This document shows positions 1 to 64,000 of a stretch of DNA of 64,000 bases, piece after piece. Location: assembly GCA_014904845.1 (NCBI GenBank), contig MU119211.1, positions 354,156-418,155 of the forward strand, in the 5' to 3' direction. The notes beneath the pieces were generated by a model. The model searched no databases, was not told the DNA's origin, and worked only from the letters and a program-made list of their open reading frames with translations. Position 1 is the stretch's first letter; every line of letters starts with the position of its first letter. This DNA comes from Acephala macrosclerotiorum (taxonomy: Eukaryota > Ascomycota > Leotiomycetes > Helotiales > Mollisiaceae). The position numbers and the translations under genes are program-made.

Positions 1-831
1 TTTTCGATACTGCTCGAGGAGAGTACTTGATATTGCGATTCTTGCGGCAAGCGGACAATAAATAGATCGCAAAAGAAGGATTCAATATTCGAGGCAGCAA
101 TCAGCTTTCAATTCACTGTTCCAAATTCGCAATCAATCCTTCTGGACGTCTAATTTCCCATAATTGTACCTTGTAATCCCGGCGATTCATGACCACCAGA
201 TCTAAGTGAAGCATCCTTAGACCATCTTCATCCCCTCTAAGAGAATCTGAATCTTAGCGACATCACCCTCTACATGTGGCGGGAAGAATGTCTGTCATGC
301 TCACATATTTGAGAAAACGAGAATCTCTGTGATAATAAGCCCCTCATCAAACTCTTAGAATGTCTATCCCCTGCTCTATCTCTCGAAAGTAGCAGCAGCA
401 AGCCAGAAATACTTAGATCAGCAATATCAAAAACATGAACGTAAATAAATCATAGACCGCCGCTCACTCGAGCCCCTCAATCTCCCTCCTCATATCAAAC
501 ACTCTTGCAGGAAAGGTAGCTGATAGAAGTATCGACATTACATTAAAGAGTAGCTTACCACCCATTCTCTTCTTGTCATCCAAACCATTTCAAGATATTC
601 ATCCAACCTCATCTCATCTATAGATAACTATGTACTATATGAATGCATCCAAACCAACCGATTTTAAAGCCGTGTTGGAAATGCTAAAATACGCAATAGG
701 AGCTGTTTTTGCTCTGGTATAAACTCAAAATCAAACACGCTGAACAGCGCTCGTTCGCTCAATCATACAAACTTCGAACCCAAAGTCGTATCCAATCCAA
801 AATCAAACTCCCGATGAAGAAAGAAGCATCT
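1..831. other. Intergenic, no gene seen
   Basis: This AT-leaning stretch lies downstream of the fasciclin gene. I see no reading frame with a family signature and no tRNA-like box. It probably holds the 3' untranslated region of the fasciclin gene and flanking spacer. Confidence 0.5.
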
Positions 832-2234
832 TCAAAGCATCATAACAGCACCACCAAGCGCCACCATCAACCCTGCCGCCTTGTTGAATCCCGTCTCCTT
901 CGCAATTGCAGCACCCATCGCTTTACTACTACTTGTCGCAACCGTACTGCTTGTCTTCGCACCACTGCTCGTAGCCTTCGCTCCCGCGCTGCCAGTCGAA
1001 CTTCCGCTCGTGCTACTGACTGGACAGCTGCTGGTGCATGGAATCGCGCTCGTAAAGGGTAAGCTATAAACCGCGCTCGCAGAAGCGAAAACAGGAGCTT
1101 GGGAAGCAATCTGAGGGTTAGGTTGAGCGTTTGGTCCTTGTGGGTTTAGGGCGTTGTCGATTACGTGTAAGACACCGTTTGCGATCAGAATGTCAGAGGT
1201 GAGGAGTTGGGCACTGTTAATATACACGTTGTTTCCTGAGTGGAGAACTGTGATGTTCTCTCCTTGTTGGGTGAGCCATTTCGAGCCGTTAGTGAGGGAG
1301 GTGGAGAAGGCAAGTTGGTTGGGGACGAGATGGTAGTCCATGACTGTTGCAAGCTCATCGGAGGTCATTGAGGTAATGGCGGATCCTAGGGCTGTGAACG
1401 CGTCATTTTGAGGCGCGAAGATGGTTACGTTGGGGGATTCGAAGGTGGAGAGTTGGTTGGAGGCGTAGAGGGAACCTTCGAAGGAGGTGAGGTTGAAGGC
1501 TTGAGTTGTGTTTGTGATGGCGGTGGGTGGAATGAGGAGGGAGTCGATTACTTGGACTACGCCGCCAGTGAACATAAGGTCCTGCAGAGCTGTTAGTGTT
1601 GTCGAGGAATCTTGGAGTTTTGGAACGTACTGCTTGCACCAGAGTACTTCTGCTTCCTTGTCCGCTGACGAAAACCACAACATTTCCAGCCTGTTTAACA
1701 TTCTCTACTCTTTGTCCTCCAGTGACATTGCTCCATTCTGGGCTCGTTAACAGTGTTGGCAGAAACACTGGTGTTCCTGGCACTAATTGAGCTGCCACTT
1801 TCGTTCCTTGCAGGATATGGTATTCGAGGACATTGGTGATGGTATCTTGGTCGTTGTTTGCAAATGCTTTGTTCAATTGGGTGTAGGGAATCTTGTTGAA
1901 AGCATCGTTGTTCGGTGCGAGAATCTGCAAAGGGTCGTCAGTCCCGGATTTTTCAATTAAAGTTCTGCGAGGGTAGTACTTACTGTAACACCAGAGTACG
2001 AGGGCAATTGTAACAGAATGTCAGGATATTTCTAGTATCCTAGTCAGCCGCATGCTCAAATTCCATTCCCAAGGTCCAACAACTCACCTGTATCAAACTG
2101 TAAAACGTTGTCAAGTTCTTCTGTCCTGCAAGCAGAGATCCCAAATCTGAAATCGTCCCCGTCTGCGCGTTCACTCCCACACTGAAAACTCCCAACGTAG
2201 CCGCCACCAAACTTCTCCAGCTATAACTTCTCAT
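832..2234 (-). CDS. Secreted, GPI-type fasciclin (FAS1) domain protein
   Basis: Four exons on the minus strand: 2234-2088, 2031-1984, 1924-1631 and 1581-832, giving 412 aa. The start is the ATG at 2234, followed by a signal peptide (about residues 1-23, ending VNAQ). Two FAS1 domains follow, about residues 25-160 and 163-300. Each shows the expected short motifs: LAPNNDAF with EYHIL in the first, and VTIFAPQNDAF, DYHLV and NGVLHVIDNAL in the second. A Ser/Thr/Ala-rich stretch (about 310-395) and a hydrophobic tail ending in VMML fit a GPI anchor signal. All introns have good donors (GTGAGT, GTAAGT, GTACGT), and the third has a CTAAC branch site. FAS1 proteins of fungi are surface adhesins or matrix proteins; the ligand of this one cannot be read from sequence. 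No neighbour is functionally linked. Confidence 0.88.
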
Positions 2235-5200
2235 GTTGACGAAATATCCTCAATTTGTTCGGGCAATTAAATAAAACCAGACCACTCTCGTAATGAACGT
2301 TTCTCACACTTCAAACGTGAAAGTGCAATATGCCGGCAATGTAGCGACCGTGACAGGAGTAACGAACAAACTCCTTTGGAATTAAAAAGCAAAGCAATAT
2401 CTCCAAGACACAGGGACGAGAGGGAGATGCGGTCTCAGTATCAAACAAAATGATATCTAGGAAATACCATATCTTGGGCTTTTGAGAAGGCTTGGCGTGT
2501 CCTCGGCGCTCTGCTTTTCAAGGATGGACACTGCAACGGCGCCATTGGTGCAGGGTCCTCATCTCAAGGGTGCTCTGTGAGTGGTGTCAGCCATGCTGGT
2601 GTGTTGTTTTCTTTAGTCGATCAAGAGGGTCGGGGGCCCTCACTATCTTGGCCCTGGTCTGTGTCCCCTGGTGGCGCTCGTTCATGAGGATCCTCAAGGG
2701 CCAGCGATGGCCTCTTCTGCGAGGGTGCTGATTGGGCGAAGAGATAGTCGCTTTGATTGGATGCTGTTTTTAATTGACCGCTGGTTTCGCAGCATGAGGA
2801 AATAATTGGTCCCAATGAGATCGAGATCTTGAATGCCAGTGCGGAAGAGGCGTCCGTCCCCACTCACAGCAACGCCTCTGGAAAAAGCCGATTTCGAGTA
2901 TCTTCAGCTGGTAGCTCTTCCAAGATCTCGAACTCTTGGATAGCTTCATGGGCTTTCTAGATTCGGTGACAAGTTTGGGCCCTATCATGGATTGTTGTCG
3001 ATAGATCCATTTTCAGGGGGAAACATCGCCGTCGGTCCACAGAAGCAGTCAAACTCGATTAAGCGACACTATTTCTCCATACCCCGGCCAGCTAGTCTAC
3101 GCTGAGAGCTACATCGCGAACTATCAAAGACCAGTCTCCTTATCTTAAAGACTCTAGAGCATCAATTTGGGAGAAAGCTCGCGATGTTGTGATTTCATTT
3201 CAGGTCGAGAGCCATCAGCCGCGCCAAATGTGATTGTTAGGAAGAAATCCGGCTTTTGGCAGATTGGAGAGCTGTATGGCTGAGGAGGGTATTCTAGATC
3301 CCCCCCACCCACGATATCACCACAACGGCTTCACTGCATGGCAGAAAGTCCACTAGACGTCGAGAACTCGATAAGCATCGTTATGTGTATCTCAATATCC
3401 CACTCTCTTCTCAGCTGACTCAACGGCTTCCCGCATTCTGCATAAAATTTTGTTGAACTTCATCCTCGACAGCAGCGTATGGAAGGCTCTATTACGGCTT
3501 CTCTCTCGCTGCTGTGCTGTCTTCCACGCAGAACTATCGATATGCACAACACTCTCTCGCTTCCATCCTTGCCTTGCATAAAACCATCGAAGTCTTGTCT
3601 GCGCGACTGTACATGCATATCTCAACTGCCACCATTCCGACAGGATCACCCGCCTGATCTAAAGGCGACATGCAGATCCTTTCTGCAGTCATACACGAGA
3701 AACTTTACATGCATTTCAATCTTCTCGCCGCTTTTCTGCACAGAAAAAAAAAACAAGGTTGACTTTCGCTTGAGAGTTGCAGATCACATCCATAAAATCT
3801 ATAGATCAAAACAACCTTATCCGGACACCCAGTCAAAAAATAAAGCATTCCCGGCCCCTCTCCGAGCATCGTATCCACTGTTAGACGGTGCGTCAAATCG
3901 CATCATCTTTCATCTCAACCCTTAACCCTCAGGGCACGGCGGCACCCGTGTTTTCCGTGTTATCCATAGGTAAAACCTTGATATCGATCTCCACAAACAC
4001 GAGGTGGGGATTGCATGGTTACTACAAGGTTACATTTCTTAACGGTAAACAAGCATAAACATAAGATTTTGGGTACGAGAGAGTGGATGAACTCATTCCG
4101 GCGGAGATCTACCTTGAGATTCTTTGACGCTCGCAGAGTGGATGAAGACGAGAAGGGATGTTGATGCGAGGCGGAGATTGGATGCCTGTTGGGAGTGCAG
4201 GTTCTCAGAGTTAGCTGCCAACTTTGGCCATGAGTTGCTATCAGAGCGTCGAGTCTTTCTTCAGGCCCTCAAGTTCTGGGTGAGACGTAAAATGCGTGCT
4301 GATGCGCAGAAATCAGCATGATCCTCCCAGCGCATCTGATTCAAGGGACCAAGCGAGGGGTAAACTTCCTCACGACCAAATAATATATTTAATATTTTCC
4401 TTGGCGATGGAATAACATGTCACAAATATTCATCCGATATATTTCATTCTTCATCTCTTTATTCCTCCCATCCTCGTCATCAGCCAGTCCCCGATACCGC
4501 AAGTACGGTACAGCCTGAACCCAACCCAACTCTCACCCAAGTCCAAGGCAAGGCTTGGATGTCAACAACGGCAATGCACATTTCCTTCGTTCGAATCTCT
4601 TGCATTGCACTTTATTTTTTTTCACATCCCGTTCGGCGGAATTATGATGCAGTGATCCTTTTAGATCACAGATCGCTTGTTTGCTCGAGGCTTGGGAAGT
4701 CCCGATGTGGAAATTTTGAGGAAAAGTAAAGAGAGACATTGTTTCGACGAGGCCATGTGCAAGTGCATAGCAGTCAGCCTCTGACTTCACTTTGCATTTT
4801 TCACTCATCTAGTGACATCTCTCACTGTCGTAAGAGGTTTGAATTTGAGAGGTTGGGAACTCATTGATTGAGGTCGTCGTTATCAGCAGATTCAAAGTTT
4901 TGAACCCAAGATCGAAATGACCGATATCACCAGTTCCAAAAACCATTGAGATACTGATCAAGTCACACTCATCTCCCGCCTCTTTCCATCACCACCTATT
5001 CATCATCCACAGCCAGCCTGATTCAAAATAATTCTCTCCGGCCCTGATTCACTTGCCCCTCGCTTACCTATCTATATCCCACCTCATGTATCAGCGTTTT
5101 CAGCGTTTTGTCTGAGGCGAAAATATGCAGGCACAGACAACACATAAGCAATAATTCGCTCAGCTTTTCAAGACATAGATACGCTCTGCATATGCGTTTA

Positions 5201-6336
5201 CTTGCAACTAGCTGTCTTACCATATCATCACCATCCCAGTCCCAAACTCCCAAAAGAAGAACAGCGAGAAAGACTGGCCAAGAGAGCAGCGGTGAATGAA
5301 GGTGTGTGAAAAGAAAAAAGCCAAGAAGAAGAAAAAAGGCGTAAAACACATCACCCCCACCTACCCATCCCACTCTCATCCTCCTTCACCGTCCTCTATC
5401 CATCCATTATCACTGGTCGTGTTTCTTCCCTTTCAGGAAGAGTAGATATTACTTGTCCGGAAGCAGATTTTTGGATCGTCACTCTGGCTAGCTGCCTCTT
5501 TCTTATCTTCATCACTCGTGATGTTTCTCTCTCCCTTTCCGCTTCCGCCTCAGCGCCGGGCTCAGGCACGCCCAGATCCGAGTGGGAATGTTTCGAGGGA
5601 CCGCGATGAAGACTGAGATAGAGGCGAGAGACTGACGGTGAGTGTGTGGTGGGGAGATTGAGGAAAGACATGTGATTCAGTGAGAGAGCGAGGCTTGAAA
5701 GGGAGGAGGGAGGTAATCAGCAAATCAGATACCAAGCCAACCTTCAATCATGTTTAGAATGAAGGATCACAAGAGCCAATTCGCAGTGCTAAGATTCACA
5801 CTCCAGGCTTAAGATCACAGGATAAATATAGCAGGATCAAAAGATGATGTATATATCTCTATTATGTGTACTGAATTATATTTGTAAAATAAGGAGATTC
5901 GTTCACCACTTCAATCGAGCACAGGAAATTGACAGAAACCACTGCTCGAAAGAAAATCTATGTACAATTCCTGAAAAACTCCTCAATTGTCTTATTCCAC
6001 GTCTATATATTCCCCAATCAATTCCGACAACTATTCCTGACTCCACTCTCACATTGCTCCTTTCCCATCTCTATCCATCGTCCCTACCAAGTAATTAAAG
6101 GAGTGTAAATGCAGTATGCTATGCTTGATGGCTTGATTGGACAACGAATTGCTCTTTTGACTTATCTTCATTAGCGATTACCCACACAACAATCCCATCC
6201 CATATCTGAAACGTTCTCCAACAAGCCTCCTCATATACAATCCCACGTAGCAAAGTATGCCATGCATCCGAAGAACTCCATCATCACAATCCAAATCCCA
6301 AAGCAAACAACATGAAAACACAAACTCGTAGACTGT
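2235..6336. other. 4.1 kb gene-poor interval
   Basis: No open frame here shows a recognisable domain or a plausible spliced gene. There are purine-rich and pyrimidine-rich tracts around 5000-5400. On the minus strand a 103-codon frame with an ATG at 5379 has hydrophobic stretches but resembles nothing I know. The interval probably holds the promoter of the fasciclin gene and the 3' untranslated region of the glycosyltransferase. An unannotated non-coding transcript is possible. Confidence 0.4.
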
Positions 6337-9279
6337 TTACCACGAGAAGGTCATCAGGGCTGGATTGAGCGCGAGTGGTAACAGCAGATGAGATGCTGTT
6401 ACTGTCGCCATTGGAAGGATAGCGACGAAGTCCTGGATCTTCCAGTCGTATGGCACGAATGGTGCAACGGCAAGGACGATCATGCCAACTATGCCGATGA
6501 GCGAGAACAAGATGGAGAACTTGAACTTCGACAACACCTTGGGAACTTCAATGAAGAAGTTGGAGAACTCGGCTTCCTTGGAGGTGGCACCCCATGTCAT
6601 ATCGATCTCGAACATGTGGGCAAGGAGAGCTTGAGACACGTGAAGCGACAGACCACCCAAGAAGATGGCGAGGAGGAAGGTCCACTTGAAGTTCTCGAAG
6701 ATGGCCCACCCGAGGGATCTCTCACCGACACGGTAACGGAGGAGAGCAAGAGCGATGTTTCCGAGACCGTTGAAGACGATGATGATGGAGAACCAAACCT
6801 TCCACGAATCCACGTAGTACTTGTCTAAGTAACCGTTGAACCATCCGATGGCGAAGTAGTTGGCAGTTGTCATGATCCAGGCGGCACCGATAGCGTAGTA
6901 GGTTCCAATGTATGACACGATGGTGACCTTTGACGTGAAACGAATGTTGGAGAACAAGAAGGATCGGAACAGTGGGGTGAAAGGGCCTTTGTAGATCCAC
7001 TTGCGGATTGGGTGGAAGAGAAGTTCGTTACATCCGTAGGCATATTTCTCCCAACGGGCCAATTCATCATACACGGTCAAAGACACGCCTTCCTTGAATC
7101 CGTCACCAGCCCAGGCGGCAAGACGAATGATGTAGCCATTGCACTGAAGACGGAGAGACATATCGAAATCCTCGGACACGTGAGATTCAGACCAGAACTT
7201 TTCGTATCCGTCCTCGTCATAGTAGGAGACTTGTTGAATAGCAGACCAGCGGAGAATGGCATTATGACCGACGAACGGAGCGACATCACCGTTGGATACA
7301 GTGTATCGAATGGCAGTGTAAATCAGGTTCGTGAAGAAAGTGATACCGTTCTCGAAGTAGGTGTGGACGACTTGCATGACACCGGAAGAGAATTGCATGA
7401 TACCGACATCAGGGGATTGTTCCATTTCGGAGCAGGCATCGAGGAGACAATCAGCAGGGACACGGGTATCAGAATCAACTAAATTTTGTCAGCATTTGAA
7501 GTCACAAACAAACGGAAAGCATACTCAGCAAGATGTAGTCTCCGATACGGATGTTGCCATCGGCCCAGGCACGTCCATTATCCTCGAGAGCTTCCTTAAG
7601 ACATCTTTCGTAGGCTTGAGCCTCATCCGCTTGAGTCCAGTCGACAGGACGTTGAATTAAAGCTAACTTATCCTCAACCATGCAGGAAATGTGCAAACCA
7701 AAGTTCATGTTGGAGGCCTAGAAGGGGAATGATCGTCAGCTTTCAGCTCCCACAAAACATTCTAAGACATAGCAGGCTAGTATTCAATCATTGACGTGCG
7801 ATCGCCAAACAAACTAGCCCTAAGAATGCAGATCGCTGAGCCCACACTCATAAACTTCCGCTGACGCGTTCTGTGGATCCCAAAATGTTGTTGGATTAAG
7901 CTTACTTTCTTGACTGTGGAGATTGTCAGCTGATGATCGAAATGAGGCGACAACGAAACAACTTACATTTTCCCTTTCTGATGAAGTTGTCACCATGCTT
8001 GGGTCTTGCAACCCATCCGATGCTGTGATCAGCGTAAAACTCGATTCTGGCACGTCGCTCTTCCTCGTTGATGATTTGAAGACCGTCGTCGTTAACAAAC
8101 ATGTTGGCTGAACCACCCTGGAGTTCGTAGGTCGAAATGGCCTGCTTGATGGACTTGACAGTGGGCGCAATAACAGAGCTCAAACCCTCCTTGTACACAG
8201 GGCACTGGATAGTGATGTGAGGAAGAACAGAACCTTGCAGCCTGGGAGGGGCGTTGGCAGAATAGAACTTGGAGTTAATCTGAAGTTGTCTGACAGGACC
8301 GAAGATCTGTGCCAAACAACCTATGATAACTTGACCGAAGAAAAGGGTGAAGAAGATCTGGACTGGTGTCAAAGCTAGTAGTGCGAGACGAGTATAGCTG
8401 CCGTCAACATCCACTTCGATGGCAAGTTGCCGTGCACCAGCTCCCAAGGTCGTCATGATCAATATCATCGTGAGGGTCACGAGAACGGTGTTCTGCAAGT
8501 GCAGTGGTCTCTTCTCCGGGATGATCTCTCCGCTTTCCTCGTCGATTTCGGCAACAGCAATGTTTGCTTCCTTCTTGCCATCATCGTCCTCTGCCTCTCC
8601 GGTCTTCCATACGAGCTCCATCAGCTCCGACTCGATGTCCTTCGCACGTTTAACCAAATGCAAGGCTTCGTCATCCCAAACAACCAATAAAGCCTCTGAT
8701 GCTACGAAAGCAGCGAACTGATGCTTTCTCGCACGAGGAAGATCCTCGATTGTAGGAAGAATTTGAATGCGGAGACCATTAAGTAAAGGTACATCAACCG
8801 CGTCGGGAGACCATTGGAGAAAAGTCTTGATAACTCTGGAATTGACAGTCATGGCACACTGTACAGTCAGTCATTGTCTCCTTGATTCAGAGCATTCTCC
8901 ATACCTGAACATTAAGCGCTGCGCAAGCTGCAGCAAAGGGAGAACTGCCCAATTGTGGCGGGCAAGCCATGTATGTGTTTTTCGACTTCCGGAGGAGAAC
9001 ACCTTCGATCTCTCCACTTCCATCGCTGACCCACAGATGTGAACATTGCTGTTGGTAGAGGTAGTTAACCATAACCTCATGCTTGATATCATCAAGGAAA
9101 GTCGAGCTTTGCGTTGATCGATTTGAAATGGAATTTCGCGACGATCCGAATCTCGATTGAGGTGGTTGCAGCTCCATGTTGTAACTGTCGTGAGGTGAGG
9201 CCATCGCCGGCTTCTCAGCCATTGCTGGAGCCGCCTGAGGCTCAGGCTTCTTGTTCTTGAAGTAACCTCCGATCCCCAT
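6337..9279 (-). CDS. Family 2 glycosyltransferase, conserved fungal hyphal-growth type (GT2)
   Basis: Five exons: 9279-8905, 8858-7967, 7913-7906 (only 8 nt), 7717-7525 and 7478-6337, giving 869 aa. The start is the ATG beginning MGIGGYFK; no ATG lies upstream in frame. A low-complexity N-terminus is followed by a conserved region, membrane segments near residues 280-345, a processive GT2 catalytic core, and several C-terminal membrane helices. Visible core elements are VNDDGLQ, GKFKKASNMNF, DSDTR (the DxD metal site, about residue 490), SEDFDM (about 590) and an ELARW motif in the place of QxxRW (about 632). It resembles chitin/cellulose/hyaluronan synthase-type enzymes but is not a classical chitin synthase. 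Family knowledge: the orthologue in Zymoseptoria tritici and Fusarium graminearum (GT2) is needed for hyphal extension on solid surfaces and for virulence. The sugar polymer made is not known to me. The 8-nt exon completes the conserved FKK of the KASN motif. Confidence 0.82.
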
Positions 9280-12200
9280 CTTTGCGGTGTTCTTGCTCTT
9301 CAATTAAGGTATATCGGTCGACGAGACAGCAAGACGTCTGGTTGGATCCGGGTATTCGCTCGATTCGAGGGGAACGCGCTTAATATACTTTGGAAGCGAA
9401 AGACTAAAGGTGAGAATATTAAGAGCAGCTCATAGATAAGTGAGCTGCGGTGTTGGCCTGTGCTGGACGACGATCAGTCAACCCTGCTTGCTGGAGAGTG
9501 GAACTCGAATTGGATGGAGTATGCGTACCAGGAAGTTGTCGAGTTCAAAGGGAACTACTCTCGACAACAATACTCGGGCCCGTGGTACAGCGAGTGTCGT
9601 GCCGGCGGACACTGGACAGCTGGCTGGGAATTGAACGATAGTATGACAGACAGGACAACGAATGTGAAGGGTGTGCGAGCCCAGTGATGTATATTGCACG
9701 AAGCTAGACGAAAGTTGGGCGGAAGGGTAAGGACGAGAGAAGGTCGAGCTGAGCCGGGGAGTCTGGCCTGCTGTCAAGGGACCGACGAGGGTAAGCGCAG
9801 AGGAGGAGCCTTGGTGCTTGTTAGGTTTAGCGAGTGAGCAGGATTAGTAGGGTTCCCGGCTGGCGGGAGGAGAGGCGGCGAGAGCCAAGACTGGGCGTCA
9901 GATAGTGGAAGTGAAGGGCAATAGACTGCACAAGAGTGGATGCTGATACACTGCAACTGTGCGTGCTGATGTGCCTTGACCCTGGATGGAAACAAAGCGC
10001 TAGAGGCGTTCTGATAGTGCAAGAAGGTCTCCCACTAGCTGCACGGCTGAGATATCGAGGACGACAGGGGCAGTGAGGAGTGAACCGAGCGCGGCCAGGG
10101 CGGGGCAGACAGGATCCTGGTGCCGATGAACACTGACGAGACCAGGACCGCGAGAGACGATCGAGAAGAGGCGACTGCTGTAGTGGGGGAGATCGCGGAG
10201 GGTCCAGTTTGATACGGGCAGTGATGGGCTCGCGATGACCGAAGGTGTTGCGATTCTTGTTCTGTTCTTGATGCTGGGCGAATCGTATTCAGAGGAGGAG
10301 GAAGACCTAGGAATAGGACGGTGAGCACCGAGGTTGGTGTTGGATCTTCGTACCACTGCCAGCAAACTTGTCGCTGCCGGTCTGTGTATTTTGAGAGCTC
10401 GTGTCCGTTATCCCGTGCTGTTGTACAGGCGACAGGCGCTTTCTTGCTGGGGAAATACAGTGACTCCTACCTGCCCAACACTCACTCACCGACGCTAATG
10501 ACCCACTAAAGAGCCCTATGGCCAGACATTCAATCCACTGTCAGTGCAGCGTCTAGACATGCAGATCTAGAATGCCCATTGTCCCTTGGTTCACCAATTG
10601 ACCAATTCTGGAACCCCTCATTCTCGTGTTCCCCCTTCCTGATCAGGGGTGAGGTTGAGAATTGAGACTGAACATCTTTAGCGCCAGCTAGCCTCTAGTT
10701 GCGTGCAAGGTCCACGGCCTCGGCAAGCCAGTCCTAAAAGGGCAGCCGTGGCTGCTGACAGGGGCGGGAACCAGGAACCAGGATTAAGTCTTGACTTTTC
10801 CTCCGCGGCTTGCCGGTTTATCGAAACGATGTCAGCAATTCTCCGCCCGCAGATTCCAGGGTCAGGGCAGACATTTTGCCTCAATGAGGGGGAGGGAGAT
10901 AAGGTTCTGAGAAGAGCGCAGTGCTGCTGTAAGGTTGTCACGGCTCGTTTACCCAACGCCCATGATGTACTTCTTAGCTTGTTTTGCCCTCCGACCTTCT
11001 TCAACTGTGTGTCGCCTGGTCGTTGTCATGGTCGGTCGTGATAGCGGGTCTTTCTATTCTCATTTATCTTTAGCGCTGTACGGCATCAACCATTTGGAAT
11101 CTTGGGCGCTTTGAGGCTCTGACTGCGTTGATATCATACACGCTGATGGCAGTTTGATGGATCTTGACCTAAAGTTTGACCGTCTCGATTGCTAGTACAC
11201 GATTTAGCTGTCACTTCGGAACATCGGCCATGATAATTTTGGCAGCGTGGCTTATGGGAGAAGGTCGGCCGACCATGAGTGCAAAAGTCAGATCTAGATG
11301 TGGAAGCTCAGAGTGACATTGTACAAATGTGGAAATGAGCTTGAGACGGTCTCAATTTCCATCCCGATAAGGGCATTCAGTATTGGTCGGGATAATTTGA
11401 TTCCTCCCGAATAATGCAATACAAAGGAGGAGCATTCGCATATGATCTCATCGTCCATATGAGACGAGTTGAAATGAGCTTGATAAAGAGGATCTTCAGG
11501 ATGATGTTGTTGCCGTTGATGGTCTAAAAATGGCCTTAAATTTAGGTTAACCTTAATCCCAAGTCGTGAAGATCACAAAATTTTCCAAGGCGATGTGAAA
11601 CCACCCACTTTAGATCACCACAAGCAAGGACGAAAATAAGACAAATCGCATCATCGTTGGATGAAGTTATGAACAGCCTTACGAAAATTGTCTCGTACAA
11701 CTTCGTGAACACTCGGCTCCAGCTTCCTCCTTTCTTCACCTAGCAATCCGTGGCAGGTCATCAGTCAGCCGCTTCTCAATCTCCGACCCGTGCAAACCGA
11801 TGAGATTCCTAACGTTCGAGCGGCTGAGCCGATGAACTGGACGTCTAGACTCCAGATTTCTTAGAAAGAATTCTCAGAGAAGCATCTCGTTCTGGACAAG
11901 ATCTTCGAGTGGGTTCATAAGTTCATAGCTTACAGTTCCTAGATCTTGCATCGTGGTACAGCCAGAACTCCAGCTCGAACTGCTCGCTTCGCGCTCTCGC
12001 TGCTTTGCCTGTCCGTGGTGACTTCACCAGTTTTAGCCGCAGACGGAACACTCGCTCCAGGCACCGGAAGACACCAGCCGCATCCTATACATCAAAAGCA
12101 GCGAGATATAGACCAAGCTTCCCAACGGGGTCAACTAGCGCACATTTACGTCTTAATAGAGAATAACTTAAGGATAGTCGACTATATTAATAGCAGAGAT

Positions 12201-15200
12201 GCGCTGAGCTATCCCTTGCTCGGCCATTACTATCGAGTCCCACCTCGTTCCGTTCTTAGCACAAACCAGGATAACCGTTTGAGGCAACGGTTCTCTGGGT
12301 CCTTTGGCCTGGAGCCTCAAAACCCCTGCTGAGATAAGCATTCTCGCCTAATGTAACCTTCCACGAAGGGGACATTCACATTCCGGGATCTCATCTTGCT
12401 TCTCGCCATCATCCTAGGCAGCACGGCCAACATCCTTACCCTGATACACAAGGTCCAGGCAGATATCCCCGTTCGCTGCACGCTGCGTTGTGCTGTCAAA
12501 TACGAGCTACATCCTGCAGCATGAAAACAATTCGCAACAACGCTACAGCCCAATTGTCAAAACATGATTCTAGGTCTGCATTCGAGCCAACACTTTTCCC
12601 TCCCCGACCCTGTCAACGAACGGCTGTAGCGGAACCAAAAACTTTTTTGAAGCATGGTTGTGAGCCTCCCGAACCAAGTTTTGAAGAACTTTCCTCTCTT
12701 GGCTTCGAATCCTTCAACGCTTTGGGTTCTAAGTCTCATGTTTTGAGCATAGACAAGAAAACATGTAAGAACCCGAAATCCCATGACCAAACAGTTGGGA
12801 ACGACCAGTCCATTGTCCTTGACCGACACGGACTTTCCGTTCGTACCCATTGCTCCATCAGATCTGAATAGTATCGGCCCGCAACCATGTAGTCCCAACG
12901 ACTTATTGAAAAGAATGGGGCAATATCTGTACGGCTCAGCTACTCCATACTGGATCACGAATCCCAAGAGTTGTACAAACATTCGCAATCCTTATCGCAC
13001 CTCTATCGCAGAGGGGCAAATAAAAATATCCTACTTCGAATGCGTTAACTGCCACTGCAGCTTATCCGCCTCATATCCAAAAGTTGGCGATGACCTCAAA
13101 GCAGCAACACCGCAATCTCCACCAGCGCATTGCCAATGTTGCCCAAGGATTCTCAAAAAGCAGCATCCAATCCCAACGTCACCATTCTATTCCTGTAGGC
13201 TTGCATGCACGCGAGACGTTAAGAACACGCCACAGGCGGCACATCTCCAGAGGCGTCGGTTGCATCCCGTCTTTTTCCCCCTGAGTGGCAAAGCATTTGG
13301 CTACGTGCGAAACACCAGCACACCACCAAGTCAGGGGAAATACCGTTATGCACGTGAAATCAGATGGCGATGACACTGCAATGTTGATGATGGCATTTTG
13401 TTTGATTGCAATCTGGTACTGCATTGTTGTTTTGAATGCAATTTATCGTAGAGGCGCAAGCGCGTGTCTGGGAATCGTGGTTGGGCGGAATTGGAGTGTT
13501 TTCGTGGAACCAAATACAATCTAAAATGTCTGTCGTTTTGCTAGTATTACCAGCCATGCAAAAGCTCGGTCGGGTACAGTTGTACAAGGCTATTGACTTC
13601 TATTGAAAGCCTGGATTGTACAAATATTCCATCCAGCAGCTCAGCCCGACCTCTCCAGCTGAAATGTGCCACATGTACAGGTACTTTGAAGTTATCGTGA
13701 CCTTTATCACAAAAGTCTGCCTTGCAATTTCATCATCTAAGATGCCCTTCCAGAAATCTTTCCTCTACGATTGGTATGTGTAATACCTTCCCACTCTCCA
13801 CGTTCCAAGCATCGATCACCCCCATGTTCTCGGCGTGTTTATCTCCACCATGCCATGCGCTGTGTAACTGCAGCACATCGGAACGATATCGAATACCAAA
13901 TATATTCTATTCTCCGTGCCAAGAGGGACTGTAACGGGCAGGTAGTCATGTGTTGGTACTTCTGATCCCGTGCTGTATTTGTTTTTCCTTGAGAAAGAAG
14001 CTAAAGGGGTCCTGGAGACTTCCACTTGCGCTTTGGCAGTGTTAAAGCCTGGGCACATGGATAAGAACAATGAATGCAGCTGATACAAAAGCGGCTCTCT
14101 CCTGCCAGTGCAGTTTCACCATCCATTCAGCCCCCAAGGCTCTCCTGCCCTCTCACCTTCCCACCTCCTTGTCCATCTACACAGCACAGACAAACACCTG
14201 ACCTTTAACGCTTAACTCCCAAGCCTCGTATCCAGTAGCCTCGTCTCAGCTCCTCCGAAGGGGCACATGAAAAACACGACCTGTGCCTCTGCTTATTCCG
14301 TACCTGCGTCGACTCCGGTACGGACCGAGCTCCAATTCTTCCAAGCCTTACGAGTCTGACTCCTAATTCGCGAGTCGTCTTTGAATCATCCCCTATTCCC
14401 AATCCCTATTCGTCCTCAGTGATCAAAAATAGTGTCGAATCAAAGTACGAGGAAGCACAGAAATGAAAAGCAAGACCGCGACTGGGCAAGCGCTTCGCGC
14501 CAGACGTCAGCCCTCAATCGCGTCGTCCACCACTCACGAATTTCCCCTCATCCACACCCATAAATCTGCACAATGACATTCTGCGAATCAAGAGAATAAG
14601 AAGGGAAAAAAACAAATACACTCACTCCATTGGCCAAACATGCCCTTCAAGGCTCAGAATCTTCAATGCCCCTCGCAACTCGAGTGAGAGTCGCGAAGCA
14701 AGACAGTGGTAATTAATTGAGCTGTAAGACAGGATCCTGATAGAGGCGTGTTTCTACGCCAACCATTTTGGCGAGAAACAGAGAATGAATTGAATTGAAT
14801 GAATGGATCAGGACTAACATCCAAGCGAGCGGAAGGAAGATTGTTTGATTTTGCGCGCGCCACAGTACGCCACAGGTGGGTATTTTCCTTCCTATCTCAC
14901 TATTCGCTTCATCTCCACACACAAATCAATCAACAAAAAAAGTTTAGAACAAAGAGATAGTAAAAAAAAACGCGTGGCAGACAATCAATCCCCAATGACA
15001 TGCAGCAGATTTCCCAAACTTTAAAAAATCGATTGTGGCTTTGATAATGAATGATTGGTGACAGACAGCCTCGATAATGAATGACCTTTTCTTTTCCAAA
15101 CCGAAATCTAATACCAAGAGATCAATACTTAATTTTGCTTCCGATCTCTTGGTATCGGCCCATTTCAGCGTCATTGAAATCTCCACTTAACCGAAGGCTT

Positions 15201-16678
15201 GAGAAGGGAAGCTGAAAAGGAGGAGCACGTGATTAGCGACACCTTTGTTGAATGAGGGCTGGATTGATGTGATATATCGAGAAATTGAATTAAGGGTAGC
15301 TAGCGGTGAGATCAATAAATGCATGTACCTAGGTACATATGAACCCATTGCATTGCATTCCAATCGCAGATCTGATGATCTGATATCATTCTGCAAAGGA
15401 GGATGAAGGCATCACATGTGAACATCTCACAGTACATTGCATTCTGATCAGATACATGCAAGCTCCCTTCCCTCACGAAACCCAGCCAGCTGGACTCTAA
15501 AATGCACTCTCCCTTCCCTAGAAAACCAAACCTTAGATCCCAAAACCTGGTCCTGCATGTACCTACCATTTAGACTCCACCACCTGTTCGTCCCAGAAAT
15601 CCAAATCCCAGAAGGTTGACATGCGAGATTCTCCCATTTAGAAAACTCAATCTCCCTTCCTCCCTTACCTCAATCTTCCCATTCCCGAAAACCAGATCCT
15701 TGGATCCTGAGGGGTCATCGTAGAATTTACCTTTTTCCCTTGTCAGCTACATTAAACTCTATCATCACCTACACGAACATGCCATCTCGAACTCAATAGT
15801 TTACCTGCAAGCTGCAGCTAGGAAACGCATAGATAAGAGAGTCCCCAAGCAAATACTGGATCTATTATTGGGCCTTGGGCACGCAGTCTGACCAAAAGTT
15901 TGGAACCCAATATAGGTAGGTCACGGGAATAGCTTCACGCCGTCCAAGAGAGTCTTTTCTGTGGTGTTTGTGATTAGTGCTCGAAATGGACAAGACCTGA
16001 ACACGGCTGTGAACTTGCTCGCGATAGCTTCACCACGTGGAGAGCTAGATGTGGGACTGGGAATTCTGGAAGGAGCATACCGAATACCAAAAAAGGTAGA
16101 TGGAAACTATTAACGATAACGAACTGATGATGGACCGGTTTGTATCGCACGTAGAAGCTCGAATTGAAGGTCAAGGACTTGAGAGCCTATCATACTGGTT
16201 GTGACATCAGACGAACAAGAGGGACAGAGATATCAGCCAAAGAGACGAACCTCGTCGGTTCAGCTCACAATTTCTCATCAAAAAGTCAATGTAGGGAAGA
16301 AAGAACACAGGCCAGATTATTTTTTATATGCACAGCTATCGTAACGCAACTATGACTCTCAACAGTAAACAAACGAAACAAGAGAGAAAAACCCCTCATC
16401 CATATCCATCCATCCGCCCCCGCCAACTACCATATATCTACCGACACATCCCATTCCAATTCATCGAGAGAAAAATCAAGTATGCGTCGCAGCCATTAGA
16501 AAAACATGTATGCAGACGTTGACGGTGCGAGTTCCATGCGTGCGGCTTGCAAGCCCAACTTAACCCAGTCTATATTTCCTTTCCCAGCGCCGAACATTTC
16601 AAATCAACATCAACGACCACAAGCATCGTATGCGCCTTGCGCCAACGTTCTCCTGCTCTCTCATTAATGTGAGAGAGT
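9280..16678. other. 7.4 kb gene-poor interval
   Basis: This lies between the glycosyltransferase start and the 3' end of the GH16 gene. Several frames of 100-200 codons exist (for example 12783-13373 on plus and 12557-12988 on minus), but they overlap on opposite strands, lack family motifs, and mostly lack an ATG near their start. The first 1.5 kb (9280-10700) is likely a long promoter and leader of the glycosyltransferase gene. I could not identify any gene, repeat family or tRNA in the rest. Confidence 0.4.
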
Positions 16679-18119
16679 TTACAAGTCCTCATTACCATCG
16701 CATTGCTGCCACATCTTCACGCTGCTGACCTCCATCTGTCCTCCATTAGCCCAGGTTGGGTACCATTGATTCTGAGCATTCCAGAAGTCGTATTTGGCGG
16801 TTTCGCTGGAATCCGTCCATGGTTTAGCGGAGCTGTCTTCGAACCAACCGTTTGTTCCTCCAACAGCAACGTTCAAGATGAGGTAAAACTCTTGGTCGAA
16901 AGGTGTTTGATCGCGGCCGGTAACAGACCAGGCATCCTGGAGACGAGTACCATTGCTGTCAGAAAGAGGGAATCCACCACGCTGCCAGAGAGGCTGGTTG
17001 AAGTTTGTGTAGAGGACTTGGAGAAGATTGTTGTTGATGTAGGTGAATAAGTACTTTTGGGACCATTCAAGACCGAAGGTGTGGGATGTTTGGGCATAAG
17101 TAGTGTGGAGAGCGCTTCGCTTGACGTTTGTGCGCCACCAAGCATCGTTGGCAGGGTCGGGACCCCAGTGAAGAGCCGAAGAGATAATGTTGTTTCCACC
17201 TTGAGGGTAGGTGTGGTTGTTTCCGCGAGACTCAGCAATATCAATTTCACCAGACAATGGCCATGGTCCGTAGGTATCGTTGACTGGCAACATCCAAATT
17301 GCGGGCCACAGCCAGTCTCCAGAGGGCAGCTTGGCAGTAACCTCAACACGTCCGTACTTGATGGTAGCTCCGGCTTTGGTGTTGATACGTCCAGACTTCA
17401 CAGGGTTGACAATTTCGTGGGTTGTAAGATTGGTGACGGCAACGCAGTTGGTCAAAATATCGGAGGAGCAGGTACCGTCAGCTGTAAGATTGATCACACT
17501 GTTCGCATCGATCAAGGTAGCGTCTTGGAGAGTAGGCTTGATGATTAATTTGCCGTCCTGAATGAAAACGTTCTCGTCGGTCAAGGTGGTTTGCTCGAAT
17601 TGACCATTTCTACAACTATCAGCATAGTTCTCCTTAGTGCCGCGGTCTTCAAGCTTACCCGTATCCGCCGACCTCCGCCTCCTTCGTCCAGATCGCGGTG
17701 TTGAGTCCACCTGAGAAGTTCTCGTCCAGAACGGGGCAGTATTTGTGGTGAACGACAGAGGAAATACCGTCATAGACCAAGAAACCTGCAATTCCGAAGC
17801 CCAACGCCAAACCGAGCAAAGGAATGATTGTGACCCATTTCTCCTTTGGATCCTTCTTCTCCCTCCACGGTTGTTCCACCTCGCCCTTTCGTACTCTCCT
17901 CGAGTGGAAATATGTGGATGACGGACCTCGCACAGCTGACGAGGAACCGAAGGAGGATGCAGGTCTCGAGGGGAATGGTGAAGAGAAAGGATTCGCTCTA
18001 GGCGCTGGAGAAATGTCGTCGCCGAATGGGTTACTCCTGCTCTCGGGCGTCCCTGGACGCATTGGAGTGGTCGCGGTGGTGGAGATGGCACTCCCTCTGA
18101 ATTGTGAAGTATTCTCCAT
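16679..18119 (-). CDS. Membrane-anchored GH16 family glucanase/transglycosylase-like protein
   Basis: Two exons, 18119-17659 and 17609-16679, giving 463 aa. The start is the ATG of MENTSQF; upstream codons in frame contain no other ATG. The first ~90 residues are Ser/Pro-rich and probably cytosolic. They are followed by one membrane helix (about 95-120, IIPLLGLALGFGIAGFLVYD), as in a type II membrane protein. The rest is a GH16 concanavalin-like domain. It carries the catalytic signature GEIDIAE near residue 275, in which the first Glu is the usual nucleophile and the last Glu the acid/base. Tryptophan-rich strands typical of beta-glucan binding are also present (WLWPAIWMLP). Fungal members act on beta-1,3 or mixed beta-glucans of the cell wall; the exact substrate is not readable here. 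No signal peptide is present, which agrees with anchor-type topology. Confidence 0.87.
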
Positions 18120-19284
18120 CTCTTCGTGCTCCCCAACGAGGGAAAGGAACACAACGAAGAAGAATATGTATTAGGTATTAAGTGGTGTAGATTCTCGAAG
18201 ACTGTAAGCAACGATTCAACCTGCAGTGATCTTCAAAACGAGTGTCGAAGTTCTGGTCGAGGTGTAAGGGTGAGGAGATGGCTATCTTGGAAACGAGAGA
18301 CAAGAGGTTCTGAGTGACATGGTATATCAGTGTGGCTAGATAAAGACCATGGCTCGCAGATTGCTAGGATTTGGTGGAAGTGAAAGCGGAAGCGGAGGCT
18401 TTGGGCCTGGCGTCAACTGAGGCGAGAACGCGAAGGCTCCGCTCAGCACACGGGCCGTCGATCTCAGCTCTGGACAGGGTAAGAGAGGGGAGCAGAAGCC
18501 GTATCGCTCGCGCGTATCGAGGTAGAGTACGTGGTGGATCTAGGGTTCACTGCGGCGGATGTCGGTAGGGTGCGTGGTAGCGGATGTCTAGACTGCTGAG
18601 TGAGTGAAGATTTAGCAGATTTAGCAGGCTGGAGTTTTTTCTAGCCTCGCTGTGGAACTTCTTTGGTACTCGCAGGCCAGGGGAGTTGTGGCAGAAAGGG
18701 GAAGAGCAGTAGTGGCTGACTGAATAATGTCAGTCAGAGCAAGGACGACCACGACCTGAGGCAGTTGCCAGAGCGCTAACCCGAGTCACTGCAGCCCAGG
18801 TCAAGCCCACCCAGGTACTGCCGTGCCTAAAGGAAATATTGGATACGATAACCAGACGAGAGCCTCTAAACGCCTCAAGGAAGGCCTGTAGGGTCAGCTC
18901 TCGGGTACAGTGTTTGGCCGTCCTACCGTGAATGCTAGCCCGTATGACCCTCACCACTCCTATTGCTCACGCTGAACTCACAGCAGATATGCCACAGCCA
19001 CTCACTTCATCTGGCTTCGTGCTGACTTGTCAGGTTTGACCACATCAGGGGCAGTGGCTGAGAAACGTGGGTAGGCGGTCTTTGTTGCTGCTTGGTCTCT
19101 GCGGAGCTTCACTGAGGTTAGAATTGACCATTGGCATTCGACCCACTTACGATTGCCACTACTGCAGTCCCCTTGTCCAAGCTTATTCTTAGAGCGGCGA
19201 TCCGTGGATCCGAGAGACCATGCAGTCTTTTACCCCTGACGGACCTTATTTTCAATACGAGACCAGCCGGTTTTGGGAAATTGC

Positions 19285-19303
19285 AAAAAAAAAAAAAAAA
19301 AAA
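19285..19303 (+). repeat. A19 homopolymer run
   Basis: Nineteen consecutive A bases followed by TTATAATAAA. Such a tract can be a simple repeat or the tail of an old retroposed sequence. The 150 bp upstream show no recognisable retroelement. Confidence 0.7.
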
Positions 19304-21370
19304 TTATAATAAAGTTGCCCACTAAAGGAGTAGCGGAAGGGCTAGGGAAGAGGGGCACTGAAGATACCATGGTACGTTCTTGAGATCTCGATTTTCCCCC
19401 CTCGACTTGGGACCGGGGTTCTTGGCATTATCAACTAATCTCAAATCTCGAGATAATCGATAGATCCATTTTGCGTAACGAGCCTCATTCAGTATCTCCA
19501 TTAGTCTATCGATAACTACTTTTCTGGGCCTTGGAAAAGTCAAATTCTCGCTCAAATCCGATGTCAAGGTATCCTGCAAACTCGGGACGCAATCGACTCT
19601 CGAAGCTCGAGGATGTCACTGATATCCCAACCTCATTCTCGAAGGATCAAGCCAAACCTCATTGGAGCGATACGCCGTTTCCCTTCAGCAAAAGTTACTG
19701 CTGAATCGAGACACCAATATCCACCATGCTTCAGCCATTTTTAGTATCCAAGCCACTATTCTCATCCTCGACGTTTAGTTTCACAAGTGTGACTCCCGAG
19801 CATAGTTCGTGATAGTTACATGCACAGTCTGCAGCAGCGTCCTTTTGAAGGTTTTTTGTTATGGATGGGTCAGCATTATCCAACATTTTCTAGCCTGGAC
19901 GTTATCTTCCCAACGCTTAATAAGTGCATTCGAGAGGCACGGCAGTGATAGTACTGCTAGAATCCCGTTTTGCAGAGTGATGAATCTCAATACCCTTCTC
20001 TGGGCTCTGTTCTTCTTCATGTTGTCAACTATCCATTCAATAAGTTCATAAAGGTCGCTCAATGCATCCATTCTACAAGAAAGGCTTCGAGAACTCTAAG
20101 CGAAGTTGGAAGATACACTATCCACGTGATGCTCCTCAATGCCTCCAAAATAATCGCAGCACTAACACCCCTCTTCCAAATTTCAAACTTCCCCACCAAC
20201 ACCTCCCACAGATCCGCGCACAGCAGACACTGTTCCAAATCCCATCTGTTCCTTCACTTCAACTTGTCGCCCCTTTCACAATCTCTCTCCCCTTCCACAT
20301 AAATTCTCCAAACCTCACCTCAAAATAACCCCTCCATCCCCAAACCCCACTTCTCTCACATGCCCGACATCCGACATACCATCATTCATCGTTCGCCACA
20401 TACACATCGCCTTCCCGTCTCTGTTCGCGTTCCTGAAAACGCTCATCCAACCATTTTTTTTGGCTTCTATTTCTGTTTGTCCACCAAATAGCACCATAAG
20501 GAATTTAAACTTTTGGTGTGGCTCGTGTATGTCGCCACTGACGATCGCACCTTTCTTGTTCAACCAATTGGGTTGATGAATTGGGATTTGGACGATATGC
20601 GGGTTTTGTTGGCCAAGAATTAATATAGAAAGGCTTGAAACGTTACTTTGGTGTCGGTGCTTGACTGCTTGGCCTTAGTTTGTTGGTTTTCCGGAGGAGA
20701 GATGCCAATAAGGAAGGAGGAAGGGATGTTCTCATAGTAGTTAGTTGCAGATGGTGAAGAAAGAAAAGGACGAGTAAGAGGTCCGAGAGAGGGGATTGAT
20801 GCATTGGGGATTTATGCGTGTCATGGTTCGACTTTCTAGGCTCCTCTTCTCTACTCTTTCTCTTGCCTAAGTTCAAGTTTGATCTACAACGCGGGTGAGA
20901 GACACCAAGAGGAAGCAAGTCTTGACTCGTATGTCACGTACAGTAGCCCTGCATCATACCTGTATGTCAATGTTTGCTCCGTTGTGCATGCAGGAGGAGG
21001 TATTCGAGATCTGGGGTATCTGAACGTCTGAACATCGACTAGTGGAACATCACCTCCTCACCTACAGAGCTGCAGAGAGATGTCAACCCCTCGTCTGAAA
21101 GGTCAGCAAGTGAGGGGCAAGAGGCATGTAGGCACAGATGGATGGGATCTTGATAGTGGCAAGAAGCTCTTCATTGGAAGCGGATGTGCCAACTCGCTCA
21201 CGAAGGAATAGACTTGCAGATGGGATATTCTCCCGTGGTGCTTGTGTTTCTATATTTGAGTTGCGAGTGTCAGACTCCGGCGGTGTGGCTCTTGAAAATC
21301 TTATATCTACACCATCATAGTGAAGTCTCAAAGCCGGAAGCCTGGGAGAGGGACAATCTTTGGGAGGGGT

Positions 21371-21400
21371 TGGAGGGATTTGGAGGGATTTGGAGGGATT
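21371..21400 (+). repeat. 10-bp tandem repeat, three perfect copies
   Basis: The unit TGGAGGGATT is repeated three times without change, with partial copies on both sides (GGAGGGGT before, TGGATTGGG after). It lies in non-coding spacer and is a G-rich minisatellite with no known role. Confidence 0.9.
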
Positions 21401-24400
21401 TGGATTGGGAAAGACGGGACAGACATTCCGAGTACTTGGAAGCTGCTGTTGCCACTGAGATTCTGGTGTCTCTGGAGTTTGGAGGTAGTAGCGCAGTACA
21501 GACAGTCTCCCTGTTTTTACAACTTGTCGTTACCGCTGAGATTCGCGTCTCCATCGAGGGAGCGAAGCTGATTTTTTATGATGATTCACTTGAATCTAGC
21601 AGATCGTGAATCACCTAGAATAGAAGGTAGATTCGTGGAGATAATTAAGTGAAGCCCAAGATCTCCCGGTGAGCTCTCTCAACTCAGGCCAGGAAGTACA
21701 GGTGAAGCTAAGGATTCTCATGGTTACTTTCTTCTCTGTTGCCAACTATTGCTTTCGTTGTCAACTTTTGCATTGTTGTCATTTTTGAATTAGCGCCTTG
21801 ACTGATTCATCTGCCCACGTCTTTTAGTAGACCGCCGTGGGTGATGGAAGAGAAACTCAGCCAGACTTTACGAAAAAAACATCTCTATCCTTGTACCACT
21901 AGACGTAGTTGGTGTTGAGGCAGTGCGTCATCCTCATTCTCATCCTCTTCGTCTTCGTCTTAAGTGTCTGGTCCATCCATTTGGCATGGGAGAGTGTTCT
22001 TATATACCTCAGTGGGCGAGAGGGAGAAGTGTTTAACGCAAGTCAGCAGATGATCACAATGCTTTACTTCCTTGTGACGTATGAAAAGAAGTTGCCACTT
22101 GCGTAAATCTCGCAAACTTAGAGCGTCTAGAATCCAAATCAGCGTTCATGCATAAAAGGCACTTCTTCAAAACAGTATTTAAGCAGCATGATATATCCTC
22201 TGCTTCTTTCGCATCAACCTGGAATCGTAATATCAGCCTTTAACATAGTAGCAACCAGCGTCATTCTTCGTCGCTAAGCAGGCTAAGGTTATTCTGCCAT
22301 TTTTCGTTTCCATGGTAAATTCTTTGAGGATTCCCCTGCTCCTGTTCCTACTCACGACCCTGCCAACCCGCCTGACCTTGCCAAGTCTAATTGCTGTCAA
22401 CTTTCTTTTGTTGTTTAGCTGTTCATTCGTCGCAACCGCAGGAACGACGCATGCGTTCACAGCTCTATCGCATAAGGCGTCCTCGGTCAACTTGTGTCCT
22501 GAATTCTGGGCATAGTTGCTCTCGTTCGTCGTGCTGCCCACATAAGCCAGGTGGGGGTTGGTATAGTTCGGCGCCGAGTTGGAATCCCTTTGATCGTCGG
22601 AAGTATTTTATAACTGCCTACTTCTTGAGCTTTGAGTTAGTTGAGGCTTTCTCTTCTGAGTTTGGAAAGAGGAAGGCACGAATTATGCGTGAATATTCAG
22701 CGGCAAATTTCCACAAGTCGGGTGAAGACTATGCGACCTGCATTCACATATGGCGTCTGAAAGAAAAATACGACTTTGTACGTGACCTGCTGCCAAATTT
22801 GACTCCCCAGAGTTTTTGCCTTGAGTCAATATCTGCTTCAATCGTGAATCATTCAAGAAGCCAGTGGCGTCACGCTCTCTCAGTGAGCAGCCTCGTCTCC
22901 TGTCGTCCTTGCGGACGATAAATTGCTATCTCTACGCCCGTATCTTCAAAGCAATGGCCATTATCCCACGACATTACCCGCAGCTTATCTTCAAAACACA
23001 GCAGTGACGCGGAAGGGTATTAAGAAGATGCGAAACTAGTGGCAAAAGTGATTATGTACTCCATTGCGAGGTGAGATTCTGATCAAAAAACCTTCTCCCA
23101 GGGTCCCTAATACTTGAATCGTGTTGGTGGCAGCTCGGGCAGTCACTGTCAACTCCCGATTGCTATCAAGATGCTCCACATTATCAGATGAAGCACCCCA
23201 GCCCTCCATCATTCATCCACCTTTAAGAACACCAAGTTGCGAAAATTTCATGATTTTCGAGACGAAAATGATTGCTCGAGATTCTACGTCTTTTTAGGTA
23301 CCCTCATTTTTGGAGGACTATTTCCCAACATCTGCTGTTTTCCAGACGTCTTGATGGCTAGCAGTTGGAGTTTGAATCTACGAGCTGGCAGCTATTTATA
23401 CTTCGATGGCGTGAAAAAAAGCTCCTCTCGAAGAACACACGTGGCATGAAGTGCTTGGGGGCCCTTGCAACCGAGGGTCTCGAGTTATTCCAACGAAACA
23501 GCAGGTAGGAGTCGATTATAAACATTAAGATTGTTGTAACTTGGCTGATGCTTCCGACATAACTGAGCAGATGGAGATGAGAAAAAGGTCAAATGCTAGC
23601 CTTGTGCGCTCAAGTGTTAGATAATGACGATGAGAGAGGCTAGTCGTCAGTCCTGAAAGCGGGTACCCCACAACCCGTCCCGAGCCGCCAACCCACGTCC
23701 CGTTTGAGTTCAGTTACTCATATCCTAATTAATTTTCAATGGGTGGTATGAAGTAATCGTAATATATCCTCTCAGACAGTAACTCCAACGATGTACTGCG
23801 GGGTAATTTCACCCCGCATTTCTCTGTCTTATTCCCAGTCTCTACAGAGCTGAATCGCTTAGCTTTCCAGGAAGTCTGCTGGAGAATTATGCTTACTGCA
23901 TATTGAGGCAGTTCGATAGTTTCCGATTTCAACTCATGCGCAAAGCGTTCCTCGAAACATGTTGTTAGAGGCATCTCGCCTAGCTTCCCAAGGGAAAGGG
24001 TACCAGACAGTGAACATTTTGAGGCGAGGACCTCTATGAAAGATACCTTAAACCTGCATTTTGAATCGTGATTCAGAGAGAGGTGAGAGTTTGCATTGAT
24101 CGCGAGGTCTGTATTGATTGAGTGTGAAACTTTGAACATTGGAACTGAAGTGAAAATGCGGCAATGAAACTGAATATTCTGGTATCTTAGATTGAAATGA
24201 TCCGCGTTCCCCAATACAAACGGCACATGGAAGTGTTCTGTCTTTACCAGAAATGACAACTCCACCACAGCAAGAATGTCTTATCCGGCCAATAATATGC
24301 ACTAGGATCAAACCGCTGCACAAGCCGACAATCGTGCCAACGGGAGACGGATGTTTGACGAAGGCGATCAAGTAGTCGCTTAGGGGGAGTATTATGATGA

Positions 24401-24600
24401 GGTCGACAGGGACTAGGAGAAATTACAGGCACTGAGAACGCAAATGGAAGAGCATCGGGACTAGCGGGCGACGGTTTTAAGAAGTAGCGGGAAGATGTAG
24501 GATGAAAGATGTAGAGCACCATGAATTGCAAAGTAGGAATGGGCGGTGGCAAGCTGATGCTCAGCAAATTTCTCCAACCTTGAACGGCAGGCAAAGAGCT

Positions 24601-24970
24601 TTAACCCTTATGTTTCCTGCGAGTCTTTCGCGTGTCGACAATAACAACTGGCGTTCGGGTCCGGCGAGTCCTCCTATGACCACGTACATTAGACTGATCA
24701 ATATCTTCACTCGACTCGAGTGGAAGCGATGCGTCTTTCGACGATTGCGGCGGAGTTGTGTATCCATTGATTGCATTTGCAGTGGAAATCGTGGGAGCAT
24801 ACACACTGTCCTCAGCGGGGATCTGGACAGAGGAGTCACACTGATTGGTATCTTGGTAACTGGGCGGAGGGTATACACTGTCCATAGCGGGAATTTGCAA
24901 AGAGGAACTTGCTGGTGGCAGAGTGTATGTATTGTCCGCGAGAACTTACAAAGAGGAGCCATACTGGTTG
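24601..24970 (-). pseudogene. Open frame with degenerate internal repeats, probable gene remnant
   Basis: The minus strand is open for 99 codons (24900-24601) but has no ATG at its 5' end. It encodes two copies of a peptide of the form S-S-x-Q-I-P-A-x-D-S-V-Y, and a third copy upstream is interrupted by a stop near 24950. The rest is a basic tail ending RRKHKG-like. The DNA behind this is three imperfect copies of about 60-70 bp (about 24790-24970). I do not recognise the family. It may be the end of a decayed gene or a minisatellite that happens to be open. Confidence 0.3.
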
Positions 24971-25375
24971 TGAGTCCGGCTCTGAGAAGTTCGATATCCA
25001 CAAAGAGCCAGAGCGGTTCGTCAAGGTTATTGCTGGCTATGCACTGATGACAGATGCGGAACTAGGTTTGAACACATTCATCAATCGTGATAGGACAGGC
25101 AAGTACATCGTCGCGGCCCGAGTGAGGATCTCTCTGGAGAACAAGCCGATCTCCTCGACAAAAGCGATAGTGTGCAGAGGAACAACATGCTGTCGAGGAA
25201 GGAGAAGTGATTCAACGGGGTGGGAGTATGTGGCCAAGTTTGCTTGGCCGTCTGATAAGAGGCAACGGGAGGGAAGGTTATTGAAGTTGGCTCGAGAGAG
25301 GAGCCACAGGGGTTTCTGAATGGTTCCATCATGAACAGATTGCAATCGTGACGCTCCTTGATTCACTGAAAGTCC
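24909..25375 (+). pseudogene. Fungal-specific FunK1-type protein kinase, broken fragment
   Basis: From about 24980 the plus strand encodes a stretch very like the start of the FunK1 kinase domain (Pfam PF17667): a GKYI strand, then KAIVCRGTTC, WEYVAKFAW, SDKRQREG and LLKLARERS. The frame ends at a TGA at 25317. The conserved continuation (SEWFHHEQIA) follows at once in another frame, so a frameshift has broken the gene. It then runs out near 25375. The kinase catalytic loop and C-terminal lobe are absent. The fragment overlaps the 3' end of the minus-strand gene 25363-26195 only marginally. FunK1 kinases are multicopy and often decayed in filamentous fungi, so this is most likely a relic of a duplicated or inserted copy. 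Confidence 0.7.
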
Positions 25376-26195
25376 TTTATGAGGTCGTTGGTAATCGGCG
25401 CCTTGGGTTTGCCCCATTTCTCCCTAACTCTCGGTATTCCGGAACCCCTCTTAATCTCCTTGTTGAAACATTCCTTAACCATTTCATCCTCGCAAGTATC
25501 CAACACATCATCTCTCAATAAAAGCTCCCCGTATAGATATCCGAAAGCCCACCCTGACAATTTCACCTGCCAGTTCCGGATGTTGGTGTATTTTCTTTCC
25601 TCTAAGTAAACCGTAATAATACTCCGAAGTAATTCGACTACATTAGGATAGTACAAGTTTCCGTGGACGTAAAATGGTGGTTGTGATGAAGGCTCAGGAG
25701 GAGATGCAGATTCGTGCTTGGACGCAGGTTGAGAAGCGCTTAGACGGAGGTAGCTACTGGGTATAAGAATAGTACGCTGAACAAACTTCTTCTCATTAGG
25801 GTAATGAAACCGAATTGTTTTCGCATCGAAATTCGCAAAAGCAAGCCCGATATTTGTGTGAACGCGTTGGAACATTTCGTCGTCTTTGCGGGTGGCAAGA
25901 TCCATCGTAGAACCAAAGGACCAGTTTTGACGGACGAAGCCTACATCAGCCAGCTTCTTCGCTGCTAGATCCATTTCATCATCGCGTACACCAAGCATAT
26001 AGCACTATAAGTACGCGTTAGAAGAACCCTAAGATAATTATAAGGCAGGAATAGAAAGCAAAGAGTACTTGCACTATGTACCACTGGAACGCCGAGATAG
26101 CGTATTGCGAGATCCCCCCAGACGACTAGCTTAATTGGCTGGAGGATATCCCCAACAAAATCCAACCGCGTTAACTCAGATTCGTATTCCGTCAT
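25363..26195 (-). CDS. Hypothetical fungal protein, weak nucleotidyltransferase-like N-terminus
   Basis: Two exons, 26195-26082 and 26004-25363, give 251 aa from a true ATG. The intron uses a GTACAT donor, a CTAAC branch and a TATAG acceptor; this splice joins GVPV to CYMLGVRDDEM in frame. The opening (VVWGDLAIRYLGVPV, then VRDDEMDLAAKKL) resembles the small fungal proteins with a degenerate nucleotidyltransferase fold, in which a strand with WG and GVP is followed by a helix. I cannot see a complete GS...DxD catalytic site, so activity is doubtful. The C-terminal half has a Ser/Pro-rich insert and no known motif. It stands between the FunK1 relic and the tandem array and is probably lineage-specific. 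It could also be a decayed member of its family. Confidence 0.55.
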
Positions 26196-26305
26196 GACAA
26201 CAGCAGTTTGTGTTAATGAAGGGAAATGATGAATGGAATGTTAAAGTTACTTGCTACGCCTTTTAAGCGAAACAATCGCCTCACTTATTTGCTGTCTGCG
26301 GCAGA

Positions 26306-26334
26306 GATTTTTCTTGCCTGATTTTTCTTGCCTG
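26306..26334 (+). repeat. Short direct repeat
   Basis: Two adjacent copies of ATTTTTCTTGCCTG lie just upstream of the gene starting at 26195. They may be part of its promoter. Confidence 0.7.
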
Positions 26335-26363
26335 ATTCTTGGCAAGGACTACAAAAAGTTGAA

Positions 26364-26400
26364 ACACTAACACTAAAACACTAACACTAACACACTAACA
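26364..26400 (+). repeat. Degenerate CACTAA repeat
   Basis: Five or six copies of ACACTAAC-like units with variable spacing. The reverse complement TTAGTG differs by one base from the fungal telomere unit TTAGGG, but no true TTAGGG copies are present. It could be a microsatellite or a degenerate telomere-like stretch. Confidence 0.75.
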
Positions 26401-26540
26401 GCACCTAGCGATATTAACGTCGTCCATCAAAACACACTCCGTCCGAAAGTTGCTAGCTAGTATGTAACCATTCGAGGATAATATGACTTATTGTTTCTCA
26501 AAAGTCACAACGCGTTTTAAAGTTATTATGGTGAAGCTGA

Positions 26541-26742
26541 GGAGGGTTGGTGCAACAACAATATCCTATCTAAACAAGTTGAAAGGAGGAGGATGGCCTC
26601 ATGGCAACTGGCCTCACGGGGCCGTAGAAGAAGTGGGCAAAGGTGTTAGCCGCGCGCAATCGAACACCTTGGTCAAGCTGACAAGGGATTGGTGCAACAA
26701 GAAATCCTACTTTGAACAAGTGGAAAGGAGGAGGATGCCACC
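26541..26742 (+). repeat. Imperfect direct repeat of about 55 bp
   Basis: Two copies begin near 26545 and 26687. Both contain GGTTGGTGCAACAA or GGATTGGTGCAACAA, then ATCCTA, then AACAAGT-GAAAGGAGGAGGATG. They directly precede the 163-bp tandem array and may be decayed flanks of it. Confidence 0.75.
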
Positions 26743-26744
26743 AA

Positions 26745-28560
26745 CATGATGTTAAGAGAGGGGGTACATTGACATCCGATTGCGCAGAGAGCCGTCCAGA
26801 CTTGTCCGATGAACTTACCTAGTTGCACAGTAGATTACCCATAGATGCTCTCTAACCGAGTAACAGCCGCTTCTTCATCGGATGCCTCTGTCAAAATCCG
26901 ATCACCAACTGATGCTAAGCGAGGGGGGAGGTTGGGATCCGATTGTCTTAACAGCCTTCCAGACTCATCCGATGAACTTGCCCACTTGCACAGGAGACTT
27001 CACATACATGCTCTACATTTCGGTATCAGCCGCTTCTCCATCGGATGCCTCCTTCAAGATCCGTCTAGCAGAAAGAAGCTAAGCGAGGGGGGACATAGAC
27101 ATCCGATGATCCAAAGGACCCCTCCGAACGCATCCGATGAACTTGAGCAGTGGTATAACGGATTTTTTACATATGTGGTTTACTTGAGTAACAACTATTT
27201 CTTCATAGGATACATTCTTCAAGATCAGTCCACCAGGACGAAGCTAAGCGAGGAGAACATTGACATCCGATGGTCTAAAGTACCCCTCCCAACACGTCCG
27301 ATGAACTTGTGCATTTGCGTAGTAATATTCTAATAGACAAGCTTCGTCGGAGAAATGATCTCGTCTTCATCGGATGCCTCCTTCAAGATTCGTCCACCAA
27401 AGCGAAGGGGACATTGGCATCCGATGATCAAAAGAGCCTATCCGAACGCATCCGATGAACTCGTGGAATTTGCGTGGTGATATTTAAACATATACCCTCC
27501 ATCAGACCCTTGGTCTTGCCTTCATCGGATGCCTCCTTCGAAATCCGATCACCAAGAGACGTGTAGGAAGGGAACAAACGGAGAGGTTTGCACCCCGTAG
27601 ACTCATCCGATGGACCTCTCTCATCACGTTACTACGTTTTCAGAGGCTCAGCATCTTTTGATACTACTAGCTTGTTCATCGGATGCCTCTCTCAAAATCC
27701 GATACGCAAAAATGCAGTTAAGCGAGGTGGTTGCTATGGCTTGGTAGACAAAGTGTCTTCACACCCATCCGATGAATATCCCCGGCTGCAAAACCACGTT
27801 ACAAGAGCTCTATTTTCTTCTGAGAACAATCACTTCCTCATCGGACGCCTCCTTCAAAATCCGATACGCAAAACTGGAGCTAAGCGAGGGTGAATAGTGA
27901 TGAACTGGGAGATAAAGTGTCCAAGGACCCATCCGATGGATAAACCCCATTGCTTACCAGCATTTGAGATGGTCTGTTTTCATATGATAGTAGCTTTATG
28001 CTCATCGGATGCTTCCTTCAAAATCCGATACGCAAAATTGAAGCTAAGCGAGGGATTCTAAGGTGAACTGAGCTCTCACTTGTCTGAAACCCCATCCGAT
28101 GAGCTTCTCTTGCTGGATACAAACTTTTCAGAGGCTTATTTATGACGCCTGAGGAGCCTTTATCCATCGGATGAGTGATACAAAATCCGATACGCAAAAT
28201 CACAGCTAAGCGAGGAGGACATCGGAGGATTAATATTCAACTTCAAGAACGCATCCGATGGACTTTTCCTGATGTGGGTAAACCTTCGAAAGTACCTTGA
28301 TCATAATCACAATTTTGCATTTCCCATTGGATGGCTCCTACAAAATCCGATCACCAAAGTCAAGCTAAGCGAGGGAACTCGCTTCGAGGACAGACATCGA
28401 AAGATTGGGATATCGGATTACTGGAAGGGCTTATCAACTTCTCTCGTTGTATGGCACCTTTTAGAAGGATTATCTATAGTCTGGTAAAGCCATATTTGCC
28501 ATCGGACGGCTCTTGCGAAATCCGATACGCAAAATTTGACTTAAGCGAGGGGTCCTTTCT
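26745..28560 (+). repeat. Tandem array of ~163-bp units with paired CATCCGATG / CATCGGATG motifs
   Basis: CATCGGATG or a close variant starts at 26876, 27039, 27204, 27368, 27523, 27677, 27839, 28003, 28165, 28325 and 28500. Its reverse complement CATCCGATG starts at 26804, 26966, 27131, 27295, 27449, 27604, 27766, 27930, 28093 and 28252. The distance from each CATCCGATG to the next CATCGGATG is 72-74 bp every time, while the return distance varies from 81 to 92 bp. Twenty bases after each CATCGGATG start comes ATCCGAT, often followed by ACGCAAAA and, about 10 bases on, AGCTAAGCGAGG. The sequence between these blocks is largely different from unit to unit. Units 1-4 carry an extra CATCCGAT after GCGAGG that later units lack. 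The last unit lacks its 5' partner and the first is partial. Frames through the array contain stops and shift between units, so it is probably not a working gene. Confidence 0.9.
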
Positions 28561-29070
28561 AGGAGGGGAAATTCGAGCTGCGACAAACTTGACTGCTAAG
28601 CGTACAGCAGTGCCTCCTGTAGGCTTGGCATACATTGAATACATCTATAAATTCATTGGGAAGGAACTGGATGTCCTGCACACACTGTGTGTGGGACTTT
28701 TGAGGGGTCAGAGTGGTGGTCGAAAGCATGTGAGTGGAGAGAAAAGAAGGGCAAGAGAGGCTAGCATGAAATCAAAACAACACAGCTCGCAAATTGATAC
28801 GACAGCGCAAATTTAAAATCAAAGAACAATTTGGCACTTGCTATTCACGTCAACCGAGTGGTCGCCGTCTTCATGAATGGTGTTTTCGTGAAAGAGTATC
28901 CTGTCAGGCCTCGCCGCCGAGATTTGAACTCGTGAGGCCTCGCTGATGCCTCCGCGGCACTTGCACGGAGACGTCGTGAACTTGTTCATCCTCAATCCAC
29001 GTGTCCAGCTTCATGTTGCAAGCTCAAACCCCACAAACTCTGAAGAAATAGCTTCATTCCGAACACCTCT
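28561..29070. other. Spacer between the tandem array and the glycosidase gene
   Basis: The plus strand stays open from 28331 to 28816 through the last array unit, but there is no family motif. On the minus strand near 28925 the sequence GAGTTCAAATCTC resembles a tRNA T-arm, with no matching rest of a tRNA. Otherwise nothing is seen. Confidence 0.4.
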
Positions 29071-31284
29071 CTACATCGCCCTCGTAAACCCCTCACTTCT
29101 CACCGCCCACCCCTCCGGCCAAGCACTCACCCCCTCCCCACCATCCCAGCCCCCCGCCATCACCGCAACAGCTAGCAACAAACTCCCACTCCCCGGCATA
29201 TACGGCGTCGCCACCCTCGGACCACCAACTGGATACCCCGCATCATCAAACACAAAATTCGAATCTAGTAAATACCCCGCTGCTTTTTCCAGCTCACCAA
29301 GTCTCGCTGCGTTCATAGCTAGCATTGGAAAATCCCATCCGAAGAGTTGGGTGAAGTCCCATATTCCGGCAATCTTTGAGGCGGTGTTGGACATTATGGT
29401 GAGGTTGAAAGATGGGGTGGATGGAGGGGGTAAAAGGCCGTAAATCCCGGTCATGGCGGGGTGGTCGTAGTACGTGTTTGGGTCTATCCACATGTTTGGA
29501 ATTCCTTCATAGATTGTATAGGTCCCGTTTTGAATCGGGAGAGGAGCGAGGTTTTGAAGGACGTGCGTCCAATTCGCTGGAATGGGGAGATGTTGTCTTT
29601 CTTTCCAGGAAGAGGCGATGGAGAGGCCGAAACGCCAGTATGCGAGTTCGAAGGTCGGGTTGGTTGTTGTGTTTGGGTTGGTGTTTTCCGATACTGGGTA
29701 CATTGGTGGTCCGAGATCGTAGACTCCTATTTTCACATCAGCTGTTTTTATAAAGGAGAAAGAAAAGAGGGTACCTGTCGAGCTATTCCAAAAAGCAAAG
29801 CTCACCATAAACTCAGCTGTCCACGTCAACAACTCATCCCACTTCCCCAACGTCTCCTCACAAGGAAAATCCCTCCACTCCATCTCAGCAAAATACATAA
29901 CATGCGGCTGCTGCCAAATCAAAAGACTGTTAATCTCGCCCGGCGCACTTCTTCCCGTCGGATCACTCATCTTCCCCCATCTCGCTCCCTCATACCCTTG
30001 CAATCTCGCCCTCTCTATCGAACTTGGGAGAAATCGTTCATACATTCCTGGGATAGCTCTTCCAAGTAAGTCCCACTTTCCCCATCGTGCCCAATGCCCT
30101 AAGTGCCAGACGGGCATTTCGAGGTGGAATTTCCCGTACCAGCCGTTGTTTACGAGGCCGGATTCTTGGGGCGGGTCATGGCCGGCTCTGTTGACGGCGA
30201 GGAGGTATTGGGAAAGGATGATTCGACGTTGAAGCTCGGTTGCGTTAGAGTTGTAGGAAGAAGTTAAGTCGATGAAGGCTCCTGACTCCCAGTACTGTTG
30301 CCACCAACTCTCAGATGAAGATGTAGTCGAATCTGCATCTGGAACTTCTTCTACCTGTGTTGGGGAGAAATTGACGCTCAAATCCAAACTGCTTCCAGAC
30401 CCAGATTTTGTTTCGAGGATATAGCGATGCGTCCCGTTCGTCGGCCCAGAAATCGAAGCCACACCATCCCATACGATCGAAGTATAATACGTTGTATCAT
30501 CAATCTCGTGCTTAATGCTCGCCTTGCTCTCGCTCTGTTGCAAACTTGTCGTATGCTCGCTTGTCACGTTCCAAACGCCCACAAACGGAGCATCAAACTT
30601 ATTCACATCCGAATAAGGGTAATCAAAGAACACCCCAATCTTGCCCTCATCTAATAGTTCAGACTCGGCTTGAATAGAAACAGTATCTGAATCTGGGTCA
30701 ACAGCGGTCTTAACCTTGACATCTTTGCCGAGGACGGAGAACTGAGACGTGAGAATCCCGGAATAGAGGTCTAAAGTCTGGGATTTTGACGAGAGACTGG
30801 ATTCCGTGATGTTAAGGACGGGATCGAAATGGAAGCCTATCCTTCCCAAGTTCAGCCTTTGCGGATTCTGAATCAACCAATTCGAGATCAATGGTTCGGC
30901 AGGGTTGGGTTGGTCGTAATTAACCAACCTTCCGTGGGTCCACCTATTCATCGCTTATTAGTTCACCCTCTTTCTTCCTCAAAGATAGAAGATCTCACCA
31001 ATCCAATCCGGTGAAGTCTGCCGTAGAAGTCTATTTGCAGCTGTTGGTAATGAGAAGTTATGCCAGCCCCATGAGGATAGGGTGTTGAAGGGTAGGAAGG
31101 TTTGGAGACCGGTGATGTCTGCTCCGAATGCGAAATTGCCGTTGCCTACTTGCACGGGGGTTGAGTTTGAGCTGGCGTGGCGGATGGGGTTGAATTGAGT
31201 GATTACTGCTTTGCGGTCTATGGGAGCAGAAATGGCTATGGCTCCCACGCCGAGAGTGAAGGCGAAGATAGTTGTGGGTTTCAT
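29071..31284 (-). CDS. Secreted six-hairpin (alpha/alpha-barrel) glycosidase-like protein
   Basis: Three exons: 31284-30999, 30953-29775 and 29726-29071, giving 706 aa. The ATG at 31284 opens a clear signal peptide (KPTTIFAFTLGVGAIAISAP). A conserved opening follows (PVQVGNGNFAFGADITGLQTF, SSWGWHNF), then a beta-rich N-terminal domain to about residue 300. The long C-terminal part has the Trp/Tyr-rich helical hairpins seen in GH65/GH95-like enzymes (NRAGHDPP, MPVWHLGHWARWG, GEINSLLIWQQPH, GVYDLGPPMYP, GWDFPMLAMNAARLG). About ten NxT/S sites fit secretion. The sugar specificity is not readable, and I am not certain of the CAZy family. The second intron (48 nt) has no stop and is a multiple of three, so retention would only insert 16 residues. 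The first intron is short (45 nt), so its acceptor is the least secure point of the model. Confidence 0.72.
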
Positions 31285-32015
31285 CGTGATGTTTTTGCAC
31301 TGGCATATGAGCAATTACGGGACATTTTCAGACTGATTGTGTGCCCAAGTCTTTACACAGACAAGAGATTAACAGTTTGATATCAAAGATCAAAAGCAGA
31401 GAACGAACATCAATCTGAAAGAACGTAGAGGCCAAGAACCAACAGTTTCCTCCCATCACGTTACCTTTATTCATCTCCGCCACGGCCTGGAAGAAACTTT
31501 TCGCCGACAATCATTGCCATGAAGCCTAAGTGAGGCTCGGGTTTTCGGTAGAACTACTACCTTGGAGGTAATCCGGTCTTTGTACGAGCATCTTATGATG
31601 CGAAAGATGAAAGACGAGAGCGCGGGGTATGGGGTTAGTGAGAATTTTGGATGAAAGATGGCACCGCTGCGGATAAACTGGATGGGTAAATAATCCTCGA
31701 ATCGGTTCAAGGCGACTAGCATTGATTCGGCATGCTTGGTCCGAGGAATAACCTTCGGCCTTGCAATACCAAAGTCTCTGGCTTCAGTGTGATATTCCTT
31801 TCGTGAATCTCGGTGAAGGATATCGGATTGAAGTATTAGAGAAGAGATCGAGCGTCATAAGAAGACTTCGAAAAAATTCAGACCTTTATTCAGTATGCGC
31901 AGAATCTACCATCTTTTGGCAATATATACAAAGCTGTCTGAACAGCCATAGCCGCTCTTTGATGGTTGCACGTTCCAAACGACTTTTAAAATCCCGAACC
32001 CAAGTATCAAGCGCT
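31285..32015. other. Intergenic, no gene seen
   Basis: Promoter region of the glycosidase gene and 3' flank of ARG5,6. No reading frame with recognisable content. Confidence 0.5.
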
Positions 32016-35793
<3,778 letters not shown>

Positions 35794-36806
35794 CTAATGC
35801 TTGGTAGCAACAACTTCGGCAAGTCAGCATAAGTACCATCATTGTACTAGGGAGGGAACATACCAGCAGGTACAATGATGACGATTAACAAGATGATGAT
35901 TCCTGCAATCAGACACATTCTCATCTTCATGTCTAGAGATGTTAGCATTTCCACAACACCTAATGCAAACAGCAGGCTCACCCTTCCACCACATTTGTTT
36001 GCGGACTCTGTTGGCACCTCGACGGAATCCTTGTGCTGATACAGCAAGGTTGTCGGTCTTGTCTTGGAGGGAGTCGAGACGTTCACCACGCTGAGAGACC
36101 TTGTTGATGTTCTCGCGCATCACACCAACGGTGTCATCGATTTGCTATAAAGCATGTTAGCCATCCGTACGTATTATCATTCATATCCGCAGGTCGTCCG
36201 GGAGTCTGCCAACGGCTCCAGGTATGTCGTAGCTTCTGGTATCGGCCAGCTGTCTTGATAGCTAGAGCTGGCAGCCATTTGCGGCTGAAGAGCTCAACGA
36301 GACAGACATCTTCATAGACCATTTCTGTCCTTCGCAAGGTCGGGTATTGGGATTCATAATTCATTGAAGTCGCTCCCACGTATGCCGGTCTCTAGTCTGG
36401 GGTTGATGAATTCGGGGTATCCTGAAACCATTCCGCGGCGGCCTCGAGATCGATGAAGCTCTCCAGTATCGCACCGCCCCCTCATGCTCCCATAATCTCG
36501 GACCTTCAGTTATTCGGGCGCCGCAGAATATCTCGATAATTTCGGAGTCTCTCGAGATGTCGAGTCGATGAAGTTGAGGCTGGGCGGAATCATCGATATC
36601 GCCACGGTCGCATTCATTCCTTCGTCCATCATATATCGTAGAATATTGATCCATGGTCGGTCTGGCTATCTCGGAATAAATGAAGAGCTACTTACTGCTT
36701 GTAATGCTGCCGTTCTTTGGTTGCCGGGCGCAGATTGACCTCCAGCTGCTCCACCAGCCGCTGGCTCGCTGGGAATGTAAGGATCATAGGGAGGGTTGCT
36801 AGCCAT
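35794..36806 (-). CDS. SNC1: Synaptobrevin / VAMP, exocytic R-SNARE
   Basis: Four exons: 36806-36696, 36144-35982, 35932-35864 and 35813-35794, giving 120 aa. The N-terminal 36 residues are Pro/Gly/Ala-rich. The SNARE motif begins [13 protein letters not shown] and runs through [18 protein letters not shown] to the conserved membrane-proximal basic stretch ([14 protein letters not shown]), including the zero-layer Arg. A single C-terminal membrane anchor follows ([17 protein letters not shown]), with the short lumenal tail VVATKH. The exon boundaries join these conserved parts exactly, including a 20-nt last exon. It is the vesicle SNARE for fusion of secretory vesicles with the plasma membrane at hyphal tips. 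The first intron is 551 nt, far longer than any other in this window. Confidence 0.96.
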
Positions 36807-38630
36807 TGTGATTGTAGGTTGTTAAAGGTGGTTTGACGGAAAGTGTAGGTATTGCTCGTAGATTGTAGTGCGTGTGTGATGGTTGTAGGAAGGTTGGTCG
36901 TGAGATGCGAGATGACAGAGGATGGTAGATTGCTACGGGGAAGGTTTAGTGTTTTGGTGCTAGCGAGGAGTGGAAACAATGTTCTAGAAGTCGCAAAGCG
37001 CGCAGGAATAACACTTGAATTCAACAAACTTTTTTAAAGGCAGGCAATAAATTATTTTGTACATGGGACGATATTAATCAGTTCTATTTCTAGTTTCTCG
37101 AGTCTGACTTCCGTTGCTTCCTGCCGGACGTACGCAATCCAGAACCTCTTCCGCCACCACCGAAACATGTGACCATGAGGCAGTGCTTTTTCCTGGCAAA
37201 GCTGATACCCGGGAAGAGGATGAAAGTTTCAATCGAGTCAGACATTGAAGGGTTCATTCTCTGTACGCAGATAGATCGTTTCAAAATATCAGACTACTTT
37301 AGCAGCCATGATCGGGTGTCGAGTGTTTACTTGATTATTCACAGCCATGCAGCTCTGACTGGAAAGAGAAGATTCAGAGCCTGGGATGCATCCGATCTGG
37401 CAGCTAGCAAACTCGCTGTCGAAGTGCTCTCAGAACAGAGCCAAATGACCGACTTGTACAAAAAAGGTCCACTTAGTATTGCGCTGTCGATATTGGGAAA
37501 TGTTATAATAAGTTGCTGTCGTTGTAAGTGACATGTTCTGAGATGAATTCATTGATGCTGCTCCTGGTTTTGCTTGCGCTGGCGAGATTGACAGGAACCT
37601 CCTTCCTCGGACACACATTACCCTTCTCTTCGAGTACTGAACCGCGGTTGAGGCAACATCCTACTCCTCTTTCGAGTAACAGGACGTCAAAAGCCGACTG
37701 TGTTCCCCTCAAGGCCACGTTCGATGAGATCCCGAGAGAGCTGTTGACCCTGGACAGCTCGCACGTGAGAGCTGGCAAGGATTTCCGTCGCTTTTCCTCT
37801 CAGGGGAAACCTGACCCCCCATCCAAAGAAAACATGTTCTCTCCATGTTTCGAGAACAACGCATCGTCGATCTTTGAACAACCAGATCATCCAACCCCCG
37901 CATGCTGAAAGCGCTTTCTTATGCCAAGAATGACGGATCAATCAACTCAGAGGCCGGCAGAGGGGAACTTGGAAGCAGCACCAAGACAATGTGGTGTAGT
38001 CGAAGGTTTGTTGATTCCTTTGAGGATGGATATTCACGAGTGTTCAGAGATCCAATCCTCACTTGTCACTATCTTCTTCTGCCTTCTCCTCGATGGATAA
38101 TCGATTCGTTTCTCCTCGAACACGAGACTCCCGCGTCGATAGTTCGGTGTTGTTCGTATTTGCTACTCCACACCGTTGGAAAGACTAAAAATCTCGTACC
38201 GATCAGCAGGTACGGTGGCATCGGGTTGCACCTGCCTCCGATAGAACCACTTCTCTCCTCTGTTCAGGGCAACTCGAATTGTACTACATCAAAGGGGTTG
38301 GATCCCTGAAGAAAAATCCTACATTCATTTTGGACGATTTGCATAACACTCGCTCGGCTGCATTCAGCATTCTTCACCCCCGCCTCACCCCGCCAAGGTG
38401 ACGGCGCATCTACATTCGTTCCCAACATCCCTTGGGGCCACACCACCTTCAGCATACCTCCCGGACCTTCGGAAGAGGTGGAAAGGGGATCGAGTTTGCT
38501 GAAAAATATATCTTATCCTGAGCTTTCGCCAACCTGCGCTCATTCGAATAGTCCTCCTGACGTCATCGATTCTGAATTTCCGCACGCCTCGCCAGCATTC
38601 TGCCCCCTTGCAGCACAACCACAACCTGGG
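36807..38630. other. 1.8 kb divergent promoter region
   Basis: The synaptobrevin and DFG5-like genes diverge from here, so promoters for both must lie inside. The plus strand is unusually open between 37169 and 37908 in two frames. No known domain is present. Confidence 0.4.
37543..37908 (+). CDS. Possible small secreted protein, unconfirmed
   Basis: An ATG at 37543 opens a 121-codon frame starting MNSLMLLLVLLALARLTG, which looks like a signal peptide. The rest is Ser/Pro-rich with three Cys and ends TPAC. No family is recognised. The opposite strand is also open in part of this stretch, so the frame could be chance. It lies in the divergent promoter region between the synaptobrevin and GH76 genes. 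Confidence 0.2.
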   Translation: MNSLMLLLVLLALARLTGTSFLGHTLPFSSSTEPRLRQHPTPLSSNRTSKADCVPLKATFDEIPRELLTLDSSHVRAGKDFRRFSSQGKPDPPSKENMFSPCFENNASSIFEQPDHPTPAC

Positions 38631-40129
38631 ATGCGTTTTACGAGATGCTCCGCCAGTACGGCCTCTGTGCTACTGGCAGGAAGTCATGTTGCGCAGGCAT
38701 TGACTGTTGATTTGACCTCACCAGGTGAGTTGCCACGCAGAATCTCTTTGTCGCCCTGGGATTTCCATACTGACACTTCATTTAGATTCGATCAAGAGTA
38801 CGGCCAAAACACTCGCGTACGATATGATGCTCTACTACAATGGGAACTTAACAGGAGGGATACCAGGAAACCTACCTGCGCCGTACTACTGGTGGGAAGC
38901 AGGAGCGATGTTTGGTGAGGGCTCCCCGAGGAGATTTTATGCTTCTCACATGTTGCTCTTTTTTCAAAACCTCGTACTAATTCATTGTAGGTTCACTTGT
39001 TGATTATTGGTATTATACTGGCGACTCGAGCTACAACGATGTCACTTCACAAGCCCTCCTGTTCCAAGTCGGACCCAATCGAGATTATATGCCACCAAAT
39101 CAGACGAAGACAGAAGGAAACGATGATCAAGGCTTCTGGGCATTAGCGGCCATGTCTGCAGCGGAAGTCAATTTCCCAAATCCTCCTGCGGATCAACCAC
39201 AATGGTTGGCACTCGCCCAAGCAGTATTCAACCTTCAAGCAAGTCGCTGGGACACAACTACATGTGGTGGAGGTTTACGTTGGCAGATTTTTACATTCAA
39301 TAATGGCTACAACTACAAAAACTCGATTTCCAATGGCTGCTTTTTCAACCTTGCCGCACGACTTGCGAAATATACTGGCAACAACACATACGCAGAGTGG
39401 GCAGAAAAGGCTTGGGATTGGACGGCTAGCGTTGGGCTCTTGGACGACAATTACTACATCTATGATGGCTCTGACGATACAATCAACTGTACAAAGGTTA
39501 ACCAGATTCAATGGACCTACAATGCTGGCGCATACCTTCTTGGCGCCGCAAACATGTACAACCACACAAATGGCGATCCGACATGGAAAACCAGGGTTGA
39601 TGGAATGCTCAAAGGCACAGATGTGTTCTTCCCCAAGAATAATATCATGCAGGAAGTGGCATGCGAGAATAACGGGAAATGCGATGTCGATCAGCACTCC
39701 TTCAAAGCTTACCTGGCACGTTGGATGGCAGCAACGACAAAAATGGCTCCATACACCTACAACGACGTGATGGCTAAACTGGCGCCAAGTGCGCAAGCTG
39801 CTGCTCAGCAATGCAGTGGTGGAGATAATGGCAGAACTTGTGGTCTAAGATGGCAAGACGGCACGACTTGGGATGGCAGCTTTGGTGTTGGTCAAGAAAT
39901 GGCCGCTCTTGAAGTAATTCAAAGCAACCTGATTACCCAAGCCTCTGGCCCTCTGACAAACAGCACTGGCGGCACCAGTCAAGGAGATCCGTCCGCAGGC
40001 ACATCTTCTTCTTACAGTCCGACAGCAATCGCCCCAGCGACGACTGGAGACCGAGTCGGCGCAGGTTTCCTCACCACAGTCGTGCTAATTTTCTTCATCG
40101 GATCGATCTGGTGGATGACTTTTGCTTGA
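38631..40129 (+). CDS. DFG5/DCW1-type GH76 endo-alpha-1,6-mannosidase-like, GPI-type
   Basis: Three exons: 38631-38724, 38786-38914 and 38991-40129, giving 453 aa. The start is the ATG of MRFTRCSA, which opens a signal peptide ending near AQA. The GH76 domain begins with DSIKSTA and shows [11 protein letters not shown], the catalytic double Asp in [11 protein letters not shown] (about residues 119-120), CGGGLRWQI and [14 protein letters not shown] Ser/Thr/Gly-rich stretch and a hydrophobic end ([16 protein letters not shown]) fit a GPI signal. Family knowledge: Dfg5 and Dcw1 are thought to cross-link GPI-protein mannan to the cell wall beta-glucan and are together essential in yeast. It runs in the same direction as the transaldolase 0.6 kb downstream, with no functional link. 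Confidence 0.95.
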
Positions 40130-40772
40130 ATTACGCATAGTCTCGTCTCTTGTACATACGCGCTTTCCTCCTAGGATAGGATACTGCATTGTTCATCGGT
40201 TGGCGTTTTGATAGCATTTTCTAGGTTGGGCGGCCCTCTTATGATGGGATGGGATTGCGGTGTTTTACGGTTCTGGGTTACGAAGCATCACTGCATACAA
40301 TCATTGGGCAGGGTTGGCAAAAATCAGGATGGACATATTCGTGTTCGGCGTACATAGGTTGTAAATTCGAATGATCTGTTTGTGTTCAAACCTTCCGATA
40401 TTCTCAAATGAGCAAAACTCTCCGCCATACCTGTGTATCACTCCCGAGTGGGAGCCCCAACCCGGTCCGGTAGCCTATCCGCATCCTCTTAAATGATTTG
40501 ACTACTAGTACACGCTATATTTCGTACCCAAGTGGAGCTTCGGGGGGAAGTGGCCCGAAATCTGGAGTGATTCGTTCGGCATACCTTCCTCGAGCCGAAA
40601 AAGCATGTTACATTCAGATCCAGAACGTGGGGCAAACTGTCAGCTGCATCTCATGTTTGTGCTTAAGATCTCTTCCGGAAGCTCATTTCTCAATCTTTGA
40701 TTCCGTCTTTTGCTTCGATTTGATACGGAATCTGAATTATTTGGTCAAAAGGCCAAAGATCGTTCATTCGAG
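40130..40772. other. Intergenic
   Basis: 3' flank of the GH76 gene and promoter/leader of the transaldolase. Nothing else seen. Confidence 0.5.
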
Positions 40773-42113
40773 ATGGCGCCAGCTCAGAATCTACTGCAGT
40801 TGTTGCAGTCACGAACTATCGTGGATTGTGATACTATGGATGTTAGAGGTGAGAATTCCTCGTCATCTTCCTGTAATGTCAGCAGCTGACTATCAACAGT
40901 ACCGAAGACCTTGGGAAAGTTCGTTGACTGCACTTCGAATCAGGTACCATTCCCTGACCATATCATTTCTTTTCGAGGAATCATGAACTGATGGAAGATA
41001 TAGGCAATTGCATTATTCGAACTCCAAAAACCAATTCACAAATCAACTGTCGAAGAATCAGTCGCATTGGCGAAGACACTATCCACCAAATTTCCTGAGA
41101 TCTCAGTCAAGGAATTAGCTGTTGAGATTGCGGTGAGTCTCACTCCTTCACTTGACCACACCCTCATCTAACATTCCCCAGATGGTCAAACTCCAGCTCG
41201 CGATCTCCTACCATGTTTCCGGCTTCGTACATGTTCAGACGAATCCTTGCTACTCATTTGATTCTCAGAAGACCATTGTGAATGCGCGCCGTTCGTCCCT
41301 CCCCTCCACTATCTCCTCGCGTCATCAGCTAACAAAACAGGAATCGTCCAACTATTCAAATACCTCGACTCCTCTTTCGACACCAGTAGAGTCTGCATCA
41401 AAATCCCCAGCACCTGGGAAGGCTTACAAGCTTGTCGAACCCTTCAATCCACCGGAACTGCAACTCTCGCCACCACACTATTCAATCTCGAGCAAGCGGC
41501 GCTGGCAGGGGAGGTCGGGTGTCGGTATATTGCTCCTTATGTTAATGAGTTGAAGGTGCATTTTGAACCTGGGTGCGTATTTCCCTTCCCCATCCTTTCG
41601 TCCCCTTCTCTAGTTGAAAGAACGAATGGAAGAGAGAAAGAAGCTGATGAGATGAACAGATTCGTGGACCATAACAAAGCCCAGCGAATATGCTTGGATG
41701 CTCAGAGATTATACGAGCAACAAGGATTCAAAACCCAAGTCCTACCCGCTTCCCTAACATCCACGGATGAGATCATGGCTCTAGCTGGAGTACATCACAT
41801 CACCATCGCTCCCGGCCTCTTGACAAAACTCGCTACTACTCCGGCGAGCACTCTGAGCGTGAAGAGTCTTTTTGATGAGCCGAAGGTGGATGGGAAAGAG
41901 GAGAAGGGGTTTGTGAGTTTCAAGGATAGGGAGGCGGAGTATAGGATTGCGTTTACGAGGAGTGAGAATGGGGAGGGGGAAAGGAAGTTGGGTCAGGTAT
42001 GTATTGACATTGGGGGTGTAGGGTGAGGGTGATGCGGCTGACTGACGTGTGGATAGGCGATTAATATTTTCTGTGATATGCAGGATGAGATAGAGGGGAT
42101 GATGAGTGTGTAA
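40773..42113 (+). CDS. Transaldolase
   Basis: Seven exons: 40773-40848, 40900-40943, 41004-41132, 41182-41290, 41341-41572, 41660-41996 and 42057-42113, giving 327 aa. The start is the ATG of MAPAQNLLQLL. Transaldolase landmarks are VDCDTMD and CTSNQ at the N-terminus (substrate-binding Asp and Asn regions) and the Schiff-base Lys in IKIPSTWEGLQA near residue 139. The strands TLFNLEQA and CRYIAPYVNE also match. It would transfer a dihydroxyacetone unit between sugar phosphates in the non-oxidative pentose phosphate pathway. It has seven exons and looks divergent from the main housekeeping enzyme, so it is probably a second, paralogous transaldolase. The fourth donor is GTTCGT, the least certain splice. 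Confidence 0.88.
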
Positions 42114-42376
42114 TGGAGACGAGATGTGCAGTAATATCAGATGTACAGCAACTTTCAGTACACCTCACGATCAATCTCTCTCTGCACTTCGGGAATAATG
42201 TAGAATACCGACGAGGTGGTTTGGACAACAACGAAAGATATATAGATCACAGTTATTTCTTGATCTTTACATACCACATACTGGCGTGCTGAAATCGTAT
42301 GATCGCTTTCTATATTCGATGTCATGATCCATGGCCGCCGATCATGCTTGTGAATGTGCGGGGAAGTCAGATCCCA

Positions 42377-42408
42377 CGAGGCTAATCCATTTCGTCTCCG
42401 GCGCTCGG
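42377..42408 (+). repeat. Left terminal inverted repeat
   Basis: 32 bp that pair with 43751-43783 with a single one-base indel. Confidence 0.92.
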
Positions 42409-42656
42409 TTGTTGCCTATAGAGATGCACCCAAGATAAGATTTATTAGGAAAACACCACGAAAAACTATTTACACTGCATTAAAACTCTATTATATCTCC
42501 TCCACGCTCAATACATTGATTAATCCTCTCTTTTATTGTAGAAATTAAGTCATTTATTTCTTGAATAGTGATTTTGTTTTATTTCTTATAGATAAATTTG
42601 CGCAATTCTGCTTAATTCTTAGCTTTCCTTCTTTTGACTCTCTATTTAAGAATGCG

Positions 42657-43170
42657 CTATACATTCTCAATAGGAGAGAGATCTGGTGAGTCAGGAGAGT
42701 GTACAGGCTTCAATTGCTTGATATTGTATTTGTTTTTGAAATCATTCGAGGCGTTGAGAACAGATTTAGTGCCGTGAGCGCTTTCGTTATCTTCTTGGAA
42801 AATCCATTGGCAGATCCTCTTTTCTCTCTTCGCTTTAGCTCTCTCTTTCCTAAAGAATGGTTCAACTACAGGCTTCAAAAAGTGCTTTACATAGTCATTA
42901 CCGTCAATATTGCGAGGAAGGATAGCCAGTTTAAACTTGAAATTCCAGCCTACCATAGCAGAAACAGTAGTAGAGACTTTTTGGACTAGCATTTTCTTGT
43001 GTGTCTTATCAAGGCGATTTCGGTGTAGCTTTTTAGTGGCAGGGTCTCTCCCTCTTCTCCTTTAACACTTTTTCTTCTTCCGTTGATTGACAGTAAAGTG
43101 GCAAGCGTCTGAGTAGAGTACTGTCTTGTATTGAGGGGTTCTCTATTTCATATTATCTCTCAATGTTCTG
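42657..43170 (-). pseudogene. Tc1-like transposase remnant
   Basis: The longest open part (42992-42657) encodes the central catalytic region, including FQEDNESAHG and the SPDLSPIENV block. A stop follows immediately, where family members continue with W and a helix. Upstream, YKTVLYSDACHFTVN is in frame but is separated by stops near 43060 and 43145. More of the N-terminal DNA-binding part can be traced to about 43460 in broken frames. It is not functional as read. Confidence 0.82.
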
Positions 43171-43750
43171 CAAAATGATTCCCTCTTTTCTATGTTCTCT
43201 TTAATCAAGTACTTGTTTTTTGCAGCCCAAAAATGACTAATCCCTTCTCTCTTAAAGGCATTAACTAATGTTTGAAGTATACACTTAAAGTCATAGTAAT
43301 CAATCAACTTTTGAGTCTCTATAGAACCTTTCCTTCAATATCCATCTATATTTTTCTCGATTGCTAATACAATTTCTTTTGATATAGAATATTTCTTAAT
43401 TCGAGAAAGTCGAGCACGCCGAAAAAAGTTTTCATCGCGCTCGCAGATATCTATGATCGTTTGTCTAAACACTTTAATGAGATTTGATATAGCTTAAGAC
43501 TTAAAGCAAGGCTTTCGGTATCGTAGATCGTTAACGCGCTAGCGAGTTGGAGTATTTTACTTTTTGCGGTCTGTTTTGCGTCTAGGTTTCTTTTTTGGGC
43601 GTGGAGGAGGGCTGGGAGTGCGCGGTAAAATCGACTCTAATAGCGCGTCTATTTTTGCTTCAATTGGTTTCACGAGAGCTGTTGAGTGACTTGTTTTAGG
43701 TGGGTGTTTTGGTAGTAAACAAAGTCACTGCACAGACCACTTGAAATTAG

Positions 43751-43783
43751 CCGAAGCGCCGGAGACGAAATGGATTAGCCTCG
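43751..43783 (-). repeat. Right terminal inverted repeat
   Basis: 33 bp, the reverse complement of 42377-42408 with one additional A. Confidence 0.92.
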
Positions 43784-44098
43784 CCAAGACGTCAAATACG
43801 ATCCTTTCGAGACTTGAAACGATTAGGGCATAATTAAAGAGGATATCCGGAAGCGCTTGAATAATTGGACACTGATCCGGGGCTCCACACTAAAGTGAGT
43901 TTACGAGTGGAGGGGTCAAGGTAGGCTGCATGATCTGGTCGCATTGGCTTCACATCAGATTCTCTAGAACAGACAGGTATATATTTCAGGTTTCCTCGCG
44001 TCAAGACTCAAATTAAGTCAAAATTTATCGATACTTCGTAGTCAGGTGCCAATACATAGTTACACTCGCACCTTGCGATTCAAGTTCCAGACAGCACC

Positions 44099-45344
44099 AT
44101 GATGAGAGCAGCTCGCTTCCACAACAAACTCGATATCCGCATCGATGAAATCCCCATCCCAGCCCCAAAAGACGATGAAGTCCTCACAAAAGTAGAATAG
44201 TGCGGTCTCTGCGGTACCGACCTTCACGAATATACCGATGGTCTCTTCCTCATCCCCTCTTCTCCTCTCCCATCACCAACTAACGCAACTCATAGGACCT
44301 TACATCATCCCCAGAAAAGAAAACCCACACGTCGTAACAAAAGAAACCCTCCATCTAACCATGGGCCACGAATTCTGCGGCCGAATCACTAACGTCGGCT
44401 CAAACTCAACATTGAAAAAAGGCCAAGCAGTAATAGTCGACCCACGCTTCTATTGCTCTACCTGCTTCCGTTGCACAACCGGAAACTCCAACGCCTGTCT
44501 TAAATGGGGATTCCGCGGGCTCTCAGGCGGTGGAGGAGGACTGTCCGAATTTGTTGCTGTTCCCGAGAGTTTCTATCATGTCCTTCCCGAGACTGTGGAT
44601 TTAGCTTCAGCGGCGTTGATTGAGCCGTTAGCGGTGGCGATCATGCTGTGAGGAAGACGGGGATTAGGGACGAGGAGTGGAAGGAGAAGGATGTTTTGGT
44701 CCTGGACGGGGGCCCGATTGGGTTGTTTGTTGTGGTGGTGTTGAAGATGAAAGGGGTTAAGGGGGTGGTTGTTAGTGAGCCGACGGAGAAGAGGAGGGGG
44801 TTTTGTGGGGGAGTTGGCTAGTGTGTTGGATCCCACGAAGAATAATGTTGGGGAGCGATGTAGGGAATTGACGGAGGGAAAGGGGGTGGATGTTGTGTTT
44901 GATTGCGTGGGGATCGCACCTGCGTTGAAGGATGGGATGGATGCTGTGAGGTATGGAGGTTTGTATCCGAATGTTGCTGGGTGGATAACGCCGGTAAGTT
45001 ACCCACCCCACTTGTTCGTGAGAACACAGCTGATGACTACTTCAAAGTTTGTCGTCCCAATGGCACAATTCATGACGAAGGAGATGGAGATCAAGGCATC
45101 GATGGCCTACAATAATGAAGACTTTCAAGACACTGTCAAGGCTTTCGGTGGAGGTATGAAGTCCCAAGAACCTAGCTCAGAATCTGCTGATGATGTTTCA
45201 GGAGCGTTCCCTGGAATTGAGAAGTTTGTCACGAGTCGGGTGTTACTGGAAGATGTGGTGCGAAAGGGACTTGAGGAATTGATCCACCATAAGGATGACC
45301 ATGTCAAGATTCTGGTGACTCCAAAAAGAGAGTACATTAGATAA
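44099..45344 (+). pseudogene. Zinc-dependent medium-chain alcohol / 2,3-butanediol dehydrogenase, broken
   Basis: The start ATG at 44099 opens a normal N-terminus (RAARFHNKLDIRIDEIP). The zinc-binding strand, which reads VEWCGxCGTDLHE in intact members, is VE-stop-CGLCGTDLHE here: TGG has become TAG near 44198. An intron is likely at about 44242-44293. The next block is good (GHEFCGRI, DPRFYCSTCFRC, with the structural zinc Cys). A one-base loss after EPLAVA near 44640 shifts the frame, and the NAD-binding GGGPIG site is then read as DGGPIG. A second shift near 44805 restores a frame containing VDVVFDCVG. A normal GTAAGT intron follows at about 44995, then the conserved end. With one nonsense change and two frameshifts this is almost certainly dead. 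It lies about 315 bp from the transposon. Confidence 0.85.
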
Positions 45345-45627
45345 AATAGGAGAGAATGGAGAACACTCCAGCTTGTTTTCAATGTCCCGAGATCTTTTGA
45401 ACACTGTGCTGGGCTCTTCGTCATGCTTGCGACGTCTATCCAGGATGAATGCGAAAACCCTCAGTTGAGGTTCTCTCTAATGTCCCGAGAATCTGGGGGT
45501 CATTGGCCTGGCGTTCTAGACATGCGTTCAAAAGGAAGGGAGGGGACTAAGATGAGTATACTATGAATTTACATTTCTTCAGAGCAAAAACTAAGTACAA
45601 AGCAATGTATGGGCAGGTTTTCGGCCT

Positions 45628-47218
45628 TTACTCCTCTTCTTCTCTTTTCTCCTTCTTGATGCCCTTTTTTCCAGCAGGCCTACCCCTGCCCTTCTTAACA
45701 GCCTTAGCAGCAACGACAACCGGCTCATCCTCGTCCTCGACGTCAGCTGGAGATCCGGCCAAAACCGAGAATTGACCACCACAACCTGCGAACGACAGCT
45801 TCTTATTCTTGACAGCAGTATTCTCAAGAAGCCACGCACTGTCAACTGTTTCCTCCTTGCCCTGGCCAGTTCTATAGTTCTGACTGAAACCCCATGAGAA
45901 AACCTTTCCGTCCGAATCGATGGCAAACGAGTTGTCGATACCAGCAGCGACAGACTTGGCGTTGATATCTGGCATTATTAGCTTTATACTGTCAAGGATG
46001 TTTTGAATGACCTACCAGGAATCAAGACGGGGTTAAGCAAGATACGCTCCTCGAGAACATCTCCCTTGGGCAACTTTCGCTTGGGAACGCCGATCTGTCC
46101 GTCGTCACATCGACCCCATGAAAAGAGAGATCCGTCCTCAGTGCAAGCGATAGAGTGGTGGAGACCACCTTCAACTGCGGTGACTCCCATTTGACACAGG
46201 CTTCGGACGAGAGAGGGGCGCTTGACGACAGCGTTGTCCTCACCAGCATTTCCAATGATACCAGTTTGACCGTAATTGTTGAGTCCCCATGCCCAGACTC
46301 GTTGCGTGCTGTCGATAGCAAAGGAGTGGTAGGCACCGGCGGCGATGTAAATGATGTCTCCTCGGTGGAGATTGGTTTGCAGGGCGGGACGAAGGGCATT
46401 GTACCGGTACTTTTCGGCGTACTCTCGACCGAGTTGGAATTGTGCAGAGTCGCCCCAGGACCAAACATTGCCAGTGTGATCAAGAGCAAGCATGTGGTTA
46501 CCACCAGCTGCGAGGGACTTGATATTGCTCAACTCGGGGATCTTCACAGGTGTTGTTTGCTTTTTAAGACCAGCTCGGTAGCCCTCGAGTGAGAAACCGA
46601 TAGGACCATCACCTCCCTGGAAACATGTTAGGAAAGAATACTGAAAAGGGGAGAGAAACTTACGATGAATGTTCCCCAGCCATAGACTTCACCGGTGGCA
46701 GTAAGGGCGAAAGAAGCAGAGTCAGTGGCAGCGACTTGTACCCACTTAGGAGTACCTTGGAAATCATCGGCGGAGATGGCGGTAGGTGTGCTCTCCAGCG
46801 GGTTGAGACCAGAGTCGTCGTCGTCGTCGTCGGAATCGGAGCCGCTTCCATCGGCGGACTTCATGGGCGCATCCCAGGCAGTGTCGCGGCCGAGAGCACC
46901 ATCGTCGTTGACGCCCCAGGTATAGATTTTGTTGTCCTTAGTAATGGCAACACAATGCATTCCACCAACAGCGAGTTGGACGACACCGACAGTGGTCGCA
47001 TCAAGAAGATCGTTGAGTCTGGGACGAGTGATACCGGTTGGCATCTTTCCGCCACGCCTGACTGCACCAAGACCGAGCTCTCCATTCTCTCCGGAGCCGA
47101 AGACATAGACATCAAGGACTTGGGTTGGTTGCTTGTTGACTGTGACAGCAGCCTTGACCTTTTTCGTAGCTCTGAGGCGGACAGTAGCCTCGATAGCGGC
47201 CTTTCGCTTTGGTGCCAT
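45628..47218 (-). CDS. RCC1: RCC1-type guanine nucleotide exchange factor for Ran
   Basis: Three exons: 47218-46664, 46616-46016 and 45968-45628, giving 498 aa. The start ATG opens a Lys/Arg-rich nuclear localisation tail (MAPKRKAAIEA, ATKKVKA). Seven-bladed propeller repeats follow, each with the typical G-x-N-x-x-G-Q-L-G or WGxN pattern: VFGSGENGELG, TWGVNDDGALG, GWGTF, SWGDSAQFQLG, AWGLNNYGQTG, SWGRCDDGQIG and SWGFSQNYRTG. An acidic insert (Asp/Ser-rich, about residues 125-135) sits between blades. A basic tail (KKGRGRPAGKKG) probably aids chromatin binding. It generates Ran-GTP on chromatin for nuclear transport and spindle assembly (yeast SRM1/PRP20, fission yeast pim1). The KAP95 gene nearby encodes a Ran-dependent import receptor. 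Confidence 0.96.
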
Positions 47219-48266
47219 TGCGTCGAGAGATGCAGGAGATGGATATGTGAATTGTTGTTGTATCTAGTGGAATCGTCTGCTCTGGAATGCGGGAGCTATT
47301 TCGAGTCAGTCTCAGAATATGTTTCCAGGAATTTGTTTACGAACCTGCAGATTTTCGAAACACGAAGCAGTCCTAAAAAAACTGACTTGAATGAGGAGTT
47401 GAATGAAGCTTGAATGTATTCGATTGGAATTCGATGTTGCGACCGGCGTAACAAAGAAGATCAGTGTGAAGAATTGCGTCGTGATTCTCGGGGAGAAAAA
47501 AGTTTGTGGACGAAGGAAGGAATTTTCAAGAAGTTGTAGGATTATATGCCCAGATCCTAGCTATTGTCTTCTGCTTAGCATTGTGTTAGCGAAGAGATCA
47601 AGCTGCGCATCAGAAATATTCGTTGCTATTGTGAGTGAATTTTGAAGTTGATGTTGAAAAGGGGGTTATTTGCTAAGCGAGACAAAAGCAAAACCCTACC
47701 CATGTGAACAGCCGAGGACAATGTCCCGGGAGAACTGGGACTTTTAGATCACATATTATGATCCAATTCCTAATGCCCAGTGGCCCAGAGGGGGAAATGG
47801 GGTCAGAAAGAAGAAATTCAAGAGCGCGAGAAGAGAACTTTATAGCCCTCAACGCTAGTGACTCCACTCTTTCCAAACGTGGCCGGATACTTTGAAGGAA
47901 ATGAAATGCCTACAATTAAAATAACTACTAGTGAAAGAAAGGATTATTTCAGGAAACCAGGGAGATTGAAGAGAGTGAGAAAACTTTGGGGATACCTTGA
48001 ACTTCAAAGACTCACTCATACTGAATGAATTTGGGGAAAAGTGTGTAAGAGGAGGTTCTGAAGAGCGAGAAATACCTTGTGTACCACAAATCCACACTAT
48101 TATTCCTCATGTCTAGATCTGGTAGTGACTGTTCTGAAGAAAGTGCTTGGTAATCACTTCTCGAATGTCGAGGCAGGCAGCATTTTCAATGTCCCAGTCC
48201 GGTCCAGTCGAAGACACTCCAGGCAGTCTAGCATATGAAATTCGGCAACGCGTCTCCTCAAGCCTC
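47219..48266. other. Intergenic, no gene seen
   Basis: RCC1 promoter and 3' flank of the MFS gene. No supported gene. Confidence 0.5.
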
Positions 48267-50041
48267 TCAATCATGCACAGGCGCGAACTTCGACTTTCTT
48301 CTCAACGCCAGGCCATACTTCATGAATATAAAAGGCACCGGAATCGCAATCGTTGCAATGGCCCCGAGAATCGACATCGCGGGACCGACACCCAAATTGT
48401 GGAAGAGCGGCATCGCGATGAGTGGGAACGCAGCACCCATGAAGCTTCGTAGAAGGGTGTTGGCGGACACGGCCGAAGCAGCGTACAAACCGTAGGTGTC
48501 GACGAGGAAGTTGATGCATTGCTGAAAGATCACGTTGAAGCCAGCACCGATGAAACCAGCAGCGAAGACTGGAGAGATCCACGAGATTTTAGGATTTGCT
48601 GTCCATCCGAACCACTGCCACGAATTAGTACTCCGAATTGGGATGAAAAGGAGAATGGGGGGATGAAATCTAGTCGGGAATTTCAAACCCGCGGGAATAA
48701 AGAAATAATAGAAAAAGAGCAGGGTTGCTTACGAAGAGTCCAATGGCAAAAAGGAAGCCACCCACAGCCATAGGTGCAAGTCGAGCCTCTGGGACAGGTT
48801 TTCCTTTGGCAGCATCCATGATTCTGGCGTAGCGCGGCTGATTGGCAAGGTTGATGACAACCGCTGAACACACTCCCAGGAACAGTCCCAAGAAAGGCAG
48901 AGATCCTACCACTGGAGGCCATCCTCGCTCTTCTTCGAATACGATGGGAAAGACCTCAAGAGTTAAATACAGCAAAGCATAAACGAAGGACGCATATATT
49001 GCAATGGCGGTAACCATGGGTTCGGTCGTCAACATGACGATGGGCCGCGAGAAGTGTTTGGTGACGATGGTCTTTGGAGTGATTTTAATGTCCTCTTGCG
49101 AATGGTGCCAGGACTGGTCCCCGGTCTCCTTGCGAAGCCGTTGTGCTTTCTGCTTAAGTAGGACCGGGGCATACATTTCAGGCATTGCGAAGAGTGCGAG
49201 CGTGAAGACTGCAAAGGTCCAGATTGCCTCGATATACTCGGTCCACCTCCATCCTAGGTGTTTGTTTACTACCAACGCGGACCCGATGATAGGGCCGAGG
49301 GTTGGTCCACCGACGACAGCTACAATTCATTAGCTCCGATATATCTTGAGACGAAAGGATAACTCACCGACTGCATAGAATATGACGGCCGTTCCTCTGG
49401 CCTTGGGTTCGTAAAGATCTCCTAATGCAGCAGGGGCATTACTGACAGGAGCAGATCCAAAGACTCCTGCAAAGAATCTTGTTATGAAAATCGTCTCCGC
49501 ATTCTTTCCCACGGCGGTTGCAATCGAAAACAACCCAAGGACGAAGACCGCAGGCAACATCGACCATCTCCTTCCCCAAATCTCCGAGACTGGTGCCCAT
49601 ATTGAAGGTCCCAGGGCAAAGCCAAGACTGTGTCGGAAATTGTGAACAAAACCGTCTACAGCACCACGGCGGAAGTGGGATAACTTACACATATAAGGAC
49701 ACAGTTAGAACAGATACCTCTCTGCTAACGCCAACATATCTTGCAACCTTGGTTTCTGCAGGAGCTATGATAGAAGATCCTAAGCTCGCAGCCAAGGCCA
49801 GCATTCCTAACTGAAAAGTTATCCATGCTTTGTACAAGTTGCCCCAATTCCGAGGATTCGTCTTGTCGTCCGGTCCGTCCCAATCCACCTCATATGAACC
49901 TGTTTCGTTCCTCTTCTCATCTTCATCGCTGAGAGGCACCACGTTTTCTTCGTCATTGGCAGGTGAAGGATATAAATCCGATACTCGTTCTTGTTGGTCG
50001 TCAGTGACTACAGTTCGACTGCTATGCGCAGTCGAAAACAT
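48267..50041 (-). CDS. MFS transporter, DHA1 (drug:H+ antiporter) type
   Basis: Four exons: 50041-49689, 49627-49368, 49319-48733 and 48614-48267, giving 515 aa. The start is the ATG of MFSTAHSS. A charged cytosolic N-terminus ends in DWDGPDDKTNPRNW, a signature of the fungal DHA1 group. Twelve membrane helices can be traced, with the motif-A equivalent EIWGRRWSM after helix 2, GGPTLGPIIG at the TM5 motif C position, and a central loop of about 60 residues. Relatives export drugs, polyamines or toxins (FLR1/TPO-like); the substrate cannot be told from sequence. All splice sites are regular (GTAAGT, GTGAGT, GTAAGC). It is the only transporter in the window and lies 2.9 kb from the CoA-transferase gene. 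Confidence 0.92.
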
Positions 50042-52911
50042 AGCAAAGATACTTGGACGATGCAACTTCAAGACACCACTCCTCTTGGCATTTCAAGAGG
50101 TGGCGGGCAAGTGAAGCCATCTTATCTAGATGCAATCTTCGCGATGTCTAAGCTAGATCTTTTTTCAGAATTAGAACCAAACACCGCTTGACGGCACGCA
50201 TCATGCGGGGGACGGCGCGGATCAGACGGCAATGCACAGCACACTTGACATCTTGGGTTTCGCTTCACCGAGTCGATGACGAGTTGCCGATATCGCAAAT
50301 CCGTACTGTGTTCCACCTTCTTTCATCGAGAAAGAAACTCGAAATCCTTTACTTGACGAGTGATATTAATAATATGCCCAAAGTGTGGGTACGGAATTCC
50401 AGGGTTGGTTGCAGCTCGCAAGGGTGTTGTGTCACGAGTCGTGAAGTGAGGTTCGTAGCGGATGAAGACTTCCATCAACTTTCTCGCGTCCCCCTTTCGA
50501 GTATATTTGGCATAGAGGCATGAAAGAGCCGCACAGCCCGAGAAAGCTTGTCTTCTTGCCTATATCCCATCCACTGGATGATGGCAGATGAGGCCGATTT
50601 TGATTTCTTTCTTACATGCTGACGTGAAGACCTAGTTCGGGATCTGGGAAATCTCCACAATGTCGGCAAATGAGGTGGGAACAAAACGTTCGCACGGCCT
50701 CTGAGTCACCGTTGACGACGCAATTTTCGTCATTAACGAGAATTCTCGTTTGGAGCCGATTGTAGCGTCTTATTCTTCGTGCATTTAGCCGGCACGATGT
50801 GCCTAAATCTTATGTCCAAGTGCTGTGAGAGTTTCCGAAGCAAAGGGGCGGACCCTTCCGATCAGTATGGAAGCATTGTTCGCATTTGCGAGCGATCCCG
50901 TACTAGATTGGGTCTTGAGCTGATCTTAGTTCCTAGCTGTGAAGTGTCTTGAAAAGGTGGGAAGTCTTTCGCCCTCGCACCTTCTCCTGCACTTCGATCT
51001 TGTAAGTACGTTGCGGTGGTCAGTACTTTGCTTGTTCGACTACATTCTCCATTGCAAAGCCGTGGCCTGAAGTCGCGACTTGGTTGTCGGAAAAGGTTAT
51101 ACGAGAGATGGTTTGAGTCGTCGAGAGATATACTTTATATACCCCTCTAAGCGAGGCAAGGCCAATTCACCTCAACCGACTATCGTTCCTTCCTCGATCA
51201 GTTCAAGAGGCCGAACATTACCGCTATTGGAGGCCCAGCCCTTCACGCACTCGTCGTAAATTTCCATACTGTCGAGACTGATTGGCAGTCTCCCCTCCTC
51301 AGTCACCGAGCTGCCATCTCAAGAGTACGCCTTGTCAGGGTGTGGCAAGCGATTGAGCACGTTGGTAAATAACTATTCTTCGGAAACAAGCGGTCTTTGA
51401 TTCAGTGAGAGACAACACTTTGGCGGAGGTTGGGCATCGTTATTCGAGTTGGCCTGTTGAGGCGTATGGGTTGGGGTAAAATATCTTGCGAGAGTTGTTT
51501 CCTGAGGGTGTGATGGAGGGGGAGTGAAGGCGTTGTTGATGTGTTTTGATGGTGCGAGGAGTGCGAGAAATAGGTGCTCGCTAAGTCCTGTAGTTTTAGA
51601 TTCAAGTTCTAAGAGCAAGAACTTAAATTAGAGCACTGAGGCCGACGTTTCCGTGTTTGTTTAAGCTGAGGAGTGGAGGCTACCCTCACTAAGAGGTCAG
51701 GCTCGCCTATTCCAAGCGTATGTGAATATCTTCGTGTTGATTGTGCTTTAAGTAACCACCTTTTTAGACCGAGCCATTTTTGAATGAGCTCGTTCGATTT
51801 GCTGTCCTTTTTATCCCTGCCGTGTTTCTCTTATTTTTATTGACTTCGATGCTCAAATTGGGTCTTTTCTAACCATGCCCTGCAAACAATGCAAGTCACT
51901 GGACTTCTCTGCAGTGCAATTCCTTACAAGGGAGTATTAGATCAAACCATCCCTTTCATTGCCAACTACCCCTCGGTGGAGGGATCAAAGCTCAAAAGAA
52001 AGATACATTCCTCCTTTTGCTTGCGAACAAATATCCTCATTCGTGCAAAAGAGCCACACCAGATTGAGTTAGTGTCGGAGGAATTAATGTGTTGGGACAG
52101 AGCCTTATCGCCGTAAGATGTGCAACGAAAGTCGTCCATTGTCCCTAGAGACCTTGTACTTTGACTTGCAAAAGGACTCTTTACGTCTTCACTTTCACAG
52201 AAGTGCTAGGCCAAAAGAAGGCAAGTTTGAGGCCTTTGAGGGCTCCGGTAGTAGCGCAAAGATCTAGATGTGCAACGAAGCTTGCCATTGTCCTAGCTGT
52301 AGAGGGAAATTTCCACTCTTTTAAGCAGAGGAAAGGCACCACTGTCAGCCCAGATCTCCTAGCACTGAGGAGGTGGACTTCATGGAGGTTGAAGTAAGCC
52401 TATATAATGTTTCGCAGAGTCAGGAGCGGCGCCCACTGGGACTAGAAATGCAATGCACCTTGACCAACAACCTTCTCTGGGGAAGGACTTTCAAAGCTTC
52501 AAAGGAGCATCGCATGTGACTCTACTCTGAAATCATGTGAATCCCACCGACTTCCTTCAGCTATTGAGGAGGCAAACCAGCCTTGAGCCATTTCAGAAAG
52601 CCGAGGAAAATATCCCTGACCTCTCGGGAGATCCAAAGCAACGCTAAGGGACTTGTTAATCTCGGTTCTCGCACCCCATGGTAGCTATCAAAGTTTAGCA
52701 TCCTGTTCCACACACTTGAGAGATCTGGGCACAATGTCCCAGGAGCCTTAGGACATTAGAAGAAAGCTCGAGAGAAATCTCTTAAACAAACATCCTTAGT
52801 TATCTCCATGGTGGTTTGCATGATGAATTAAGTGGCAGCTATTTTAATTTTGAAAAGGTAAATGTCGATGTGCTTCAACCTTCGGAGTATGTGAAATGAT
52901 AATCTGAGCCT
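50042..52911. other. 2.9 kb intergenic interval
   Basis: No gene recognised. It contains a 16-bp perfect palindrome at 50735-50750. It also has two similar 30-bp stretches (about 52117 and 52267, both with GATGTGCAACGAA and CCATTGTCC) about 150 bp apart. A weak 75-codon frame at 51889 has no motif. Confidence 0.4.
50735..50750. promoter_or_regulatory. 16-bp perfect palindrome
   Basis: AACGAGAATTCTCGTT reads the same on both strands. It lies 0.7 kb upstream of the MFS transporter start and could be a dimeric regulator site. No known factor is assigned. Confidence 0.35.
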
Positions 52912-54507
52912 CTATACAATGCGATGTTCTCTCATCCAGCCTATATTTTCAACTCCAATCTCCTTCAATATCTCATCCGTGTGCTCCCCAAGCAAAGGCG
53001 GCCTTCGTCGTATCGATATTTTGGTATCACCAAACTTAACTGGAATTCCAACCATTTTGAGTTGTCCATCTGCACCAGAGCCTCAGTCAATGTGGCTCCT
53101 CAGTCATGTATGGAGGTTGCTTACCAATCATAGCTTCAAAATCCACTGTCCTCATCATATCCCGCGCCTTAGTCTGAGGATGCTTGAAAGAATCCTCTAT
53201 ATTGTTGATCGGCCCATACGGCATCCCACTCCCCTCCAAAGCACTCAACCACTCGCTTGTCGTCTTCTTCATGAAGCATCTATCAAGAATGACTTTCAAC
53301 TCATCTCTGTTCTCAATCCTCTTGTCATTGCTCTCGAATCTCTCATCGCCCGCAGTTTCAGGACAACCAAGCACCTCAACAAGCACTTTAAATTGCCTAT
53401 TATTAACTGCACCACACACAATCCAAGAATCTTTCGTTTGGAAAGCCGCGTATGGGACAATGCTCGGATGTTCAGTCCCAAATCGAGTAGCTTCCTTCTG
53501 CATGTTTAGCCAGACCGTTGCAACACTCGTCAACAGCGAGAGCTGAGTCTCGAACAGTGACGAATCAATCTTCTGCCCTTTCCCTGTTCGATGGCGGGCT
53601 TGCAATGCTGCGAGGATCGCGCCATGGGTGTAGAGACCCGTTGAGAGGTCTACAAGCGCGACTCCGGGTTTTGTTGGGGGGCCGTTCTGCTCGCCTGTGA
53701 TGTGGAGGAGGCCGGCTTCTGCGGCGGCGATGATGTCGTAGCCTGCTCGTTTTGAGTATGGGCCTTGGGCTCCGTATCCTTCCTCTCATCAGTTGAGGTC
53801 TTTGGAGGATCGAGTTATGCTCACCTGAAATACTCGCGAAGATGAGTCCAGGATTGAGCTTTGAGAGCACATCATAGCCGAGACCAAACTGCTCCATCTT
53901 TCCAGGAATGAAATTTTCTACTCTTCTTAATTTTAGAACGTACACATGGTTTTGCTTCTCGATACTTACAGAATATCTGCATTTTTGACCAACTTCAAGA
54001 GAATCTCCTTCCCTTCTGCTTTTTTCACATCAAGAGTAATAGACCTCTTGTTCCGATTTACCGCTGCGAAGTAGCAGGACATGTTGTTTTCCTTCCCCCA
54101 TATTGCTCGTTCTCCGTCTACTCTCCAATACCTTGTATCATCCTTGAGTATATGTTAGTTTCATGGGAAAGAAAGATTCAAGAAAGGGACGGAAGCTTAC
54201 TCCTTGTCCGGGCTGCTCGACTTTGATGACCTCAGCTCCATAATCTGCCAGAATCTGAGTGCAGAAGGGACCCTTTTTCACGTTAGATTGTACCAGATGC
54301 TGGGTTCTACTGGATTTCTTAACTTACAGCCAGGACTCGTGACATATCCAAGATCTTGATGCCATGAAGTGCACCCTCAGGAGCACTTCTCCTGCTAGTT
54401 GTAGAAAATAGCCGAGGTCTGCTCTTGAGAGGTACAACTTGCCTAGACAATCGTAGACCACCGTCAAATGGCCAAAAACAGAACCGACCGAACACTTTCC
54501 TCGACAT
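52912..54507 (-). CDS. Family III (CaiB/BaiF-type) CoA-transferase, mitochondrial
   Basis: Six exons: 54507-54328, 54272-54201, 54142-53970, 53922-53825, 53778-53125 and 53069-52912, giving 444 aa. The N-terminus is basic with LFSTTSRR, a likely mitochondrial presequence. Family III features are [68 protein letters not shown] and the late [10 protein letters not shown]. The nearest known relatives appear to be succinyl-CoA:glutarate CoA-transferase-like enzymes (SUGCT), but substrates are not certain. Where classical members have an Asp nucleophile (IDxSLLD), this one reads IDSSLFET. It is head-to-head with the acyl-CoA dehydrogenase 261 bp away, which suggests shared control and a common role in breaking down a short acyl or dicarboxylic acid. 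Confidence 0.9.
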
Positions 54508-54768
54508 CGTCGAACCTGGTCTTGGAGGCGTCTTTTGGATGTTGCAAATATCCTAGAGGGTCGATATTCAGGGGCTTTGCCGAAGCTAAGGGGGTGCCAA
54601 GGATGCCCCGCACTACCCCGCAGTAAGAACGATGCTCACACTTTTATGTCTTCAAACTTCTCGAATGAAACAAATTTGCATCTGTAAGACTGTCTGAAAG
54701 TTAATGGATGTTTTCTACACTTATGTCAAACCGTTCAATTATCGTAGACCTCGGGTCACGGTTTCAAC
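54508..54768. promoter_or_regulatory. 261-bp divergent promoter
   Basis: This is the whole space between the start codons of the CoA-transferase (minus) and the acyl-CoA dehydrogenase (plus). Both genes must be driven from here. No specific factor site was identified with confidence. Confidence 0.7.
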
Positions 54769-56283
54769 ATGGCTCATTTACATGTCGCTGTACGTACTTC
54801 TCATAGAACCTCTTATTCCCGGAAGCGATTGCTGACCTGTTCGTGCAGATAACAAGATATTTGAGCCATAGGTGGTTTCCAAGACCCCGATATCGCAAAC
54901 TCAGTCTCTCAAACCTTAGCCCGACTGGTCAATTGCGAACCATTCATGCCAAAGCCACGGAATATCTCCAATCTTCGGACCCGGACCTCAGTGACTCCCA
55001 GAAAACAGTACGGGAAGCAATCTCTAAGATCTGTGCCAAATTCACCGATGACTACTGGCTCCGGACAGACGAGACGAAAAGGTTTCCTATCGAGCTCCAT
55101 GCTGCACTTGCTAAAGATGGTTGGCTGGGGATATGCATGCCGTCTGAGTATGGAGGATCGGAACTCGGCACCGCTGAAGCAGCAATAATGATGCAAACTA
55201 TCTCAGAATCCGGAGCTGGAATGACTGGAGCGTCAGCAGTGCACATGAACATCTTCGGCCTCGAGCCTGTCGTGAAGTTCGGAACTGAAGAACAGAAGAG
55301 ACGGTTCCTTGTACCGTTGATAAAAGGGGAAGAGAAAGCATGTTTTGGAGTCACGGAGCCCAATACCGGGCTTGATACTTTGAAACTCCAGTCCTCAGCA
55401 ACGAGAGAGGGGGATCATTATGTGCTCAAAGGATCAAAGATATGGATCTCAACGGCACAGGTCGCGGAGAAGATCTTGATATTGACGAGGACAACACCAC
55501 TAGAAAAAGTCACTAAACCATCTCAAGGACTTTCCTTATTCTACACCAACTTAGATCGCTCACAAGTAGACGTCACTGAGATCCCAAAGATGGGAAGAGG
55601 AGCTGTCGATACGAACACCTTGCTCTTCGACGGTTGGGAAGTCCCTGTCTCGGACCTCATCGGAGAGGAAAACAACGGATTCAGGATGATTATGCATGGA
55701 ATGAATGCCGAAAGGATTTTGATCGGAGCAGAAGCACTTGGTCTCGGATTCGCAGCTCTTCGACGAGCTGCTATATACGCTGGAGAACGAGTTGTGTTTG
55801 GGAGAGCAATTGGTAAGAACCAGGGGATTCAGCACCCGTTGGCTGATTCTTGGATGAATCTTGAGGCGGCGAGGTTGATGATTTACCAAGCTGCTAAGCT
55901 GTATGATCAAGGTAAGTTTTGGTTACTTAAATCGGTTCGTCAATCATCAATCTCCAACATGCCGTGTTCTGGGAAAGATGCTTGAAATCCTTGAACACCC
56001 TGGTTCTGAAACATACGAGACGTAGATGCTGACTTTGAGATCCTGCAATCAAGGCTATGCCAGTGGCGAGTATGCCAACGCAGCAAAGTACCTAGCAGCA
56101 GAAGCAGCATTCAAGGCGTGTGAGAGGGCGGTTATGACATTGGGTGGGATGGGGTATGCGAGGGAGTATCATGTTGAGAGGTATTTGAGGGAGGTGTTCA
56201 TTCCGAGGATTGCCCCTGTTAGTAGGGAGATGATTTTGAATTATATTGGGGAACGGGTGTTGGGTTTGCCGAAGTCTTACTAG
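54769..56283 (+). CDS. Acyl-CoA dehydrogenase
   Basis: Three exons: 54769-54789, 54849-55911 and 56054-56283, giving 437 aa. The first exon codes only MAHLHVA; the acceptor at 54848 leads into an Arg-rich presequence suggesting mitochondria. The flavoprotein dehydrogenase domains follow in order. Motifs are GWLGICMPSEYGG, CFGVTEPNTGLDT (FAD/substrate loop), GSKIWISTAQVA, NNGFRMIMHGMNAERI, FGRAIGKNQGIQHPLAD and LGGMGYAREYHVER. The usual EGTSE motif that carries the catalytic Glu is replaced by IAPVSREMILNYIG. A Glu in NAERIL (about residue 294) matches the place used by isovaleryl-CoA dehydrogenase and may be the base instead. It oxidises an acyl-CoA with FAD; the substrate is unknown. It is divergent from the CoA-transferase. 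Confidence 0.93.
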
Positions 56284-57430
56284 ATGTGAGCTGACGGAAG
56301 GAAGATGGGACTTTCGTGGGTGGGGAAGGTTGTGATTAGTCGCACTTTGCTGCCGCTGCCGATCGTTGATAAACTGCCGGACAAGCAATTGCCAACCCTG
56401 TTAGCTCGAACAACCGACGGACGGGAGGGAAGAGACCACATAGTTCGAGCTCTGTGCAGAAAAGCAAGGACCTCACGGGTGCCAGCAGTGTTCCGCTCCA
56501 GCTCATGGCATCATAGGCAGCTCAAATATCACTTACCAACTGGTAGCTATGCTCCGTACATTAGAGATTAAGAGACACAATTAAGGGGGTTTGCATTCAT
56601 TCATCTTTCATGTTATCTTTTCATCCTCCACCATCATATCCCCTACACTCCCCAAATGCCAATGACACATCCAATCCTCAATGTATCACTTGACACAAAT
56701 CCACATTGGAGCCATCAGTTAACATCCACTTCCTCCACCATCTTCTTGAATTCCGTCTCTCGCTCTCTCTCGCCATTCACCAGCACTAGCGGACCCAGTC
56801 GGTCGATCGTCAAGTGCTACATACATAAGATTCCCTCTTTTTTGAGAAGGATACAAGATTTCGTGGTGACATGGCCTAACCTCCTTCATCCCTCCATCGC
56901 GTCGCAGGCGTAAAGTCTTCTGACCTCATCCCATCCTTGCCTCTCCGAATCGAATCGTAAATGAAACATGGCGCGTTGGTGTAAGGGGTATTGGCGCGGT
57001 GGTGTAAACGTGGTGGTGTGGTTGGGGGCTTTTGTACAATTGTGTCGTGTTGTGCTGTAACGTGCTGTGTATGGTGCTGTGCTGGGTTGGTGCAAAACAT
57101 CGCTTCTCGCTCGTTCATTCGATTCGCTGGTCGACTTCGCCGGAATCTGAGGGAGAAGTACAAACAGGTGTTGCTGGGTGATTATGATTCGGTGTGGGTG
57201 ATAAGGGGGTACAACAAAGAACGCCGGTGTAGTCGACGGTCGAGGACAAGACCCCTCTTCTGACGCGCCGTGGAGTGAATAAAAGAAGAAATCTGAATAC
57301 GAAGAAGTGGTGTGGACCAAGATCGAAGGAAGACCGGAGATTCCCGTTGAAGCTCTGGTTGTGCGCCAATCCCTAGGACATTAAAAGTACTAATCTTGGA
57401 CGCGTCAATCCTTCCAGGAAGAGAAACAGA
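56284..57430. other. Intergenic, convergent 3' flanks
   Basis: Lies between the ends of the acyl-CoA dehydrogenase and KAP95 genes. No supported gene. Confidence 0.5.
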
Positions 57431-60400
57431 TCAGGTCGATTGCATGATGCCTGAAGCACCACCGATTTGGCGCTTGACTTGTTCACGGGCCCAGCGAGCC
57501 GTATCGATCGTCCTAGCCTGGAAGTCGCGGTTTTGGCGAGTATCCTTGATCATGGCAGCAAGCCAGTCCTGGCGGTAGTAGCTTGAGAACTCTCCGTTGG
57601 GGAATGCCTCAGCAAGATCACTATTGCGGTCAGCATTATACTTGCGAATATATGGAGTTGTACATACCCAATGACACCCATAGATGAACGCATGAGAGCA
57701 TCGCTTCTGTTCTGATCCAGCCAAACGGTGTTCAACAGAGCGAAGATGGACTCGACGTATGGTTGAAGAAGAGGAGCTAGTAAGGTGTTAATATATACCA
57801 AGACATCAAAGTGACCAAACATACTCTTATTACCAGACTTCATGGCACCGATGATACCACCCCAAGCATCCATGATACCTTCACGCAGAGAGATGACGTA
57901 GTCAAACATCTCGTACGAGCCATCAGGACTAGCTTGGACACCAGCGGCTTGTTGAAGAACTTGTGCGACAACTGAAAGGTAGGTCTCAAAGTGACTACCA
58001 ATAGCACCAGCAATGTCTCCGAAGCACTGAAGGATAGCAGGCTTGAATTGGTTGGCAAGAGCCGTACTCTGTATGGGGGAAAGTTGTAAGCAAGTGTACT
58101 CTGCAAGTCCACGAATCCGTCTAAAGGTTTCGGGAGCGTCTGGGGGAAGGAAAGAAAGATAATTATGCCCATAACAGCAAGTACTAACCCTTAAGTTGTT
58201 CAATAGATAGTTCATAAATGTATCACAATATGGCTGGCAAGGAGGACCCATCGAGCGGGTGATGTCGCTGACCAAACCAATTGCCATCGAGCACAAAGCT
58301 GGTTCCTCTTGATTGCCAAGAGCGTTGTAGAGGAATGGCGAGAAAGCCTCCATGTAGCCAGCAAAACCTTCCTCCAAAGCGTTTGCCAAACCACTGACAG
58401 CTGCGAAGACTGCATCTGGTACACTCGACTTGACACCAGCGCTCGAGAGAATTTGGAGCAATACGGTCATGATGCGATCGGATTGAGGGTTGATTTCCTT
58501 CTCCAGACGTTGAATAATGGCCAAAAGGACCGTGCACAAGCTGGTCTGCATCTCCTCAAGAGTGATCTTGTCCTCAACGCTAACGACTTGGGTTTGAAGA
58601 GGAACAGTATCTTCTAGACGCTTGATGATGATCTCTGACAATGATGCAACAGCAGGCAAGCTCTCATTGGCAGCATTTTGGACGAAAGTATTCAAGACTT
58701 CGTAAGCAGCAGTTCGCAATTGGTTATCGGCATCACCTCTCTCGGTGACCTGGAGAAGATGGGTGATACTGTCGTTGAAGTGGGGAGTGAGAGGATTTTG
58801 TTGGCAACCAATCTCACCAGAGAAGCGTTCAGCAAGGTTCATCAAAGCCCAACAGCACGAGCCGGCCATCTTTGGACTGCTGACTAAACCCTCAAAGAGT
58901 GACTTGATCAATACAGGGAGGTGCATGACTGGGTCAATTGCTTCTGAGCAGGCTTCAGTGATACGACCAAGAGCATAAGCAGTTGAGTCCTTGACATGGA
59001 CGCTAGGATCTTCCATCATCTTAATGATGACTGGAAGTGCTTGCTTGACGATTGGTGTAATGACCTTCTCCTCCGGGCCTTCCATAATAGCACCGAAAGC
59101 CGATACAGCAGCATCTCTGTTGTGCCAGTCCTCGTTGCGGAGATTAGCCTCAACGAATTGGAGAACTGGTTGAATGACACCTCCTCCGACAGCCTGGGCG
59201 TAGAGTTGTAGACACTGATATGCAGCTCGCGAAATGTTGTATTCGTCATCATTCGCGTCCTCATCCTGCTTTGTCAAAAGCATCAACAGAACTGGAACAA
59301 CTTCGTTTGTGGCAACCGCGCAGAAGTGGAAGATTTCTCGCATCTGATCAACATTCTCAATCTGGATAGTTCGTTAGAATAGTTGCGATGAAAGCGGGCT
59401 TAATATCTCACCTGAGCATTATCGTCTTCGATAGCAATTTCCTCCTCGCAGACTGTGCTCCAGAATTCCACAGCGAGCTTGGCTACATCTTCCTCGTCGC
59501 TCTTCATGCCCATAATGGTCAGACCAAACAGAGCCTTCTCCATGTAGAAGCGCATCAGATCATAGTATAGAGCCATAATTCTGTTCAAGCAACCGAAAGC
59601 ACCCTGTTGTATCCGGGAATCCGGTGCCTGTGTAGCCTCACAGATGACCTGCATGATGTAGTTTCTCTCTCCTTCGTTCTTGAAATTGCTATCCACAAAC
59701 TCCAATGAGTCTCCAAGCGCATAGATAGCCGCAAGACGGACCTCTGGATTTGGCTCCTCCTTGCGGGCACCTTGAACAACGGCAGTCAGGATAGCATTCG
59801 AGTGCTGAACAAGACTTGATCGAAGGTCGGCATCCTGACTCTCGCAGATGAACCCAATAGTAGTCAAAGAGCTCTGCTTCAAGTGATCACCACCCTCACC
59901 AACATTTCGGACCAAGGTTGGCATCAACTCTGGCCATTGCTCGCGTGGAAGTTCGATAGAAGCTATCGACGCAACGACCTGGGCTGCTGCTTGACCAGCT
60001 TGTGCGGTGTTGGACGCAAGAGCATGTAGAGTGTTATCCTTGACGTGTTTCTTCGTGTTGTCATCCAACTGGATCCACTTCTGCTGAAGTTCGTGTAGTC
60101 GCGCAAACTCGCGGGCAGTAAAGGCGTTCTTCAGCGCAATACCAGCTGCTGCTCGTACATTTCCTGGTGTTTCTTCATTTGCGAGAGCGTCGACGAGGGT
60201 GATAAGGTATTGAGACTAGGTTCCGCCACTGTTAGCTGGTTGCCCACGCGCAAGCTGGAAATGCGGTCAAGGGGTTACGCACAAAGTTGTTTTCCGCAGC
60301 TTGGGTGAGCTGCTGTTCTGCATTACCACGAGTAGCGGCATCTATAGAGAGTCAGTTATCATCGCTATGATATAGCTTGGCGTTTCGAGGGAGGACGAAC

Positions 60401-60440
60401 CGGCAGAGAAGGTTGCTAAGAGAACAGAATTAACGTCCAT
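57431..60440 (-). CDS. KAP95: Importin subunit beta-1 (karyopherin beta 95)
   Basis: Seven exons: 60440-60401, 60341-60283, 60215-59412, 59361-58189, 58068-57825, 57776-57668 and 57620-57431, giving 872 aa, close to the 861 of the yeast protein. The start codon opens MDVNSVLLATFSA. HEAT repeats run the whole length, with clear family stretches: ETPGNVRAAAGIALKNAFTA, WPELMPTLVRN, HNRDAAVSAFGAIMEGP, HVKDSTAYALGRI, NQFKPAILQCFGDIAGAIG and DQNRSDALMRSSMGVIGD. It is the import receptor that binds importin alpha and Ran-GTP. The fourth intron (58188-58069, 120 nt) has no stop codon and is a multiple of three; family conservation (NNLR joined to STALANQFKPA) shows it must be removed. Two early donors are unusual (GTTCGT, GTGCGT). 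Confidence 0.96.
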
Positions 60441-61091
60441 GATCGCGGGTCACAGCCGGCGCGCTGTGTTATCTGTGCGTATGTATCGTAGTTGTCGGCC
60501 TTGACGATGATGGTCTGAGTTGTCACTTTCTGTGTGGAGGATGTCTCTTCAAGGCGAGACGGGGGTGTCGAGAATGGAGGAGCTTGAGTGGTGTTTTGGG
60601 GAGTTTTGTTGAAGTCCTATGGTCGATCTACTGTACAAGCGAGTTGATCAAGGCTGCAGCAGGCTTCTAGAAGATCCCGCAGACGTTGTAACCCTTCAAG
60701 GAAAAAATATCTTGTTGCCTTTGAAGAGGGGCAAATGAGTGTAGAGAATCACGAGTAGTAATCGAAGATTTTTGGTAATTTAGAGGTCCTCTTCACGAGC
60801 GTTCAATTTCGTGAAGTTGCAGTCCAGTCTAGTCTACTCTGGGCGCTAGCGCGTTATCTCTCCCCTGCAAATTTTCATTGGAAGCCGATTGCCAATGTCC
60901 CAAAAAGGGGTGGAACATTGAGTTCCCATCAAAAGTAATCACTAAGTTCAAGTTCAAAATTAAAGGTAAAGTTCATTCAATTTTACTTTTGATGACCTGA
61001 TGATGCAAAATGCTGCCCATGATATCAAAGAAAAGCTGAAACCACCCTTCCTCCGAAGAGGCCCGTCCCGCACACCCCGCAGTATCATGAA
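60441..61091. other. Intergenic
   Basis: KAP95 promoter and 3' flank of LEU4. Nothing else supported. Confidence 0.5.
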
Positions 61092-63246
61092 TTACATCCC
61101 ATTTGCTTTTGCCTCCAAAATACTGATAGCATTTGGGCCACTCTCTGGTACTCCGTTTGGTTTTGGGACTGACAAAGAACCATTCGCCTTGGGACTTTTA
61201 GGGCTACCGTTGAGATCAAGCTCCACGCTCATTCTTGACCCATGCTTTCCGCGGAGTAAGAGGGGTGTCGTGGGCCGGCTCGATATGAACTGGAAAGGAT
61301 TAGCAGAGCTCAAAGAAATGATCCTGGTGGATGTCCAGGTAATGCTGGGACGTCGAGAATCTAGACCAACTATTGACAGGGGAGACTTACGTTACTAGCA
61401 GCACTCAAAAGAGCAATCAAAGAACTCTGCACAACATCCTCATGCACACCAACACCCCAAACTTTCTGATTCGATCCTGCGGCGGTACACTCAATATAAC
61501 TGGCAGCCTTAACATCTCTTCCTCCACCAATAGCATGTTCTTTGTAATCAGCAACATCGAGCTCAATACCAATTGATTGGAGTGCGTTAGCCAAACTTGA
61601 AATAGGACCGTTGCCTGTACCCTTTAGCTCATGTTCCTGACCATCAACAGAAATTACACCTTCGAATCTTCGCTTCAAGTTTTTGGTATCTACCGTCTTT
61701 CCAGGGGCTGGGGGAGTGGGTGATGCTGATCTATCCGTGGTGATTGAGTAGTCCACCAAAGTAAAGCGTGGGTTCTCCTTGAGGAAATATGTTGTCTCGA
61801 AGAGGTCCTGGATTTCGGCTGACAAGAGTTCTCTGCCAACTTCATCTGCCCTCTTCTGGACGACCTTGCTGAATGCAACTTGGAGACCGCGAGGGAGATC
61901 AAGCTCGAGATTGCGGAGGATGATCCAGGCAGCTCCACCCTTTCCACTTTGTGAATTGACCCGGATGACAGCTTCATATGTACGCCCAATATCCTGAGGA
62001 TCGAGTGGAAGGTAAGGCAATTGCCAAAGATCATCATCTGTAGCTCCCTCCTTCTTGCGCATTTGGAAGCCCTTCTTAATAGCATCTTGATGCGAGCCAC
62101 TGAAGGCACAGACAACAAGAGAGCCACCATACGGAGCTCGAGGATGTACTGGAATCTTGTTGCTAACCTCGACGACATCGATGACTCTGTTGAGATCCGA
62201 GAAGTCGATGCCAGGGTGGATTCCTTGAGTATAGAGGTTCAAAGCCAAAGTGACAAGATCAACATTTCCAGTTCTCTCGCCATTGCCAAAAAGACAACCC
62301 TCAACTCTATCCGCACCAGCCATCTGCGCCAATTCTGCAGCGGCAATCGCACATCCGCGATCATTGTGTGGGTGGAGCGAAACACAGATCTTTTCTCGCT
62401 CCGAGATGTTTCTACAAAAGTACTCAATCTGATCCGCATAAACATTCGGCGTCGACATCTCAACCGTCGCCGGGAGATTGAAGATAATTGGGTTCTCTAC
62501 TGTAGGTCCCCAAGCCTTCTTCACAGCCTCGCAGATCTGGATAACGAACTCAGGTCTCGAATCTGAGAATGTCTCTGGACTGAATTCAAAAGCCCATTCC
62601 GTCCCAGCTTGAGACGGATCATCCTTTGTAATCGACCTCGCGAATTCCGTACATTTGACTGCGAGAGCTAAGTTCTGCTCCTCTGTCATGTTGAAGACGA
62701 TTCGCTGGAAGCATTCGCTTGTCGCGACGTAGATGTGGAGGAGGGCCTTCTTCGCACCCTTAAGAGACTCGACTGTGCGCTTGATCAACTCTTCTCGACA
62801 TGGTGAGAGAACCTGAAGCCAGACATCGTCGGGTACCGCACCAGGAGTCTCGACGAGGCGTCGCGTAAAGTCGAAATCAGTTTGAGAGGCGGAGGGGAAG
62901 GAGACTTCGATTTCTTTATAGCCAAGCTCGCACAACATCTTGAAATATGTCCATTTCTGCTCGCCGTCCTGGAATTGAATAGATTAGCATCTGCCAATGG
63001 GAGAGGAGAGTGGGAAATGCGGTACCATAGGATCGACTAAACTCTGGTTGCCATCTCGCAAATCAGTCGAGAGCCAACGTGGGGGCTTGTCAATCGTCTT
63101 GTCGGGCCATTGTCTATCCTTAAGCGCAAGAGGAGGAAACCTCTTGTACTTCTTCGAAGGATCCTTCAACCTTTCAACCCCTCCCGTCAGCTAGTCTTCC
63201 TCCTCTCCGTGGGGTTGTGTTGGTATGCGACAACTTACATGGGCAT
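61092..63246 (-). CDS. LEU4: 2-isopropylmalate synthase
   Basis: Four exons: 63246-63239 (8 nt), 63170-63026, 62968-61391 and 61289-61092, giving 644 aa. The first exon codes MPM with its last codon split; the second begins [17 protein letters not shown]-type TIM barrel motifs are [11 protein letters not shown] (acceptor-substrate site), [26 protein letters not shown] (metal-binding His) and [12 protein letters not shown]. The C-terminal part is the LeuA dimer domain that binds leucine for feedback inhibition ([36 protein letters not shown]). The last exon adds an odd 68-residue Ser/Pro/Asn tail ([14 protein letters not shown]) not present in the yeast enzyme. It makes the first committed intermediate of leucine synthesis from acetyl-CoA and 2-oxoisovalerate. 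No upstream ATG is in frame. Confidence 0.95.
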
Positions 63247-64000
63247 GATGGCGGGGTCAACAAAAGGAACTTTCTCCGGAAATTTTCGACGTGCTACTGT
63301 TTTGCAAATATGATTGCTCAACTCCCGTGCTCTCTTTCGAGGATCCTGTAACTTTTTAAAGGGGGAACACAGCTCGATTCGTGTATCCTGTGTATTCGTG
63401 TCCTCGTAACATGTGAGTTGTAATTTGTACTTCTCTGCAGAGTGACTCAAAAATTATCTTCCATTCGCCTTCCCGAATTGCGGGGCGAAACGAGGGGAGA
63501 TCCTTGCGCCCTGCTGCTGTCACGCTGATTTGCCGTCACTAACCGGTTCCGTATCTTTGAGCCAGTTGACAGCGATTGATATTCGCATCGCGGATAATCG
63601 AACTTAAAGTGGTAAAGGGCATCATATTTATATTTCTACGGCAGTAGGACTTTGGTCTCCTCTGAACCAGTATAGGACCGACTTTGCTCTGGAATGAAGA
63701 CTGCTCTCCTGCACGTTCCCAGCATCGAACCGCATTGATTCCGATGTTCATCCCAAAACCAGCTCTCTGCATCTCGGTCACACCTCATGATTGGAGCCAG
63801 CACTCGGGACGAGCCTTTTCCATGTGCCTGCAGATCAATGTTTGAAACCAAACTCCGGCATTACAGAAAGCAGTAATTCACACGGGATACCATAATAGGT
63901 AGATGCAGTAAGTGGTGGTGAAATGGAGACAAGATGTTTATCCTCTTTATGGAAAAACTATGTACAAGTACAGGTAAAAGTCTATACAAAACGTTACTGT
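63247..64000. other. LEU4 upstream region
   Basis: No gene supported up to the window end. This is presumably the LEU4 promoter and leader. The frame continues open upstream of the start codon (to 63450) without any ATG. Confidence 0.5.

Follow-up and report, generated by a model that had tools for sequence, protein, structure and literature searches.

Gene content and layout of the array locus

The window, by which we mean the whole 64-kb stretch of DNA that was analysed, carries an array of eleven tandem units and one truncated unit in a non-coding stretch at 26735-28550 (Table 1). The array is intergenic: the start of a minus-strand gene, near 26195, lies on one side of it, and the 3' end of a minus-strand ORF, at 29071, lies on the other. 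Other ORFs of the window include an amino-acid kinase/N-acetylglutamate-synthase-type/semialdehyde dehydrogenase ORF, a GH76 enzyme, an isopropylmalate-synthase type and an importin-beta, and this gene content, together with the introns placed by eye, is fungus-like. All gene models were drawn by eye.

The 627-aa ORF looks enzyme-like by eye. Neither this ORF nor the minus-strand gene on the other side of the array gave a Pfam match above the cut-off or a PDB match. Paralogues of the two genes accompanied by arrays of their own were considered and dismissed, since neither gene has a second match in its own genome at E 0.001. Two short tandem repeats (of the GATTTTTCTTGCCT and AAACACTAACACTA types) were found at 26306-26400, a short way upstream of where the minus-strand gene is inferred to begin.

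Table 1. Units of the array and the two flanking genes (positions in the window; box positions are first letters)
Feature	Position	Strand	Boxes and basis
Minus-strand gene, 5' end facing the array	25363-26195	-	ORF 25363-26004 plus an upstream exon from near 26195, by eye
Unit 0, truncated	26735-26762	+	D-region tail and degenerate E box AAGAGAGG; sequence, alignment, by eye
Unit 1	26763-26924	+	A 26773 (CATCCGATT), B 26803 (TGTCCGATG), C 26876, D 26895, E 26917
Unit 2	26925-27088	+	A 26936 (GATCCGATT), B 26966, C 27039, D decayed, E 27081
Unit 3	27089-27253	+	A 27100, B 27131, C 27204 decayed (CATAGGATA), D decayed, E 27246
Unit 4	27254-27407	+	A 27264, B 27295 (CGTCCGATG), C 27368, D decayed, E 27400 partly deleted (AAGCGAAG)
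Unit 5	27408-27572	+	A 27418, B 27449, C 27523 (74 from B), D 27542, E degenerate
Unit 6	27573-27727	+	no A, B 27604, C 27677, D 27696, E 27720
Unit 7	27728-27889	+	no A, B 27766, C 27839 (CATCGGACG), D 27858, E 27882
Unit 8	27890-28053	+	no A, B 27930, C 28003, D 28022, E 28046
Unit 9	28054-28215	+	no A, B 28093, C 28165 (72 from B), D 28184, E 28208
Unit 10	28216-28374	+	flipped-centre CATCGGAGG 28220 in the place of A, B 28252, C 28325 (CATTGGATG), D 28344, E 28367
Unit 11	28375-28550	+	flipped-centre TATCGGATT 28411, C 28500 (CATCGGACG) 89 bp on, D 28519, E 28543
627-aa ORF, 3' end facing the array	29071-30954	-	ORF call

On the plus strand, each unit reads as a poorly kept region, box B, a spacer, box C, ten nucleotides, box D and an end box E; in units 1-5 the poorly kept region holds an extra site, A. 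Box B (CATCCGATG) is exact in eight of the eleven units, box C (CATCGGATG) in seven, and box D (AATCCGAT), a further copy of the same core, in eight, while the end box contains AAGCGAGG in nine. C is inverted relative to A, B and D, which all face the same way, with exceptions in units 10 (the A-like site) and 11 (the B-like site), where the centre base is flipped. The core, ATC-S-GAT, is palindromic except at its centre, and the centre base is kept and strongly oriented, indicating that recognition is oriented or that both orientations matter.

All the blocks named in the original prediction are present. Its count of ten or eleven units is settled at eleven plus the truncated one, and its spacings of 154-175 bp narrow to 154-165 bp from start to start; the claimed 175 is absent from the B-to-B spacings, which run 163, 165, 164, 154, 155, 162, 164, 163, 159 and 159. 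Three features go beyond what it described, namely the near-fixed distance between B and C, the constant distance of 19 between C and D in all eleven units, and the identity of D as another copy of the same core. Additionally, two 52-nt copies (26544-26595 and 26686-26737, plus strand), 79% alike and 142 bp apart, adjoin the array; they are perhaps older degenerate units or a separate duplication.

Enrichment of sites within the array

Nonamers with at most one mismatch from CATCCGATG/CATCGGATG occur 24 times in 1.83 kb, whereas 200 mononucleotide shuffles averaged 0.335 and reached at most 4. Exact ATC[CG]GAT cores number 29 in the array, compared with 9 elsewhere in the window. When the eleven units were used to build a C-D block profile, they scored 36-53 against it; the runner-up in the 64 kb, at 27907 on the opposite strand but still within the array, scores 8.1, and no place outside the array exceeds 1.9. 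Because the profile was trained on the units themselves, the informative part of this result is the emptiness of the rest of the 64 kb. Homotypic clusters of transcription-factor sites have many near-identical short sites per region, separated by drifting spacers, and the array likewise packs many copies of one motif, far above chance, into a short region.

Conservation of the boxes and drift of the spacers

Box and spacer statistics were computed without gaps on the eight units of equal B-C length, with units 5, 9 and 11 omitted for their differing B-C length. Among these eight of the eleven units, mean between-unit identity is 0.92 for B, 0.89 for C, 0.79 for the C-D linker and 0.74 for D, compared with 0.42 for the spacer and 0.26 for random sequence. 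Parsimony changes per position rise in the same order in the eight units, from 0.33 (B) and 0.44 (C) through 0.9 (C-D linker) and 1.0 (D) to 2.66 (spacer), and none of 20,000 random draws of 18 columns from them was as conserved as B and C together. By this measure, the spacers are homologous yet far diverged (0.42 against 0.26). Sites are thus kept and spacers are not, as in homotypic clusters, in the comparison between eight of the eleven units.

In the alignment, the closest pairs of units are neighbours: 1/2 (74%), 4/5 (75%), 3/4 (68%) and 7/8 (68%). Because of the between-unit identities and the closeness of neighbouring units, the array is best read, from the alignment, as an old tandem duplication in which the spacers are drifting and the boxes have been held. 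The original prediction that only the blocks are kept is true in the main, with the reservation that some isolated columns of the spacer do not vary either among the eight compared units; its proposal that selection acts on the blocks is supported by the between-unit comparison. Decay by C-to-T changes alone was rejected. C-to-T-biased decay is the signature expected of RIP-like mutation, and the 71 transitions and 61 transversions counted in five unit pairs carry no such signature.

An old tandem duplication could also be a relic without present function, its boxes surviving by chance, as mutational cold spots or through local conversion. The closeness of neighbouring units is what plain tandem duplication predicts, several boxes have decayed (units 3, 4, 5 and 11), and no second locus was found, all of which is consistent with a relic. 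However, the contrast between boxes and spacers is hard to obtain without selection, and conversion tracts of 9 bp at a fixed distance of 73 bp are implausible, so we regard a functionless relic as quite unlikely.

Spacing of the boxes and helical phase

The B-to-C distances of units 1-11 are 73, 73, 73, 73, 74, 73, 73, 73, 72, 73 and 89, the B-C spacer being 64 nt in eight of the eleven, and the 19 between C and D holds even in units with a decayed D. Distances elsewhere vary more: E to the following B is 44-50, and C to E is 41-43, with a single deletion to 32 and no clear E in unit 5. Events and lengths were counted by hand from the spacing table. Three of the eleven length changes fall in the ~74 nt of B to D and eight in the ~52 nt elsewhere (binomial p 0.036; p 0.015 with unit 11 excluded). 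The fixed spacing is no more than suggestive.

The 29 cores are phased at 10.24 bp with an R of 0.61, compared with best values of 0.26-0.49 in six other period ranges. This phasing has a p of 0.00025 against uniform sites, of 0.11, 0.018 and 0.013 against jitter of 3, 5 and 8 bp, respectively, and of 0.067 against permuted unit lengths; at 10.5 bp the R of all cores is 0.12. B sites alone reach 0.73 at 10-11 bp (p 0.045-0.095), and 0.71 at 8-9 bp and 0.72 at 9-10 bp. A 10-bp A/T periodicity is weak (p 0.03). Helical phasing is suggestive here, borderline and post hoc, and at most a lead.

These periodicities bear on the possibility that the array is an element of chromosome architecture, in which sites for a Myb-like or other factor would arrest replication forks, insulate, or phase nucleosomes, in the manner of RTS1 or an insulator array. 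The nucleosome repeat length is close to the ~163-bp unit, and the 10.24-bp phasing of the cores and the weak A/T periodicity point the same way. The layout of repeated motifs also resembles region B of RTS1 (PMC10473836). Against this stand the borderline and post hoc character of the phasing tests and the behaviour of B alone, for which periods of 8-9 and 9-10 bp fit about as well as 10-11 bp. An architectural role of this kind appears rather unlikely.

Pairing and coding potential of the units

The opposite orientation of B and C would allow each unit to fold into a B-C hairpin with a 64-nt loop, and a transcribed, non-coding array of such hairpins could serve as a repeated scaffold for an RNA-binding protein. 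The Xist A-repeat has conserved repeated cores between variable spacers, and the array shares this arrangement; it differs from the A-repeat in its longer spacers. In favour of an RNA, B and C are complementary, with 91.8% of cells paired compared with 16-46% after a shift of the partner by 1-3 columns, a contrast that is expected when the structure comes from the same alignment. The loop length is nearly fixed, and folding z-scores fall below -3 in three of the eleven units (5, 6 and 9), on both strands.

The remaining eight units, however, have plus-strand z-scores between +1.1 and -2.3. The pairing of B with C is no better than that of partners shuffled among units (442 of 500 shuffles equalled or exceeded the observed value), which is a weak test where the boxes vary so little. 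Likewise, one of 110 cells in the stem is changed on both sides and all covariation measures lie below the means of shuffled partners, the boxes being nearly invariant. The covariation term of RNAalifold is unfavourable (+0.58), and units 3 and 7 have uncompensated B-C mismatches. An Rfam search of 25000-30000 returned one weak match (E 1.4, 21.3 bits against a cut-off of 70) and nothing credible, and a tRNA scan of the 64-kb window likewise found nothing credible. These comparisons, weak as the test is, suggest that the sequence rather than pairing as such is kept in B and C, and we consider an RNA array unlikely.

A decayed protein-coding repeat gene was also weighed. One plus-strand frame is free of stops over 34 codons in six of the eleven units (p 0.0045 before correction for six frames and shared descent), and another reads as a SSDASFKIRYAKL-like peptide in units 6-8, with a synonymous share of 0.37 in its C-D block, the highest of the six frames. 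Nevertheless, no frame is open in all units: the stop-free units per frame are 4, 1 and 6 on the plus strand and 1, 0 and 2 on the minus strand, out of 11, where the random expectation is 0.166 per unit. A three-base period of variation is absent from both the spacer (p 0.60) and the block (p 0.50), the synonymous share of the spacer is 6-11% in all six frames, and most unit lengths are not multiples of three. With neither a shared open frame nor a three-base pattern of substitution, a protein-coding tandem repeat was rejected, and descent from a decayed repeat gene is very improbable.

Occurrence of the array and its motifs in the genome

In the 69.66-Mb genome (778 contigs), in which the window occupies 354156-418155 of contig C10, the whole array and both flanks match themselves alone, and queries with single units (unit 8 and a piece of units 2-3) match this array alone. 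Because these searches skip very common words and score the best candidates, divergent relatives could be missed. The hundreds of dispersed copies that, according to the original prediction, would speak against it were looked for in the organism's own genome, and one locus was found. A satellite or transposon, for which multiple copies or arrays in the genome would be expected, was accordingly set aside, within the reach of these searches.

For the exact B-C pair (gap 60-75), the genome has five matches, all inside the array and each recorded on both strands. With at most two mismatches, the C-D pattern has 19 matches genome-wide, of which eight lie in the array and 11 are scattered on other contigs; the reversed pattern has three, and about ten are expected by arithmetic. 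Two of the scattered matches, C159:61107 and C127:39495 (one and two mismatches, respectively), are alike in the linker as well and are perhaps copies of another repeat. Of the 131 genomic matches to the shorter motif CATCCGATGA, 12 are in the array; its reversed control has 42, and ~133 are expected from genome size by arithmetic. No second cluster of it was seen by eye among the 88 outside places listed (of 119), and the closest outside pair among the matches listed is 4.4 kb apart, on contig C13.

The 12-mer AGCTAAGCGAGG of the E box has 33 genome matches, six of them in the array, and its reversed control has eight. Six of 20 examined places outside the array (of 27) share sequence around the 12-mer. 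These surroundings are, from their shared sequence, those of a dispersed repeat with a different context, unrelated to the array as far as seen, and this repeat accounts for part of the genome-wide excess of AGCTAAGCGAGG. The E box was rejected as a genome-wide element; none of the 20 two-kb outside pieces holds more than one ATC[CG]GAT. In addition, the C-D block had no matches in viral contigs, and a bacterial-type promoter scan stayed at chance level, a method that is not informative for a eukaryote. Among the literature matches listed, no description of such an array was found by title or abstract start, and no title on fungal repeats was found for CATCCGATG/CATCGGATG.

A putative platform for a DNA-binding protein

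Of the roles put forward in the original prediction, a DNA-binding platform fits best, and a decayed repeat gene is without convincing coding support. We propose that the array is a homotypic cluster in which one sequence-specific DNA-binding protein would recognise ~30 near-identical putative sites, (G)CATCCGATGA or its complement, a reading to which we attach about an even chance. It shares with known homotypic clusters the many near-identical short sites in one intergenic region, the drifting spacers and possible site turnover, but differs from them in its regular ~163-bp tandem arrangement, its near-fixed inverted pair and the lack of a second clustered locus among those seen.

According to this proposal, the array would have grown by tandem duplication of a ~163-bp unit. 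As the spacers drifted, selection would have held the sites and, less strongly, the B-C distance. The protein would bind DNA and not RNA, and cooperative or dimeric binding across 73 bp would account for the spacing. The candidate target is the minus-strand gene with its start near 26195, at a distance of ~0.54-2.4 kb; its expression would be what the platform controls, the array being perhaps a distal regulatory array. Site A accompanies a decayed D in units 2-4 but also an intact D in units 1 and 5. This pattern and the flipped-centre sites of units 10 and 11 could reflect site turnover.

Several points count against a binding platform. A single clustered target locus would be unusual for a protein, a symmetric dimer would have no need of the strong orientation seen at the centre base, and genome-wide over-representation of CATCCGATGA is in doubt given its 131 matches against ~133 expected and 42 in the reversed control.

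Several known systems resemble the array in part. Region B of the RTS1 fork barrier of S. pombe consists of repeated motifs at a single locus that are bound by the Myb-domain protein Rtf1 (PMC10473836). The likeness is one of architecture: both are single-locus arrays of repeated motifs, whereas RTS1 has four motifs in ~450 bp and a purine-rich region A of ~60 bp (PMC10473836), and the present array has eleven units. The consensus ATCWGATAA of SreA, the fungal iron GATA-factor (PMC3305660), shares the ATC-N-GAT core with our sites. It differs in its centre and flank: all 29 exact ATCNGAT cores of the array have C or G at the centre, and their flank is not AA. Iron GATA-factor sites were therefore rejected, because none of the 29 cores has A or T at the centre. 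A binding table in the same paper lists an SrbA site, ATCGGATCAT, which shares ATCGGAT with the array core (PMC3305660); this likeness in sequence is a lead only.

A more specific form of the binding platform may be considered, that of a locus-specific chromatin platform. Its ~eleven units of nucleosome length would each present an inverted pair of sites, 73 bp apart (~seven helical turns, or half a nucleosome), on one face, kept by selection on both sites and spacing and read by one dedicated protein, as a silencer, fork barrier or locus-control element. We found no description of such a platform in the literature searched, and in this specific form it is improbable.

Should the array be a relic, it would be a warning that conserved boxes in arrays call for data from sister species. 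If the platform reading is true, a comparison of the eleven paralogous units, whose spacers have diverged far, reveals the bases and the distance that the binding protein requires. Confined to one locus of a fungus and removable in one piece, the array would then offer a clean test of what regular, nucleosome-length clusters of sites do.
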